A program made the position numbers and the translations under genes. From the NCBI RefSeq assembly GCF_004339245.1, contig NZ_SMGG01000005.1, positions 248,001-312,000 on the forward strand: a stretch of DNA of 64,000 bases, written 5' to 3'. Shown here piece after piece: positions 1-64,000 of the stretch (position 1 is the stretch's first letter; every line of letters starts with the position of its first letter). The notes beneath the pieces are model-generated. The model had not been told where the DNA came from. It saw nothing but the letters and a program-made list of their open reading frames with translations, and did not search any database. The stretch comes from Seleniivibrio woodruffii (GTDB lineage Bacteria > Chrysiogenota > Deferribacteres > Deferribacterales > Geovibrionaceae).

Positions 1-1132
1 GTTTTGTATCGGATTCGGCCTGAAGGGTTGCCGTTCTCTTCTCTCCGGTGATGTGCGCCATCTCTCCGAAGATCTCCCCTTCGCCGACACTGCCAACCTG
101 CTTGCCGTCAATTATTATACGCATCCTGCCGTCCTGAACATAATATATGTCACAGCCTTCGTCGCCCTGTCTGAAAAGAACCTCGCCGCTTTTCAGCCTT
201 TTGGCGAATCTGTCCAGAAGGCGGCCGTTCATCCGCATGAAAAGGGCAGAAGGCCTCTCCGCACTGAACAGCATGTTAAGAATGAGGATATCCGCACGGT
301 AGCAGACGAAAACGAACTGGGCGCAGTATAGGTACAGCATGAAAACCACATATGCCCAGACCAGAACAACGATGATAGACCCCACGATGCCGTATGCCGT
401 GCTGACGCTGAACATGTTGAACATGCCGAACGCCGCAAACTTGACTGCGGAATAAAGCAGAATGAAAAGCACGGCCCCTTTGGCGGCGCTCTTCGAATCG
501 GGCTTCTTGACAGGGATGTATCTGAAACTCATAAACACCAGCATAAAGCTGAGCAGAGCCGAAATTACAACAGAAGCTATGGATATGGAGTGGATCACAA
601 GGATCCCGGTCATATTAAAGAATGTAAGGTATTGTATGATAAGCCCTTTAACGGCACTGAAAACGGTGAGCATGAGCACGAGCGCAAAGACCACAGGGAG
701 AATTATAAATGCTATTCCATTCTCCATAAAGAAGTTGCGCTTATTCTCAGAGGGGAATATGACGAAAAACGCCCGCTGGATTGACACCAGAATAAGGCGG
801 CTGGACCACACAAGGTTCAGAAGACCGAATATCCCCAGTGCACTTCCCGCACTGCCTGAAATGCCCAGATCCTTGAACATCTGCGGGGAAATGTTCTCGT
901 TGAAGGTTGAGAGCAGATAGAAAAGCTCCTCGGAAAAGTTGGGGTACTTAGCCAGAAAAGTATCAAATATATAAAACAGAAAGAGCACCAGCGGAATGAG
1001 TGACAGAAGCATGTAATACGCCGCCGCCGCCGCATGGTTTCTCAGTTCGTTGCTTATAAAATAGCTGTAGCTTATGGTGAGACGCTGAAAAAACTCAAGG
1101 ACGTATCTTTCAGCCTGCCTGTAGAACCTCAT
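1..1132 (-). CDS. YihY/BrkB-family inner-membrane protein fused to a C-terminal cyclic-nucleotide-binding domain (3' end cut by window)
   Basis: Reading down from the ATG at 1132 gives an uninterrupted frame to the window edge. The first about 270 residues contain the BrkB/YihY pattern: an early NHAAAAAYYMLLSLIPL segment, several hydrophobic helices, and a late AYGIVGSIIVVLVWAYVVF helix followed by an acidic/aromatic stretch. After residue about 320 the frame continues into a cNMP-binding-domain-like sequence (LKSGEVLFRQGDEGCDIYYV, then DGKQVGSVGEGEIFGEMA), matching the start of a CRP-type beta-barrel with its GEMA phosphate-binding cassette; its end lies outside the window. YihY proteins are integral membrane proteins of uncertain function (formerly called RNase BN). 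The start lies one base after the stop of the upstream M15-type gene, so the two are probably translationally coupled. Which ligand binds is unknown. Confidence 0.8.
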   Translation of the reverse strand, partial: MRFYRQAERYVLEFFQRLTISYSYFISNELRNHAAAAAYYMLLSLIPLVLFLFYIFDTFLAKYPNFSEELFYLLSTFNENISPQMFKDLGISGSAGSALGIFGLLNLVWSSRLILVSIQRAFFVIFPSENKRNFFMENGIAFIILPVVFALVLMLTVFSAVKGLIIQYLTFFNMTGILVIHSISIASVVISALLSFMLVFMSFRYIPVKKPDSKSAAKGAVLFILLYSAVKFAAFGMFNMFSVSTAYGIVGSIIVVLVWAYVVFMLYLYCAQFVFVCYRADILILNMLFSAERPSALFMRMNGRLLDRFAKRLKSGEVLFRQGDEGCDIYYVQDGRMRIIIDGKQVGSVGEGEIFGEMAHITGEKRTATLQAESDTK

Positions 1133-1133
1133 T

Positions 1134-1973
1134 TCAGACCACTTTTACATGCCACGGTTCAAACCGCACGCCGTAGGGGTTCTTTTCGTCATATCGGATC
1201 CGCATGTATCCGCCTTCGATGAGGCTTGCATACTCTTTTGTGGTGGCGAACCTGTCGGTGAAGTTGTCCGCACCCCAGCCTCTGATGCCCACATCAAAAT
1301 CGCCTATGCCATGAAACGAATAGCCCACGGGAGCGAGGGAGCGGGAGGCCATTGAAAGGTTGCCTCTGGTCTGAACAGCCTTGTTCAGAAAAAGATAGAG
1401 CTGTTTTACGGTTCCCCTGATGCCGGATGTCAGCGTGAGGCTTTTCATGTCCTTCATTATCTTGTCGTGTGTGGAAACCGCATCCTTATATATATAATGT
1501 CCGGTACGGGGTATTCTGACTATATCATTGCGCCTGATGTTGTCTGTTAGCGAGGTCATTACCTTTTCGCCGAAAAACCCGTAGTCGGCGGCATCTCTGG
1601 CAAAAATCTCCTCAATATAATCCAGTTCCTTCTGGTCGAACCTGCGGAGTGAGGAATACTGCTTCATAGCCCTGAGAAGGTCGTCGTAGTTTATCACGTT
1701 GAAGTTGACATAGCCCACGTGGTTCATCACCGAGCGTATCTTCGCCGATACGGAGCGGATGAGAACAAACTCTTCGGGTGTTGCCATGTAGTCGTCGGGG
1801 AAACTGCGGTCGAATTCCTTTATCTTGCGGAAGTAGTCCTTGTTGAAAAACAGGCTGTCCTTAACTTCGGGTTCGTTGTCGAATCTATGCAGAATCTCCC
1901 CGAAAGATTCGGGGGCGGCAAGCGAGATGGAGGCTATGCAGGATAATCTTAAAAAATCCCTTCTGGACAGCAT
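1134..1973 (-). CDS. Tat-exported M15/VanY-like D-alanyl-D-alanine carboxypeptidase-type protein
   Basis: 279 residues. The N-terminus MLSRRDFLRLS has the twin-arginine (Tat) pattern followed by a hydrophobic stretch, so export to the periplasm in folded form is likely. The C-terminal third carries the elements of M15 zinc peptidases: SFHGIGDFDVG (His and Asp zinc ligands) and, at the very end, the VRFEPWHVKVV block (Glu base and His ligand). The His-to-Asp spacing is one residue shorter than in the VanY/VanX members I know, so activity is not certain. The middle of the protein (about residues 30-180) has no motif I recognise. The likely role is trimming of peptidoglycan stem peptides. The gene directly precedes the YihY-CNBD gene with a one-base gap. 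No strong Shine-Dalgarno sequence sits at normal distance; a GGAG lies about 12 bases before the ATG. Confidence 0.7.
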   Translation of the reverse strand: MLSRRDFLRLSCIASISLAAPESFGEILHRFDNEPEVKDSLFFNKDYFRKIKEFDRSFPDDYMATPEEFVLIRSVSAKIRSVMNHVGYVNFNVINYDDLLRAMKQYSSLRRFDQKELDYIEEIFARDAADYGFFGEKVMTSLTDNIRRNDIVRIPRTGHYIYKDAVSTHDKIMKDMKSLTLTSGIRGTVKQLYLFLNKAVQTRGNLSMASRSLAPVGYSFHGIGDFDVGIRGWGADNFTDRFATTKEYASLIEGGYMRIRYDEKNPYGVRFEPWHVKVV

Positions 1974-2095
1974 ATTGGTTTAAGTCTCCGTCGTTCATTT
2001 TGACGAATATAATAGCGGAATTACCGTTCAAAGAAAAGAGGAAATACCCGATTCACTGCGTTCGCAGAGACGCTGTGCATTTATATTCATTTGCT

Positions 2096-2202
2096 TTTCA
2101 GATGCGAGCAGTTCAAGGCGGAGGGCAAAAAATAGGCGCAGTGTACGTATGTGTACATGAGCATTATTTTTTGAACTCCAACGAAGAAATGCGAAGCATA
2201 TG
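2096..2202. repeat. Dispersed palindromic element, copy A1
   Basis: Left module AGATGCGAGCAGTTCAAGG with GGAG, a self-complementary core with a GTGTAC..GTACAT loop region, and right module CTCCAACGAAGAAATGCG followed by AAGCATAT. Copy A5 (54872-54992) has nearly the same left and right modules but a different core. It lies in the 279-base gap between the FadL-like and M15-type genes. Confidence 0.75.
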
Positions 2203-2216
2203 GAAAGCATATGAGC

Positions 2217-2246
2217 ATCAAAAAAAGGGGCGGTTAAACCGCCCCT
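2217..2246 (-). terminator. Rho-independent terminator after fadL-type gene
   Basis: A perfect GGGGCGGTT/AACCGCCCC-type stem followed on the minus strand by a run of seven T, seven bases past the stop codon of the FadL-like gene. Confidence 0.85.
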
Positions 2247-2252
2247 CGTAAT

Positions 2253-3692
2253 TTAGAACTTATAAGAAACCGTAACTCCGAAACTCCAGATATGTCCGCC
2301 TGCCGTAGCTGCAACATCAGCGTCGTGCATGCCGGGTCTGGAATAGCTGTCGTCAAGGTTGTGGCTTGCGCCGGAAGCTACGCTTACCTCTTTGATGAGG
2401 ATGTACTGAATAACCGTGTCAACATCAACTCTTTTGAAGTGAACACCAACACCGCCGGAGAAGACGTGTTTGTCAGAGTCGGGCCACAGAACGTCGAATG
2501 TATCTTCGGGAACAACTGTGGGGTCATAGTAGTAGCCTGCTCTCAGGTCAACCCTGTCGTTGAGTTTGTACTCAGCGCCAAGTCTGTACTGCCATGTGTC
2601 TTTCCAGTTTCTTTTGAAGTACTCTTCGTTTGCTCCGGGGATAAGAGTGGGAGCGATTTCAGACTGAAGGAGGTAGTCGTCAAGTTTTACAGTGTAGGAA
2701 TCGATGCGGCTCCAGAAGGTGCGCACGAGGTCAGCTTCAACTTTAAGCTTGGGAGTGACCTGATACTGAACGCCGAGCTGGATAGTATCGGGAGTGTCCA
2801 CAGCCGTTGTGGTGTCCAGATGCTCGTTTTTCCAGTACTGCATTTCGGGATTGACGTTAGCATCGCCGTCGTCAAACTTGATTTTGGAGTAGCTGCGGTA
2901 TGTTAAACCGGCTGTCCATTTATCGTTGAACTTGTAGAGTGCGCCGAGGTTGTATGAAAGGTTGAAGTTATCTTCATATTCCATTTTGATGTGCGCACCG
3001 TCAAGCTCGGTGTAAGCCGCCGCAAGGGCAGCACCCACAGCGGGAGCCTGAGCAGAGGGAATGCCGTTAGCCTGTGCGACAGCCGCCATAACCTGTGCGT
3101 TTTTCATTTTTTCGGGCACGTATCTTTTTCTTTCGTTGCCCGCTTTCGCTTTACCGATGGAGATGCCTGCACCCAGTGAAAGTTTGTCGTTCACTTTGTA
3201 AGACAGAGAAGGAGTAAGAACCTCTCTCAGATACCATGAGTGGAAAGTGTTGTAGGCAGCGGGGTTTTCATTTTCGTTGGGGTTCCACTTCAGGTCGAGT
3301 CCGTAGGGAACGTAGAAAGCAACACCGAAGGTCAGTTTGTCGTTGAGGGGGTGCACATAGCCGAAGTGCGGAACAACGAGCAGATCTGACTCGTCTTTAA
3401 TGCCGTCGACGTTTATGTCGCCGTCAGCAAGAGTGCCGGAGTTTTTCACGTTAAAGTTTTTAATTGTAAGGTGCGGATCGACAAGATGAGTACCGATGGA
3501 AAGTGTAGGCCTTTTGATGTTTACCATGGCCGCAGGGTTGTAGTAAACAGCATAGGGATCGTCTATCCCTGCTGTAACCGCTCCGCCCATCGCAGTTGCT
3601 TTTGAGCCGATACCGTAGGTATCAACGTGTCCTGCAAAAGCTGTCAGAGCTGATGTAAGAAGCAGTGCGGAACTTAATAAAAATTTCTTCAT
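2253..3692 (-). CDS. FadL/OmpP1/TodX-family outer-membrane transport protein
   Basis: 479 residues with a clear Sec signal peptide (MKKFLLSSALLLTSALTAFA). The mature N-terminus has the family signature: a YGIGSKATAMGGAVTAGIDD segment followed by PYAVYYNPAAM, matching the conserved 'A.GGA..A..DD.sa.yyNPA' block of FadL-type hydrocarbon and fatty-acid porins. The rest alternates beta-strands and ends in VSYKF, the terminal aromatic recognised by the BAM complex. FadL proteins move long-chain fatty acids or aromatic hydrocarbons across the outer membrane; the substrate cannot be read from sequence. The gene is monocistronic, with its own promoter-like sequence and a strong downstream terminator. 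Confidence 0.9.
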   Translation of the reverse strand: MKKFLLSSALLLTSALTAFAGHVDTYGIGSKATAMGGAVTAGIDDPYAVYYNPAAMVNIKRPTLSIGTHLVDPHLTIKNFNVKNSGTLADGDINVDGIKDESDLLVVPHFGYVHPLNDKLTFGVAFYVPYGLDLKWNPNENENPAAYNTFHSWYLREVLTPSLSYKVNDKLSLGAGISIGKAKAGNERKRYVPEKMKNAQVMAAVAQANGIPSAQAPAVGAALAAAYTELDGAHIKMEYEDNFNLSYNLGALYKFNDKWTAGLTYRSYSKIKFDDGDANVNPEMQYWKNEHLDTTTAVDTPDTIQLGVQYQVTPKLKVEADLVRTFWSRIDSYTVKLDDYLLQSEIAPTLIPGANEEYFKRNWKDTWQYRLGAEYKLNDRVDLRAGYYYDPTVVPEDTFDVLWPDSDKHVFSGGVGVHFKRVDVDTVIQYILIKEVSVASGASHNLDDSYSRPGMHDADVAATAGGHIWSFGVTVSYKF

Positions 3693-3724
3693 AAATCCTC
3701 CACATTAAGAATCCAAGAGAGATT

Positions 3725-3751
3725 ATTATATCGCAAAGGATTTATCAACAA
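3725..3751 (-). promoter_or_regulatory. Possible sigma-70 promoter of the FadL-type gene
   Basis: Minus-strand TTGTTG, 15-base spacer, perfect TATAAT, about 33 bases before the ATG at 3692. The spacer is short, so this is tentative. Confidence 0.4.
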
Positions 3752-3839
3752 GAAAGTTTACAGATTAATTAAACAGAATAATCAATTAATATGCTAATAA
3801 TTATTCATAATTCTGTTAAACATATGACAGAAATATGTA

Positions 3840-6716
<2,877 letters not shown>

Positions 6717-6720
6717 TTAA

Positions 6721-7926
6721 CTATTTCTCGTATCGTCTTATTATGCTTCCTGCCGGAAGTTTCAGCCCTTTCAGGATACACTTTATCCCCGGCTTGGTGA
6801 ACTCCAACGGCTTACCGTTTGGTTCGGTGATTGCACCGGTCAGAATATGTGTCTCCTCCATGTCGGGAGTGAGCACGCTGACAGCTTCGTCCGCCGCAAA
6901 CTTGCCCTTGGCCTCAATGAGGGTTCCGTCTTCGGCGTCACCCAGAACCTGCCCAAGATATTCACATCCCCTTATATAGCTTGATGTGCCGTAGTTCATG
7001 CTCTTGTGGTCGGCCTCGCTGTCGTAGAAAGCCTCTGTATATTCCCTGTGGCTGACGCTTTGTAGCATCTCCATCCATCTTTTGTCTGTGATGTAATTGC
7101 CTTGGATGGCTTTTTCGATGGCCTGCCTGTACACACCCGTAACAACGGAAACGTACATGACGCTCTTCATCCGCCCCTCTATCTTAAGGCTCTTCACGCC
7201 CGCATCGGTGAGCTCACCGATACGGTCTATCAGACATAAATCCTTGCTGTTGTAGAAATATGTGCCCCTTTCGTCCTGCTCCACAGGATAATACTGTCCT
7301 TCCCTGCTCTGTTCCACCAGAGCATAGTTCCAGCGGCAGGGCTGTGCGCAGTCCCCTGCGTTTGCGTCCCGTCCGGTCATATAGTTGCTGATGAGACAGC
7401 GTCCGGACATGGATATGCACATTGCTCCGTGGACGAACACCTCTATCTCGCATGAGGTGTTTTTGCAGATATGCCGTATCTCTTCGCCTGAAAGCTCACG
7501 GGCGAGTATCACCCGCTCCGCTCCCATTTCGTGCCAGAACTCAACGGCGGCAAGGTTTGTCACGTTTGCCTGAGTGCTGATGTGTATGGGGATTTTCGGT
7601 GCATATTTTTTTGCGTAGTGGAAAACTCCGGGATCGGAGACTATCACCGAGTCGGGCTTTATCTCCGAAAGCAGACCGAAATACTCTTTCAGCCCTTCAA
7701 ATTCTCCGTTTTTAAGGTATGCGTTAACCGTCACATACCCTTTTTTGCCGTTGGCACGCAGAAAAGCGAAGGCTTCCGCCATTTCGTCCGCTTCAAAATT
7801 GCCCGCACGGGCACGCAGGCCGAAGCCGCTTCCGGCAAAATAGACCGCATCCGCACCAAACTGCACAGCGGCCTGCATCTTTTCAAAACTCCCTGCGGGA
7901 GCAAGCAGTTCCGGTTTGTTCATCAT
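6721..7926 (-). CDS. trhP: Peptidase U32-family protein, probable tRNA U34 hydroxylation protein (TrhP/YrrO/YegQ-like)
   Basis: About 401 residues. The start MMNKPELLAPAGSFEKM gives the conserved U32 N-terminus; the ATG at 7926 (or the next codon, 7923) follows AGAGGAA and overlaps the stop of the upstream gene (ATGATGA). The U32 signature lies near residues 166-199: VHGAMCISMSGRCLISNY with cysteines at about 170, 177, 193 and 197. The protein also contains the NSKDLCLIDRI and SLKIEGRMK blocks and the small C-terminal domain with a G..I..P.GK..E pattern. Although named peptidases, TrhP proteins are needed to make 5-hydroxyuridine at wobble position 34 from prephenate-derived chemistry. Its immediate neighbour is an O-methyltransferase, which supports the tRNA-modification reading. 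Another U32 role (for example RlhA) cannot be excluded. Confidence 0.75.
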   Translation of the reverse strand: MMNKPELLAPAGSFEKMQAAVQFGADAVYFAGSGFGLRARAGNFEADEMAEAFAFLRANGKKGYVTVNAYLKNGEFEGLKEYFGLLSEIKPDSVIVSDPGVFHYAKKYAPKIPIHISTQANVTNLAAVEFWHEMGAERVILARELSGEEIRHICKNTSCEIEVFVHGAMCISMSGRCLISNYMTGRDANAGDCAQPCRWNYALVEQSREGQYYPVEQDERGTYFYNSKDLCLIDRIGELTDAGVKSLKIEGRMKSVMYVSVVTGVYRQAIEKAIQGNYITDKRWMEMLQSVSHREYTEAFYDSEADHKSMNYGTSSYIRGCEYLGQVLGDAEDGTLIEAKGKFAADEAVSVLTPDMEETHILTGAITEPNGKPLEFTKPGIKCILKGLKLPAGSIIRRYEK

Positions 7927-8489
7927 TTCCTCTTGGCGGCAACGACAACGCCGCCCGTCAGCGGCAGAACACTGCACACTGTTGTATTTTTGATATGGGC
8001 GATAAGCTCCCTGAGAGCCGTTGTCGCCCCGATATATCTTTTCGGTATCTCGCAGTCCTCGTCAAATATGTGACCGTACATGAACATATCGTCCAGAACG
8101 ATGAAACCGCCGTCGTTCAGCAGTTTTTCCGCATAGTAATATGCGATGGGGTACTGCCTTTTCATGGAGTCTATGAATATCATGTCATAGGTTTCGGTGC
8201 AGTTTTTCATAAACTCAACGCCGTCGGCGTTTATGAACGTTGTGTCGGGAAATTTTGCGCAGATTCTTCTTGCCTGTTCCAGCCGCATCTCGTTTCTGTC
8301 CAGACAGGTCATCTTCGCCCCGCCTGAACCTGATGCCATATAATAGCTTGAAACGCCTATTCCGCAGCCTATCTCCAATATGCTTTTGGGTCTTAAAGCC
8401 TTTGTAAAAGTTTCCAGAAATTCGCCTACGTCAGGCTCAACGGACGGTGTCTGGAAGGTCACCGCCTCTTCGTGCAGGTGTGGATACAT
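7923..8489 (-). CDS. SAM-dependent O-methyltransferase, possibly tRNA 5-hydroxyuridine methyltransferase (TrmR/YrrM-like)
   Basis: 188 residues of the class I (family 3) O-methyltransferase type: motif I ILEIGCGIGVSSYYMA at residues 37-52, CLDRNEMRLEQAR (acidic ribose contact), ADGVEFM, and the FIDSMKRQYPIAYY metal-site region followed by GGFIVLDDMF. In Bacillus subtilis the homologous gene yrrM (trmR) stands beside yrrNO (trhP) and converts 5-hydroxyuridine 34 to 5-methoxyuridine; here the two genes overlap by four bases, the same pairing. The function is therefore inferred from family plus context. The start overlaps the stop of the motE-like gene by one base (TGATG), making it the tail of the flagellar operon. 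Confidence 0.75.
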   Translation of the reverse strand: MYPHLHEEAVTFQTPSVEPDVGEFLETFTKALRPKSILEIGCGIGVSSYYMASGSGGAKMTCLDRNEMRLEQARRICAKFPDTTFINADGVEFMKNCTETYDMIFIDSMKRQYPIAYYYAEKLLNDGGFIVLDDMFMYGHIFDEDCEIPKRYIGATTALRELIAHIKNTTVCSVLPLTGGVVVAAKRK

Positions 8490-8974
8490 CAGTTCTGCAC
8501 GCCCTGAATTTTTTCGGGTGTCAGTTTTTCCGATATTTTTGCCGCAAAGGCGGGGTCGAGGGTTCCCATGGCCGAAAGAATCTTTCCGGCGGTCATGGAG
8601 GGAAGTCGCTGAAACAGCTGAACGGCCTTGTCCAGATCCATCTTAACGATCACCTGAGCCGCACTCTTGGCTTTGGCCGAGTTGTAGTCCTTGGCCAGCT
8701 TGTCCAGATTTGCATCCTCCTGAACCTTAATCTCTTTCAGGCGGGCGTTGACCGCCTCCTGCATCTTGCGGATGTCTATCTCTTTCTGGATGAGGTTGTC
8801 CTCCAGAGCTTTCAGCCTGTCCTCTTTCTGGCGGACGGCCTTCTCTCTGTTGTCCAGTTCTTTCTTTCTGACGTCCAGCTGTTTGGAAATGGCCTGCAGA
8901 TCCGCCAGATTTTCCCCGTGGACAGGCAGCACGAACGCCGCCGCTATAACAGCTGTAATGATAATCTTATTCAT
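8489..8974 (-). CDS. motE: MotE-like flagellar chaperone (MgtE_N-like domain protein)
   Basis: 161 residues: an N-terminal signal/hydrophobic segment (MNKIIITAVIAAAFVLPVHG), a long charged coiled coil (about residues 25-105, rich in K/E/Q), then a small helical domain with MDLDKAVQLFQRLPSMTAGKILSAM similar to the MgtE N-terminal / FliG-like fold. This layout and the position directly after fliJ match MotE, a factor that assists stator or motor assembly in other flagellated bacteria. It overlaps fliJ by 8 bases. The assignment is by architecture and context rather than by a unique motif. Confidence 0.7.
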   Translation of the reverse strand: MNKIIITAVIAAAFVLPVHGENLADLQAISKQLDVRKKELDNREKAVRQKEDRLKALEDNLIQKEIDIRKMQEAVNARLKEIKVQEDANLDKLAKDYNSAKAKSAAQVIVKMDLDKAVQLFQRLPSMTAGKILSAMGTLDPAFAAKISEKLTPEKIQGVQN

Positions 8975-9395
8975 CTGATCTCCCGCTCCTTGAGATTGCC
9001 AGCTCGTCGATGAGCTTCATCTCCTCTTTGTTCAGAAACGCTCTGAAATTTTCGATATGCTTGTCTTTCAGCTTCTCCATCACCTTGTGACGCTCGATGG
9101 ATTCCAGAACCTTCTTCTTCTGAATTTCGATTCCGGTCTCAATCTGCCTTTTAACCTTGATGAGCTGCTGTTTGTCTTCGTTCAGTTTTTTAATGTATTT
9201 TTCGAAAAGAACCCGCATTGCGGAGTTTGCGCTGTCGCTTTCGGCAATTTTGGTCTCAATCTCAGCCTGAACAGCCATAATGCGGTTTCTGTTTTCCAGA
9301 AGTCTGGTGTTAAGCACCGAGAGCTTGCCCTTTTCTATCTCGACAACCCGCTCTCTGTATTCAAGGACTTTCTGTAGTCTGAACTGCCGCTTCAT
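8967..9395 (-). CDS. fliJ: Flagellar export chaperone FliJ
   Basis: 142 residues, almost entirely one antiparallel coiled coil (start KRQFRLQKVLEYRERVVEIEKGKL), as in FliJ. FliJ binds the FliI ATPase ring and FlhA and helps deliver export substrates. The ATG overlaps the end of fliI by four bases, and its own end overlaps motE. Confidence 0.85.
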   Translation of the reverse strand: MKRQFRLQKVLEYRERVVEIEKGKLSVLNTRLLENRNRIMAVQAEIETKIAESDSANSAMRVLFEKYIKKLNEDKQQLIKVKRQIETGIEIQKKKVLESIERHKVMEKLKDKHIENFRAFLNKEEMKLIDELAISRSGRSDE

Positions 9396-10702
9396 GAGAT
9401 GCCGACTATTTTATCTATCATGCCCGCACTCTCATCCAGAGTGAAGGATTCGTTTATCCTCTGCCTTAAAAATCCGTTAATATCGTTTATCTTCGAAATG
9501 GATTCGTCAATCTTCGGGTTGCTGCCTTTAACGTATGCGCCGATGTTAACAAGGTCTTCCGCCTCGTTATATGTGGCCAGAAGGTCACGGAAACGGCCGG
9601 CGTTGTCATACTGCCTGTCGGTGACTATCTCTTTCATGAGTCGGCTTGCGCTGTTGAGAACGTCTATTGCGGGATAATGGTTTTTCCCCGCCAGTGCCCT
9701 TGAGAGCACAATGTGTCCGTCGATGATTGAACGGACGGTATCACCTATGGGGTCGTTCATGTCGTCCGCCTCAACCAGAACAGTGTAAAGCCCTGTTATT
9801 GAGCCGGGACCCTTCTGTGTGCCTGCCCTTTCAAGAAGTTTCGGCAACAGACCGAAAACCGAAGGCGTGTAACCTTTTGTGGTGGGCGGTTCGCCGACAG
9901 TCAGACCTATCTCCCTCTGCGCCATGGCAAAACGGGTTACAGAGTCCATCATAAGCATTACATTAAGCCCTTTGTTGCGGAAATACTCGGCTATGGCCGT
10001 TCCCACGAACGCACCGAGTTTTCGCACCAGAGCCGACTGGTCGGAGGTTGCAACCACCACCACGCTGCGCTTAAGCCCCTCTTCGCCCAGATCTCTCTCT
10101 ATGAACTCACGCACCTCACGTCCACGCTCGCCTATTAGGGCGATAACGTTTACGTCTGCGTTTGTGTTTCTGGCTATCATACCCAGAGTGACGGATTTAC
10201 CCACGCCGGAACCCGCAAAAATACCGACCCTCTGTCCCATGCCCACAGTGATAAGGTTGTCGATGGCCTTTATGCCTGTTGCGATCGGGTCCTTTATTAT
10301 CTCTCGTTCGAGAGCCTGCGGGGGGCTGTTATACACGTTGATGAGGTCGAAATCCCGTATGGGGCCTTTGCCGTCCAGCGGGTTTCCCAGTCCGTCGAGC
10401 ACTCTGCCCAGCAGACCGTCGCACACCTTGACCGTGTTTCCGTATGATTCGTTTGTGACGGGTGCGCCGGGTGCGATCCCCTCGCTCTCCCCATAGGGCA
10501 TAAGCACTATCCTGTCGTCCTTAAAACCCACTATCTCCGCCAGGATCTCGTTTCCGCCGTATCCTTCGATTCGGCATCTCGTACCGATACCCAGCAGAGG
10601 GCCGTCAGCCTCTATTGTGAGTCCGACAATCTTTGTTACCCTGCCCTTGATCTGAACCGAGGGCTTATGGTCAACTGCCTTCAGGCGTGCCAAATTCTTC
10701 AT
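9392..10702 (-). CDS. fliI: Flagellum-specific ATP synthase FliI
   Basis: 436 residues from the ATG at 10702, preceded by GGAAAGGATAC; an upstream in-frame ATG (10738) would extend into fliH without a good ribosome site. It shows the F1-beta-like fold: Walker A FAGSGVGKSV near residue 165, the IGERGREVREF block, Walker B VMLMMDSVTRFA, and ALAGKNHYPAIDVL. It powers the flagellar type III export gate. The gene starts inside fliH (32-base overlap). A six-G run (10320-10325 on the plus strand) lies within this gene without disturbing the frame, a useful control for the two frameshifts at the right end of the window. Confidence 0.96.
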   Translation of the reverse strand: MKNLARLKAVDHKPSVQIKGRVTKIVGLTIEADGPLLGIGTRCRIEGYGGNEILAEIVGFKDDRIVLMPYGESEGIAPGAPVTNESYGNTVKVCDGLLGRVLDGLGNPLDGKGPIRDFDLINVYNSPPQALEREIIKDPIATGIKAIDNLITVGMGQRVGIFAGSGVGKSVTLGMIARNTNADVNVIALIGERGREVREFIERDLGEEGLKRSVVVVATSDQSALVRKLGAFVGTAIAEYFRNKGLNVMLMMDSVTRFAMAQREIGLTVGEPPTTKGYTPSVFGLLPKLLERAGTQKGPGSITGLYTVLVEADDMNDPIGDTVRSIIDGHIVLSRALAGKNHYPAIDVLNSASRLMKEIVTDRQYDNAGRFRDLLATYNEAEDLVNIGAYVKGSNPKIDESISKINDINGFLRQRINESFTLDESAGMIDKIVGIS

Positions 10703-11540
10703 GTATCCTTTCCGCAAATTCGTCCAGCATCCTTTCAATACAGAAATTCAGCTCTCCGACATTTGTCTGCACTTTAAGACTTCCCTTTGCGACATTTCTG
10801 TCGGGCTGGGTTTCGTAATCGGGGAATACCACAGACATGGTGGCAACGTCGTCCGGATTCACCAGAAAAACTATCTTCTCCATATCCCGCAGGGAATCGA
10901 GACTCTTTCTGGTAACCGACACCACAAGGTCATTGTTTATCTTGCGCTCGGTTCCGATGATATCCGTCACCATAGACGTGACTATATCGGGCAGCTGGGC
11001 ATCCAGCTGATCAACGGCACTTCTGAAAACCGCCGCCTGAGCTATAACTTCGTTGTAAGTGGCCTGAAGTTTGGCCAGATAATCCGCCTGTTCGGCATCA
11101 TAGGCTTTTTTGGCCTTTTGTTCGCCCTCAACAAGTCCTCTGTTCATTCCGTCGGCCATACCCTTCTGATATGCCTCCCTGCGGATGGCTTCCAGTTCCT
11201 CTTCGGTGATGGATGGCTTTTCCGGTTCCGCATCGGCCTCCGTCTGAACGGCCTCTTCGGAATGAACGATAAGCTCTTTCGGAGCGCTGTCGAATGATTC
11301 GGGGACAAATTTCTTAGGGCGGACAGCCCCCGCATCCTGAACCACAACGGCTCTGTGCAGTTCAACTTCCTCATCAAAACTGGCGACCTTCATCTGAGTT
11401 TCGCCGGGGACATAGTCCATCTCGCCGACCTTAATAAGGTCGAAAGGACGCTGACCTCGCTCCACCTCTTCATACACGGTGAAGTCGAAACTGCGCAGTT
11501 TTTTAGGATTCAGTTTGCTGTCTTTAATGATTCTGGACAT
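10671..11540 (-). CDS. fliH: Flagellar assembly protein FliH
   Basis: 289 residues: a variable N-terminus, a central acidic segment, then the FliH core with AYQKGMADGMNRGLVEGEQ (a G-x3-G repeat helix typical of FliH) and a C-terminal domain containing LDSLRDMEKIVFLVNPDD. FliH regulates FliI and links it to the C-ring. It lies between fliG (13 bases upstream) and fliI (overlapping). Confidence 0.88.
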   Translation of the reverse strand: MSRIIKDSKLNPKKLRSFDFTVYEEVERGQRPFDLIKVGEMDYVPGETQMKVASFDEEVELHRAVVVQDAGAVRPKKFVPESFDSAPKELIVHSEEAVQTEADAEPEKPSITEEELEAIRREAYQKGMADGMNRGLVEGEQKAKKAYDAEQADYLAKLQATYNEVIAQAAVFRSAVDQLDAQLPDIVTSMVTDIIGTERKINNDLVVSVTRKSLDSLRDMEKIVFLVNPDDVATMSVVFPDYETQPDRNVAKGSLKVQTNVGELNFCIERMLDEFAERIHEEFGTPEGS

Positions 11541-11552
11541 AAACCACCGTCA

Positions 11553-12551
11553 TTAAACGTACTGGTCTTCGTCACCGCCGCCGATGCTGACGATGCCCTC
11601 TTCCTCAAGCTCACGGACAATGGAGACTATCTCGTGCTGAGCTTTCTCCACCTCTTTCAGCTTGACGGGGCCCATATATTCCATCTCCTCTTTCATGGTC
11701 TCAACTGCACGTTTGGACATATTTTTGAAGAAACGCTCCTGCATCTCCTCGTCCGTACCTTTGAGAGCCATTGTGAGGGCTTTTTTGTCGGCTTTTTTCA
11801 GGATCTCCTGAAGTGCAACGTCGTTGAGAGTTTTGATGTCCTCGAAAACGAACATCATATCCCTGATGGCAGCAACAAGCTCCGGACTCTCCTTTTCCAG
11901 TTTTTCCAGAGTGTTTTTGCTGGTGGTTCTGTCCATACGGTTGAATATCTCCGCAACGGATTTTACGCCGCCCACCTCAACGTTGTAAGACGAAAGGGAT
12001 TCGAACCTCTCCTCCAGAACCCTTGCAAGGGTCTTTACCACCGAAGGCGAGATATCCTGAAGATTTGAAATACGCAGGGTAATGTCCGCCTTCATATCTT
12101 CGGGAAGCTGTGCCAGCGACTCCGCCGCCTGCGACGGGTCGAGGTGGGCAAGGATCAGTGCGATGGTCTGGGGATGTTCGGTCTGTATGAATTTTGCAAG
12201 CTGTTTCGGGTCGATCTTCGCAAGAAAGTCGAAGCCCGAAGACTGCTCCAGCATTTTTGTAAGTCTGTCGATGATCTTTCTGGCACGCTCAGGCCCCAGA
12301 GACTTCACCAGAACGCTCTTGGCATATTCAAGACCGCCCTTTGCGATGAATTTTTTGGCGAGCATCATGTTGTAAAAATCTTCGATGTACTCGTCCATCT
12401 TTTCAGGAGACACAACTCTGGTGGTGGCTATCTCTTTTGAAAGTTCCGCCACCTCGTCCTCGTCAAGAAATGCCAGAACGGGAGCCGTAATCTCTTCTCC
12501 CAGAGCAATCATTATCGCTGCGGCTCTTTTAAGTCCCTCGTCAGACATCAT
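11553..12551 (-). CDS. fliG: Flagellar motor switch protein FliG
   Basis: 332 residues, full length. N-terminal domain (RAAAIMIALGEEITAPVLAFLDEDEVAELS), the EHPQTIALILAHLDPSQAAE block of the middle domain, and a C-terminal domain with charged residues of the torque helix (LKGTDEEMQERFFKNMSKRA). FliG sits on the MS ring (FliF) and meets the stators. The gene begins seven bases after fliF ends; the Shine-Dalgarno AAGGAG lies within the fliF stop region. Confidence 0.96.
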   Translation of the reverse strand: MMSDEGLKRAAAIMIALGEEITAPVLAFLDEDEVAELSKEIATTRVVSPEKMDEYIEDFYNMMLAKKFIAKGGLEYAKSVLVKSLGPERARKIIDRLTKMLEQSSGFDFLAKIDPKQLAKFIQTEHPQTIALILAHLDPSQAAESLAQLPEDMKADITLRISNLQDISPSVVKTLARVLEERFESLSSYNVEVGGVKSVAEIFNRMDRTTSKNTLEKLEKESPELVAAIRDMMFVFEDIKTLNDVALQEILKKADKKALTMALKGTDEEMQERFFKNMSKRAVETMKEEMEYMGPVKLKEVEKAQHEIVSIVRELEEEGIVSIGGGDEDQYV

Positions 12552-12557
12552 ATGACG

Positions 12558-14225
12558 CTAGTCTCCTTTCAAAAGTGTTTTCACAAGGTTTGCCATGGCT
12601 TCGGGATCGTCGGAGGCAAATTCCTCTATCTTCTTAAGCATGACTTTGGATTTGACCGTTTCAACATCAAGCGGCGCACCCTCGTTCAGCTCGTTCTCAA
12701 TCTCTCTTTCAAGCTCTTCCAGTGACTTGGGATATCTGTCGTTCATGTTAAGTTCAAGTCCGACATCGTCACGCCCCAGATCGCCGTAGGTGATGGAGCC
12801 GTCCTCGTGAACCGTGACAGGTTTGTCCATCTTCTTGAGGATCCTGCGGATAACGAGGAAATAGAACAGAAGAACTATCACAAACGCCAGAGCATATTTG
12901 GAAAGCATGGTGACAAGCTCCATAGTCTTCTCCCGCTTAAGCTCGGTGTCCTCCTGATCCTTTGCCGTGGTGTCAAAGGAGATGTTGGTCACCTCTATCT
13001 GGTCTTTTCTCTCTGCGTTGAAACCAACCGCCATTGAAACAAGGTTTTTGATGGACTGTATCTCGGCGGCTGTTCTGGGTTTTCCCACCAGAATGTCGGC
13101 ACCCTTGTCGTCCTTGCCCGGTTCTTTCTTGTCGTCGACAACAACGGCAACGGTTATCCTGTTTATGGTTCCATAGGGCTTCTGCTCGACCGTAACGGTC
13201 TTGCCCACTTCAAAGTTCTGTGTCTCTTCGCTCTTGGTATATTCCTGATTCTGCCCTGCGGGGGTTATCTCCGGTTCGGCAAGGTTGCTCTGAACACCGG
13301 GAACGCCTTCGGGTGTCTGGGGGCTGTTTGAACTGTTTATCTCCATCGACTGCTGAGAACGGAGAACGGGGTTCGGGTCGAACTCCTCTTTGGTCACGTC
13401 CCTTTTGGCAAAGTCGATGTCAGCGGTGACTTTCGCAACTGCGCTTCCCACTCCCAGAGTTCTGCCGAGGATCTCGTTCACCTTGTTCTCAAGATCCTTT
13501 TCAACCTTGCGCTGATACTCAAGCTGTGTCTGGGTGAGCATAAGCGGTTCGGCGGAATCCGTCAGGAACTCGCTTAAGAGCCTGCCGGAGGTGTCGACTA
13601 TCTGGACATTCTCAGGCTTAAGCCCTTTAACGGCTCCCGAAACTAAAGAAGCAATGGCTTTGACCTCTTCCCTGCCGAGGTTTTCATTGTTTCTGAGGCG
13701 CAGGACGACAGATGCTTTTGCATCCTCCTCATCGGAGATGAAAAGTCTGTCTTTGGGAAGTGTCAGGTGGACTCTGGCCTCGGCCACCTCTTTTATTGAG
13801 GAGATGGTTCTGGCAAGTTCGCCCTGAAGTGCACGCTGATAGTTGATGTTCTGCATGAACTCTGTCATGCCGAATGATGATTTGTCGAAAAGTTCAAGAC
13901 CTGCGCCGCCGCCTGTGGGTATCCCCTCTTTGGCAAGGTTCAGCCTTGTTTCATAAACGTATTGTTCCGGAATGGTTATCTTTCCGCCGTTCTCCTCTAT
14001 TTTGTAGGGGATCTTGCTGCCTTTCAGGTTGTCAACGACAGAAGCCGCATCCTCCTGACTGAGACCTGCGAAAAGTACCTTGTATGTCGGGCGGTTAGCC
14101 CAGTAGACAATTACGATGACAGAAATAACAACCGCCGCAACCGCAGCCGCAACAGATGCTTTCTGAAGAAGAGTCAGTTTTTTAAAAGTTTCCTGAAACT
14201 GGGAAACCATGTCCCCAAGAGCCAT
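12558..14225 (-). CDS. fliF: Flagellar MS-ring protein FliF
   Basis: 555 residues from the ATG at 14225 (MALGDMVSQFQETFKKL), which has GAGGG seven bases before it. Two membrane segments frame the periplasmic part (about residues 25-45, VAAAVAAVVISVIVIVYW, and about 440-460, YALAFVIVLLFYFLVI). The YscJ/FliF domain (YKVLFAGLSQEDAASVV, then TRLNLAKEGIP and FGMTEFMQNINYQRALQGEL) is well conserved. The cytoplasmic tail binds FliG. Confidence 0.96.
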   Translation of the reverse strand: MALGDMVSQFQETFKKLTLLQKASVAAAVAAVVISVIVIVYWANRPTYKVLFAGLSQEDAASVVDNLKGSKIPYKIEENGGKITIPEQYVYETRLNLAKEGIPTGGGAGLELFDKSSFGMTEFMQNINYQRALQGELARTISSIKEVAEARVHLTLPKDRLFISDEEDAKASVVLRLRNNENLGREEVKAIASLVSGAVKGLKPENVQIVDTSGRLLSEFLTDSAEPLMLTQTQLEYQRKVEKDLENKVNEILGRTLGVGSAVAKVTADIDFAKRDVTKEEFDPNPVLRSQQSMEINSSNSPQTPEGVPGVQSNLAEPEITPAGQNQEYTKSEETQNFEVGKTVTVEQKPYGTINRITVAVVVDDKKEPGKDDKGADILVGKPRTAAEIQSIKNLVSMAVGFNAERKDQIEVTNISFDTTAKDQEDTELKREKTMELVTMLSKYALAFVIVLLFYFLVIRRILKKMDKPVTVHEDGSITYGDLGRDDVGLELNMNDRYPKSLEELEREIENELNEGAPLDVETVKSKVMLKKIEEFASDDPEAMANLVKTLLKGD

Positions 14226-14279
14226 ACACCCTCGCACATTTGATTTCCGGAATAAATGCAGTTACTCCGGTGTCAGTCA

Positions 14280-14585
14280 TTAAACTTGAGTGCGGAGTAT
14301 CTCCTGATATGCGTCCATAATTTTGTTACGGACTTCAAGCATCATTTTAAGAGATACGTCTGCTTTTTGCAGGGCGATCATGGTTGAATGTATGTCTTTG
14401 TTCTCTCCGCTCAGCATCTTCTGCACTGCGTCGTCAGCTGTCAGCTGTGCATTGTTAACGTCTTTAAGGGCGTCTTTGAGCAGCGCAGAGAAATCCACTT
14501 TGTCTTCAGACTTTTCGGCCTGAGATGAAGTAGCTGTCTCCAGTCTGTTGGGCAGTAAAAAATTCAACTTGTTAATCTCGGACAT
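14280..14585 (-). CDS. fliE: Flagellar hook-basal body protein FliE
   Basis: 101 residues with the FliE core: FSALLKDALKDVNNAQLTADDAVQKMLSGE, then MIALQKADVSLKMMLEVRNKIMDAYQEILR at the C-terminus. FliE joins the MS ring to the proximal rod. It lies 163 bases after flgC and 54 bases before fliF. Confidence 0.93.
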   Translation of the reverse strand: MSEINKLNFLLPNRLETATSSQAEKSEDKVDFSALLKDALKDVNNAQLTADDAVQKMLSGENKDIHSTMIALQKADVSLKMMLEVRNKIMDAYQEILRTQV

Positions 14586-14748
14586 ACCTGACCCCTGCTC
14601 CTACTACTATAATATACTAAGCCCTTATTTTACAACCTAATTTATCTAAACCGGAAATATGTTCCGCTTATTTAAACCGGGCTGTTCCGCCTGCGCCGTC
14701 CTTTCTGAGCGAATGTTTCCGGACGGCCGCCTATCTATCTAATATATA

Positions 14749-15153
14749 CTATGCTTTACCTATTTCAAGTGCTCTCAGCGCAAGCTGTTTTGCCGTGTTG
14801 AGAACCGTTGTGTTCGCCTCATAGTTTCTGGAGGCATCCAGCATGTTCACCATCTCCTCAATGGGGTTCACATTGGGGTAGGCAACGTAGCCCTCTTCGT
14901 TTGCGTCCGGATGCTCCGGCTCATATTTAAGAAGGGGCGCTTTCTGGTCGGTCACCACACGGTCAACCTTAACCCCGCCTCTGTTCTCGCCTTCCATAAG
15001 AGTCTGAAAAACAACGTCTTTACGCTTATAAGGCCCGCCTTCGGCTGTTTTGGTGGTCTGCGCATTGGCAAGGTTTGCGGATATGGTTGAGATCCTTATC
15101 CTCTGTGCGCTCATTCCTGTTGCGGATACACCCATTATGTTAAAAAAGCTCAT
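14749..15153 (-). CDS. flgC: Flagellar basal-body rod protein FlgC
   Basis: 134 residues. The N-terminal rod signature (SATGMSAQRIRISTISANLANAQT) and the C-terminal helix EEMVNMLDASRNYEANTTVLNTAK are diagnostic of FlgC. The 163 bases between this gene and fliE contain no further gene that I can see. Confidence 0.95.
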   Translation of the reverse strand: MSFFNIMGVSATGMSAQRIRISTISANLANAQTTKTAEGGPYKRKDVVFQTLMEGENRGGVKVDRVVTDQKAPLLKYEPEHPDANEEGYVAYPNVNPIEEMVNMLDASRNYEANTTVLNTAKQLALRALEIGKA

Positions 15154-15162
15154 GGCGACCTC

Positions 15163-15570
15163 TTATCTGCTCTGGAGAATTTCTTTCAGCTTGGTGAACT
15201 TGCCCGCTGTCATCTGGGAAAACATCTGATAGCGAATGCTGTTTTCCGCCATCTGGCTCATCTCGTAGTCCTGATTTACGTCGTTTCCGTCGTTGCGGAC
15301 AGAGGGGTTGTTCTGATCGTAAACATATTCGGAGGGGTCAATTTTGCTCATGGCCGTGGGAAGATGTTTCTCGTCTGTTCTGGCGAGGGGTAATTTTTTC
15401 CCGTTTCCAAGATATTCGTTCATGACGTTAAAAAACTTCAGGTCTTTCGCTTTGTATCCGGGAGTGTCAACGTTGGCAATGTTTTCGGCTATCACATCGT
15501 TTTTTACCGATGCGGTGTTCAGCGCAAGTGCCAGTTTGTCGACTCCCATTCTTGTGAAGATACCGTCCAT
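15163..15570 (-). CDS. flgB: Flagellar basal-body rod protein FlgB
   Basis: 135 residues; N-terminus with ALNTASVKNDVIAENIANVDTPGYKAKDL is the FlgB/rod signature, and the C-terminal helix MAENSIRYQMFSQMTAGKFTKLK fits. It is the first gene of the flgBC-fliEFGHIJ-motE run and has a sigma-54 promoter just upstream. Confidence 0.95.
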   Translation of the reverse strand: MDGIFTRMGVDKLALALNTASVKNDVIAENIANVDTPGYKAKDLKFFNVMNEYLGNGKKLPLARTDEKHLPTAMSKIDPSEYVYDQNNPSVRNDGNDVNQDYEMSQMAENSIRYQMFSQMTAGKFTKLKEILQSR

Positions 15571-15593
15571 TTTTTCCTCCGTGCAGTATTATA

Positions 15594-15610
15594 AGCAATA
15601 TACATGCCGA
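15594..15610 (-). promoter_or_regulatory. Sigma-54 promoter of the flgB operon
   Basis: Minus strand reads TCGGCATGTATATTGCT: GG and GC separated by exactly ten bases, close to the TGGCACG-N4-TTGCW consensus of -24/-12 promoters. It lies about 24 bases before the flgB ATG and just downstream of a sigma-54 activator gene (16409-17836), which is the expected regulator. Confidence 0.75.
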
Positions 15611-15649
15611 AAGAGTCACATCACAAGGAACGGGTCGGACTATAGGGGA

Positions 15650-15850
15650 TTATTCGGAAATTTTGAATTTGCCCGAACGGGGCTTTCTGCAAACGATCTT
15701 GTCGTCAGATATCTGCCAGCACAGTTTGCTGTCCCTGTTCACATAGACCAGGGGGATATTTTTGGATTTCAGGTCTTCCTGAGCCTGAAAAACTGCTTCT
15801 CTGAAAATTCTGTCGGCCTCTGCTGCCAACTCGTAGACACTATTTTTCAC
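15650..15850 (-). CDS. Small protein overlapping the zeta-like kinase gene; possible antitoxin or partner
   Basis: 66 residues from a GTG start at 15850 with AAGGTGAG just upstream; it overlaps the end of the kinase gene by 11 bases, so the two are probably translationally coupled. It starts with a helix (VYELAAEADRIFREAVFQAQEDL) and ends with a basic beta-like segment (IPLVYVNRDSKLCWQ, then a KPRSGKFKI tail). I do not recognise the family. Its place after a zeta-type kinase suggests a toxin-antitoxin or regulatory partner, but this is inference from position. Confidence 0.6.
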   Translation of the reverse strand: MKNSVYELAAEADRIFREAVFQAQEDLKSKNIPLVYVNRDSKLCWQISDDKIVCRKPRSGKFKISE

Positions 15851-16406
15851 ATCTCACCTTTAGCATTTCGTAGCGTCTGGTATCGAAAACCTGCGAAACA
15901 CTGCCAAGTTTTTCAGCCACCTTCAGTGGTTCCATACCGCCATTATAGTACATAAACCAGAGATCCGCCAGAGTTTCGTACACCCTGAAGAAATTACAGA
16001 TGCTCTTACGGGTTCTGGTTCTCACCACTTCGTCGGGAATGTAGTGTCCGCCGGCCTTCACACGCCCCTGTATCCTTTCGATGGAAACATCCGGACTGTC
16101 AACAAACAGATAGAAAAGGACAATTCTGTATCCCATCCCCTTCGCCTCGTTCAGTCTTCTGGCATAAGCAAGTCCCGAAAGGGTGGTCTCAAAAGCAACG
16201 GTCTTACCCGAATGAACGTAGCCCGAAAGATGCCTGAGCAGCTCTTTTCCCGCCGCCAGATTTCTGGTTCCGAAACCGCCACGCTGATATTCCGCAGCGA
16301 TATCGTCGGCATTAAGAAATGGTATATCTTTCGCAGCACAGTATTTTCTGGCAAATGTGGTCTTGCCTGAACCGTTCGCCCCCGCTATCACATAGAGAGT
16401 CTTCAT
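15840..16406 (-). CDS. Zeta-toxin-like P-loop kinase
   Basis: 188 residues. Walker A at residues 9-16 (GANGSGKT), a following NADDIA motif (the Asp typical of zeta/PezT substrate binding), the FETTLSG segment, and YRIVLFYLFVDSPDVSIERIQGRVKAGGHYIPDEVVRTR, which is the conserved second half of this family. Zeta kinases phosphorylate UDP-N-acetylglucosamine in toxin-antitoxin systems; many chromosomal homologues are of unknown role. The start is two bases after the stop of the sigma-54 activator gene, so it belongs to the flagellar regulator operon and not to a stand-alone module. Base composition does not differ visibly from its neighbours. Confidence 0.8.
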   Translation of the reverse strand: MKTLYVIAGANGSGKTTFARKYCAAKDIPFLNADDIAAEYQRGGFGTRNLAAGKELLRHLSGYVHSGKTVAFETTLSGLAYARRLNEAKGMGYRIVLFYLFVDSPDVSIERIQGRVKAGGHYIPDEVVRTRTRKSICNFFRVYETLADLWFMYYNGGMEPLKVAEKLGSVSQVFDTRRYEMLKVRCEK

Positions 16407-16408
16407 TT

Positions 16409-17836
16409 TCAGTCGCCCGAAACGTCGATTCCCATCTCACGGTATTCGTTCAGCTTGTTGCGCAGGGTGCGCACGGTAATACCCAAAAGCTCCGCCGCAC
16501 GGGTTCTGTTGCCGTCGGTCTGCTTAAGGGTGTTAAGGATCAGCTCACGCTCCATATCGGCGATTGTACCGCCGAGAGTAAGCCCCGCCGCAGGCTTTTC
16601 CGCCTGCACGGAAACCGGCTCTGCTGTCTGGCAATCTCCTGATGCGGCTGAGATTTCCTGTTTATCCAGCAGAAACTGATTTATAGTTATCCCATGAAGG
16701 AAAAGATTTTTTTCGTTTATAACGTCATCACGGCAGAGAACCACGGCACGCTCGATGGTGTGCTCCAGTTCACGGACGTTGCCCGGCCAGTCGTAGTTCA
16801 GCAGTGCGTTTTTTGCATCGTCCGCAAGCCTGCACTGATTCTTTCCGTTTATCTGACAGTATTTTTCTATGAAGAATGAAACAAGTTCCATGATGTCGTC
16901 CTTGCGGTCACGCAGGGGCGGAAGCTCGATTGATATCACATTCAGACGGTAGTAGAGGTCTTCACGGAAGTTATTGGCCTCCACCTCTTTTTTAAGATCC
17001 CTGTTGGTGGTTGCCAGAATACGCACGTTGATGCGCACAGGCTTTGTACCGCCCAGCCTCTCTATCTCTTTTTCCTGAAGAACACGAAGCAGTTTTGCCT
17101 GAAGATGAAGGGGTATCTCTCCCAGTTCGTCAAGGAGTATTGTTCCGCCGTCCGCCAGTTCAAACTTGCCCGGCTTGCGGTTCACAGCTCCTGTGAAAGC
17201 TCCCTTCTCGTAGCCGAAAAGTTCTGATTCGATAAGATTATCGGGCAGTGCCGCACAGTTGACCGCCACAAAAGGGCCGTTCTTTCGGTTTGAGTTTTCG
17301 TGGATATAGCGGGCAAAGACCTCCTTACCCGTACCGGATTCTCCGGTGATAAGCACTGTGGCCTCGCTTGCGGCGACATCCCTTGCCAGTGAAAAAAGCT
17401 GTGCCATGAAGGCACTGCGGAATATTGCGGTATTCTTTTTCCGTTTGGATGAAGGAGCCACGTCCTCCAGCTCAAGCACCCTGCGCACCAGTTCCTCTAT
17501 GACCTCCGGCGCAAAGGGTTTCAGTATATAGTCAAAAGCCCCCAGTTTAAGGGCGTCAACAGCATTATTAACGGTTCCGAAGGCAGTAACAAAGCAGACG
17601 GGAGCGGTCACGCCGGAACCGGTCAGAAGATTCAGCATACCCATTCCGTCCACAACTGGCATCCTCATATCGCTGATTATCAGGTCATACGGCAGTCTTG
17701 AGGCCTTTTCAAAACCCTCCTGCCCGTCGGTTGCATAGTCCACGGAAACGCCCATCCTGCGGACGGTCTCAACCATGGCCTCACGCATGTTGTCGTCATC
17801 ATCAACAATCAGGATCTTTTTAGATGATAAATCCAT
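16409..17836 (-). CDS. Sigma-54-dependent response regulator, FlrC/FleR/FlgR-like
   Basis: 475 residues: receiver domain with DDDD near residues 12-15 and the phosphoacceptor Asp at 56 (ISDMRMP); AAA+ domain with Walker A GESGTGKE, the sigma-54 contact loop GAFTGA, Walker B GGTILLDELGEI; and a C-terminal Fis-type helix-turn-helix (ILNTLKQTDGNRTRAAELLGITVRTLRNKL). It activates sigma-54 promoters after phosphorylation. The kinase gene lies ten bases upstream and the flagellar operon with a sigma-54 promoter lies downstream, so it most probably turns on flagellar rod/basal-body genes. Confidence 0.92.
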   Translation of the reverse strand: MDLSSKKILIVDDDDNMREAMVETVRRMGVSVDYATDGQEGFEKASRLPYDLIISDMRMPVVDGMGMLNLLTGSGVTAPVCFVTAFGTVNNAVDALKLGAFDYILKPFAPEVIEELVRRVLELEDVAPSSKRKKNTAIFRSAFMAQLFSLARDVAASEATVLITGESGTGKEVFARYIHENSNRKNGPFVAVNCAALPDNLIESELFGYEKGAFTGAVNRKPGKFELADGGTILLDELGEIPLHLQAKLLRVLQEKEIERLGGTKPVRINVRILATTNRDLKKEVEANNFREDLYYRLNVISIELPPLRDRKDDIMELVSFFIEKYCQINGKNQCRLADDAKNALLNYDWPGNVRELEHTIERAVVLCRDDVINEKNLFLHGITINQFLLDKQEISAASGDCQTAEPVSVQAEKPAAGLTLGGTIADMERELILNTLKQTDGNRTRAAELLGITVRTLRNKLNEYREMGIDVSGD

Positions 17837-17845
17837 AACAGCCCC

Positions 17846-18973
17846 TTATGCTGGAAATTCAACAATAAATTTAGTATAGGTTGCGCCGTCGCTGTCCACA
17901 GATATCTGGCCTCCGTGAGCCTTCATGATCTTATAAACGATGGCAAGCCCCAGTCCGGTTCCCTTGGCCTTCGTGGTCTGAAAGGGAATGAACAGTTTTT
18001 TCCGCATGGATTCGGTTATGCCGCTTCCGTTGTCGGTCACCGTAAAGCCCGACCTGTCGGCCTCCGAAAAGGATTCGATGACGATCTGCCCGCCCTCGCC
18101 GACGGCTTCTATGGCGTTGTGGACAATGTTCATCACAACCTGCTTGCAAAGCTCCGTGTCGCACCTGACGGTGTGCTCCTCGTCTATCCTGTTTATGAAC
18201 CTGATACTCTTCTCTTTCATGAGATGCTGAAGATAAAGCACAACATCATCAATAATATCCGCCGTGAACCTGTTCTGAGGCTCCAGCTTTATCTCCTTAG
18301 TGAAAAGAAGTATATTGGAAATTATAGAATTTATCGTCCGCACACCCTTGACAATGGAGCGGGTCAGCTTAGTGCCGGACTCGTCACCCTTGAGGTCACG
18401 CTCCAGAAGCGAAGCGAAAAGCTCTATACTGCCCAGCGGGTTGCGTATTTCATGGGCGATGTTCGCCGCCATCTCGCCCATCAGCACCAGCTTTTCATCA
18501 CGCTGGCGTTCGGCTTCCAGATGCTTAATGTGGCTCACATCGTCTATTATGTATACATATCCTTTCTGTTCAAGGTTTTCCAGACGTCCCACCGAAATGC
18601 GGAAGGTTCTGCCGTCCGCTTCCTGATCGAATATTCCCGGCTCTCTGTGCCCTGCCAGCATAGCGGCGAAAGCCTCTATGCCTATTTCGCTCAAAAGACT
18701 TTCGGCGGTGGGGTTTTTAACCAGAATGTTCCCTGCGGAATCAAGAGCCAGAACACAGCTGTTTGAGTTGTTCAGAACCGATTCCAGAAGACTGCTCAGT
18801 TTTGAAAGCTGAAGGTTCTTGTCTTCGACTTCCTCACGGAGCTTTTTGGCCTCTTCCTCTATGATGGCGTACTGCTGTTCCAGTTTTGCGGAGGCTTCGC
18901 TGAAAGCGGAGAAGGCCTGCGCCAGCATCTCCATTTCGCCTGTTTTGTCTAGTTTTTCAGGGAATTCCGCCAC
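17846..18973 (-). CDS. PAS-domain sensor histidine kinase, FlrB/FleS-like
   Basis: 375 residues with no membrane segment, so cytosolic. Order: an N-terminal coiled coil (residues about 20-65), a PAS domain (VLNNSNSCVLALDSAGNILVKNP), the HisKA block with phosphoacceptor His in MAANIAHEIRNPLGS, and the HATPase domain (N box VMNIVHNAIEAVGEGG, G1 TVTDNGSGI, G2 GTGLGLAIV). It pairs with the adjacent sigma-54 activator, as FlrB/FlrC do in other flagellated bacteria. The start codon lies inside the end of the TPR gene (25-base overlap). Confidence 0.9.
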   Translation of the reverse strand: MAEFPEKLDKTGEMEMLAQAFSAFSEASAKLEQQYAIIEEEAKKLREEVEDKNLQLSKLSSLLESVLNNSNSCVLALDSAGNILVKNPTAESLLSEIGIEAFAAMLAGHREPGIFDQEADGRTFRISVGRLENLEQKGYVYIIDDVSHIKHLEAERQRDEKLVLMGEMAANIAHEIRNPLGSIELFASLLERDLKGDESGTKLTRSIVKGVRTINSIISNILLFTKEIKLEPQNRFTADIIDDVVLYLQHLMKEKSIRFINRIDEEHTVRCDTELCKQVVMNIVHNAIEAVGEGGQIVIESFSEADRSGFTVTDNGSGITESMRKKLFIPFQTTKAKGTGLGLAIVYKIMKAHGGQISVDSDGATYTKFIVEFPA

Positions 18974-21567
18974 TTGACATCCTCCAGCTCGGCTTTTGCT
19001 GCAGATGCGTACACCGATTTGGGCACGCTCTCCATCAGCTCCATGAAAGCATTTCTGCTCTGGTCGGCCTTTCCCATCTTCTGATAGGCCTTGCCGAGGT
19101 AATAGAGTCCTTCCGCCCTTTTGTCGTCACGGGCGGCGTGTATCAGCTTGAACTGCTCCAGCACCTTTACGGAGCTGTCGAAGTTGTTCCTTTTAAAGAA
19201 GGATATACCCGTATCCAGATATATCTCGTCGTAGCCTTTGAAGCGTGATTTCGGATCTGAGTCCACCTTCATATAAAGGTCGAACAGCATCTTTTCACGT
19301 TTTATATCGTCAAACACGCCCTTGCTGAGAGCATAGGTCTCTTTTGCCGCATAGGCGGGGTCTTTCTTATATTTCGACAGCAGGTGGATGAGCAGATCCG
19401 GATTCTTTTTCTCAAGCTCCAGAACCAGATAGTCCATCATTTCAGCAGAGAAGATGTTCGGATCGACGTTCTGCACCTCTCTGCCCAGAAGCAGCGAAGT
19501 AAGCACGAAATAGGGATTCTTGCCGTTTTTGTTCCTGTCCAGAATCCTCTGAGCCTTGTCGCCCATTCCCAGCTTATAGAGAGCAAAGGCGGCGTAACTG
19601 TTCATTCTGTCTCTGAAATCAGCATTCGCACTGGTGATTATCGTTGTCTGATTCTTATCGTATACGCCAACAAGCTGAATGTAGGCCTGCTTTCTGTAAT
19701 GTCCGCCTATCACGTTTGATATGGAGGCCTCAAGCATCTTGCGCACGTTATCTCTGTTTTTGCCGTTAGGGAACGATGTCAGATATTCACCGGCGATAAC
19801 TATTGTTCCGTTGTAGTTTTTCGAGTCAAATACCTGCTTGGTATAGAAATATTTTGCTTCTTCAAGCATGGCGAGCCATTTTCCGGGGCTCACAAGGTCG
19901 GCGTTTTCAGCCAGATATTTGTTCAGGCTGTCCACAGTCTCTTTATATTTTCCGGCCTTGAACTTGTCACGGATCCCGCCAAAGCTGATATCCTGAAGTA
20001 TCTCCAGAGCGTTCTTTTTATATACCGTGTCCGGATATTCCCTGAGCAGTCCTTCGGTTATACTCTTCGCCTGAGCATAGTTAGACTTCTTATATGCATC
20101 CCTCGCCTTGCTCAGAAGTATCTGCTGGCGGATGTTGTAAACTTCCGGCAGATGCTCGGAGGTGTAGTTGCGCTTTATGAACTCGCTGACCTTCCTGTCG
20201 GCCTCGTCAAATCTTTTCTCGCTGAAAAGTGCTCTTATGATAAGCATTTCCGCTTCGGAGCGTGTCTCGATGTCCTGAGATGTAAGAGGCCCTTTCAGAT
20301 AGTCGCTCCACTCCTCGGACGATTTTTTGCCCAGATGTCTCTCTGCGTATGCAACAGAGCAGAGCATCCCGCCCTTTTTCCTCTGGAAGGTCTTTGCGCA
20401 GAATTCCAGCCTGTTGTCCACACTGAGGGGACTTCCGGTCTTTTTAAGGATCATGGCCGAGCGGTAAGCCGACATATCGGCTTCCTTGCTGGACGGGAAC
20501 ACTGAATATACCCTTTCGTAAAGGGCTCTGGCGGTGTCGTCCTGCGATTTGTTTTCAAAAACGTCCGCCATGGTATACAGAACCTCTGGTCCAAGCTTGT
20601 TCAGCTCGACACCGCTGTTCATCACGGTCAGGAATGACGAATATGCAAGGTCGTAGTCCTTCATTCTGGCCTGCAGCATGCCTATACGGGAGTTCTGCGG
20701 CCCCTCTTCCGACCTGAACTTTTCAATTATCTGCCTGCGGGTCTCGATTGCGTCCTTATATTTACCCATTTCGGTGTAAATGTCGGCTATGCGCTCGTAT
20801 GCGGTCTTAATCACATCCGGCGCCCGCAGAGACTTTATCACGTTGTTGTATGCGAATATCGCCTCGTTATAGAGCTGAGCCAGCTCCTTTGCCTCGGCGG
20901 ATTTTATCATTGCGTCCTTTTTGCGGAAGGAGTCGGGATATTGTTTCAGGAAATTGTCGAAAAGCTGTGATGCAAAAACGTAATTGTTGTAGTTATCCTT
21001 TCCGGTGTAGAGATATATAAGTCCCTGACGGAACATGGCTTCCTGTTTGTAGTAGTTGTTCTTGCCGGATTTTACTATACTCTCTGCCAGATTCATTGCA
21101 TCGGTGTAGTTTCTGGACGCTATCAGACCGTCCAGCCTGCCGAGCGCCGCCTCCATCTCCGTATCCTCTATCTGCACCATATCCTTTGAGGCCACGGGCT
21201 GTTCTATTCCGTATCCGGTTTTTATATTGTCCGTCTGCTTCTTTTTGGCCACCACCAGTTTAAAATCCTTTCCGCTGGTGTTGACCGTGTAGTCGTTTCC
21301 GGGGAAAAGCGAGATGGTGAGTATGCGGCCGTTAACCGCTATAGAGCGGATGAACGGGTCGTTTATCCTGCCGCCGTCGATGCCTGAGAGAGGGGTTGAC
21401 GATTCCACGGCGAGCATGTCGCTTCCCTTGCTGACGGATATTATCCTGTCGGCTATTCCGGTTATGACAAGCTCGCTGAAGTGCCCTCTGCCCCGCAGGT
21501 ATATCCCCGCCGCAAAGGCATCGGCACATATCAGTGAAATCAGAATTATGACAAAGAATCTATGCAT
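18949..21567 (-). CDS. Large secreted TPR-repeat protein of unknown function
   Basis: 872 residues. Signal peptide MHRFFVIILISLICADAFA, then a beta-rich domain of about 90 residues (GRGHFSELVITGIADRIISV up to KDFKLVVAKKK) that looks like an AMIN- or secretin-associated-type fold, then a long solenoid of degenerate TPR repeats (for example EAMFRQGLIYLYTG, NEAIFAYNNVIKSL, KDAIETRRQIIEKF, EGLYYLGKAYQKMGK). No catalytic motif. It heads the operon with the flagellar two-component genes, so a role in periplasmic assembly or in sensing flagellar assembly is possible but unproven. Confidence 0.7.
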   Translation of the reverse strand: MHRFFVIILISLICADAFAAGIYLRGRGHFSELVITGIADRIISVSKGSDMLAVESSTPLSGIDGGRINDPFIRSIAVNGRILTISLFPGNDYTVNTSGKDFKLVVAKKKQTDNIKTGYGIEQPVASKDMVQIEDTEMEAALGRLDGLIASRNYTDAMNLAESIVKSGKNNYYKQEAMFRQGLIYLYTGKDNYNNYVFASQLFDNFLKQYPDSFRKKDAMIKSAEAKELAQLYNEAIFAYNNVIKSLRAPDVIKTAYERIADIYTEMGKYKDAIETRRQIIEKFRSEEGPQNSRIGMLQARMKDYDLAYSSFLTVMNSGVELNKLGPEVLYTMADVFENKSQDDTARALYERVYSVFPSSKEADMSAYRSAMILKKTGSPLSVDNRLEFCAKTFQRKKGGMLCSVAYAERHLGKKSSEEWSDYLKGPLTSQDIETRSEAEMLIIRALFSEKRFDEADRKVSEFIKRNYTSEHLPEVYNIRQQILLSKARDAYKKSNYAQAKSITEGLLREYPDTVYKKNALEILQDISFGGIRDKFKAGKYKETVDSLNKYLAENADLVSPGKWLAMLEEAKYFYTKQVFDSKNYNGTIVIAGEYLTSFPNGKNRDNVRKMLEASISNVIGGHYRKQAYIQLVGVYDKNQTTIITSANADFRDRMNSYAAFALYKLGMGDKAQRILDRNKNGKNPYFVLTSLLLGREVQNVDPNIFSAEMMDYLVLELEKKNPDLLIHLLSKYKKDPAYAAKETYALSKGVFDDIKREKMLFDLYMKVDSDPKSRFKGYDEIYLDTGISFFKRNNFDSSVKVLEQFKLIHAARDDKRAEGLYYLGKAYQKMGKADQSRNAFMELMESVPKSVYASAAKAELEDVKWRNSLKN

Positions 21568-21637
21568 TTTATAATATTACATCATAAGGATGCATTTGGG
21601 CAAGTTTTACATTTTGGAGCGTAAATGAAAATCCACC

Positions 21638-21666
21638 CCAGCCCTCCTTTATAAAAGGAGGGAGCT
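21638..21666. repeat. Short perfect palindrome in the TPR gene / cheV divergent region
   Basis: CCCTCCTTTATAAAAGGAGGG, an inverted repeat with little loop, preceded by CCCCAG. The 370 bases between the TPR gene and cheV otherwise hold two copies of the dispersed element (next entries); no gene is visible there. Confidence 0.55.
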
Positions 21667-21678
21667 CGTTTTGGGAAA

Positions 21679-21746
21679 TTGCCGTTTAGATGCGAGCCAG
21701 ACGAGGCGGGCGAGAAAAAATATGCGGAGTGTAACCATGCATCTGT
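21679..21746. repeat. Dispersed palindromic element, truncated copy A2
   Basis: Left end GCCGTTTAGATGCGAGC and GAGGCGGG match the left module of the family, but the right module is missing; copy A3 begins about 20 bases later. Confidence 0.55.
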
Positions 21747-21768
21747 CTCCATTCACCCATTAGATGCA

Positions 21769-21876
21769 AGCAGTACAAGGAAGGTGAGTTGAGCGGACTG
21801 TGAGCATACATAAAGTATGTGAGCAGTTCCGAGACGAAACTGACGCAGTAATGCGATGCATATAAACGGCAAAAAG
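21769..21876. repeat. Dispersed palindromic element, copy A3
   Basis: Left module TTAGATGCAAGCAGTACAAG, core with CATAC..GTATG hairpin and matching arms, right module GACGCAGTAATGCGATGCAT followed by ATAAACGGC. It shares its modules with copy A4 (29830-29948) rather than with A1/A5. Confidence 0.75.
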
Positions 21877-21937
21877 CAAGAATTCATTGAATAACTTCAA
21901 TATTCATGCTAGCCTAGAACAATATGAGAGGTCGAAC

Positions 21938-22828
21938 ATGGCACTAGATCACGGCATACTCCTTGAAACCGGAACGAACGAATTTGAAATAGTCGAATTC
22001 ATAATCCGCACTGAAAGCAAAGAACACCACTTCTGCATAAACGTTGCGAAGGTGAGAGAGGTCATACGCTTTCCCCAGATAGTCCGTGTTCCTGATGCGC
22101 ACCCTTCGGTGGTCGGCACGGCAAACATCCGCCAGAAGCTTATCCCCATAATCGACCTTGGTCAGTGGCTCGGCCTTAAATATGACAACGAATACACCGA
22201 CAAAAAGATAATCGTCACCTTCTTCAACCACGAATACAACGGATTCGTAGTTGACGAGGTGGTACGCATCCACAGGATCACCTGGGCGGATATCAAAGAT
22301 TATTCATCCATGACGGATTTCAGCCTTGTTGAAACCGTTCTGGGCGTTATAGACATAGGCGGAAACCTTATTCAGCTTCTGGATTTTGAAAAGATAGTTC
22401 TTGAGCTGAACCCCGACACCGCCCTGAAAGACGTTAACATAGACTTCTCCCTTACAGACCAGAGAAAGGGAAAGATAGTCTATCTTGCTGAGGATTCATC
22501 TGTTATCAGACGCTTCCTCGCATCCCACCTTGAGCAGGCGGGTTATTCCGTGTTCGCTTTTGAAAACGGAAAACTGCTGCTTGATCAGGTGGCCAGAAAA
22601 ACACCCGACCTTGTAATAACCGACCTCGAAATGCCCGTTACCGACGGCGCTTTCGTGGTTAAAACCATCAGAGCCCGTGAGGACACCAAAACAATTCCCG
22701 TAATCGTTTTCTCCTCGCTGGCATCGGAAGAGAACGAAAGAAAGGTTCTCGGCGTCGGCGCAAACATTTTTATCGGAAAGCCTGACACCGACATTCTCGT
22801 TCAGAAAGTAGATCAGTTTCTGCTGTAA
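21938..22828 (+). CDS. cheV: Chemotaxis protein CheV (CheW domain plus receiver domain)
   Basis: About 296 residues from the ATG at 21938, preceded by GAGAGG; an upstream in-frame ATG (21887) has no ribosome site. Residues about 10-160 form a CheW-like coupling domain (HHFCINVAKVREVIRFPQIVRVPDAHPSVVG, IPIIDLGQWLG). The second half is a receiver domain with AEDSS acidic pocket, phosphoacceptor Asp in VITDLEMPV and the conserved Lys in IGKPD. CheV links receptors to CheA and supports adaptation. No other che genes are adjacent, but a chemoreceptor gene is in the window (38640-40640). Confidence 0.93.
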   Translation: MALDHGILLETGTNEFEIVEFIIRTESKEHHFCINVAKVREVIRFPQIVRVPDAHPSVVGTANIRQKLIPIIDLGQWLGLKYDNEYTDKKIIVTFFNHEYNGFVVDEVVRIHRITWADIKDYSSMTDFSLVETVLGVIDIGGNLIQLLDFEKIVLELNPDTALKDVNIDFSLTDQRKGKIVYLAEDSSVIRRFLASHLEQAGYSVFAFENGKLLLDQVARKTPDLVITDLEMPVTDGAFVVKTIRAREDTKTIPVIVFSSLASEENERKVLGVGANIFIGKPDTDILVQKVDQFLL

Positions 22829-22843
22829 CAAAAAGGAGGAGTA

Positions 22844-23626
22844 ATGAAAAAAGCTGCCGTGGTCATCCTCGCAGGATTGGCACTCACCGCATGCGGTAAT
22901 GACGACCTGTTGATTCAGAAGAGCATGAACAACATCAAGGACGAAATGCTGGGCATCCAGTCGACAATGGGCGACATGCAGATTAAGATTCAGGATCTTG
23001 ACAAGAACATCAGAATAAACTCAGAAAACATCAATAAAAACTCCGAGGCTCTGACACAGCTGCGTGAAGAGATGACTGTTATGAACACAGACATCATTGA
23101 GCTGAAAGACAGAGTGGGCGCACTTGAAAAAGGCGGATCCTCAACATCCAAAACAGCTCCGCTGCCCTCCCCTGCGGACGACATGCCCTCAATGAAGGCT
23201 GCCGCACCCGTTAAGGACACTTCCGGAGTGATCATCATCGAAGACAACATGCAGGACAAACTCAGCCTGTACACATATGCATACGAACTCTACCGCAACG
23301 GAAAATATCCCGAAAGCGAGGCGAAGTTCAACGAGTTCATCAAAAAATATCCCAACGATGAGCGTGCGGACAACTCACTCTACTGGATAGGCGAGATAAG
23401 ATACGGCACAAAGGACTTTAACGGCGCCATAGCAAAGTTTAAAGAACTGATGGCCGACTATCCCAACGGCAACAAGGTTCCCGATGCAATGCTTAAGCTG
23501 GCCTACAGCTACGGAAGCATCTCCGACAAAGAGAACAGCATCGCCACTCTGCAGAAACTGGTGGCCGAATATCCCGAATCGGAAGCGGCCAGACTGGGAA
23601 AACAGAAGCTGGCGCAGTGGAAATGA
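22844..23626 (+). CDS. cpoB: Tol-Pal-associated lipoprotein CpoB/YbgF
   Basis: 260 residues. Lipobox LTAC at residues 18-21 after MKKAAVVILAGLA marks it as a lipoprotein; an N-terminal coiled coil (about residues 30-90) and a C-terminal TPR domain (YAYELYRNGKYPESEAKFNEFIKKYP, DNSLYWIGEIRYGTKDFNGAIAKFKEL, and a third repeat) give the CpoB/YbgF architecture. CpoB couples peptidoglycan synthesis and outer-membrane constriction in other Gram-negatives. The tolB/pal genes are not adjacent here. The canonical protein uses a cleaved type I signal, so the lipobox is a small difference. Confidence 0.82.
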   Translation: MKKAAVVILAGLALTACGNDDLLIQKSMNNIKDEMLGIQSTMGDMQIKIQDLDKNIRINSENINKNSEALTQLREEMTVMNTDIIELKDRVGALEKGGSSTSKTAPLPSPADDMPSMKAAAPVKDTSGVIIIEDNMQDKLSLYTYAYELYRNGKYPESEAKFNEFIKKYPNDERADNSLYWIGEIRYGTKDFNGAIAKFKELMADYPNGNKVPDAMLKLAYSYGSISDKENSIATLQKLVAEYPESEAARLGKQKLAQWK

Positions 23627-23646
23627 TCCTTTAAACGGTAATTTCG

Positions 23647-23680
23647 AAAAGCACCCGCCTGAAACGGGTGCTTTTTTTTC
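23647..23680 (+). terminator. Rho-independent terminator after cpoB
   Basis: GCACCCG / CGGGTGC stem, seven-base loop, then eight T, 20 bases after the cpoB stop. Confidence 0.9.
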
Positions 23681-23778
23681 GCTTTATACAGAAATGACTG
23701 CACATTAAATGGTCATTTGACCCACAAGGTGCAATTAGTTCTGTTGCTTATTTTTTCATCAAGGTATATAATAGCAAA

Positions 23779-25173
23779 ATGAGAAAGATACGTGTTTTGG
23801 CCGTGGATGATGAAACCAACATCCTCTGGCTCTTAAAAGAAGGACTTACTGACGAGAAAATAGACGTTCTCACCACAGAAGACCCTTATATGGCAGAGAA
23901 TTATCTGTCGAAGGGAGTGGATATCTGCTTTGTGGATATTTTTCTGGGGGAACACAACGGTATCAGACTGACCGAAAAATGGGCAGCAGCATATAAAGAC
24001 ACCCATTTCATAATAATGACGGCTCAGGACACAGGCTCAAACGTCATAGAATCCATCAAATCCGGCGCAAAGGACTTTTTTCCGAAACCTTTTGATCTTA
24101 ACCAGCTCAAAAACAAAATCATAGCCCTTTGCGGAAAAATTGACCAGCACCCCATAGCTGACATCAAAGAATATGACTTTGAAACAAAAAACAAAAAGAT
24201 GCTTGAGATATACAAGCTCATCGGCAAAATATCCAAGACAAACATAAACGTGCTTATCCTCGGCGAATCAGGAACAGGAAAAGAGGTTGTGGCCAGAATG
24301 ATACACCGCCAGTCCGCCCGTTTCGACAAGCCGTTCATCCCCATAAACATGGCGGCAATCCCCAACGAACTGCTGGAAAGCGAACTTTTCGGCCACGAAA
24401 AGGGTTCGTTCACAGGCGCTGTCACCGACAAAAAGGGCAAGTTTGAAGAGGCACACACGGGAACCATCTTCCTTGATGAAATATCGGAGATGGATCTGGG
24501 GCTTCAGTCTAAACTGCTCCGTGTCATTCAGGAAAAAGAGGTCACCAAGGTCGGCTCCAGCCGCACCCTGAAACTGGACACAAGGATAATAGCCGCCTCA
24601 AACCGCAATCTGGAAGAGCTTGTGGCGCAGGGCAAATTCCGTGAGGATCTTTACTACAGACTGAATGTGGTCTCGATAGAGCTGCCTCCCCTTTACGAAC
24701 GCAAAGAGGACACTGCATATCTGACAAACCACTTCCTCCATAAACACAAAACCATCAAGGACAGGGTTCTCACCTGTTCCGAAGAGGCTCTGGAAGCCCT
24801 CACCGCATACAGGTGGCCGGGCAACATCCGTGAGCTTGAAAACACAATACAATATGCAATCGTGAACGCAGAAACGGACATAATCATGCCCGAAAACCTG
24901 CCTTCCAAGATATTTGAACATAATCCCGCCGCAGGCTCAAAGAGCACGTCCAACGACCTCTATAAACTTGCGCTGGATATTATAGAATCGGAAACCTTAT
25001 CAGACGGAAACAATGCATACGAAGAATATATGAAAATCGTGGAATTCCCTCTCATGAAAGCGGTTCTTGACAAAACAGGAAATAACAAGTCGATTTCCGC
25101 AAAAATCTTGGGTATAAACAGGAATACGTTCCGAAAAAAAGTGAGGGAACACGACCTTGAGCAGGATACTTAA
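23779..25173 (+). CDS. Sigma-54-dependent response regulator (NtrC/AtoC family)
   Basis: 464 residues: receiver domain with DDE near the N-terminus and Asp53 in FVDIFLGEHNG; AAA+ domain with Walker A GESGTGKE, GSFTGA (a variant of the usual GAFTGA loop), Walker B GTIFLDEISEM; C-terminal Fis-type helix-turn-helix (VLDKTGNNKSISAKILGINRNTFRKKV). No cognate kinase is next to it, so it is an orphan regulator here. Its last 17 bases overlap the rnr gene. Confidence 0.9.
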   Translation: MRKIRVLAVDDETNILWLLKEGLTDEKIDVLTTEDPYMAENYLSKGVDICFVDIFLGEHNGIRLTEKWAAAYKDTHFIIMTAQDTGSNVIESIKSGAKDFFPKPFDLNQLKNKIIALCGKIDQHPIADIKEYDFETKNKKMLEIYKLIGKISKTNINVLILGESGTGKEVVARMIHRQSARFDKPFIPINMAAIPNELLESELFGHEKGSFTGAVTDKKGKFEEAHTGTIFLDEISEMDLGLQSKLLRVIQEKEVTKVGSSRTLKLDTRIIAASNRNLEELVAQGKFREDLYYRLNVVSIELPPLYERKEDTAYLTNHFLHKHKTIKDRVLTCSEEALEALTAYRWPGNIRELENTIQYAIVNAETDIIMPENLPSKIFEHNPAAGSKSTSNDLYKLALDIIESETLSDGNNAYEEYMKIVEFPLMKAVLDKTGNNKSISAKILGINRNTFRKKVREHDLEQDT

Positions 25174-27214
25174 AACCATAAAGAGTGCGGGCAAGCCCCT
25201 CACCTTCAAACAGATACTCTCCATGACGCAGGAAGACCCCAAACAGCTCAAACAGGAGCTGAAGGAGCTTACCCGCAAACGCAAAGTGAGAGCCAACCGC
25301 AACGGAACCTATTCTGTTCCTTCGGAAAAAGCCGAGTCAAAAACACTCACAGGAAAGATGGATCTGCATCCTGACGGCTACGGATTTATGTCCGTTGACG
25401 GCGGCGGGCGTGACCTTTTCATCCCCCGCAACAAAATGGGCGGCGCACTCCATGGCGACCGTGTGCGTGTTTCGGTGGAAACTTTCAGAGGCAAGCCAGA
25501 GGGCAAGGTTCTGGAGATCACCGAGCGGTCGGTTCAGCAGATAATAGGCAGGGCGGAGAACCTCGCAGGCATTCTGCGTGTGGTTCCTATGACCAAGAAA
25601 TTCAACTCATACATATACGTTTCCGCCGCATCGGCAAAGGGCATTGAGAACGACGACATCGTCATGGTGGAGCTGACTTCCTATCCGGATGGTCAGAAAG
25701 CGGGCAGAGGAATAATCAAAAAACGCCTCGGAAAGCTCACCGATCCCAGAATCGAAGACCTCATAGTGCTCAACCGGTACAACATAGAGCGGGAATATCC
25801 GCAGGCGGTTGAGGAATACGTTAAATCCATCGCACCGAAACTGCTGAAAGAGGCGGGAAAACGCACCGATTTCAGAGACCTTACAACTGTCACCATCGAC
25901 GGCGAGACCGCAAGAGACTTTGACGATGCCATCTCGGTTAACGTTACCGACACGGGATATGAGCTTTACGTCCACATAGCCGACGTGAGCCACTTCGTCC
26001 ATCCGGACACCCCCGTGGACAAAGAGGCTTTTTCCAGAGGAACAAGCTTCTACTTCCCCGAATTTGCAGTGCCAATGCTCCCCGAAATGCTGTCGAACAA
26101 CCTTTGCAGCCTTCGCCCCGACGAGGAGAAATTCACCCTTTCCGCCAAGATAACCTACGACGAAAAGGCACAGAGAAAACGCACCGATCTCTACCGCTCC
26201 ATAATCAAGAGCAACCGGAGACTCACATATACATATGTTCAGGCAGTTCTGGACGAAACGGAAAAGGAGCAGGACAAAGAGATTCTGCGCCTGCTGAAAG
26301 ATTCCGAACGTCTGGCTCTGCTCATCATGAAGCGGCGCAAAAAAGAGGGGATGCTGGATTTTGATTTCCCCGAAACGGAGTTCGATCTGGACGAAAACGG
26401 CGAAGTTGCCGCTGTGCGCCCCTCGGAAAGACATCTGTCACACCGGATAATCGAACATTTCATGATAGAGGCCAACGAGGTTGTGTCCGAGTTTCTGGAA
26501 AAACACGTCCAGAAGTCAGTATACCGGATACACGATAAGCCCGACCCCATGAAGCTTAACGATTTCTCACAGCTCGCAGAGAGCTTCGGAATAGCGGTCA
26601 CAATTAAAGACGTAACCCCCAAAGAGGTGGCAAGAGCCAGCGAAGCGGTGGGAAAATCGCCCTACGGCGACATTCTGGGACCTGCACTTGTTCGCACCAT
26701 GGCAAAAGCCGAATACAACACGAACAACATAGGCCACTTCGGTCTGGCCTCCGAATCATACACGCATTTCACCAGCCCCATCCGCCGATATCCCGACCTG
26801 ATGGTGCACAGGCTGATATGCAACAGACTGTTCAACGCACACTACGAAGTTACAACCGACCTCGACACCGCCTGTCAGAAATCCACAGAAAATGAACAGC
26901 GGGCTGAGAATGCAGAACGTGACATCGAGCGTTTCAAAAAGGTAAAATACCTGATGAAGCATATGGACGAACCGTTTGCGGCAATAATAACCTCCGTGGG
27001 GCCTTTCGGTCTTTCTATCTATCTGCCAACGCTGATGATGAAAGGAACCATCACTCTGGAAGCCATTCAGGGGGACGTGTACCAGTATATCAAGAAAGCC
27101 CAGTTGGTTAAAGGAAAGCGCACCGGAGTAATGTACAGAGCGGCCGACCCCATCGAAGTGATGGCGGAACGTATAGATTATGACATTCAGGAAGCGTATT
27201 TTTACCCTCTGTAA
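25157..27214 (+). CDS. rnr: Ribonuclease R
   Basis: 685 residues from a TTG start at 25157 with GAGGGAA upstream; the resulting N-terminus (ILKTIKSAGKPLTFKQIL) is the winged-helix domain expected for RNase R, whereas the first ATG downstream would remove it. Two cold-shock domains (GYGFMSVDGGGRDLFIPRNKM), the RNB catalytic domain with the Asp cluster in TIDGETARDFDDAISV, the HFGLASESYTHFTSPIRRYPDLMVHR block, and a C-terminal S1 domain (AAIITSVGPFGLSIYL). It degrades structured RNA 3' to 5'. The basic tail of enterobacterial RNase R is missing, as is common. Confidence 0.95.
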   Translation: MSRILKTIKSAGKPLTFKQILSMTQEDPKQLKQELKELTRKRKVRANRNGTYSVPSEKAESKTLTGKMDLHPDGYGFMSVDGGGRDLFIPRNKMGGALHGDRVRVSVETFRGKPEGKVLEITERSVQQIIGRAENLAGILRVVPMTKKFNSYIYVSAASAKGIENDDIVMVELTSYPDGQKAGRGIIKKRLGKLTDPRIEDLIVLNRYNIEREYPQAVEEYVKSIAPKLLKEAGKRTDFRDLTTVTIDGETARDFDDAISVNVTDTGYELYVHIADVSHFVHPDTPVDKEAFSRGTSFYFPEFAVPMLPEMLSNNLCSLRPDEEKFTLSAKITYDEKAQRKRTDLYRSIIKSNRRLTYTYVQAVLDETEKEQDKEILRLLKDSERLALLIMKRRKKEGMLDFDFPETEFDLDENGEVAAVRPSERHLSHRIIEHFMIEANEVVSEFLEKHVQKSVYRIHDKPDPMKLNDFSQLAESFGIAVTIKDVTPKEVARASEAVGKSPYGDILGPALVRTMAKAEYNTNNIGHFGLASESYTHFTSPIRRYPDLMVHRLICNRLFNAHYEVTTDLDTACQKSTENEQRAENAERDIERFKKVKYLMKHMDEPFAAIITSVGPFGLSIYLPTLMMKGTITLEAIQGDVYQYIKKAQLVKGKRTGVMYRAADPIEVMAERIDYDIQEAYFYPL

Positions 27215-27280
27215 TAATTATCAGTTGCTTATATACCCGAATGGGTTATTATTGGTTATACATATAAATCGGGAAGTAAT

Positions 27281-29704
27281 ATGCTCGGCAAGTACTTAAA
27301 CGAGAACAACATAGGGCGCATAAGCCTGATGAACATGGTTCTTGTGATTGTTATAATAACTGTTGCCATGATACTGTTCATCGCAAAACAGACAAGAAAC
27401 GAATACGAAACCGAGCGGTCACAGCTTGTCAAAAATTATATTGACTCCAAAAAGCAGGTGGTCAACGGCGAGCTGGACAGAATGTTCAATATGGTGGACT
27501 ACTACACCGGCAGGAACGAAGAGGTGCTCTCCGATGTGGTCAAAAACAGGGTGGACAAGATAGTCGAGCTCACCCGTTTCATAAGCGAAACCCTCAACAG
27601 ACAGGGCAAGCCGCAGCTCCTTAAATACGAACTCGCCGAATATATAACCAAATACAGCTCAAACGAAACACCGGGTAACATCTATGTGATAGACAGCACA
27701 GGAAACGTTATCTACCATCCCCTTTTCCCCAGAGGCACAAACCTGTTCAATCTGAAATCCCCTTACGGCTCATACCCCATCCGTTCCGAACTTGAAGCCG
27801 TTTCCGAGAAGGGCAAATTCGTCGACACAACAATGCAGTTTGAAAAGGACAGCTCCAGATTCATACAGCAGACCACATACATCCGCAAAATCCCCGGCAC
27901 AGACTGGTACGCCGGAGCGGCTTACAGCAGCTCAGAGCTGAAAGAGGTCGTTAAAAAACAAATGATGAAGCGGGTGGAGACAGTTCGCTTCGATAACTAC
28001 GGTCACTATTTCATAATCAACTCCGACGGGACAGGCATTGCGCTTCCCGGCAACTCCAAACAGGAAGGAAAACTGCTGACCGACATAGGCGATTCGGCAG
28101 GAGTCAAATTCTACAAAGAACTCATGTCAGGCTCCATAAAAGAGAACAATTTCTACCTGTTCCACAGTCAGAACTATACCGACTGGAACAAGGTTTCACA
28201 GGTTATATCAAGCTGCCGCATGATGGAACAGTGGGGCTGGCTGATGTGCGCTTCAGTGTCCATCGACGACCTGACGCCCATAATCAACGAAAGGAACGCC
28301 GCACTTAATGAGAAACTGAGCAGAAACACACGCTATTCCCTTATTCTGTTCATAATATCTGCCACTCTGGCCGCCGGCATATCATGGTATTTCTCAAGAC
28401 ACGTTCAGCTGATATTCTCCAAATATAAAAAAGATATGGAAAACAGAAACAAAGACCTCGAAGAGCTGAACATAGAGCTTACCAATCAGCTCTACACAGA
28501 TCACCTCACCGGACTGCCCAACCGGAACAAACTGGTTAGCGACCTTAACAATGTCAAAAATCCCATACTGATCCTGCTGAACATAGACTCATTCAAAAAG
28601 ATAAACGAGACCTACGGGTTTATCATAGGCGACTTCGTGCTCATAGACGTTGGCGAGCGCATAGCATCCTTCAGCACCGACGTACATATGGAATGCTATA
28701 AGTTCCACGGCAACGAATATGTGATTCTGGCGGATTCGGACATGGACAGGGAAGAACTGGACAGACTGCTTGAAAAGCTCAGCAGTCACCTTGATTTCAC
28801 TGTTAAATACGACGAACTGGAAATTGAAATAGACATAACCCTCACAGCGGGTGTGTCTGCGGAAAAAGGAAACGTTTTTGAAAAGGCCGGAATGGCAATG
28901 CGTCTGGCAGAGAAAAAGAAACAGCCGTTCATAATCTACGATTCCGCAATAGACATGGTGGATGAATACGAAAAGGATATCCGCTGGACGAAGATAGTCA
29001 AGCGCGCACTGAACGAGAACAACCTCGTTCCCTTCTATCAGCCCATCGCAAACTCCAGAACCGGCAAGGTGGAAAAGTTCGAATGTCTGGTGCGTATCAT
29101 AGACAACGGAGAGGTGATAACCCCCTTCCAGTTCCTTGATATCATTAAGAAAACAAAGCTGTATCAGCATATTACCAAACGGGTTATCACAAAATCGTTT
29201 GAGACCTTCGCAGACAACAACTTCATCTTCACCATAAACCTCTCTATTGAGGACATCATGGACGAGACCACAGCCAGATTCATTCTGGACACCCTCCACG
29301 CAAGCGGCATAGCTGAGCGGGTGGTGTTTGAACTTCTGGAATCCGAAGGCATTGAAAGCTTTGCGGTTGTTAACGACTTCATAAAAGAGCTTAAAAAGAC
29401 GGGAGCCATGGTGGCCATTGACGACTTCGGTTCAGGCTATTCAAACTTCGTCTACCTGTCCGAACTGAACGTTGATATCATCAAAATTGACGGCTCACTC
29501 ATAAAGAACATTGACCACGACAGACAATCCCAGATCATCGTGGAAACAATAATCAAATTCGCAAACCAGCTGAACATCAGAACCGTGGCTGAGTTTGTCC
29601 ACTCCGAAAGCGTCCGCAGAAAGGTCATCGACATGGGCATTGACTACATTCAGGGCTACCACGTCGGCAAACCCACAGCCAGCATCAAAGATTATCTGAA
29701 CTGA
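27281..29704 (+). CDS. Membrane Cache-GGDEF-EAL protein, probable c-di-GMP phosphodiesterase
   Basis: 807 residues. A transmembrane helix near residues 15-37, a periplasmic Cache-type sensor (about 45-335, with PLFPRGTNLFNLKSPYGSYPIR and KIPGTDWYAGAAYSS), a second helix near 350-370, then GGDEF and EAL domains. The GGDEF active site is degenerate (HGNEY), so cyclase activity is unlikely. The EAL domain has FECLVRI in place of ExL but keeps the catalytic Glu, INLSIED, AIDDFGSGYSN, KIDGSLI and ELLESE, so phosphodiesterase activity is likely. It is monocistronic. It may feed the LapD-like receptor at 61079. Confidence 0.85.
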   Translation: MLGKYLNENNIGRISLMNMVLVIVIITVAMILFIAKQTRNEYETERSQLVKNYIDSKKQVVNGELDRMFNMVDYYTGRNEEVLSDVVKNRVDKIVELTRFISETLNRQGKPQLLKYELAEYITKYSSNETPGNIYVIDSTGNVIYHPLFPRGTNLFNLKSPYGSYPIRSELEAVSEKGKFVDTTMQFEKDSSRFIQQTTYIRKIPGTDWYAGAAYSSSELKEVVKKQMMKRVETVRFDNYGHYFIINSDGTGIALPGNSKQEGKLLTDIGDSAGVKFYKELMSGSIKENNFYLFHSQNYTDWNKVSQVISSCRMMEQWGWLMCASVSIDDLTPIINERNAALNEKLSRNTRYSLILFIISATLAAGISWYFSRHVQLIFSKYKKDMENRNKDLEELNIELTNQLYTDHLTGLPNRNKLVSDLNNVKNPILILLNIDSFKKINETYGFIIGDFVLIDVGERIASFSTDVHMECYKFHGNEYVILADSDMDREELDRLLEKLSSHLDFTVKYDELEIEIDITLTAGVSAEKGNVFEKAGMAMRLAEKKKQPFIIYDSAIDMVDEYEKDIRWTKIVKRALNENNLVPFYQPIANSRTGKVEKFECLVRIIDNGEVITPFQFLDIIKKTKLYQHITKRVITKSFETFADNNFIFTINLSIEDIMDETTARFILDTLHASGIAERVVFELLESEGIESFAVVNDFIKELKKTGAMVAIDDFGSGYSNFVYLSELNVDIIKIDGSLIKNIDHDRQSQIIVETIIKFANQLNIRTVAEFVHSESVRRKVIDMGIDYIQGYHVGKPTASIKDYLN

Positions 29705-29741
29705 TAATAAGAACTCAGAGTGACGGCGTTTGTACAGCCTG

Positions 29742-29804
29742 CGTCATTCTGAACGCAGTGAAGAATCTCTCTGCAATGAGACTCTTCGCAAGCTCAGAGT
29801 GACG
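29742..29804. repeat. REP-like inverted repeat, family B copy 1
   Basis: CGTCATTCTGAACGCAGTGA ... AGAATCTC paired with GAGACTCTTCGC ... CTCAGAGTGACG, forming a long hairpin after the GGDEF-EAL gene. Related sequences are at 34427-34556, 51058-51089 and 54721-54763. Confidence 0.65.
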
Positions 29805-29829
29805 AAAAGCATTGTAAGCGACCGGAACT

Positions 29830-29948
29830 TGGTCGTTAGATGCAAGCAGTACAAGGAAGGGATTTAAAAAGGCTTTGAGCGTACACAGATGTACGTGATA
29901 AGGCTTTTTAAATCACTGACACCGTAATGCGCCGCATATAACGGCCAA
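29830..29948. repeat. Dispersed palindromic element, copy A4
   Basis: Ends TTGGTCGTTAGATGC and GCATATAACGGCCAA are inverted repeats; left module TTAGATGCAAGCAGTACAAG, core arms GATTTAAAAAGG / CTTTTTAAATC with a GTAC..GTAC loop region, right module CGTAATGCG. It lies between convergent genes, next to the lolA stop. Confidence 0.8.
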
Positions 29949-29950
29949 AA

Positions 29951-30544
29951 CTATTGATTGAAGATTTGTGTGTCTTTCGGGACACTGAGACTAAACACAC
30001 TCTCCGCAATCTCAGGATCCGCCTTAACGTTTGTCAGCAGAATGCTTGTGTTGTTGCCGTTCTGGTCTTTGGTGGTAATACCTGTGACCAGTCCGTTCTT
30101 AACTGTAAAGGTTATGGCGTTTATGCCGGAGTTTTTCACCGCAGGGGTAAGTGTCAGCCTGCCTGTTGATTCGTTATATGCTACGTTGAAATCCTTTTTC
30201 ATGTCTGCGGGGCTGAGCATCAGTCTCATGAAAGCGTTTGCTGTAGGGTCGAGCTTCTGCTTGATGAGCTGTTTTGTCTCGCTGTCGTAGAACTGCATCA
30301 TCTTTGTATCGAACAGATAGAACTGCCTGTAGGGTTTCTGGTAGTCCCAGAGAGCTTTTGTTCTGCTTTTGATATAGAGTCTGCCTGAATATGTATCTGC
30401 TCCGAAACCCTCCAGCTCAGTTTTCTGGGTGAAGTCGGCGGAATAGCTCTTTATTTTGTCAAGCTGTGCCAGCACATCCGCAACGGAATCCGCATAGCAC
30501 ACAGCTGAAATCATCATTACCATAATAAAGATCAACTTTTTCAT
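29951..30544 (-). CDS. lolA: Outer-membrane lipoprotein carrier protein LolA
   Basis: 197 residues with a signal peptide (MKKLIFIMVMMISAVCYA) and the LolA fold markers: KIKSYSADFTQKTELEGFGADTYSGRLYIKSRTKALWDYQKPYRQFYLFD, then LSPADMKKDF and a repetitive beta C-terminus. It ferries lipoproteins across the periplasm from LolCDE to LolB. AAGGAG precedes the ATG by seven bases. LolB and LolCDE are not in the window. Confidence 0.85.
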   Translation of the reverse strand: MKKLIFIMVMMISAVCYADSVADVLAQLDKIKSYSADFTQKTELEGFGADTYSGRLYIKSRTKALWDYQKPYRQFYLFDTKMMQFYDSETKQLIKQKLDPTANAFMRLMLSPADMKKDFNVAYNESTGRLTLTPAVKNSGINAITFTVKNGLVTGITTKDQNGNNTSILLTNVKADPEIAESVFSLSVPKDTQIFNQ

Positions 30545-30567
30545 AATAAGCTCCTTTAACTATATAG

Positions 30568-30596
30568 AATATATAACCAAACTTTAGTTCTGTAAA
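30568..30596 (-). promoter_or_regulatory. Probable sigma-70 promoter of lolA
   Basis: Minus-strand TTTACA, 17-base spacer, TATATT, about 24 bases before the lolA ATG. Confidence 0.5.
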
Positions 30597-30751
30597 GACA
30601 ATAAGACTTTTTATCCATAGGATATTTTTAGTCATATTATCAATATTATACAAAATTAAAGTATGGCATTATTATATTATTCAATATGCATACCAAAATA
30701 ATTATAAACCATTGTGTTAAATTGAATTTTGATATCATATGCAAATAAAAA

Positions 30752-30768
30752 GTGTATACAATATACAA
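30752..30768 (+). promoter_or_regulatory. Palindromic operator-like site upstream of pyc (TCA motif)
   Basis: GTGTATACAATATACAA shares GTATAC-N3-ATACA with sites at the acnB (53768-53784) and icd (49447-49463) promoters. It lies about 52 bases before the pyc -35 box. The 335-base lolA-pyc divergent region is otherwise AT-rich and holds no gene. Confidence 0.55.
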
Positions 30769-30819
30769 ACCAAACGCTTATTCATCCCAAAACTACTGCT
30801 AATAGCCGATTTTATACTA

Positions 30820-30846
30820 TTGACAATTTAGATATGCTGTTATAAT
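30820..30846 (+). promoter_or_regulatory. Sigma-70 promoter of pyc
   Basis: Perfect TTGACA and perfect TATAAT with a 15-base spacer (shorter than the ideal 17), 33 bases before the pyc ATG. Confidence 0.55.
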
Positions 30847-30879
30847 ATCCGAAAATAAGGACACCAACGGGGAGCTAAT

Positions 30880-33800
30880 ATGAGAATTAAAAAACTTATG
30901 TCTGCCAACAGGGGCGAAATCGCCATCCGCACCTTCAGAGCCTGCACCGAGCTGGGAATCCGCACGGTTGCAGTCTATTCCGATGAGGACAAATACTCTC
31001 TGCACAGATACAAGGCGGACGAAGCCTACCTGATAGGCAAAGGTCTTGACCCCGTTGCAGCCTACCTTAACATGGACGAGATAATCCAACTGGCCATCCA
31101 CAAAAAAATCGACGCAATCCACCCCGGATACGGATTTCTCTCCGAAAACGCAGTCTTTGCCGCAAAATGCAGGGAAGCGGGCATAATTTTTGTCGGCCCC
31201 TCACCTGAAACAATTGAGATGTTCGGCGACAAAAAGAACGCCAAAACACTGGCAAAGGAGTGCGGAATCCCCGTTATCGAAGGTTCCGCAGGAATAGTCC
31301 CCACCCTGAAAGAAGCCCTTGCAACATCCGAAGCAATCGGCTATCCCGTTCTGCTCAAGGCAGTTGCCGGAGGCGGCGGACGCGGGATAAGAGTGGCTTT
31401 CAACCCCAAAGACGTTGAAGACAACTTCGAATCCGCCAGAAGCGAAGCCCTTAAGGCGTTCGGCAACGGCGATGTCATAATAGAAAAATATATCGAACAG
31501 CCCAAACACATAGAAGTTCAGCTGATGGCCGACAAACACGGAAACATCGTGCACCTCTTCGAGCGTGACTGCTCAATCCAGAGACGTCACCAGAAGCTCA
31601 TTGAGATCGCCCCTTCGGTCAACGTCGCCCAGAAGACACTGGACAGAATGTACGAAGCGGCAATAGCCATAGGCAAGCGTTCAAACCTCATAAACGCCGC
31701 CACCGTAGAGTTTCTCGTAGACAAGAATCAGGACTTCTACTTCCTTGAGGTCAACCCCAGACTTCAGGTCGAACACACCATAACAGAAAACATCACCGGA
31801 ATAGATATAGTCCAGTCACAGATATTCGTAAGCTCAGGCGAACCCCTGAGCACAGCAAACACCGACATGGCCTCTCAGGAGACCATCCGCAAAAACGGAT
31901 ATTCCATCCAGTGCCGTGTCACCACTGAAGACCCCGAAAACAACTTTTTCCCCGACACAGGGGAGATCGAAGCATACAGAGTCGCCACTGGGTTCGGCGT
32001 GCGGTTGGATGCCGGAAATGGTTTTGCAAACGCCAAAATATCACCTCACTATGACTCCCTCTTGGTGAAGGTGTCCACCCACGCCCACTCATTTCAGCAG
32101 TCGGCGATGAAAATGACCCGTGCCCTGAGCGAATTCCGCATCAGAGGCGTAAAGACCAACATCCCCTTCCTTATGAAGGTGCTGACCCACAGCACGTTTA
32201 TTGACGGCAAGGCATCGACAACCTTTGTCGATTCGTCCAAAGAACTTTTCGAATTCAAAAAACCCATGGACAGGGCATCAAAATCCCTGAAATTCCTTGC
32301 AAACAATATAGTTAACAACCCCTCAGGCTCAACACTGAGCAGAAGCATGGTTCTTCCGGCCATCAACCCGCCGCAGGTTCCCTTCGGAACCCCCATGCCC
32401 ACAGGAACAAAAGATATCCTGAACCGCAAAGGGGTTGAAGGCGTGCTGAAACACCTGCGCACATCAAAAGAAGCTCTGTTCACCGACACAACATTCCGAG
32501 ATGCCCACCAGTCACTTCTGGCCACCCGCCTGCGCACAAAGGATATGCTTGAGATAGCAGACCTTTACGCACACAACATGAGCGGACTCTTCTCTATGGA
32601 GATGTGGGGCGGAGCAACCTATGACGTGTCCTACAGATTCCTGAAAGAATCCCCGTGGGACAGGCTGGCACAGCTTCGTGAGCGTATCCCGAACATTCTG
32701 TTCCAGATGCTTCTGCGTGCGTCAAACGCAGTGGGCTACACAAACTACCCCGACAACGTGGTCAAACAGTTCATAAAACTGGCCTGCGAGAACGGAATGG
32801 ACGTGTTCCGCATCTTCGACTGCTTCAACTGGACAGACCAGATGAAACCCGCCATCGAAGAGGTTAAGAAGCACGGACGCATTGCCGAGGCGGCAATCTG
32901 CTACACCGGCGACATCACCGACCCCAAACGCACCAAATATTCACTTAAATATTACACATCTCTTGCTAAAGAACTTTCCGAAGCCGGAACTGACATAATA
33001 GGCATCAAAGACATGGCAGGACTGCTGAAACCCTATGCGGCCAAGGCGCTCATAAAGGCCATTAAGGAAGAGACAGGCATGCCCGTCCACTTCCACACCC
33101 ACAACACCAGCGGAAACGCCGAAGCGGCGGCTCTGATGGCTTTTGAGGCGGGTGCGGACATTATCGATGCGGCGGTCAGCTCAATGAGCGGACTCACCAG
33201 TCAACCCAGCATGAACTCCATCATGGCGGCTCTGGACGGTCAGCCCAAATCATCTTCACTCAGCAAAGACACCACCCAGCAGGTATCCGACTATTTCGAC
33301 AGGGTGCGCAGATACTACTTCCCGTTCGAATCAGGGCTGAAAGCCTCCACAGCAGAGGTTTACATCCATGAGATACCCGGCGGCCAGTATTCGAACCTGA
33401 TAGTTCAAGTAGAGGCCATGGGGCTCATCGACAGATGGGAAGAGGTTCGCAAGATGTACACAGCGGTGAATGCCGAGCTGGGCGACATCATAAAAGTAAC
33501 CCCATCCTCCAAAGTTGTTGGCGACCTTGCGCTGTTCCTTGTCCGCAACAATCTGACAGTGGACGACATCTACACCAAAGGGGACACGCTTAACTTCCCC
33601 GATTCGGTGGTCTCATTCTTCAAAGGAATGCTCGGCCAGCCCTACGGCGGATTTCCCAAAGAGCTTCAGCGCATAGTCCTTAAGGGCGAAAAACCTCTGG
33701 AGTGCCGCCCCGGCGACCTCCTTGAGCCTTACGATTTCGAAGCGATGCACGGCGAACTTAAAGCCAAATTCGGCAGAGAGTTCACCGCCGAAGAGCAGAT

Positions 33801-34314
33801 ATCAAACGCTCTGTGTCCGGCTGTGTTCAAAGAATATGTAATGTTCGCAAACGAATACGGCGATGCCTCCATTTTCGACACGAGAGCTTTCTTTTATCCC
33901 ATGCATCAGGAAGAGGAGATCGAGGTCGACATAGAAGAGGGAAAAACACTCATCATCAGATATATAAACATCAGCGAACCGGACGAAAAGGGACGCAGAA
34001 AAGTATATTTCGAACTGAACGGCCAGCCCCGCTCGGTCACAGTTAAAGACGAAAAGCTGTCTTCGGTGATAAAGTCCAACGCCAAAGGGGACATATCAGA
34101 CCCGAAAGACGTATGCGCAACCATGCCCGGCAAGATAACCAAAATGAACGTGAAGAAGGGCGACAGTGTTAAGAAAGGTGATATCCTGCTCATCACAGAA
34201 GCCATGAAGATGGAAACCAAGATTGCGGCAGCCATCGATGCTGAGGTGGGAGATATCCTGCTTCAGGAAGGGGACAAAATAGAGTCGGGCGATCTGCTCA
34301 TCCGCCTGACCTGA
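30880..34314 (+). CDS. pyc: Pyruvate carboxylase, single-chain
   Basis: 1144 residues, the usual length for single-chain Pyc. Biotin carboxylase domain (residues 1 to about 450: IHPGYGFLSENA, the GGGGRGIR ATP-grasp loop, LEVNPRLQVEHT), carboxyltransferase domain (from about 535: FTDTTFRDAHQSLLATRLRT, GIKDMAGLLKP, PVHFHTHNTSG), the linking tetramerisation segment, and the C-terminal biotinyl domain with the biotin-accepting Lys in EAMKMET. It makes oxaloacetate from pyruvate, bicarbonate and ATP, filling the TCA pool formed by the genes at 40847-58019. The ribosome site is GGGGAGC. It has its own promoter, an upstream operator-like palindrome and a terminator. Confidence 0.97.
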   Translation: MRIKKLMSANRGEIAIRTFRACTELGIRTVAVYSDEDKYSLHRYKADEAYLIGKGLDPVAAYLNMDEIIQLAIHKKIDAIHPGYGFLSENAVFAAKCREAGIIFVGPSPETIEMFGDKKNAKTLAKECGIPVIEGSAGIVPTLKEALATSEAIGYPVLLKAVAGGGGRGIRVAFNPKDVEDNFESARSEALKAFGNGDVIIEKYIEQPKHIEVQLMADKHGNIVHLFERDCSIQRRHQKLIEIAPSVNVAQKTLDRMYEAAIAIGKRSNLINAATVEFLVDKNQDFYFLEVNPRLQVEHTITENITGIDIVQSQIFVSSGEPLSTANTDMASQETIRKNGYSIQCRVTTEDPENNFFPDTGEIEAYRVATGFGVRLDAGNGFANAKISPHYDSLLVKVSTHAHSFQQSAMKMTRALSEFRIRGVKTNIPFLMKVLTHSTFIDGKASTTFVDSSKELFEFKKPMDRASKSLKFLANNIVNNPSGSTLSRSMVLPAINPPQVPFGTPMPTGTKDILNRKGVEGVLKHLRTSKEALFTDTTFRDAHQSLLATRLRTKDMLEIADLYAHNMSGLFSMEMWGGATYDVSYRFLKESPWDRLAQLRERIPNILFQMLLRASNAVGYTNYPDNVVKQFIKLACENGMDVFRIFDCFNWTDQMKPAIEEVKKHGRIAEAAICYTGDITDPKRTKYSLKYYTSLAKELSEAGTDIIGIKDMAGLLKPYAAKALIKAIKEETGMPVHFHTHNTSGNAEAAALMAFEAGADIIDAAVSSMSGLTSQPSMNSIMAALDGQPKSSSLSKDTTQQVSDYFDRVRRYYFPFESGLKASTAEVYIHEIPGGQYSNLIVQVEAMGLIDRWEEVRKMYTAVNAELGDIIKVTPSSKVVGDLALFLVRNNLTVDDIYTKGDTLNFPDSVVSFFKGMLGQPYGGFPKELQRIVLKGEKPLECRPGDLLEPYDFEAMHGELKAKFGREFTAEEQISNALCPAVFKEYVMFANEYGDASIFDTRAFFYPMHQEEEIEVDIEEGKTLIIRYINISEPDEKGRRKVYFELNGQPRSVTVKDEKLSSVIKSNAKGDISDPKDVCATMPGKITKMNVKKGDSVKKGDILLITEAMKMETKIAAAIDAEVGDILLQEGDKIESGDLLIRLT

Positions 34315-34356
34315 TAACTGCAACTGCTCAAACAGAAGCCGCAAGTTTTTTATAGG

Positions 34357-34385
34357 AAAGCCCGTCAGAAGTGACGGGCTTTTTC
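34357..34385 (+). terminator. Rho-independent terminator after pyc
   Basis: AGCCCGTCA / TGACGGGCT perfect stem with a four-base loop and a T run, 43 bases past the stop. Confidence 0.9.
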
Positions 34386-34426
34386 ATTTTTTCCGTCATT
34401 CTATTTGACAATTAATTATAAATAGA

Positions 34427-34556
34427 CTCATACAGCCTTCGGCTAGCGAGGTAAAACGAAGAATCTAATCATGAGACCCTTCGCATCCGCTCAGGGTGAC
34501 TCTATTTTTCCGTCATTCTGAACCCGAAGGGTGAAGAATCTCACCAACGAAGAGCT
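34427..34556. repeat. REP-like inverted repeats, family B copy 2 (two units)
   Basis: Two related units, one with CGAAGAATCTAATCATGAGA .. CTCAGGGTGAC and one with CGTCATTCTGAAC .. GTGAAGAATCTC, in the gap between the convergent pyc and beta-barrel genes. Confidence 0.6.
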
Positions 34557-34564
34557 TACGACAC

Positions 34565-34590
34565 AAAAAAGCCCGTCTTTTGACGGGCTT
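34565..34590 (-). terminator. Rho-independent terminator after the beta-barrel gene
   Basis: GCCCGTC / GACGGGC stem with a short loop and six T on the minus strand, 12 bases after the stop at 34602. Confidence 0.85.
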
Positions 34591-34601
34591 TTGACACATG
34601 C

Positions 34602-35843
34602 TTAGAATGACCAGCCTAAGTTGAACGTAAATCCGTCCGCATCATCAGCAGTCATATAGGTTACACCGCCTCTGAGACTGCTCAGATAGCCTTTTGTTTT
34701 GCCGCCCTTCTCCTTAACGGTCACTTTTGTGAATCCGTATGAGAAGCCTATTTCATTGTACTGGTCAATATACAGATCGGAGCCGAAATATCTTGTGTCG
34801 GTAACAAACAGTTCCAGCGATGTGGTTTTTGCCTCGCCGAAGGGCAGAGAAAGCCTGAGACCGTTGCGCAGAACCGTGTTTTTGATATCGGGGTCGATAT
34901 CGTAGTCATCCCTTGAGAAGGGGATTGTTTTATAATAACCCGCCATGTTGCCCAGTGTCAGGTCATATTTGCTGACGTGGAAAACATATGAGCTGGTGAG
35001 TGAACCTGAAACTATCTGTCCCACTGAGCCGAGATCTATTGAACCCACTGCGCCGTAGCCGATAGCAGGAGTGAGTCTCCAGTCGTCGTTGACCTGATAT
35101 CCCAGAGCAATTCCGAGGCCGAGGTTGTATGCAGTTGAATCCTCAACCGTCACCTGCGACATGGGGAGTCTGATCGCCAGAGAGTTCTTTGAGCCGTTGA
35201 AACGGATGGTATATGCCAGAGGCAGAGCATATTCCTTGCTCTTAACGCCGTTGACAGTGTAGTTGCTGTATTTTGCGAACACGGAGATCAGGTTTGCGTT
35301 CAGCTCGGGAGCCTGCTGTGCGTTGATCTCTATCACACTTGCTTCGGGGCTGACAGCCATGTCATAGTCCATGGACGACATACGGCTCATCAGAGACGAA
35401 GGGTTGCCTGCGATTGGGTCTGAGGGGGTGTCGGACGCCAGTTTCTGCATAACTTTTGTCAGTGCGCTCTGTCCGTCCTTCTTAAACCAGTCTTCGAGCT
35501 TATCGGAGCTTTCGTCCCTGTCTGCGCCGTCAAATTCCTCGTAAACACCGGCGGAAGGGATGCTCAGAATATACTTGTTAGAGTTGGGGGCAATGGTGAG
35601 TGTTGCGGGCAGACCTCTGAAATTGATGGTGAGGTCGGCTCCGGAAGTATTCTCATCGAATCCGGGAAAATAGGGAGATATCTTTTCCACATCGAAGTTA
35701 TCGAAAAGATCCTCAACTTTTGAGAAGTTAAGACTGTAGGAATCGCCTCCCGATTCCACTGTGAGGTCAAACAGTCCTGCAAAGGCCGAAAAAGGCAGCA
35801 TAAGCGTTAATGCCGCAGCTAATATCAGTTTTCTAACCGACAT
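34602..35843 (-). CDS. Outer-membrane beta-barrel-type protein of unknown function
   Basis: 413 residues. Signal peptide MSVRKLILAAALTLMLPFSAFA, then a soluble-looking N-terminal half (residues about 23-190, Ser/Asp-rich) and a C-terminal half (about 200-413) of alternating amphipathic strands (GLGIALGYQVNDDWRLTPAIGYG, GSLTSSYVFHVSKYDLTLGN) ending in FNLGWSF, the C-terminal Phe typical of BAM substrates. I do not recognise a named family. It is monocistronic, with AGGAGG before the ATG and its own terminator. Confidence 0.7.
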   Translation of the reverse strand: MSVRKLILAAALTLMLPFSAFAGLFDLTVESGGDSYSLNFSKVEDLFDNFDVEKISPYFPGFDENTSGADLTINFRGLPATLTIAPNSNKYILSIPSAGVYEEFDGADRDESSDKLEDWFKKDGQSALTKVMQKLASDTPSDPIAGNPSSLMSRMSSMDYDMAVSPEASVIEINAQQAPELNANLISVFAKYSNYTVNGVKSKEYALPLAYTIRFNGSKNSLAIRLPMSQVTVEDSTAYNLGLGIALGYQVNDDWRLTPAIGYGAVGSIDLGSVGQIVSGSLTSSYVFHVSKYDLTLGNMAGYYKTIPFSRDDYDIDPDIKNTVLRNGLRLSLPFGEAKTTSLELFVTDTRYFGSDLYIDQYNEIGFSYGFTKVTVKEKGGKTKGYLSSLRGGVTYMTADDADGFTFNLGWSF

Positions 35844-35948
35844 ACTATCCTCCTGTTATGGTTCTCCATAATTTTACCACAACACAAGGGATTATCAAAT
35901 GCCACTGAAAATATAACACACGGGGATTAAAAGGATATATTGTTGAAA

Positions 35949-37748
35949 TTAAACGAATTTTATAAAACCGACAACTTTCTCCGCCAGCGGCAAAGGTATT
36001 TTGCACATTGATGAAAGCTTCTGCGGCGTAAGTGTCTTTTCGTTGTGGATATCCGGATAGACCTCAAGAATTTTTTTAAGGGATTTTTCGCCCATACCTT
36101 CGATATCCAGAAGGGGCGATTTTTTGAAGTCTTTCAGGGCGATTTTCCGGCTGTATGTGATGGCAAATCTGTGCGCCTCGTCCCGTATCTTCTGTACGAA
36201 CAGCAGAACGGGGTTGTTCTTTTTCAGGTTCAGGGCGTTCTTTCTGCCCGGCAGATGGATGGATTCGATGGAGTCCTCCTGCCTGTCCTTCATAAATTTT
36301 ATTGAGCGACCCTTGGAGATGGATATGAAATTGACGCTCATCCCCTGCTCCTCCATGGCTCTCAGAGCACTGTTCAGCTGACCTATGCCGCCGTCAACGA
36401 TATACAGGTCAGCCATAGGCTCGCTGCCCTCTTTTATGTTCTCGAACTTACGGCTGAAAAGCTCGTAAATCGATACGAAGTCGTCGTTCTCTGCGGATTT
36501 TATGCGGTATTTTCGGTATTGCGGCGGCGCAAATTCACCGTCCACCGTAACAACTGAAACGCCCACTGTGCCCTTGCCGCCCAGATGGGAAATGTCCACG
36601 CATTCCACCCGTTTTATCTCGCCCTCATAGTCGGTTATCTCTTTCAGGCGCAGGCTGATATCCTTTCTGCGGCTGAGTTTTTTCATATAAAGTTCGGTCT
36701 GCACCTTGCCGTTCTCAAGCCCCAGAGCATAAAGCTGGGAGAAGCCCCGCTTTCGCAGAACAACCTTGCGGCCTGCGCTCCGCTCCACTGCATCGTGGAG
36801 GGTTTCGGTCTCTTCAAGGCCGAACACTGATATCATCTCCGGAAAGCTCACAACGGACGAGTAGAGCTGTAATATGTATGATTCCAGCACCTCTTCAGGG
36901 TTCTCATCCTCAAATATATCCGTGCGGCTGCCGATCAGTTTTCCCCCACGGACAAAAAGAACTGTGATGCCCGATACGTTTTCAAAAGTATGGGGCACGA
37001 ACACGTCGATGCTCCGCTTGTCCTCCGCCAGAACCACAGTCTGCTTTATGAACAGCTTTTCTATGTTGCGTATCCTGTCCCTGAGTTTCGCCGCCTCTTC
37101 AAAATCCATCCGGTCGGACAGGCGCATCATCTCCGCCGTCAGACGCTCTTTTATGCCTTCGTAGTCGCCGTTGAAAAAGTCCCGAACCTCTTTCACCATG
37201 TCCGAGTATCTGTTGCGGCTGATGAGGTTTTCGCAGGGACCCAGACACTGCTTTATCTGATATTTCAGGCAGACCCTGCCCTCTTTGAACTTGGTGTCAG
37301 TACAGGTGCGCAGGGGAAACGCCCGCAGAATCTCCTCGGTTATGCCTCTCAGGGCGGCAACCTCAGTATAAGGCCCGAAATACTCTCCCGCATGCCCTGA
37401 TTCACGGGTGATAAGCAGTTTCGGAAATTCGCCGTCGGTTATGCGGATATATGGATAGCTTTTGGAATCTTTAAGCCGGACATTGTAGCGGGGTTTTTCG
37501 GTTTTTATGAGATTGTTTTCCAGCAGAAGGGCTTCGGCCTCGCTGGTTGTGACCACAAACCGGAAGTCCCTTGCGGCTTCCAGCATCTTCAAAGTTTTCA
37601 ATGGTTTGTGTTCTAGATCGGTAAAGTATGACGAGACCCTGTTCTTGAGATTTTTTGCCTTGCCGACATACAAAATCTCGTCATTCCTTCCGATGTAGAG
37701 GTAGATTCCGGGGTTCTCCGGAACGTCTTTCAGCTCAGGCTTGAACAT
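35949..37748 (-). CDS. uvrC: Excinuclease ABC subunit C (UvrC)
   Basis: 599 residues: N-terminal GIY-YIG nuclease (PGIYLYIGRNDEILYVGKAKNLKNRV), central UVR motif (MRLSDRMDFEEAAKLRDRI), RNase H-like endonuclease domain (CVDISHLGGKGTVGVSVVTVDG, LYIVDGGIGQLNSA, and RDEAHRFAITYSR), and C-terminal helix-hairpin-helix (SPLLDIEGMGEKSLKKIL). It makes the dual incisions of nucleotide-excision repair. Its ATG overlaps the stop of the preceding NifX-like gene by one base. Confidence 0.96.
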   Translation of the reverse strand: MFKPELKDVPENPGIYLYIGRNDEILYVGKAKNLKNRVSSYFTDLEHKPLKTLKMLEAARDFRFVVTTSEAEALLLENNLIKTEKPRYNVRLKDSKSYPYIRITDGEFPKLLITRESGHAGEYFGPYTEVAALRGITEEILRAFPLRTCTDTKFKEGRVCLKYQIKQCLGPCENLISRNRYSDMVKEVRDFFNGDYEGIKERLTAEMMRLSDRMDFEEAAKLRDRIRNIEKLFIKQTVVLAEDKRSIDVFVPHTFENVSGITVLFVRGGKLIGSRTDIFEDENPEEVLESYILQLYSSVVSFPEMISVFGLEETETLHDAVERSAGRKVVLRKRGFSQLYALGLENGKVQTELYMKKLSRRKDISLRLKEITDYEGEIKRVECVDISHLGGKGTVGVSVVTVDGEFAPPQYRKYRIKSAENDDFVSIYELFSRKFENIKEGSEPMADLYIVDGGIGQLNSALRAMEEQGMSVNFISISKGRSIKFMKDRQEDSIESIHLPGRKNALNLKKNNPVLLFVQKIRDEAHRFAITYSRKIALKDFKKSPLLDIEGMGEKSLKKILEVYPDIHNEKTLTPQKLSSMCKIPLPLAEKVVGFIKFV

Positions 37749-38107
37749 CAGCCGTTACAGTCGCATTTGCCCTGATCGTAGCCATAGACGCTAAGGCAGC
37801 CCTTACGGTAGTTCTCAAGGTCGTTCTCAACGATGCCGTCTTTCGCCTGAAAAACGTGCACTCCGTGATCCATAAGTTTGTGGAGTGCGCCGGGGCCGAT
37901 TCCGCCCGTAATAACCACTTCCACACCCTGATTCGCAAGCTCTATGGAAGGGTTGCAGGAGCCTGATGTCTGAAGATCCTGAGCATATATCAGTCCGGCC
38001 TCGTTTGTGTCCGTTTCATAGGTTATGAAACAGGGAGCCGCACCGAAATGGTGTGTGATGACGCTCTTCATGCCCTGAAATGCGTCAACAGGAAAGCATA
38101 ACTTCAT
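37748..38107 (-). CDS. NifX/NifB C-terminal-like (dinitrogenase iron-molybdenum cofactor-binding) protein 1
   Basis: 119 residues from the ATG at 38107, which follows GAGGGGG. It has the NifX/NifB fold pattern: MKLCFPVD at the start, ITHHFGAAPCFITYETDT, ELANQGVEVVITGGIGPGALHKLMDHGVHVF, and a C-terminal Cys pair (KCDCNG). Proteins of this family bind iron-sulfur or Fe-Mo clusters; many, including orange-protein-like ones, occur outside nitrogen fixation. No nif genes are nearby, so this is not evidence of nitrogen fixation. It is paralogous to the gene 81 bases upstream. Confidence 0.8.
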   Translation of the reverse strand: MKLCFPVDAFQGMKSVITHHFGAAPCFITYETDTNEAGLIYAQDLQTSGSCNPSIELANQGVEVVITGGIGPGALHKLMDHGVHVFQAKDGIVENDLENYRKGCLSVYGYDQGKCDCNG

Positions 38108-38188
38108 AATTAACCCCCTCTGAGGTTCAAAATTACTCAAAGGGGGTGATTTGTCAAGAAATAACCAATATTTAAAGTGCCTGAACTG

Positions 38189-38566
38189 TCAATGCCCGCA
38201 GGAGTGAGTACCGCCGCCGCAGAGATTTTCATTTCCGCCGAGCTTTGTCAGCCTGTTCTGCATAAAGTTCTCTGCATCCATTTTAACGGCACCGTCCTTC
38301 GCCTGATAAACACTGACTCCGCCGTCCATAAGCCTCAGCATTGCCCCATGGCCTATGCCGCCAACAATGACCGCATCCACACCTGCCCCTGCAAGAGCCG
38401 CCGCAGGGTTACATGCCCCATGCTCGTGCACAGCATTTCTGTTATTGATGAACCCTGTCCGCTGTGTGTCGGTATCAAATGTCACAAAACCCGGCGCAGA
38501 GCCGAAATGTCCGTAAATAGGGCTGTCCAGCCCACCGTCCTCTTCTACAGGAAAGCAAATTTTCAT
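38189..38566 (-). CDS. NifX/NifB C-terminal-like protein 2
   Basis: 125 residues from the ATG at 38566 (GAGGTGG upstream). It is clearly related to its neighbour: MKICFPVE start, IYGHFGSAPGFVTFDTDT, AGAGVDAVIVGGIGHGAMLRLMDGGVSVYQAKDG. The tail differs: it ends in a Cys/His-rich stretch (LCGGGTHSCGH) that could bind a metal or cluster. The tandem pair suggests gene duplication; function unknown. Confidence 0.8.
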   Translation of the reverse strand: MKICFPVEEDGGLDSPIYGHFGSAPGFVTFDTDTQRTGFINNRNAVHEHGACNPAAALAGAGVDAVIVGGIGHGAMLRLMDGGVSVYQAKDGAVKMDAENFMQNRLTKLGGNENLCGGGTHSCGH

Positions 38567-38639
38567 AGTCCACCTCGTTGGTTTCATTCACAACCTACAA
38601 GATATGGGCATATGCCAATAAGTCAAGTATTTATTTAAT

Positions 38640-40640
38640 TTACTTAACTTTAAACCTCTCCATACTTCTTTTCAGCGAGTCCGAAATCTCTGCCAGTCCT
38701 GAAGAATTTTCAGCTATATGATCCGCAGTGTTCTTAACTTCAGATGAAATGTTGGCAACTCCTCTGATGTCGTTGTAGATCTGGTCGCTGGTGGCTGCCA
38801 TCTCATGGGTGGCGGATGATATGTTGCCCACCATGCTCTGAAGTTTTGCGACCTCCTGCTCCAGCTCGCTCAGAATCTTTGCGACATGCTCGGAAGAGGT
38901 AACTCCGGTGCTCACCTGACCTGTGACCCCGCCCATGGACGACGTCACCCTGCCCACCTCCGTTCTGGTTCCGGCAACGAGGGATGATATCTCCGTTGTG
39001 GCCTGCTGTGTCCTTTCGGCCAGCTTTCGCACCTCGTCCGCAACAACAGCGAACCCTCGCCCGTTCTCTCCTGCTCTTGCCGCCTCTATCGCCGCATTGA
39101 GAGCAAGGAGGTTTGTCTGGTCGGCTATGTCGCTTATCACACCCACAATGTTGTTTATCTCTTCCGACTTCCTGCCAAGTCCCTGAACCAACTCAGCTGA
39201 CTCATCCACTGTGTCTTTTATTCTCATAACGCCGCTGAGTGATTCCTCAACGGCTCTTTTACCTGAGTTCACTTTTTCCCATGTGAGTCTGGCGAACTCT
39301 GATATATCGCTGAGGTTCTTTGCTATATCGTTAGTGGTACTGTTCATTTCCGTTGCCGCAGTGGCTATGACGGCTGTGCTTCCGGACTGCTCCGCCATTC
39401 CCGCCGAAAGCTCCAGAGCACCGGATGAGAGGTCACTGCTGGACGTTCGGAGAGTATCCGCTGTCAACTTAAGCTCCCTTATCATCCTGCTGAGGCTTTC
39501 GGTCATCTCTTTCACCGAATAGACCAGACTGTCACTGTCCTTTGCAGAAGTGCTTATTTCAGCCGTAAAATCACCTCCGGCAACCCTGCGCATAACGCCT
39601 ATGACATCATCCGGCTCGCCGCCGAGGCTTTTGACAAGTTTGTTAACCGTTACAAAAACTATGATTATTATAGCCGCCGTGGCCAGAACAGCTATGATGA
39701 AAATCGTTGATTTGAGCACATCGAGCACCGAGAATATCTCCGAAAAGGGGATCTCCGCACCCAGAAGATATGTGTAGTTAAGTTCGTCAATTTTAAGAGG
39801 TGTGTAGATTATGAAATGGTCACTGTCAAAATCGCTCACGGACACACCCTTTTCCAGAGCCTCTCCGGCTTTGGGGGATTCCAGAGGTTTGCCCTCCAGT
39901 TCCTTATCTTTATGGGCAAGAAGTGTGAGATTTCCGGAAGCGAGGAACGCAAAACCTGTGTCATAGATACTGATTGCAGATACCATATTCTCAACATCAT
40001 CCAGAAGCAGGTCGACACCCGCAACACCCACAACCTTCCCGCCGGACTTGAAAGGATAGGCCACAGTGACCGTCATTATGTCCTTTCCGTCAAATGAATA
40101 GGTGGCGGGTTCGGCAATATACGGCTGTCCGGTTTTCAGCGGTTTCTGATACCAGTCGCTTACCGAACCGCTCTCATACATTGAAGTGGTGAACGATCTT
40201 GCTATTTTGCCCTTGTCCCTGTAAGGCATGGGGCAGAACTGCCCCTTCTCGTTTGTTCCGTCGGCCTGTGTTCCTGCCAGTTCGGCATCTTTTCCGTCAT
40301 AGGCGTTCGGTTCCCAGACTATCCAGACATCAAAGAACTTGGGGTTCTTCTGCAATACCCTCTCAAGCATATCCAGCACTTCACCGCGGCTCACTGTGCC
40401 TCCGTGGGAGGTCAGAAGTTCCGCTGTGTCCGACAGGGATTTTGAAACCGCCAGTGCCTCGCCGACATCCGCTTTAAGCTCGTTTCCGTACCTGTGTGAA
40501 AGGTTTTCGGCATCGCTAACGGCTATTGCCTGAATATCCCCCTTCATAAGGTTGTAGATGATAAGGTCGGCGGCTATGAACGCAGCAACCACTGAAATAA
40601 TGACCGGCAGTAGCATCTTCATTCTGAAGGACAGTTTCAT
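38640..40640 (-). CDS. Methyl-accepting chemotaxis protein with dCache sensor
   Basis: 666 residues from the ATG at 40640 (GGAGGATCCC upstream). Transmembrane helix at about residues 8-30; a double-Cache periplasmic sensor (about 35-290; [76 protein letters not shown]); second helix about 300-325 ([21 protein letters not shown]); HAMP; then the signalling domain with the conserved hairpin tip [38 protein letters not shown]. dCache receptors usually bind amino acids or carboxylates; the ligand here is unknown. Confidence 0.93.
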
Positions 40641-40789
40641 GGGATCCTCCGCTTGTGTGTTAACTGGATGATAATATAAAACATTCAGCAATTTCGCAGG
40701 TAGTTGTCAGAGACTTGTTATGTATAGATTTTAACACCGACATTTGGAGAATCAATAAAAAGACGGGTCGGACAAGTCCGTACAGGCAC

Positions 40790-40822
40790 AAAAAAAGCCC
40801 CGCATCAAAGATACGGGGCCTT
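40790..40822 (-). terminator. Rho-independent terminator of the kor operon
   Basis: AGGCCCCGTATC / GATGCGGGGCTT stem followed by seven T on the minus strand, 24 bases after the korC stop. Confidence 0.88.
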
Positions 40823-40846
40823 AAAACCTTCCGGTTTAAATGGTTC

Positions 40847-41395
40847 TTAAAGGGCTTTTGCGGCCTTCGCAAGTTCGATACCTGCGTTGATCGCATTTTT
40901 GTTCAGCTCTTCCGTTCCTTTGGGAACTCTGGAAAGAACTGCCTTCTCAAGGGTTTCGGGTTTAACGAAACCGCATATCTCGTTCAGTGCGCCAAGTGTT
41001 ACAACGTTTGCAACCATAGCCTTGCCGACTTTTTCAGCGGCAGTGCGGATGATAGGCATCATGTACACTTTCCAGTTGCCTGCGGGCACTGTTTTAACCA
41101 TGAGATCGTCCAGAATAAGAATTCCGCCGTCTACAAGGTCTTTAGAGTATTTGTCAGCTGCTTCCTGAGTAAGAGCCACGAGAACATCGGGAGCCATTAC
41201 CTTAGGATAGTAGATCTCTTCGTCGCTTATGATAACTTCAGCTTTGGACGCACCGCCTCTTGCCTCGGGTCCGTAGGACTGAGACTGGATGGCTTTTTTG
41301 CCTTCGAGAACGGCAGCGCCGGCAGCGAGGATGATCCCAGCTGTGATCATACCCTGACCGCCTGAACCGCTGAGTCTGATTTGATGTCTAGCCAT
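40847..41395 (-). CDS. korC: 2-oxoglutarate:ferredoxin oxidoreductase, gamma subunit
   Basis: 182 residues of the POR/KGOR gamma type: IRLSGSGGQGMITAGIILAAGAAV at the N-terminus and the SYGPEARGGASKAEVIIS block that closes over the cofactor site. It is the last gene of korDABC and ends just before the operon terminator. The complex converts 2-oxoglutarate and CoA to succinyl-CoA with reduced ferredoxin, reversibly. Confidence 0.92.
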   Translation of the reverse strand: MARHQIRLSGSGGQGMITAGIILAAGAAVLEGKKAIQSQSYGPEARGGASKAEVIISDEEIYYPKVMAPDVLVALTQEAADKYSKDLVDGGILILDDLMVKTVPAGNWKVYMMPIIRTAAEKVGKAMVANVVTLGALNEICGFVKPETLEKAVLSRVPKGTEELNKNAINAGIELAKAAKAL

Positions 41396-41406
41396 TATAT
41401 CACCTC

Positions 41407-42213
41407 TTAGCTCAGCCCGACGCTTGCGTCGTATGCTTCAACGTATTCGGGCTTGGAAACTTCATGCAGAACGCCGATGGGGAACTTGTCCGCTTTATCT
41501 TCGTCAGACATTTTATCCCACTGTGCAACGTTTACAGAATGATCTTTCTGCCACTCGATCATGCCTGCGGGGCTTGCAAGTTTGTTCTTGCGTCCGTAGC
41601 CTGTGGGGCATCCGGCGATGATCTCAACAACAGAGAAACCTTTGTGCTCAAGAGCCTGCTTCATCAGCTTTTCCATGGGAACAGCATGATAAGTTGTTGT
41701 TCTTGCGACAAAAGTAGCGCCAGCACCGATAGCCAGTTTGGCAATGTCGAACTGGTTGTCTGCGTTGCCGAAGGGCGCAGTTGTAGCACGGGCAGATTTA
41801 GGCGTAGTGGGTGAGTACTGACCGCCTGTCATACCGTAGATGAAGTTATTGAACACGAAGCAAGTGATGTCGATGTTACGACGGCAAGCGTGGATGAAGT
41901 GGTTTCCGCCGATAGCCGTCATGTCGCCGTCACCGCCGAGAGCGATAACTTTCAGATTGGGGTTTGCAACCTTAACGCCGGTTGCGAAGCCCAGAGAACG
42001 TCCGTGTGTTGTGTGGAGTGTGTTGAAATCCACATAACCGGGAAGACGTGATGCACAACCGATACCGGATGTCATAACAACGTCGTCCTTTTCCCAGCCA
42101 AGGCTGTCGATGGCACGGATCATAGATTTCATAATGATACCGTAGCCGCAGCCGGGGCACCAGATATGAGGTATTTTACCTTTTCTGAGGTATTTGCTGT
42201 AATCGTAAGCCAT
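41407..42213 (-). CDS. korB: 2-oxoglutarate:ferredoxin oxidoreductase, beta subunit (TPP-binding)
   Basis: 268 residues. IPHIWCPGCGYGIIMK gives the CPGCG motif, followed by SGIGCASRLPGYVDFNTLHTTHGR and the TPP/Mg motif GDGDMTAIGGNHFIHACRRN. Subunit size and motifs fit the KGOR class (four separate subunits) rather than fused pyruvate:ferredoxin oxidoreductases. The stop/start junction overlaps korA by one base, indicating coupling. Confidence 0.93.
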   Translation of the reverse strand: MAYDYSKYLRKGKIPHIWCPGCGYGIIMKSMIRAIDSLGWEKDDVVMTSGIGCASRLPGYVDFNTLHTTHGRSLGFATGVKVANPNLKVIALGGDGDMTAIGGNHFIHACRRNIDITCFVFNNFIYGMTGGQYSPTTPKSARATTAPFGNADNQFDIAKLAIGAGATFVARTTTYHAVPMEKLMKQALEHKGFSVVEIIAGCPTGYGRKNKLASPAGMIEWQKDHSVNVAQWDKMSDEDKADKFPIGVLHEVSKPEYVEAYDASVGLS

Positions 42214-43346
42214 TATTTGCCCCCTTTGATTTTGTTGAGGATTGTAATGGGGTTGATCGGCTCGGAGTCGATCTGGAATATTCCTTCGACTTCGGGCATG
42301 CCTCTCATCACTCTCTCAACTTCCAGAGCGGTCTGGCCGAGGTTCATCTCAGGCACGATCACTCTCTTCACTTTGCCTCTGTATTTGGCAAGGTGTTTAT
42401 CGGGGAAGGGCCAGATTGTAAGGGGTCTGAAAAGACCTACCTTGATGCCTTCCGCTCTTGCAAGCTGAACTGCTTCTTTTGCGGAACGGGCAGTTGAGCC
42501 GAATGCAAAGATAAGTATCTCAGCATCGTCACACAGAAGCTCTTCCACATGAACTATTTCGTCGTAGTGGTCGTCCACTTTCTTCTGCTGGCGGATCTCG
42601 TCAGCCTGAGCCAGTTTACCGTCGTTTGAGGGGAAACCGTCGGGAAGGTGGTTAAGACCGGTTATGTGATAGCGGTAGCCTGAACCGAAATCGGCCATAG
42701 GAGCTACGCCGTCAGCTTCGGGTTTGTAGGGCAGATAGTCTTTAGGGTCGCAAGTGGGACGCTTGCGGTCGATGACCTCAAGTTCGCCGGGTTCGGGTAT
42801 CTCAACTGCCTCTCTCATGTGACCGATGATCTCATCTGTCAGCAGAAGAACGGGCATACGGAATTTTTCAGCGAGGTTAAACGCTCTCACTGTTTCGTTG
42901 AGCTGCTCCTGAACTGTTGAAGGAGTCAGAGCGATACAGGGGTGGTCTCCGTGTGTTCCCCAACGAGCCTGCATAACGTCAGACTGTCCGGGACCTGTGG
43001 GCAGACCTGTTGAAGGGCCGCCTCTCATAACGTTAACGATAACGCAGGGAATTTCGGTCAGATAACCGTATCCGAGGTTCTCCATTTTGAGAGACATACC
43101 GGGGCCGGATGTTGCGGTAAGTGATTTTTTTCCGGCAATAGAGCCGCCAAGAGTCGCTGCCATAGCAGCCAGCTCGTCTTCCATTTGGATAAATCTTCCG
43201 CCCACTTTGGGCAGCTTCGCAGCAAGTATTTCTGCGACTTCAGTGGAAGGCGTGATAGGATAGCCGGCGTAAAAACGACATCCGGCGTAAAGAGCACCTT
43301 CACATACAGCTTCATTCCCCTGAAGGAACTTTACTTGTTTAGCCAC
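42213..43346 (-). CDS. korA: 2-oxoglutarate:ferredoxin oxidoreductase, alpha subunit
   Basis: 377 residues: FLQGNEAVCEGALYAGCRFYAGYPITPSTEVAE, MEDELAAMAATLGGSIAGKKSLTATSGPG, and RGGPSTGLPTGPGQSDVMQARWG are the conserved alpha-subunit blocks (the PSTG-P pattern is typical for 2-oxoacid:acceptor reductases). The domain II/III region ends with the VPEMNLGQ segment. It is the second gene in korDABC. Confidence 0.94.
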   Translation of the reverse strand: MAKQVKFLQGNEAVCEGALYAGCRFYAGYPITPSTEVAEILAAKLPKVGGRFIQMEDELAAMAATLGGSIAGKKSLTATSGPGMSLKMENLGYGYLTEIPCVIVNVMRGGPSTGLPTGPGQSDVMQARWGTHGDHPCIALTPSTVQEQLNETVRAFNLAEKFRMPVLLLTDEIIGHMREAVEIPEPGELEVIDRKRPTCDPKDYLPYKPEADGVAPMADFGSGYRYHITGLNHLPDGFPSNDGKLAQADEIRQQKKVDDHYDEIVHVEELLCDDAEILIFAFGSTARSAKEAVQLARAEGIKVGLFRPLTIWPFPDKHLAKYRGKVKRVIVPEMNLGQTALEVERVMRGMPEVEGIFQIDSEPINPITILNKIKGGK

Positions 43347-43361
43347 AAATTCCTCCTAATA

Positions 43362-43556
43362 TTATTTCTTATAAACTTCGATAGCAAAATCAGGACATCT
43401 TAACTCGCACTGCATGCAGGCGATACATTTGTCGAGATCTTTTACGGCGGCCTTGAAATCTTTCATTTCAAGGGCGTCAACAGGGCAAAGTTCTACGCAA
43501 ATCTCGCAACCCTTGCAGAGATTGACGTAAATTTCAATTTTTTCTGCCTTAGCCAT
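43362..43556 (-). CDS. korD: 2-oxoglutarate:ferredoxin oxidoreductase, delta subunit (2[4Fe-4S] ferredoxin)
   Basis: 64 residues with two CxxCxxCxxxCP-type clusters: CKGCEICVELCPVDAL and CIACMQCELRCPDFAI. It passes electrons between the KorB site and ferredoxin. It is the first gene of the operon; the 158-base gap to sucD has no gene and no clear promoter that I can see. Confidence 0.93.
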   Translation of the reverse strand: MAKAEKIEIYVNLCKGCEICVELCPVDALEMKDFKAAVKDLDKCIACMQCELRCPDFAIEVYKK

Positions 43557-43714
43557 TTACCTCTCCTTATAGACTTTCGTAATTTCCTCATCCCTGCGGG
43601 AAATCACGCTATCGCTACGATTCAGAACTGCTTCATAACTTATGAAGCTCCGGCTTCTTCTCCCCGTCAAACAAATCTGCGGTTAAACCGCTGTATGTAA
43701 TAAAAAATGCTCCC

Positions 43715-44593
43715 TTATCTACCCAGAACCTCGGCAACTTTTCTGCCGATGTCCGCTGGGGAATGAACCACATGCACTCCGCATTTCTGCAAAGCTTCCA
43801 TCTTGGCTGCGGCTGTGTCGTCGCCTCCGGAGATGATAGCTCCTGCGTGTCCCATTCTTTTACCCTTCGGCGCAGTCTGTCCGGCTATGAAGCTGACCAC
43901 GGGTTTGGAAAAATTCTGTTTGATCCATTCCCCCGCCTTAACTTCCGCCTGACCGCCTATCTCGCCGATGAGAACGACGCATTCTGTCTGTGCGTCATAT
44001 TCAAACATCTCAAGCAAATCTATATATTTCAGCCCTATTATGGGGTCGCCGCCTATGCCTATGCATGTGGACTGGCCGAACCCGTAATCGCTTACCTGCT
44101 TGACAGCTTCATATGTCAGTGTTCCTGACTTGCTGATGATTCCTACAGTTCCGGGGGTGTGTATCTCGCCCGGCATGATGCCCATTTTGCACTCTCCCGG
44201 AGTAATGACTCCAGGGCAGTTCGGACCTACAAGCATAGTGCGGGATGTTCCCGTCTTCATCATTCTTTTAACCTTGAGCATATCCTTTACGGGAATGCCC
44301 TCGGTGATGCACACGCAGAGGTCGAGGTTAGCGTCCACAGCCTCCATGACAGCGTCTGCCGCAAATGCCGGCGGAACATAGACTATCGATGCGTTGCATC
44401 CTGTTTTTCTGACGGCCTCCATCATTGTGTCGAACACCGGAGTTCCGTCTATCTCAGTACCGCCCTTACCGGGGACAACCCCCGCAACAATGTTGGTTCC
44501 GTATTCTTTCATTCTGGCCGCATGGAATCTTCCCTGTGAGCCGGAGAGACCCTGAACGACCACTTTTGTTCTGTTGTTTACCAGTATGCTCAT
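43715..44593 (-). CDS. sucD: Succinate-CoA ligase (ADP-forming), alpha subunit
   Basis: 292 residues. CoA-binding N-terminus ([37 protein letters not shown]), [17 protein letters not shown], and the active-site His in [11 protein letters not shown] near residue 250. It interconverts succinyl-CoA and succinate with substrate-level phosphorylation. It begins 11 bases after sucC and directly precedes korDABC, so succinyl-CoA made by KOR is handled by the next enzymes in the cluster. Confidence 0.96.
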
Positions 44594-44604
44594 GTGACCC
44601 CTCC

Positions 44605-45807
44605 CTACTTCTTAGCCTGACGTTTGTGAGGCTCGCTCTTGGCCAGCTCAACAGCCTTCTGAGCCGCATCGGCCATCGTATCGCCTGTTACGATGCTGAT
44701 CCCTTTGGTTGCCGCTCCGTCTTCGAGGATCTTTCTGCCTTCCGCAACATGGGTTCCGTCCAGCCTGACAACTATGTGTCTGTCGCTCGGAACCTCATCC
44801 GCCGCTTTCAGAACACCCTCGGCTATGAGGTCACAGCGGACTATGCCGCCGAATATATTTACAAATATCACCTTGACCTTGGGGTCGGTGAGAATGATCT
44901 TGAACGCTTCCCGCACCTTGTTAACGTCTGCGCCGCCGCCTACGTCGAGGAAGTTTGCAGGCTCGCCGCCGAAGGACTTTATGATGTCCATTGTGGCCAT
45001 CGCCAGACCCGCTCCGTTTACCATGCAGCCTATGTTGCCGTCCATGCTGACGTATGACAGGTCGAATATGGACGCCCGAACCTCCTGAGGTTCAAGCTCG
45101 CCGTAGTCCTTCATCTCTTCTATCTTCGGGTGTCTGTAAAGAGCGTTGTCGTCAACTGTCATCTTTGCGTCCAGACACACTATCTCGCCTTCGCCTGTTA
45201 CAACCAGCGGGTTGATCTCAAGCATCATGGCGTCGTGGTGCACAAAACACTGATAGAGCTTCTCTGCCACATCGGCAAACTTGTTCAGCAGATTGGACGG
45301 AAGTCCTATCTTCTTCGCCAGCTTGCGTCCCGTAAACTGGCTCATGCCGAGCACGGGGCTGATGTGTTCCTTAAAGATCGCCGTGGGGTTGTTCTTCGCA
45401 ACCTCCTCGATCTCCACTCCTCCCTCCGAACTTGCGATTATCATGTGCTGTTCGGAGTCTCTGTCCACGAGAAAACTGAGGTATATCTCCTGCTTGATAT
45501 CCGTAGCCTTCTCTACCAGTATCCTGCGGACAATCTTTCCTTCCTCACCCGTCTGCTTGGTGACAAGTTTCATACCGAGCATTTTGGTGGATTCGTCGTA
45601 AACGTCGCCGTAAACGCTGACCACTTTCACACCGCCGGCCTTTCCCCTGCCGCCTGCGTGAACCTGAGCCTTGATCACCCATTTTTCGCCTTTCAGCGCC
45701 TTTGCCACCCTGAGAGCGTCGCTGGCCGTTGAGGCCACTCCGCCGTCAGGAACGGGAACACCGTAGGATCTTAAAAGACCCTTTGCTTGAAATTCATGCA
45801 AATACAT
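44605..45807 (-). CDS. sucC: Succinate-CoA ligase (ADP-forming), beta subunit
   Basis: 400 residues from the ATG at 45807, which has AAGGAGGG in front. ATP-grasp N-terminus ([46 protein letters not shown]), [50 protein letters not shown], and INIFGG-type block near the end. The ribosome site and start codon lie in a strong potential hairpin with the upstream leader (see the separate entry), suggesting translational control. Confidence 0.96.
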
Positions 45808-45902
45808 GGCTCGCCCTCCTTTTGTCATCACGGATTTGGAATATAGCATTTATGTTCATAAATACCTTTTTAGCAAGCCCTTTTTGTAAAGGACGAGCCA
45901 TG
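45805..45902 (-). promoter_or_regulatory. sucC leader hairpin that pairs the ribosome-binding site and start codon
   Basis: In the minus-strand RNA, 45902-45888 (CAUGGCUCGUCCUUU) can pair over 15 consecutive positions, three of them G-U, with 45819-45805 (GGAGGGCGAGCCAUG), which holds the Shine-Dalgarno sequence and the AUG. The loop between is 68 bases. No known riboswitch class is recognised. Confidence 0.6.
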
Positions 45903-45944
45903 TTATTTAACGTTTATTACAGGTCAAAAATTCTTAACTTATGC

Positions 45945-46928
<984 letters not shown>

Positions 46929-46961
46929 TTAAGCCCCCTACGTTATTTTTGGTCATTTTTT

Positions 46962-46998
46962 TAAAAAAAGGCGTCCGCCCTCTTATTGCGGACGCCTG
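46962..46998 (-). terminator. Rho-independent terminator after icd
   Basis: AGGCGTCCGC / GCGGACGCCT ten-base stem, nine-base loop, then seven T on the minus strand. It separates icd from mdh. Confidence 0.85.
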
Positions 46999-47005
46999 AG
47001 CTGCA

Positions 47006-49240
<2,235 letters not shown>

Positions 49241-49446
49241 TTATGCGATTGTTATTCGTCTAAAATCCTCTTCTCTTATCGTGTGGCTTATTGCCCGTTA
49301 ATCTCTGAATTTTACATCATATACAGCCGTGTGTCACATATTCAATGACATCCGCATCATGCGAAGGTTCAACCCCCTCTCCGCAGAGCCGCCGGAAACC
49401 GTATTTCTTTATCCTGCGACTTCTATAATGCTATTATTTTTTACAA

Positions 49447-49463
49447 CTGTATACAGTATACTT
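49447..49463 (-). promoter_or_regulatory. Palindromic operator-like site at the icd promoter (TCA motif)
   Basis: Minus strand AAGTATACTGTATACAG, containing the perfect palindrome CTGTATACAG and sharing GTATAC-N3-ATACA with the acnB and pyc sites. It directly follows the -10 box, a position that would block transcription when occupied. Confidence 0.6.
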
Positions 49464-49490
49464 TTATATATTTTACTCAGGTTTTGTCAA
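49463..49490 (-). promoter_or_regulatory. Sigma-70 promoter of icd
   Basis: Minus strand TTGACA, 16-base spacer, TATAAA. Predicted leader is about 225 bases long. The 560-base gap 49232-49792 otherwise has no gene; its part from 49491 to 49792 is AT-rich and featureless to me. Confidence 0.6.
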
Positions 49491-49792
49491 GTATTATTGC
49501 CCTTTCCTATGATAAAACATTATTTAGATTTCATTTTTCCCGCAACCACAATCTTTTGCAACCGGAAAAAAATACGGGGCGGAATATCGGCCTTTTTTTC
49601 CTCTGAAATGCCTGCCAAAAAAGAATTATAGGGGATATTGAATATCTCAATATCAAATTGAAATATTGTTACAAAACTGACGACAGGACGCTAACTTCGT
49701 TCTAAAATAGCGATATGACCATCTATTTTCAAACACCGTTCGTCTTAAATCGGACTTGAGACCATAAAAACATCATCGGTTCGAAATAGGGC

Positions 49793-50923
49793 TTATATGG
49801 CAGGCTTGAGATAGTTGAGATTAATTCTGTATTTGTCACCATCCTTAATTAGTAAATTTTGCGAAACAAGATAATTAAGATCATTCGCCACAGTCCTGTC
49901 AGACAACTTACCATAGATCACTTTAAAATATGATGTCACAAACAATTGCTCTTTAGAAAATTCAGACTCCCTTTCTATATCCAAAAGAACATTCAGTAGA
50001 TTAAACTGACGCTCTTTAAGCATCTTCTTCTTATATGCAAAATCCAGAAAATCCCTCATTGCAAATCTCTTTGCAAACTCGATAGCCTGCTCCTTACGCT
50101 CATAAAGAGCTGTTTTCATGATATTTAAACAGAACAATATAAACTGTGATGCATCATCTGCCTTATGAGAATTTGAAAAAGCGGCATAGTACTCATCAAC
50201 TTGCCTATAATAGTAATTAGACAACTCTTTCAAAAAGAACCCATAACCATTATTGGCAAGATAGAACCCCTCAAGAATCCTTGCCGTACGACCATTACCG
50301 TCACTAAAAGGATGTATTTTTGCAAAATAGTAATGCAGCAAGAACGCCTTAACAAAGACATGAATGTCACTCGGTAATTTTTGAAACCATTCGATAAAAG
50401 CAGACATCAACATTTTTATGTCATCAAAACACCTAGGCGGAACATAAATACCACCATGAGATTTGTCGCCAACCTTGACTTTTTCTTTTCGATAGTACCC
50501 CGGAAGGTTGTATTCATGCGGAATATCTTTGGTAATATATTGATGGAACAATTTGCACAAATCTTCTGTTATTAAAAAATCTTTGTTTTCCCAATTAACC
50601 AAAAACTCATAACAAGATTTCAGATTGAAAATTTCACGCTGATAAATATTAGTAATCTCGCCACCATTTAAAACCTCACCAACCTCTTCTTCCGTAAGTG
50701 GATTACCCTCTATAGCGGCTGTACTCATTATTGAACGGATTATCAACTCTTCATCAAGCCTGTAAGAAACAGGAAATACACGCAGATCCATCATGAAATC
50801 AGCAAGAGTCCGAACCTCTGCCACAAGCGGATCAATAACCAACCTGTCGTAATCGGCAGAAAAAACAAATTTTCCGGATTTATAAGTCATTATTTCCAAT
50901 TTATTTTCCATAAATTTTTCCAT
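49793..50923 (-). CDS. Fic-domain protein (probable AMPylator, autoinhibited class)
   Basis: 376 residues. The full Fic motif HPFSDGNGRTAR starts at His204, so the catalytic His and the phosphate-binding loop are intact. An inhibitory-helix motif STAAIEGN (residues 67-74, S/TxxxEG/N type) lies N-terminal to it, the arrangement in which the Glu blocks ATP until released. The C-terminus (about 280-376) looks like a winged helix (QLFVTSYFKVIYGKLSDRTVANDLNYLVSQNLL), as in Fic/DOC proteins with DNA-binding tails. The gene is clearly more AT-rich than its neighbours and splits acnB from icd, which suggests recent acquisition. Start may be 50923 or the ATG at 50911. The target is unknown. Confidence 0.88.
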   Translation of the reverse strand: MEKFMENKLEIMTYKSGKFVFSADYDRLVIDPLVAEVRTLADFMMDLRVFPVSYRLDEELIIRSIMSTAAIEGNPLTEEEVGEVLNGGEITNIYQREIFNLKSCYEFLVNWENKDFLITEDLCKLFHQYITKDIPHEYNLPGYYRKEKVKVGDKSHGGIYVPPRCFDDIKMLMSAFIEWFQKLPSDIHVFVKAFLLHYYFAKIHPFSDGNGRTARILEGFYLANNGYGFFLKELSNYYYRQVDEYYAAFSNSHKADDASQFILFCLNIMKTALYERKEQAIEFAKRFAMRDFLDFAYKKKMLKERQFNLLNVLLDIERESEFSKEQLFVTSYFKVIYGKLSDRTVANDLNYLVSQNLLIKDGDKYRINLNYLKPAI

Positions 50924-51057
50924 ACTTTTTTCTTTAAAAATAAAGCTTTATATAAAGCATGTCAATATTTCTTTCCATATTATTTTCCGAAATACCTACA
51001 AACAATCCGATCTCTCAACCCCTAACTCTTAATCTCAAGCCGAAGTGTCTAATACTG

Positions 51058-51089
51058 ACAGAGATTCTTCGTTTCACTCAGAATGAAGA
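51058..51089. repeat. REP-like repeat, family B copy 3 (partial)
   Basis: ACAGAGATTCTTCG followed by TCACTCAGAATGA, half of the family B hairpin, downstream of acnB. Confidence 0.5.
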
Positions 51090-51105
51090 ATACGAACACC
51101 AAACC

Positions 51106-51138
51106 AAAAAAAGCCCGCCGTTTGACGGGCGGGCTTTT
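51106..51138 (-). terminator. Rho-independent terminator after acnB
   Basis: GCCCGCC / GGCGGGC stem with an eight-base loop and seven T on the minus strand, 27 bases past the acnB stop. Confidence 0.87.
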
Positions 51139-51160
51139 ACTATCTGAAGGTTATCGAACC

Positions 51161-53716
51161 TTAGAACGCTACTGATTCAACATATGAAAGTTCAAAGTCG
51201 CCCATTTTGTCGAACTCAAGATATCTGTATATCTCGGAAGCCTTGGGAGCAACCTTGGTGCTCATATATTCGAAGTATTTCTCAACAGAGGGAATTTCGC
51301 CCAACATACCAGCAATGGCCGTGAGCTCGGCGGAACCGAGGAACACGTTTGAACCGTCGCCGATCCTGTCGGGGAAGTTACGGGTTGAGGTTGAAAGCAC
51401 TGTCGAGCCGGGAACAACACGTCCCTGGTTACCCATGCAGAGTGAACAGCCGGGAACTTCCAGTCTTGCGCCCACAGCGGAGAAGATGCTGTAGTATCCT
51501 TCCTCTTTAAGAACCATTTCGTCCATCAGAGTGGGAGGAGTCAGCCACAGGCGTGTTTTTGAGTAGGGAGCACCTTCCCATATTTTGCCTGCCGCACGGA
51601 AGTGACCGATGTTTGTCATGCATGAACCGATGAAGGTCTCGTCTATCTTGGTTCCTGCAACTTCGGAAAGGAGTTTGACATCGTCGGGGTCGTTGGGGCA
51701 TGCAAGGATGGGTTCCTTGATGTCCGCAAGGTCGATCTCGATGACAGCCGCATATTCAGCGTTGGCATCTCTTTCCAGAAGAACGGGTTTTTTCAGCCAT
51801 GCCTCGCAGTCGTCGATACGCTTCTGCAGAGTGTTGGCATCCTGATAGCCGGCCTTTATCATCTTTTTCATCAGAGCTATGTTTGACTTGATGTAAGCCG
51901 CAACAGAGGCCTCTGAAAGTTTTATAGTACCGCCTGCGGCAGAACGCTCTGCAGTTGCATCGGTAAGCTCGAACGCCTGCTCAACGGTAAGATCGGGAAG
52001 ACCTTCCATCTCAAGGATGCGGCCGTTGAACACGTTCACTTTATTCTTTTTGGGAACTGTAAGCAGTCCCTGTTTGATAGCCCAGTAGGGGATGGCGTTC
52101 ACAACGTCTCTGAGTGTGATGCCGGGGTTCAGTTTACCCTTGAACTTAACAAGGACTGATTCCGGAACATCCAGAGGCATGAAGCCCAGAGCGCCAGCGA
52201 AAGCGACCAGACCTGAACCTGCGGGCAGAGAAAGACCCATGGGGAATCTGGTGTGCGAGTCGCCACCTGTTCCCAGTGTGTCGGGGAGCAGGAGTCTGTT
52301 CAGCCATGAGTGGATAACGCCGTCGCCGGGGCGGAGGGCAACACCCTTTCTGGCTGAAACGAAATCGGGAAGGGATTTATGCATTTTAACGTCTGCCGCC
52401 TTGGGGTAAGCCGCAGTGTGGCAGAACGACTGCATGAACATGGGAGAGAGGAACTCAAGACAGGCAAGCTCTTTTATCTCGTCTCTTGTCATGGGGCCTG
52501 TGGTGTCCTGAGAACCGACAGTTGTCATTAAGGGTTCGCAAGCCGCACCGGGAAGAACGCCGGGAAGGCCACAGGCCTTGCCGATTATCTTCTGAGCCAG
52601 AGTGTATCCCTGACCGGGTTTCGCAACGGGGTTCTCGGCAATTGTGAACACTGTGGACTCGCCAAGACCGAGAGCCGCTCTTGCCTTAGCAGTAAGCTGA
52701 CGGCCGATGATGAGGTTAAGACGTCCGCCCGCTCTGTACTCGTCTTTCAGAGTTGCGGGTTTGATTGCGAAAGTTGAGAGCACTTTGCCTGATTCGTCTT
52801 TTATTTCGCCTTTTTCAGTGTTTATAACAACCACGTCGCCGGTGTTGAGGGAGTCAACGTTGCATGCGATGGGCAGACCGCCGGAGTCCTGAGTTGTGTT
52901 GAAGAAGATGGGAGCGATAACGTTACCTATGATGGTTCCGCCATTCTTTTTGTTGGGAACAAACGGGATATCGGAACCGATTCTCCACATTACTGAGTTG
53001 CAGGCGGATTTTCTGGAAGAACCCGTACCCACAACGTCGCCCACAAAAGCAACTTCAAAGCCTTCAGCTTTGAACTGCTCCATCAGCGCATTGCCTTCGG
53101 GGAATCTTGTTTCGCCCATTGCAAGTGCGTGAAGAGGTATATCGGGGCGGCTCCATGCGTGTTTGGCGGGTGAGAAGTCGTCAGTGTTTATCTCGCCTGC
53201 CACTTTATAGATCTTAACTTTGTATTCTTTGCGAAGTTCGGGTCTGGATGTGAACCACTCGGCATCAGCCCATGCCTTAAGAACGGCCATAGCGTTTGCG
53301 TTGGATTTTGAAAGAGCCACAACCTCATCGAATGCGCCGTAAACAAGAATTGTCTTTTTAAGGGCTTCAGCGGCGTCGGCACCCAGTTCGGCATCCGTCA
53401 GCAGATCAACAAGGGGCTTAACGTTGTATCCGCCGAGCATTGTGCCCAGAAGGAATACTGCTCTTTTTTTATCGATAAGGGGGGATTTTGTTTCGCCTTT
53501 GGCAACTTTTGCAAGCCAGTTCGCCTTAACTTCCGATGCAGGGTCAACACCGGGGGCGACTCTGTTTTCAATAAGGTCTACGAGTTCTTTTGTGGCAGAG
53601 GGCTGCTCGAGGAGCTTGCAGACTTCCGCAGTAAATTCGGGTGTCAAAGGCAGAGCGGGAATTCCCTGTTTTGCCCTGTCTTCAACCTGTTTCAGGTAAT
53701 CCTGCATCATTGACAT
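51161..53716 (-). CDS. acnB: Aconitate hydratase B (2-methylisocitrate dehydratase-capable family)
   Basis: About 851 residues from the ATG at 53716, which has AGGAGA six bases upstream (nearby in-frame ATGs at 53722 and 53710 are possible). AcnB order: N-terminal HEAT-like domain (PALPLTPEFTAEVCKLLEQP), swivel domain (INTDDFSPAKHAWSRPDIPLHALAMG), then the catalytic core with cluster ligands in FIGSCMTNIGHFRAAG and GCSLCMGNQGRV, and GGDSHTRFPMG. It isomerises citrate and isocitrate with a [4Fe-4S] cluster. Promoter and operator-like site lie just upstream. Confidence 0.96.
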   Translation of the reverse strand: MSMMQDYLKQVEDRAKQGIPALPLTPEFTAEVCKLLEQPSATKELVDLIENRVAPGVDPASEVKANWLAKVAKGETKSPLIDKKRAVFLLGTMLGGYNVKPLVDLLTDAELGADAAEALKKTILVYGAFDEVVALSKSNANAMAVLKAWADAEWFTSRPELRKEYKVKIYKVAGEINTDDFSPAKHAWSRPDIPLHALAMGETRFPEGNALMEQFKAEGFEVAFVGDVVGTGSSRKSACNSVMWRIGSDIPFVPNKKNGGTIIGNVIAPIFFNTTQDSGGLPIACNVDSLNTGDVVVINTEKGEIKDESGKVLSTFAIKPATLKDEYRAGGRLNLIIGRQLTAKARAALGLGESTVFTIAENPVAKPGQGYTLAQKIIGKACGLPGVLPGAACEPLMTTVGSQDTTGPMTRDEIKELACLEFLSPMFMQSFCHTAAYPKAADVKMHKSLPDFVSARKGVALRPGDGVIHSWLNRLLLPDTLGTGGDSHTRFPMGLSLPAGSGLVAFAGALGFMPLDVPESVLVKFKGKLNPGITLRDVVNAIPYWAIKQGLLTVPKKNKVNVFNGRILEMEGLPDLTVEQAFELTDATAERSAAGGTIKLSEASVAAYIKSNIALMKKMIKAGYQDANTLQKRIDDCEAWLKKPVLLERDANAEYAAVIEIDLADIKEPILACPNDPDDVKLLSEVAGTKIDETFIGSCMTNIGHFRAAGKIWEGAPYSKTRLWLTPPTLMDEMVLKEEGYYSIFSAVGARLEVPGCSLCMGNQGRVVPGSTVLSTSTRNFPDRIGDGSNVFLGSAELTAIAGMLGEIPSVEKYFEYMSTKVAPKASEIYRYLEFDKMGDFELSYVESVAF

Positions 53717-53767
53717 AGACATTCTCCTGTATTTAAGGACGCAATACGGCCTTTCGTTTGTATCAGA

Positions 53768-53784
53768 TTGTATTCTGTATACAA
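53768..53784 (-). promoter_or_regulatory. Palindromic operator-like site overlapping the acnB -10 box (TCA motif)
   Basis: Minus strand TTGTATACAGAATACAA, a perfect 6-5-6 inverted repeat (TTGTAT/ATACAA). Similar sites are at icd and pyc. Its overlap with the -10 box points to repression. Confidence 0.65.
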
Positions 53785-53804
53785 TTTTCCTTTTCATTTG
53801 TCAA
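53776..53804 (-). promoter_or_regulatory. Sigma-70 promoter of acnB
   Basis: Minus strand TTGACA, 17-base spacer, TATACA. Leader of about 55 bases. The rest of the gap up to 54042 is AT-rich and shows no gene or clear signal. Confidence 0.65.
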
Positions 53805-54042
53805 AATGTTTTAGAACATTTTTCTAGTGATTTCAGATTTGACTTAAAAGACAACGAAGGACACCGCAAGCAAACACCCAAAAAGCCTATCCAGAGCCTG
53901 TTTCAATAAACCATGCGGTTTTAAACACCATTACCATTATCGAAACAAGTGCTAAAAATTCAGAACACTGACTCAAAATGACGCAAAGAGAGCGGGAAGT
54001 TAAATAGTATGAATGGTTTCAAAATTGGTTAAAGAAACTTAA

Positions 54043-54678
54043 TCAGCGCAGAAATGCAACGGCACGGATCGGCGAACCGTCACCCTGACGGATTTTCAGC
54101 GGAAAGATACCTATGTCGAAATCTTTCCCCGACAGCCTTTCCAGCCCTTTCAGGTTTTCGGCAACGAAAAGTTCGGCATTAAAAAGGACTTTGTGGATGT
54201 CCAGAGTGAAGCAGTCAACACTGTCCATAGAAATAACGTCCACGGCGATGCCCTTCACGCCTGTGGAGATAAGGAAACGGGCGGCATCTTCATTCATAAC
54301 GGGAAAATCGGCGAAATACTGTTCTTCGCCCCAGAATCTGTCCCAACCGGTCCAGAAAACGGCAATTTTTGCTGATCTCAGCTCTGTTTCATAGGGTTTC
54401 AGGTGTTCGGGAGTGATATTGCCCTTCACATTTCTGAGGTCGATAAGACATCCTTTTCCGCAGAGGTCGTTTATATCGATTTCCGAAAGGGTTCTTCTGC
54501 CCGCAACGATATGCGCAGGTGCATCCATATGGGTTCCGGTGTGGGATACCATGGTGATGAGCTTTTCGGCGAAACCATGCTCCTCTATTGTGTTTGCCTG
54601 TTTCAGGCTGGGTGCCTCCGTTCCGGGATAAACGGGCATTCCGTCTGTGATTTCATGTGTAAGGTCAAGTATTTCCAT
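54043..54678 (-). CDS. Cyclase-family (kynurenine formamidase-like) metal-dependent hydrolase
   Basis: 211 residues with the family signature SHTGTHMDAPAH (metal-binding HxGTHxDxPxH) near residues 45-56, an N-terminal DLTHEITDGMPVYPGTEAP block and a C-terminal LKGLERLSGKDFDIGIFPLKI block. Members include kynurenine formamidase (KynB), isatin hydrolase and polyketide-cyclase-like hydrolases; the substrate cannot be set here. It is a single gene between acnB and fumC with no other tryptophan-degradation gene nearby. Confidence 0.85.
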   Translation of the reverse strand: MEILDLTHEITDGMPVYPGTEAPSLKQANTIEEHGFAEKLITMVSHTGTHMDAPAHIVAGRRTLSEIDINDLCGKGCLIDLRNVKGNITPEHLKPYETELRSAKIAVFWTGWDRFWGEEQYFADFPVMNEDAARFLISTGVKGIAVDVISMDSVDCFTLDIHKVLFNAELFVAENLKGLERLSGKDFDIGIFPLKIRQGDGSPIRAVAFLR

Positions 54679-54720
54679 AGGCGGGTTTTAGGCTGAATAT
54701 GAAGGAAAGTCAAGGGGAGA

Positions 54721-54763
54721 ATGAGATGTCGTCACTCTTCGGCTTTGCTTCAGAGTGACGGAA
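54721..54763. repeat. REP-like hairpin, family B copy 4
   Basis: GTCGTCACTCTTCGGC followed by TTTGCTTCAGAGTGACGG, a short palindrome downstream of fumC. The 317-base gap between the cyclase gene and fumC is filled by this, a family C repeat and dispersed-element copy A5; no gene is seen. Confidence 0.5.
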
Positions 54764-54767
54764 AAGA

Positions 54768-54865
54768 AGCCGTCTCTGCGAGCTCTGGCGAAGCAGTCTT
54801 CTAAGCACAATAAACTTGGAAGATCGCTTCGTCACGTTGTTCCTCGCAAAGACAACAAAGGGTTC
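54768..54865. repeat. REP-like inverted repeat, family C copy 2
   Basis: CGTCTCTGCGAGCTCTGGCG ... AAGCAGTCTTC paired with GAAGATCGCTTCGTCACG ... CTCGCAAAGACAA. Related to 6628-6716. Confidence 0.6.
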
Positions 54866-54871
54866 CCTAGC

Positions 54872-54992
54872 TTACTGTTTAGAAGCGAGCAGTTCAAGGC
54901 GGAGTGTAAAAAATCTCTTGAAGTGTACGCATGTTGTACATGAGAGAGATTTTTTACGCTCCAACGATGAAATGCGAAGTTTATAAGCAGTA
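54872..54992. repeat. Dispersed palindromic element, copy A5
   Basis: Ends TTACTGTTTAGAAGC and GTTTATAAGCAGTAA are near inverted repeats; left module GCGAGCAGTTCAAGGCGGAG, core arms GTAAAAAATCTCT / AGAGATTTTTTAC around GTGTAC..TGTACAT, right module CTCCAACGATGAAATGCGAA. It ends three bases before the fumC stop codon. Confidence 0.8.
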
Positions 54993-54995
54993 ATT

Positions 54996-56384
54996 TTACT
55001 TAGGTCCGGTCATGTTCTCCGGCACAACATATTCATCAAACTGCTCCTCCGTCAGATACCCCAGCTTAACAGCCGTCTCTTTCAGAGTGGACTTTTCGGC
55101 GTGGGCGGTCTTGGCTATCTTGGCCGCCTTGTCGTATCCGATGTAGGGATTAAGCGCCGTCACCAGCATCAGCGAATTTTTCAGGTTGAAGTCAATTTTG
55201 TCCCTGTTGGCCTTTATGCCCACAGCACAATGCTCGTTGAAAGAAAGCATTGCATCCGACAGCAGCTTTGCCGACTGGAGGAAGTTATATATTATGACGG
55301 GTTTGAACACGTTCAACTCGAAATTGCCCTGACTGGCGGCAAAACCGATGGCAGCATCATTGCCGAACACCTGGCAGGCAACCATTGTGACTGCTTCGGA
55401 CTGGGTAGGGTTCACCTTTCCGGGCATGATTGAGCTGCCGGGTTCGTTTTCGGGGATCTCAAGCTCCCCTATTCCGCATCTGGGGCCGGAGGCCAGCCAG
55501 CGGATGTCGTTTGCAATCTTCATAAGGTTGGCGGCCAGCGCCTTCATAGCTCCGCTGACACCCGTAAGGGCATCATGGGAGGTAAGCGCCTGAAACTTGT
55601 TCGAGGCCGACTTGAACCTCTTTCCTGTGAACTTGGAAATCTCCTCCGCCGCCATTACAGCCAGCTTGGGATGAGCGTTAAGCCCAGTTCCCACTGCCGT
55701 GCCGCCTATGGCAAGCTCACGGACGTGCTCCAGAGATTCGGTTATCTGGCGTGTATTCGTATCCAGCATTGCGACGTAGCCTGAGAACTCCTGTCCCAGC
55801 GTCAGCGGTGTTGCATCCTGAAGATGTGTCCTGCCTATCTTGACTATCCCCGCAAACTCGTCGGACTTTGCCTGAAGAGTATCCCTCAGAACAGCGATGG
55901 CCGGCAGCAGATCGTCCTCAACTGCAATAACGGCGGCGATGTGCATTGCTGTCGGAAAGGTGTCGTTTGAGCTTTGGGACATGTTCACATGATCATTGGG
56001 GTGGATGAGCCTGTCCGTGCGGAAGTCGCCTCCGAGGATTTCAGTGGCTCGGTTGGCTATAACTTCGTTTAAATTCATATTGGTCTGGGTTCCGCTCCCC
56101 GTCTGCCAGACGGAAAGGGGAAACTGGCCTTCCAGTTTTCCGGCTCTTATTTCGTCACAAGCCTTTGCTATAGCTTCACATTTCTGTTCGTCAAGCTTAC
56201 CCAGACGGTTGTTGACAACAGCCAGTGATCGTTTCAGCACTGCGAACGCATCTATGAGGTTGGCGGGCATTTTTTCCCAGCCTATTTTGAAATTCTCAAG
56301 GCTTCTCTGGGTCTGTGCCGCCCAGTAAACATCTATCGGCACATTGATTTCGCCCATTGTGTCCTTTTCTTTCCTGTACTGCAT
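54996..56384 (-). CDS. fumC: Fumarate hydratase class II
   Basis: 462 residues from the ATG at 56384 ([18 protein letters not shown]); an in-frame upstream ATG at 56441 is less likely. Superfamily signature [34 protein letters not shown], and [21 protein letters not shown] are present. This oxygen-stable, iron-free fumarase interconverts fumarate and malate. It is transcribed away from the class I fumarase genes that start 191 bases away, so the two fumarases share a divergent promoter region. Confidence 0.96.
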
Positions 56385-56528
56385 AAAAACCCCCGAACTG
56401 ATTATATGATTAATTATACCCTTTGTGCCTTTTTTATCCATAGAAATACTTTCCGGCGGAATTATAAAACTCCGTTCATTAATTACCCTTGTTTTTTAAC
56501 CGTCTTTTGAGTAATAATATCGGGTATT

Positions 56529-56557
56529 TTGGTTAACTTTTAGGCAAAACCTATAAT
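56529..56557 (+). promoter_or_regulatory. Sigma-70 promoter of the class I fumarase operon
   Basis: TTGGTT, 17-base spacer, perfect TATAAT, 18 bases before the ATG at 56576. Confidence 0.55.
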
Positions 56558-56575
56558 ATCTATTGCGAGGTGGCT

Positions 56576-57442
56576 ATGGAACTCAAAAACGCAATGCTTG
56601 AGCTGATCCGCAGAGCATCCACCGACCTTTCCCCCGACGTGGAAGCGGCACTCGTACAGGCATACGACAGAGAGGACGACGGCACTCCCGCCAAGAACGT
56701 TTTCGGAACTATCATTGAAAACGTAAAACTGGCCAGAGATGCATCAACACCCGTCTGTCAGGACACGGGTTCGGTTATTATGTACATCGATTTTCCCGTG
56801 GGACACTCCGAAAAAGTCTACAGAGAAGCGGCAGAGGCCGCAGCTATGGAAGCGACAAAGCTTCAGTATCTGCGCCCCAACGCAGTTGACCCCATCACAG
56901 GCAAAAACTCCGGAAACAACGTCGGCGTGAACGCCCCCTACCTCCACTTCCATCAGTGGGACAAGGACGAGGTCAGAGTCCGTCTGATGCTGAAAGGCGG
57001 CGGTTCCGAGAATGTCGGCGCACAGTATAAACTGCCCGACACAACCCTTAAGGCCGGACGTGACCTTAAAGGTGTCAAAAAAGTTGTCATTGATGCCGTT
57101 AACAAGGCTCAGGGACAGGGATGCGCACCCGGGATCATCGGCGTCGGAATCGGCGGCGACAGAGTGACCTCCTATGCGCTTTCAAAAGAGCAGTTCTTCC
57201 GCAAACTGGGCGAACCCAGCTCAAACCCCGATCTTGCCGCTCTGGAAAAAGAGCTTTATGAAGACCTTAACAAACTCGGCATAGGCCCCATGGGCTTCGG
57301 CGGAAAAACAACCTGCCTCGGCGTAAACATCGCCGCACAGCACAGACACCCCGCAACCTTCTATGTTGCAATCTCCTACACCTGCTGGGTTTACAGAAGA
57401 AAACAAATGATCATCAAAGGAAGCGAGGTGACCTATGATTAA
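56576..57442 (+). CDS. Fumarate hydratase class I, alpha subunit (4Fe-4S)
   Basis: 288 residues from the ATG at 56576, preceded by GCGAGG. It corresponds to the N-terminal part of single-chain class I fumarase: STPVCQDTGSVIMYIDFP (first cluster Cys), RPNAVDPITGKNSGNNVGVNAP, APGIIGVGIGGDR, and FGGKTTCLGVNIAAQHRHPATFYVA. Two-subunit class I hydratases also include L-tartrate dehydratase, which cannot be fully excluded, but the TCA context favours fumarase. It overlaps the beta-subunit gene by eight bases. Confidence 0.9.
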   Translation: MELKNAMLELIRRASTDLSPDVEAALVQAYDREDDGTPAKNVFGTIIENVKLARDASTPVCQDTGSVIMYIDFPVGHSEKVYREAAEAAAMEATKLQYLRPNAVDPITGKNSGNNVGVNAPYLHFHQWDKDEVRVRLMLKGGGSENVGAQYKLPDTTLKAGRDLKGVKKVVIDAVNKAQGQGCAPGIIGVGIGGDRVTSYALSKEQFFRKLGEPSSNPDLAALEKELYEDLNKLGIGPMGFGGKTTCLGVNIAAQHRHPATFYVAISYTCWVYRRKQMIIKGSEVTYD

Positions 57443-58019
57443 GCTCACAACACCCATTTCTGAAGAGACCGCAAGATCTCTGAAAGTGGGCGATGAGGTT
57501 CTTCTCACTGGAACCATAGTCACCGCCAGAGACGCAGCCCACAAGCTGATGGTTGAAGAAAAGCCGGATTTCCCCCGTCCCTATATGAAGGACGGAGTCA
57601 TATATCACTGCGGCCCCGTTGTTAAAAAACACGAAGACGGTTCATACAGCTTCGTAGCCGCAGGCCCCACAACATCCACCCGTGAAGAGCCTTATCAGGC
57701 TGCGGTTTGCGAGGAGTATTCTGTCAGAGCCGTCATAGGCAAAGGCGGAATGGGTCCCAAAACGCTGGAGGGTCTCCAGAAGGTGGGCGCAGTGTACCTG
57801 CACGCCGTGGGCGGAGCCGGAACACTGATAGCCAAGAGATGCACAAAAGTGGAAACCGTTTTCAAACTTGAAGAATTCGGAACACCCGAGGCGTTCTGGG
57901 TAATTCAGGTCGAGGATTTCCCCTGTGTTGTCACAATGGACAGCCACGGAAACTCACTGCACAAAGAGATAGCGGCTAAATCTGATGAGGTCGCTAAGGA
58001 ACTTATGGGTCTGAAATAA
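57435..58019 (+). CDS. Fumarate hydratase class I, beta subunit
   Basis: 194 residues matching the C-terminal part of class I fumarase: VLLTGTIVTARDAAHKL, YHCGPVVKK, FVAAGPTTSTREEPYQ, GKGGMGPKTLEGLQKVGAVYLHAVGGAGTLIAK, and FWVIQVEDFPCVVTMDSHGNSLH. It supplies substrate-binding residues and completes the active site with the alpha subunit. A terminator follows seven bases after the stop. Confidence 0.9.
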   Translation: MIKLTTPISEETARSLKVGDEVLLTGTIVTARDAAHKLMVEEKPDFPRPYMKDGVIYHCGPVVKKHEDGSYSFVAAGPTTSTREEPYQAAVCEEYSVRAVIGKGGMGPKTLEGLQKVGAVYLHAVGGAGTLIAKRCTKVETVFKLEEFGTPEAFWVIQVEDFPCVVTMDSHGNSLHKEIAAKSDEVAKELMGLK

Positions 58020-58025
58020 CCTCTG

Positions 58026-58058
58026 AAGCCCGCCCCTCAAAAGGCGGGCTTTTTTTTT
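58026..58058 (+). terminator. Rho-independent terminator after the class I fumarase operon
   Basis: AGCCCGCC / GGCGGGCT stem, eight-base loop and nine T. Confidence 0.92.
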
Positions 58059-58358
58059 GCACAGATTCTCAACATTTTTTCATCATATATCCCCTACCTA
58101 TTATCAGAGGTAAAATATTTTTAATTAAGCTGATTAGCAGACATATCTCTGTGAATATCAGCTAATTGCGATATTCCCGCTATTATTGAATTGTTAACAA
58201 AAGCCCCTCAGAGGACTATCAAAAATGGTAGGTCGTGGCAATATTTCCTGATTTATTAATACTTTCCAAGACAAAAGACAACTTTATTATTTATAAAAAC
58301 TATGATATACATCCCGTGATAGTAAAATATCTTATTAACAATTCAACTGTTGAGGTAA
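58059..58358 (+). other. AT-rich region before the Lap-type cluster, probable regulatory region
   Basis: About 300 bases without a gene. It is clearly more AT-rich than the flanking genes. I looked for a c-di-GMP (GEMM) riboswitch and for a sigma-54 promoter and found no convincing match. The ribosome site GAGG lies just before the first ATG at 58359/58362. Confidence 0.4.
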
Positions 58359-60413
58359 ATGATGTTTGTTCGCACGGCTTTGGCGGTGACCCTTGCGGTT
58401 TTCACTGCGGCTCACGTCTGGGCGGCAGAAAAGAAGACAACACCGCTCAGGGACATTCTGAATGAAATTTCAAAAACAAGTCCCGAAATCAGAGAATCCG
58501 TTAACGTTTTCGACAGTGTCAACGCTGAACTTAAGATGGCAAAAACCGGCTACAATCCCACAGTTTCCGCCTACCTCTCCGGAGGCAAAGAGATAACCGA
58601 CGGAGTGGACACCGACGGCGAGCGCAAAGACCTCAACTCCACCAGCGCGTCACTCACCCTGCGGCAGAACGTTTTCAACGGAAACGGAACGGCGAACTAT
58701 GTCAGAGAGACTCAGGCCAGAGCAATGTCGGCATCATACGACGTCCTCAACGTTGCCAACAAGATTTTCCTCGCTGCGTCCGAATCATACATAACTGTTC
58801 TGCAGGAGAAGGAACTTCTGGACATAGCCCTTGAAAACGTAACCACTCAGGCGCAGATTCTGGAACAGATAAAAGAGAAGACAAAATCAGGATTCGGAAA
58901 ACTCTCCGACCTTACAAACGCTCAGGCAAGACTCGCTCTTTCCAGAGCCAACTATATATCCCAGCAGCAGAACCTTAAACAGGCCATAGTCAAATTCCAT
59001 CGTCAGGCCGGACGCTTCGTAACTCCGGAAGAGTTCGTTATGCCGGAACTGACCTACTCTCTGCCGAAATCAGCAGACGATATGGTGGATATAGCCTTCA
59101 CAACCTACCCCGCAATCAACGTTGCCGACTATAACATTGTCGCCAAAAAGTACGGCAAAAAGCGTGTGAACGCACAGTACTACCCATCGGTGGACTTTGA
59201 GCTGAAAGCCACCCACAACAACAACACAGGCGGAGACGAAGGCTCAACCGACATTCAGTCGGCCATGCTCTCCCTTAACTATAATCTTTACGACGGCGGC
59301 AAGCGAAATGCTGAAAAACAGCTGCGCAGTGCCGAAATGATGAAGGAATATGAAAGAAGCTACGTCGAACGCAGAAACCTTATCGAAGCTGTCAGGCTGG
59401 CATGGAACATCAAAGAGGCGGAGGATGCAAAAATCCCCTTCCTTAAAGATTATGTCGAGCTGACAGGCAAAACAAGGGACGCTTTCGTTGAGGAGAACAG
59501 GCTCGGCCGCAGAAGCCTCAACGAGGTTCTGAACATGGAGAACGAATACAACTCATCAAAGGCAACCCTTGCCAGATCAAAATATAACTCAATAATCGCT
59601 TATTTCAGACTGCTTCAGGCAACGGGTCTTCTTCTGGCTGAGTATGACGATGCACTGGCCGGAAAGGTCGGACTGCCCGAAAAGAAACCCATGAACAAGC
59701 TCGAAAAATACGGGAATCTGGATTTCAACAAGGACAAGGACGAAGCTGACGATAAAAAAGACCAGTGCCAGCAGTCTGCAGCCGCCCAAACAGCACCCTT
59801 CGGCTGTGAGAACACGGAAGGAGTTGAGGTTGGCTACACCATCCCCGACTATTTCGCACCCTACATAAAGCCTCAGGTGAGCACTCCCGCATCCGCACCT
59901 CAGGATTCGCTGGAAAGCATCAGTTCCGACAGCCTGGGCGAGCCGGAAAAATCATCCGATGCAGCGGCAAGAACGGCGGCAAAACCCGTGGCTGTTAAAC
60001 CCGCCGCAAAAACTGCAGTACCTGCGGTTCTGCCCCCTGCGAAAATGATAGATCCGGGCAGAAAAGAACAGACGATAACCCTGCCGGGAAACTCATTTAA
60101 ACCCAATACATTCGATCTCACAGACGAGGCCACGGCCACCCTTCTGCGCATCGCAAGGGAGCTTAGAACACTTAAAACACCCTACACCCTGAAAATATAT
60201 GCCCATACTGACGACTCTCTGACTCCCGAACAGGGCAAAGATATGACAAAATTGATGGTTTTTGCAGTTCACAACAGATTTCTTGAGCTTGGAATACCGA
60301 AAGGTGCTATGCTCGGATACGGTAAAGGCGGTTCAGAACCCCTCGTGCCCAACGACTCCGAAACAGCAAGAGCCAGAAACAAAAGGGTTGAGCTGAAAAT
60401 AATAACAAACTGA
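58359..60413 (+). CDS. TolC-type outer-membrane channel fused to an OmpA domain (LapE-like, type I secretion)
   Basis: 684 residues (start 58359, or the next ATG at 58362). Signal peptide MMFVRTALAVTLAVFTAAHVWA; then a TolC-family domain (residues about 28-445) with the repeated helical-hairpin pattern and the SLNYNLYDGGKRNAEKQLRSAE and EENRLGRRSLNEVLNMENEYNSSKA blocks; an Ala/Pro/Lys-rich linker (about 455-570); and a C-terminal OmpA-like peptidoglycan-binding domain (about 575-684: ATLLRIARELRTLKTPYTLKIYAHTDD, then LGYGKGGSEPLVPNDSETARARNKRVELK). In Lap-type systems TolC-like LapE exports the adhesin and holds it in the channel. Here the peptidoglycan anchor is in the same chain. It is the first gene of a tight plus-strand operon. 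Confidence 0.88.
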   Translation: MMFVRTALAVTLAVFTAAHVWAAEKKTTPLRDILNEISKTSPEIRESVNVFDSVNAELKMAKTGYNPTVSAYLSGGKEITDGVDTDGERKDLNSTSASLTLRQNVFNGNGTANYVRETQARAMSASYDVLNVANKIFLAASESYITVLQEKELLDIALENVTTQAQILEQIKEKTKSGFGKLSDLTNAQARLALSRANYISQQQNLKQAIVKFHRQAGRFVTPEEFVMPELTYSLPKSADDMVDIAFTTYPAINVADYNIVAKKYGKKRVNAQYYPSVDFELKATHNNNTGGDEGSTDIQSAMLSLNYNLYDGGKRNAEKQLRSAEMMKEYERSYVERRNLIEAVRLAWNIKEAEDAKIPFLKDYVELTGKTRDAFVEENRLGRRSLNEVLNMENEYNSSKATLARSKYNSIIAYFRLLQATGLLLAEYDDALAGKVGLPEKKPMNKLEKYGNLDFNKDKDEADDKKDQCQQSAAAQTAPFGCENTEGVEVGYTIPDYFAPYIKPQVSTPASAPQDSLESISSDSLGEPEKSSDAAARTAAKPVAVKPAAKTAVPAVLPPAKMIDPGRKEQTITLPGNSFKPNTFDLTDEATATLLRIARELRTLKTPYTLKIYAHTDDSLTPEQGKDMTKLMVFAVHNRFLELGIPKGAMLGYGKGGSEPLVPNDSETARARNKRVELKIITN

Positions 60414-60423
60414 TGTAGGTGCT

Positions 60424-61075
60424 ATGCGTTTTAAAACTTTGACAGCCGTCATTCTGATGAGTGTGTTTGCGGTGTCAGGCATTCTGTCTGCTGCGTCAAA
60501 GTTTTACGTCCCCGATGCCGTTTTCGACCAGTACCGTAAGAAATACGGAGAACAGGCGGAAACAAGACTTAGTGCCCTGCTTGAGCTTATGGACGGGCTG
60601 ACCGACGCTTCTGACGACAAAAAAGCGATAGAGGTCAACAAGTTCTTCAATCAGGTCCAGTATCAGACGGACATTAAGACGTGGGGGCAGAGCGACTACT
60701 GGGCGAGCAGGCTGGAGTTTCTGGGTGTGGGCATGGGTGACTGCGAGGACTACGCCGTTTCGAAGTTCCTAACCCTTATCCAGCTGGGAGTCCCTCAGGA
60801 AAAGCTTTTCCTGACATACGTTAAGCGGGGGGACAGAATCCCACATGGTTGTAACCTATTACAAAGAGCCGAACACCGTGCCCTTTGTTCTGGACAACTT
60901 CGAAAAGGCCATATTGCCCGCAACAAAACGAACCGACCTTGCTCCGGTCTACAGCTTCACGGCAAACGACCTCTTCCTTCAGAAACAGCAGGGTCTTGGA
61001 AAAAGGGTTGACCCGTCTCAATCCAAAAACCTGAACAAACTCAAAGCAATAGATCTTGAAATCGTGAAGAGGTAG
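60424..61075 (+). pseudogene. LapG-like transglutaminase-type cysteine protease, interrupted by a frameshift at a G6 run
   Basis: The first frame gives MRFKTLTAVILMSVFAVSGILS (signal peptide) and FVPD-like, VNKFFNQVQYQTDIKTWGQSDYWASRLEFLGVGMGDCEDYAVSKFLTL with the catalytic Cys at 107. After LTYVKRGDRIP the frame is lost; the third frame continues with HMVVTYYKEPNTVPFVLDN (catalytic His and Asp) and runs to the stop at 61075. Removing one G (or adding two) from the six-G run at 60827-60832 restores one reading frame of about 216 residues with the full Cys-His-Asp triad. LapG cleaves the N-terminus of LapA-type adhesins and is held inactive by LapD. As written, the gene would give a protein lacking His and Asp. 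It may be a real phase-off state, a pseudogene or a sequencing error. Confidence 0.85.
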
Positions 61076-61078
61076 GAA

Positions 61079-63007
61079 ATGACGCTTTTCAGACAGATTC
61101 AGATACTCATAACAACCATACTGATAGTGATGCTTGCGGCTGTGCTGAAGATAAATTTCGACAACACCACCGAGTTCATACGCAACCAGATGTATTCCAA
61201 CGCAAAGAACACTGCAAACTCAGTTTCGCTGTCCCTCAGCCCCTTCACAAACGACACCGCCATAATGGTAACCATGATAAACGCCATGTATGACGGCGGT
61301 TACTACGAGGAGATACGCCTCACGGGGAACGACGGCAAAGACATATACAGGGTGCATCAGGAGCCGAAGATAGAGGGCGTGCCCGCTTTTTTCGTTAAAC
61401 TGGTGAAACTGGAAACACCCGCCGCAGATGCTCAGATATCTAACGGATGGAATATAGCGGGGAAGCTCACCGTCAAGGGACACCCCGGACTCTCATATAT
61501 TCAGCTCTGGGACAGCTTTAAATACCTCTGCCTCTCCTTCATCGTGATAGGCGGCATAGCTGTGGCGTTCAGCCATGTGATCCTCAAGTTCCTCCTCTCA
61601 GCCCTTGTGAACATCCGCAAACAGGCGGAGGCCATTGGCAACAACGACTTCATGATAAACGAGAAAGTCCCCCGCACACCTGAACTTAAACAGGTGGTTC
61701 TGGCAATGAACCAGATGACGGGGAAAGTTCAGTCAATTTACGACAGAGAGATAGACACCCTGAAAAAATATCAGGAACTGCTCTACAGAGACCAGCTGAC
61801 GGGGCTTTATAATCGCAAATACTTCGTAAACAAGCTTACAGAATACATAGAATCCGAGTCAAAAAACTCCGACGGCGAAATAGCCCTCATCTCATTCGAA
61901 GGCATCGACAGAGCCATAGCCGAAGTTGGACACCCCAATATGCGCCCCTTCTATGATGCTGTTGCGAAATACATGAACGACAATTTTTCATCGGACGGCT
62001 GTCTGCCCTCATGCTTCAACAGGCAGGAACTGGCCGCCATAATGCCCGCCCTCAATCAGGAGGATTCGGCATTCAAGATTAACGGCTTCATAAAATGGGC
62101 TAAGGAACTGATAGCCGCAAACGACAGACTGGCGGACATCATAACCGTTAAAGCCGGACTCACTTCATACAGATACGACGAGACCACAGCAAAGGTGCTC
62201 TCCAAAGCCGACTACGCACTCACTGTGGCCAAGAGCATGGAAACAGGGGATGTCAGCCGTTTCAACGACAGCTCCAACCAGATGGTTCTGGGCAAACTGG
62301 AGTGGAAAAACATGATAGAGACAGCTCTGGCAGAAAACAGATTCATCCTGACCTCTCAGGCGGTAACATCACCCACGGGCGAATTGCATCAGGAGATATT
62401 CGTAAACTTGAAAGACGAGAACGGCAACATCCAGCGTGCGGGCTTCTTCATGCCCATGGTGGTTAACCTGAACCTCGCAAACAATCTGGACAGATACGTT
62501 CTGGAAAAATCAGTGGAATACCTCACCGCAAAGCCTGACAGCACACTGGCAATCAACATCACCGACGTGTTCCTCAACGACAGGGCTTCATTCTCGTGGT
62601 TCCGTCAGCTTCTGCTCGGCAGCAAACACCTGAAAGAGCGCATAACATTTGAAATATCCGACAACGCAATAAACAACAATGCCGACATCTGCCTAGACTT
62701 CGCAGGGCTGATAAAGGGTCTGGGATTCACCTTCGGGGTGGACAGATTCGCAATGAGCCCCAAGTCTCTGGAAAATCTCCAGAAACTGAAGCCGAACTAC
62801 ATAAAGATAGACTATGACTATCTGATAGGTTCCGGCGAGGACGCAGACACAGCAATCCATTCGCTCCAGACAATTACAGAGAGCCTCGGAATAAAGCTCA
62901 TCGCCACCAAAGTTGAGAACAGCGAGCTTAAAACTGCTCTGGAAAACAAAAATATCAAATATTTTCAGGGACGTGGTATCGCCGATATCACCCCTCTGAA
63001 TAAGTGA
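61079..63007 (+). CDS. LapD-like c-di-GMP receptor (degenerate GGDEF-EAL with HAMP)
   Basis: 642 residues. Transmembrane helix near residues 8-27, a periplasmic LapD/MoxY-type output domain (about 28-150; TEFIRNQMYSNAKNTANSVSLSLSPF), a second helix (about 155-175), HAMP, GGDEF-like and EAL-like domains. Both catalytic sites are lost: the GGDEF position reads RQELAA, the ExL position reads EIF, and the DDFGSG position reads VDRFAMS. Such proteins bind c-di-GMP without making or breaking it and pass the signal outwards to sequester LapG. It starts four bases after the lapG-like stop and precedes the transporter, matching a Lap operon. Confidence 0.88.
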   Translation: MTLFRQIQILITTILIVMLAAVLKINFDNTTEFIRNQMYSNAKNTANSVSLSLSPFTNDTAIMVTMINAMYDGGYYEEIRLTGNDGKDIYRVHQEPKIEGVPAFFVKLVKLETPAADAQISNGWNIAGKLTVKGHPGLSYIQLWDSFKYLCLSFIVIGGIAVAFSHVILKFLLSALVNIRKQAEAIGNNDFMINEKVPRTPELKQVVLAMNQMTGKVQSIYDREIDTLKKYQELLYRDQLTGLYNRKYFVNKLTEYIESESKNSDGEIALISFEGIDRAIAEVGHPNMRPFYDAVAKYMNDNFSSDGCLPSCFNRQELAAIMPALNQEDSAFKINGFIKWAKELIAANDRLADIITVKAGLTSYRYDETTAKVLSKADYALTVAKSMETGDVSRFNDSSNQMVLGKLEWKNMIETALAENRFILTSQAVTSPTGELHQEIFVNLKDENGNIQRAGFFMPMVVNLNLANNLDRYVLEKSVEYLTAKPDSTLAINITDVFLNDRASFSWFRQLLLGSKHLKERITFEISDNAINNNADICLDFAGLIKGLGFTFGVDRFAMSPKSLENLQKLKPNYIKIDYDYLIGSGEDADTAIHSLQTITESLGIKLIATKVENSELKTALENKNIKYFQGRGIADITPLNK

Positions 63008-63020
63008 CGGAAGTCAGAAT

Positions 63021-64000
63021 ATGAACAGAGATATAGCTATTGATCCGCTGATGCAGTGTCTGGTGACGCTGACCAGACTGAACAACAAGCCCGCAAGTGC
63101 GGAGGCGCTGGCCTACGGTCTTCCCCTCGACCCCGAACAGAAGACCCAGTCGCTCTTCACCCTTGGCGGAGCAAAATCTAATTTTTCAAGGGCGGCGGGC
63201 AGAGCGGGATTCAACTCCAGACTGGTCAAACGTGAACTGAAAGACATCCCAAACGTTATTCTGCCGGTAATACTGCTGCTTAAGAACAGAGATGCATGCG
63301 TGCTCACAGACATAGACTTTTCCGAGGGCGTGGCGGAGATAATCGTTCCATCCGTCGATGAAACCCCGCAGGAAATCTCAATAGAAAAACTGGAAGAGGA
63401 ATACATGGGATTCTGCTTCCTGCTGAAACGTGTTTTCAGACAGGACAGTCAGGGCGAAACCGCCGACACAGAGGAGAAAAAAGAGGACAAGCACTGGTTC
63501 TTCGGAACCCTGTGGCGTTTCAGAGACCTCTACACAAACGTTTTAATTGCATCCGTCCTCATAAACATATTTGTCACCGTCAGCCCCCTGTTCACCATGA
63601 ACGTTTACGACAGGGTTATCCCCCCACAACGCCGTGGACACCCTCTGGGTTCTGGCCATAGGCATGTGCATCATCTATATTTTCGACATCACCATAAAAT
63701 ATCTGCGGACATATTTCCTTGAGATAGCCGCCAAAAAGAGTGATGTTATCCTCTCGTCCATGATTTTCGAGCAGGCGCTTAATATCAGAATGAAAGAAAA
63801 GCCCAAATCCGTGGGTTCTTTCGCCAGCAACATCAAAGAGTTCGACAGTATCCGCTCATTCTACGCTTCAAGTGCGATAACGGCGTTCATAGAACTGCCC
63901 TTCGTACTCATATTCATAGTGGTGATCTACTACATCGGCGGCATAATAGTTCTTATCCCTCTGCTGATAATGGCAATAATCATCGGCTACGGTCTTTATA
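63021..64000 (+). pseudogene. LapB-like type I secretion ABC transporter, frameshifted at a C6 run and cut by the window edge
   Basis: The N-terminus (DPLMQCLVTLTRLNNKPASAEALAYGLPL) is the C39-like domain of the LapB/LssB family of adhesin exporters. The membrane domain begins LYTNVLIASVLINIFVTVSPLFTMNVYDRVIP. At the six-C run 63620-63625 the frame is lost (first frame stops at 63722); deleting one C gives IPHNAVDTLWVLAIGMCIIYIFD and an open frame to the end of the window, with EFDSIRSFYASSAITAFIELPFVL as in this family. The ATPase domain lies outside. This transporter would export the large adhesin through the TolC-OmpA channel; the membrane-fusion protein and adhesin are not in the window. 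Confidence 0.82.

Follow-up and report, generated by a model that had tools for sequence, protein, structure and literature searches.

Two genes of one predicted adhesin-retention system in the environmental bacterium Seleniivibrio woodruffii, a lapG-like protease gene and a lapB-like exporter gene, each lose their reading frame at a run of six identical bases, which raises the question of whether the cells have lost these functions, can switch them on and off, or carry intact genes that were misread in the assembly. The breaks lie in a window of 64,000 nucleotides, i.e., the whole stretch of DNA analyzed here, that comprises positions 248001-312000 of contig 5 (NZ_SMGG01000005.1; 336,944 bases) from a 2.9-Mb genome of the Deferribacterota in 11 contigs. 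We favor the reading that two recent, real one-base insertions have inactivated LapG and LapB in the sequenced strain while leaving the Lap system otherwise complete, and we assign it a probability of about 55%.

Judged by its domain content, the locus is a genuine and complete Lap-type system composed of a TolC-OmpA channel, LapG, LapD, LapB, LapC, a regulator, and an adhesin, and profile matches uphold the LapG-like and LapB-like identities that a first-pass annotation of the window had assigned to a single system. On the plus strand of the window, an intact gene for a LapE-like channel of the TolC family with a C-terminal OmpA domain (58359-60413; PF02321, PF00691; TIGR01844 above cut-off) is followed by the broken lapG-like gene for a C93 cysteine protease (60424-61075), an intact gene for a LapD-like c-di-GMP receptor (61079-63007), and the broken lapB-like gene for an LssB-class T1SS ABC exporter, which begins at 63021 and runs past the last position of the window (64000) to contig position 313169. 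By Pfam, the LapD-like protein combines a periplasmic LapD_MoxY_N domain with GGDEF and EAL domains (PF16448, PF00990, PF00563), and NF045673 (LapD) is its best NCBIfam match, yet under the cut-off of that model; sequestration of LapG by LapD under the control of c-di-GMP is putative here. The OmpA domain of the channel is of the peptidoglycan-binding kind, and the congeners have an open reading frame of similar length at this place. At 54996-58019, the minus strand carries a class II fumarase-like gene beside a plus-strand pair that resembles the two subunits of a class I fumarase, all named by eye from their translations.

The first-pass annotation had suggested looking to the right of the window for a LapA-type adhesin and a membrane-fusion gene, and both indeed lie there. 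The latter encodes an HlyD-type adaptor (LapC; contig 5, 313169-314506; TIGR01843), so that an LssB-class exporter (TIGR03375, in two pieces and broken here), an HlyD adaptor, and a TolC channel are all present. The former is a giant gene convergent to the operon (contig 5, about 315204-327929), whose product of about 4,241 aa contains cadherin-like and VCBS repeats. Its N-terminus carries a LapA retention module (NF033682, residues 5-112) and, near residue 101, a TAAG motif of the di-alanine type that LapG cuts in P. fluorescens LapA. Its tandem repeats are interrupted by 95 Ns (contig 5, 322959-323053), as in a scaffolded short-read assembly, and apart from these the reading frame is open from end to end. 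Between lapC and the adhesin gene lies a gene for a LuxR/GerE-type regulator (contig 5, 314503-315084; L002:8504-9085) that may link adhesin expression to another signal; three congeners have a similarly sized open reading frame there. The order of the locus, with open frames, is likewise the same in three congeners.

The frame losses had been placed at a G6 run in lapG (60827-60832) and a C6 run in lapB (63620-63625), where they are seen in the sequence itself, in the frame HMM described below, and by comparison with ten family members that carry the operon, i.e., four congeners (G001-G004) and six others. Using tblastn with the pieces flanking each run, we found both halves of lapG and both halves of lapB in a single open frame in all ten relatives, whereas the window carries one surplus base between the halves of each gene. 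The first-pass annotation had likewise stated that a one-base correction restores the conserved sequence on both sides. The first piece of lapG, which ends at about 60826 after ..LFLTYVKR, contains GDCED with the catalytic Cys and scores above the cut-off of PF06035, while the remainder continues in another frame to 61075 and holds SHMVV and VLDN with the His and Asp; all three C93 protease motifs are encoded but split over two frames, and both pieces match the open genes of the relatives. These motifs were assigned by aligning a congener LapG with the solved chains of its relatives 4u65 and 4fgo, which bears out the earlier placement of the break between the Cys and the His/Asp. The two pieces of lapB tile the LssB profile TIGR03375 at 1-183 and 181-693 and join near 181-185, in agreement with the claim that this frame is lost inside the membrane domain.

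That the frames downstream of both runs are open and conserved would also suit programmed or leaky +1 recoding, i.e., slippage of the ribosome or polymerase that yields full-length LapG and LapB such that the breaks would be merely apparent. GGG-G and CCC-C count among the classic slippery sequences, and the shift required is +1 in either gene. However, all relatives encode the two proteins without any shift, which means that there is no conserved recoding site, and slippage at six-base runs is expected to be weak. We therefore regard recoding as a highly improbable explanation.

A more pressing concern is whether the surplus bases exist in the cells at all, since a sequencing error had been named as the alternative from the outset. 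We scanned for further breaks in two ways, i.e., by searching the open reading frames of the four congeners against contig 5 and by applying a hexamer coding-frame HMM that permits frame jumps to 937 kb of the host (sampled stretches that amount to about a third of the genome and include the whole of contig 5) as well as to a single contig from G001 and another from G002. Among the 99 host reading frames for which the retrieved stretches contained a homologue, no gene other than lapG and lapB was split, and at G/C runs in the 937 kb the HMM detected these two breaks alone. The model recovered 34-45 of 60 simulated one-base insertions, depending on the threshold, and a few additional breaks may exist in the sample. 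Both scans agree with the earlier statement that the remaining genes of the window read through, which now extends to the 337-kb contig, and the frame across the G6 run in fliI (10320-10325) is unbroken as had been noted. Possible extra breaks at C7 runs (contig positions 126928 and 135705) were dismissed as both frames read through, and three other HMM candidates (C3:255944, C3:276142, C3:1004794) resemble ordinary gene overlaps and lie off G/C runs.

The sample contains 95 G/C runs of at least six bases (86 six-mers, nine seven-mers, none longer), 88 of which sit in open frames that span 150 codons or more. Simply calling the frame to the left and right of every run flagged the two lap sites and, beyond these, only the natural lapB/lapC junction at contig position 313157. 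Because the lap breaks are the sole G/C-run breaks found in the 937 kb despite 88 intragenic runs, the assembly does not appear to be generally faulty at homopolymers, and miscalling throughout the genome can be rejected. The operon holds three of the 88 intragenic runs, so the chance that two random breaks would both fall there is 3/3828, or about 8e-4. The clustering of both breaks thus exceeds chance, but errors that occur close together would look no different.

Hence, the part of the sequencing-error alternative that stands is an error local to the operon, i.e., that lapG and lapB are intact in the cells and that the base count of two six-base runs went wrong in the consensus where coverage was poor. 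This is the main rival of a real double loss, and we hold it to be a serious but less likely possibility. One extra homopolymer base, as seen at both sites, is the commonest consensus indel; the sites are only 2.8 kb apart and could share a local cause such as low coverage; their flanking pieces are free of decay; and the Ns in the adjoining adhesin gene lie 11 kb further on. Against a local fault, the runs on both sides of the breaks, at contig positions 301479 and 313157, have lengths that preserve the frame, the 88 intragenic runs of six or seven bases yielded no other break, and the hit on two genes of one pathway would then be a coincidence of place. Conversely, a real double loss is favored by the breaks falling in one functional system and in genes that are broken only in this genome compared with the ten relatives, whereas the unbroken state of the adhesin gene, a target of 12.7 kb, counts against it.

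If the insertions are real, they could in principle be reversible. The first-pass annotation had proposed that the runs might be contingency loci at which slippage switches adhesin release and export, and the genes are indeed surface-related, the changes are of a single homopolymer base, and slippage could be reversed. Short variable tracts have been reported, e.g., a C5/C6 run in a gene of N. meningitidis (PMC5084427) and tracts of fewer than seven bases in C. jejuni (PMC5133587). However, neither run is conserved in any of the ten relatives. Each of them lacks the runs or has shorter ones: the lapG site has four G at most in the congeners, the lapB site has five C in G002, and no six-base run occurs at either site in any of the ten. 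Moreover, the runs are just six bases long, no G/C run in the 937 kb exceeds seven bases, none of the nine seven-base runs was found broken by the frame HMM, and the genome has mismatch repair genes. As these runs are short and lack conservation, we consider evolved phase variation unlikely and do not uphold the contingency-locus proposal. The broader idea that such very short G/C runs provide reversible, multi-state control of stickiness through export and release in a bacterium of the Deferribacterota seems more doubtful still, and our literature search found nothing published on homopolymer switching of a Lap system.

A genuine loss would have to be young. In the pieces that flank each break, dN/dS is about 0.02-0.14, like that of intact lapD, in what is a coarse test with dS near saturation; any loss must therefore be recent, and old pseudogenes are ruled out within the limits of this test. 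No second LapG or LapB exceeds the family cut-off in the host genome, and there is therefore no intact compensating copy. Both mutS and mutL are open across their models, so the background is not that of a mutator. A genus search for a second strain of the host species gave only four other genomes, and these congeners share 75-80% DNA identity with the host over the stretches compared, which indicates that the window's species is distinct from each of them.

In the double loss that we favor, replication slippage in the short G/C runs would have inserted one base each into lapG and lapB. A LapG that lacks His and Asp would leave the adhesin uncut, so that exported adhesin would remain anchored in the outer-membrane channel, while interruption of LapB in its membrane domain would abolish adhesin export. 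The double mutant is predicted to display no adhesin and to live planktonically, and the likeliest history would be growth under selection for non-clumping cells. Either lapG was lost first and the loss of lapB acted as a suppressor of permanent stickiness, or lapB was lost first such that the system fell silent and lapG became dispensable. We infer that the loss of lapG plausibly came first, since this two-step history would explain why both breaks fell into one system. In P. aeruginosa with high c-di-GMP, loss of lapG indeed causes hyper-aggregation, and taking away the adhesin CdrA abolishes it (PMC4694147). Should the insertions be real, the sequenced strain carries mutations in two genes of a c-di-GMP-controlled adhesin switch, and attachment studies unaware of this would mislead; at the same time, the strain would offer a retention-type adhesin that has lost both protease and exporter, so that one could test which loss came first and what a LapG-less state costs. 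The locus is also a record of a full Lap system in the Deferribacterota.

Compared with known systems, the locus most resembles the Lap system of P. fluorescens (LapA, LapB, LapC, LapE, LapD, LapG) in that all parts occur at one locus with matching domains, i.e., an adhesin with retention module and TAAG motif, a C93 protease, LapD, an LssB-class exporter, an HlyD adaptor, and a TolC channel. It differs by the OmpA domain on the channel, the LuxR-type regulator in the operon, the convergent adhesin gene, and the broken sequences of lapG and lapB. The contingency loci of Neisseria and Campylobacter likewise change frame at homopolymer runs, but most of their tracts are longer, with variation between isolates or inside colonies (PMC5084427, PMC5133587), whereas those of Seleniivibrio have six bases and are not conserved in the genus. 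A parallel for a loss is D. vulgaris Hildenborough (DVU1017-DVU1020), an anaerobe outside the pseudomonads in which a LapB-type exporter also adjoins a LapG-like protease, and where a laboratory line lost its biofilm through a single base change in DVU1017, the T1SS ABC exporter (PMC5646257). Unlike that locus, Seleniivibrio has a LapD-like receptor, and where D. vulgaris acquired a substitution in a single gene, whose phenotype was tested (PMC5646257), Seleniivibrio would have acquired two insertions in two genes, known from sequence.
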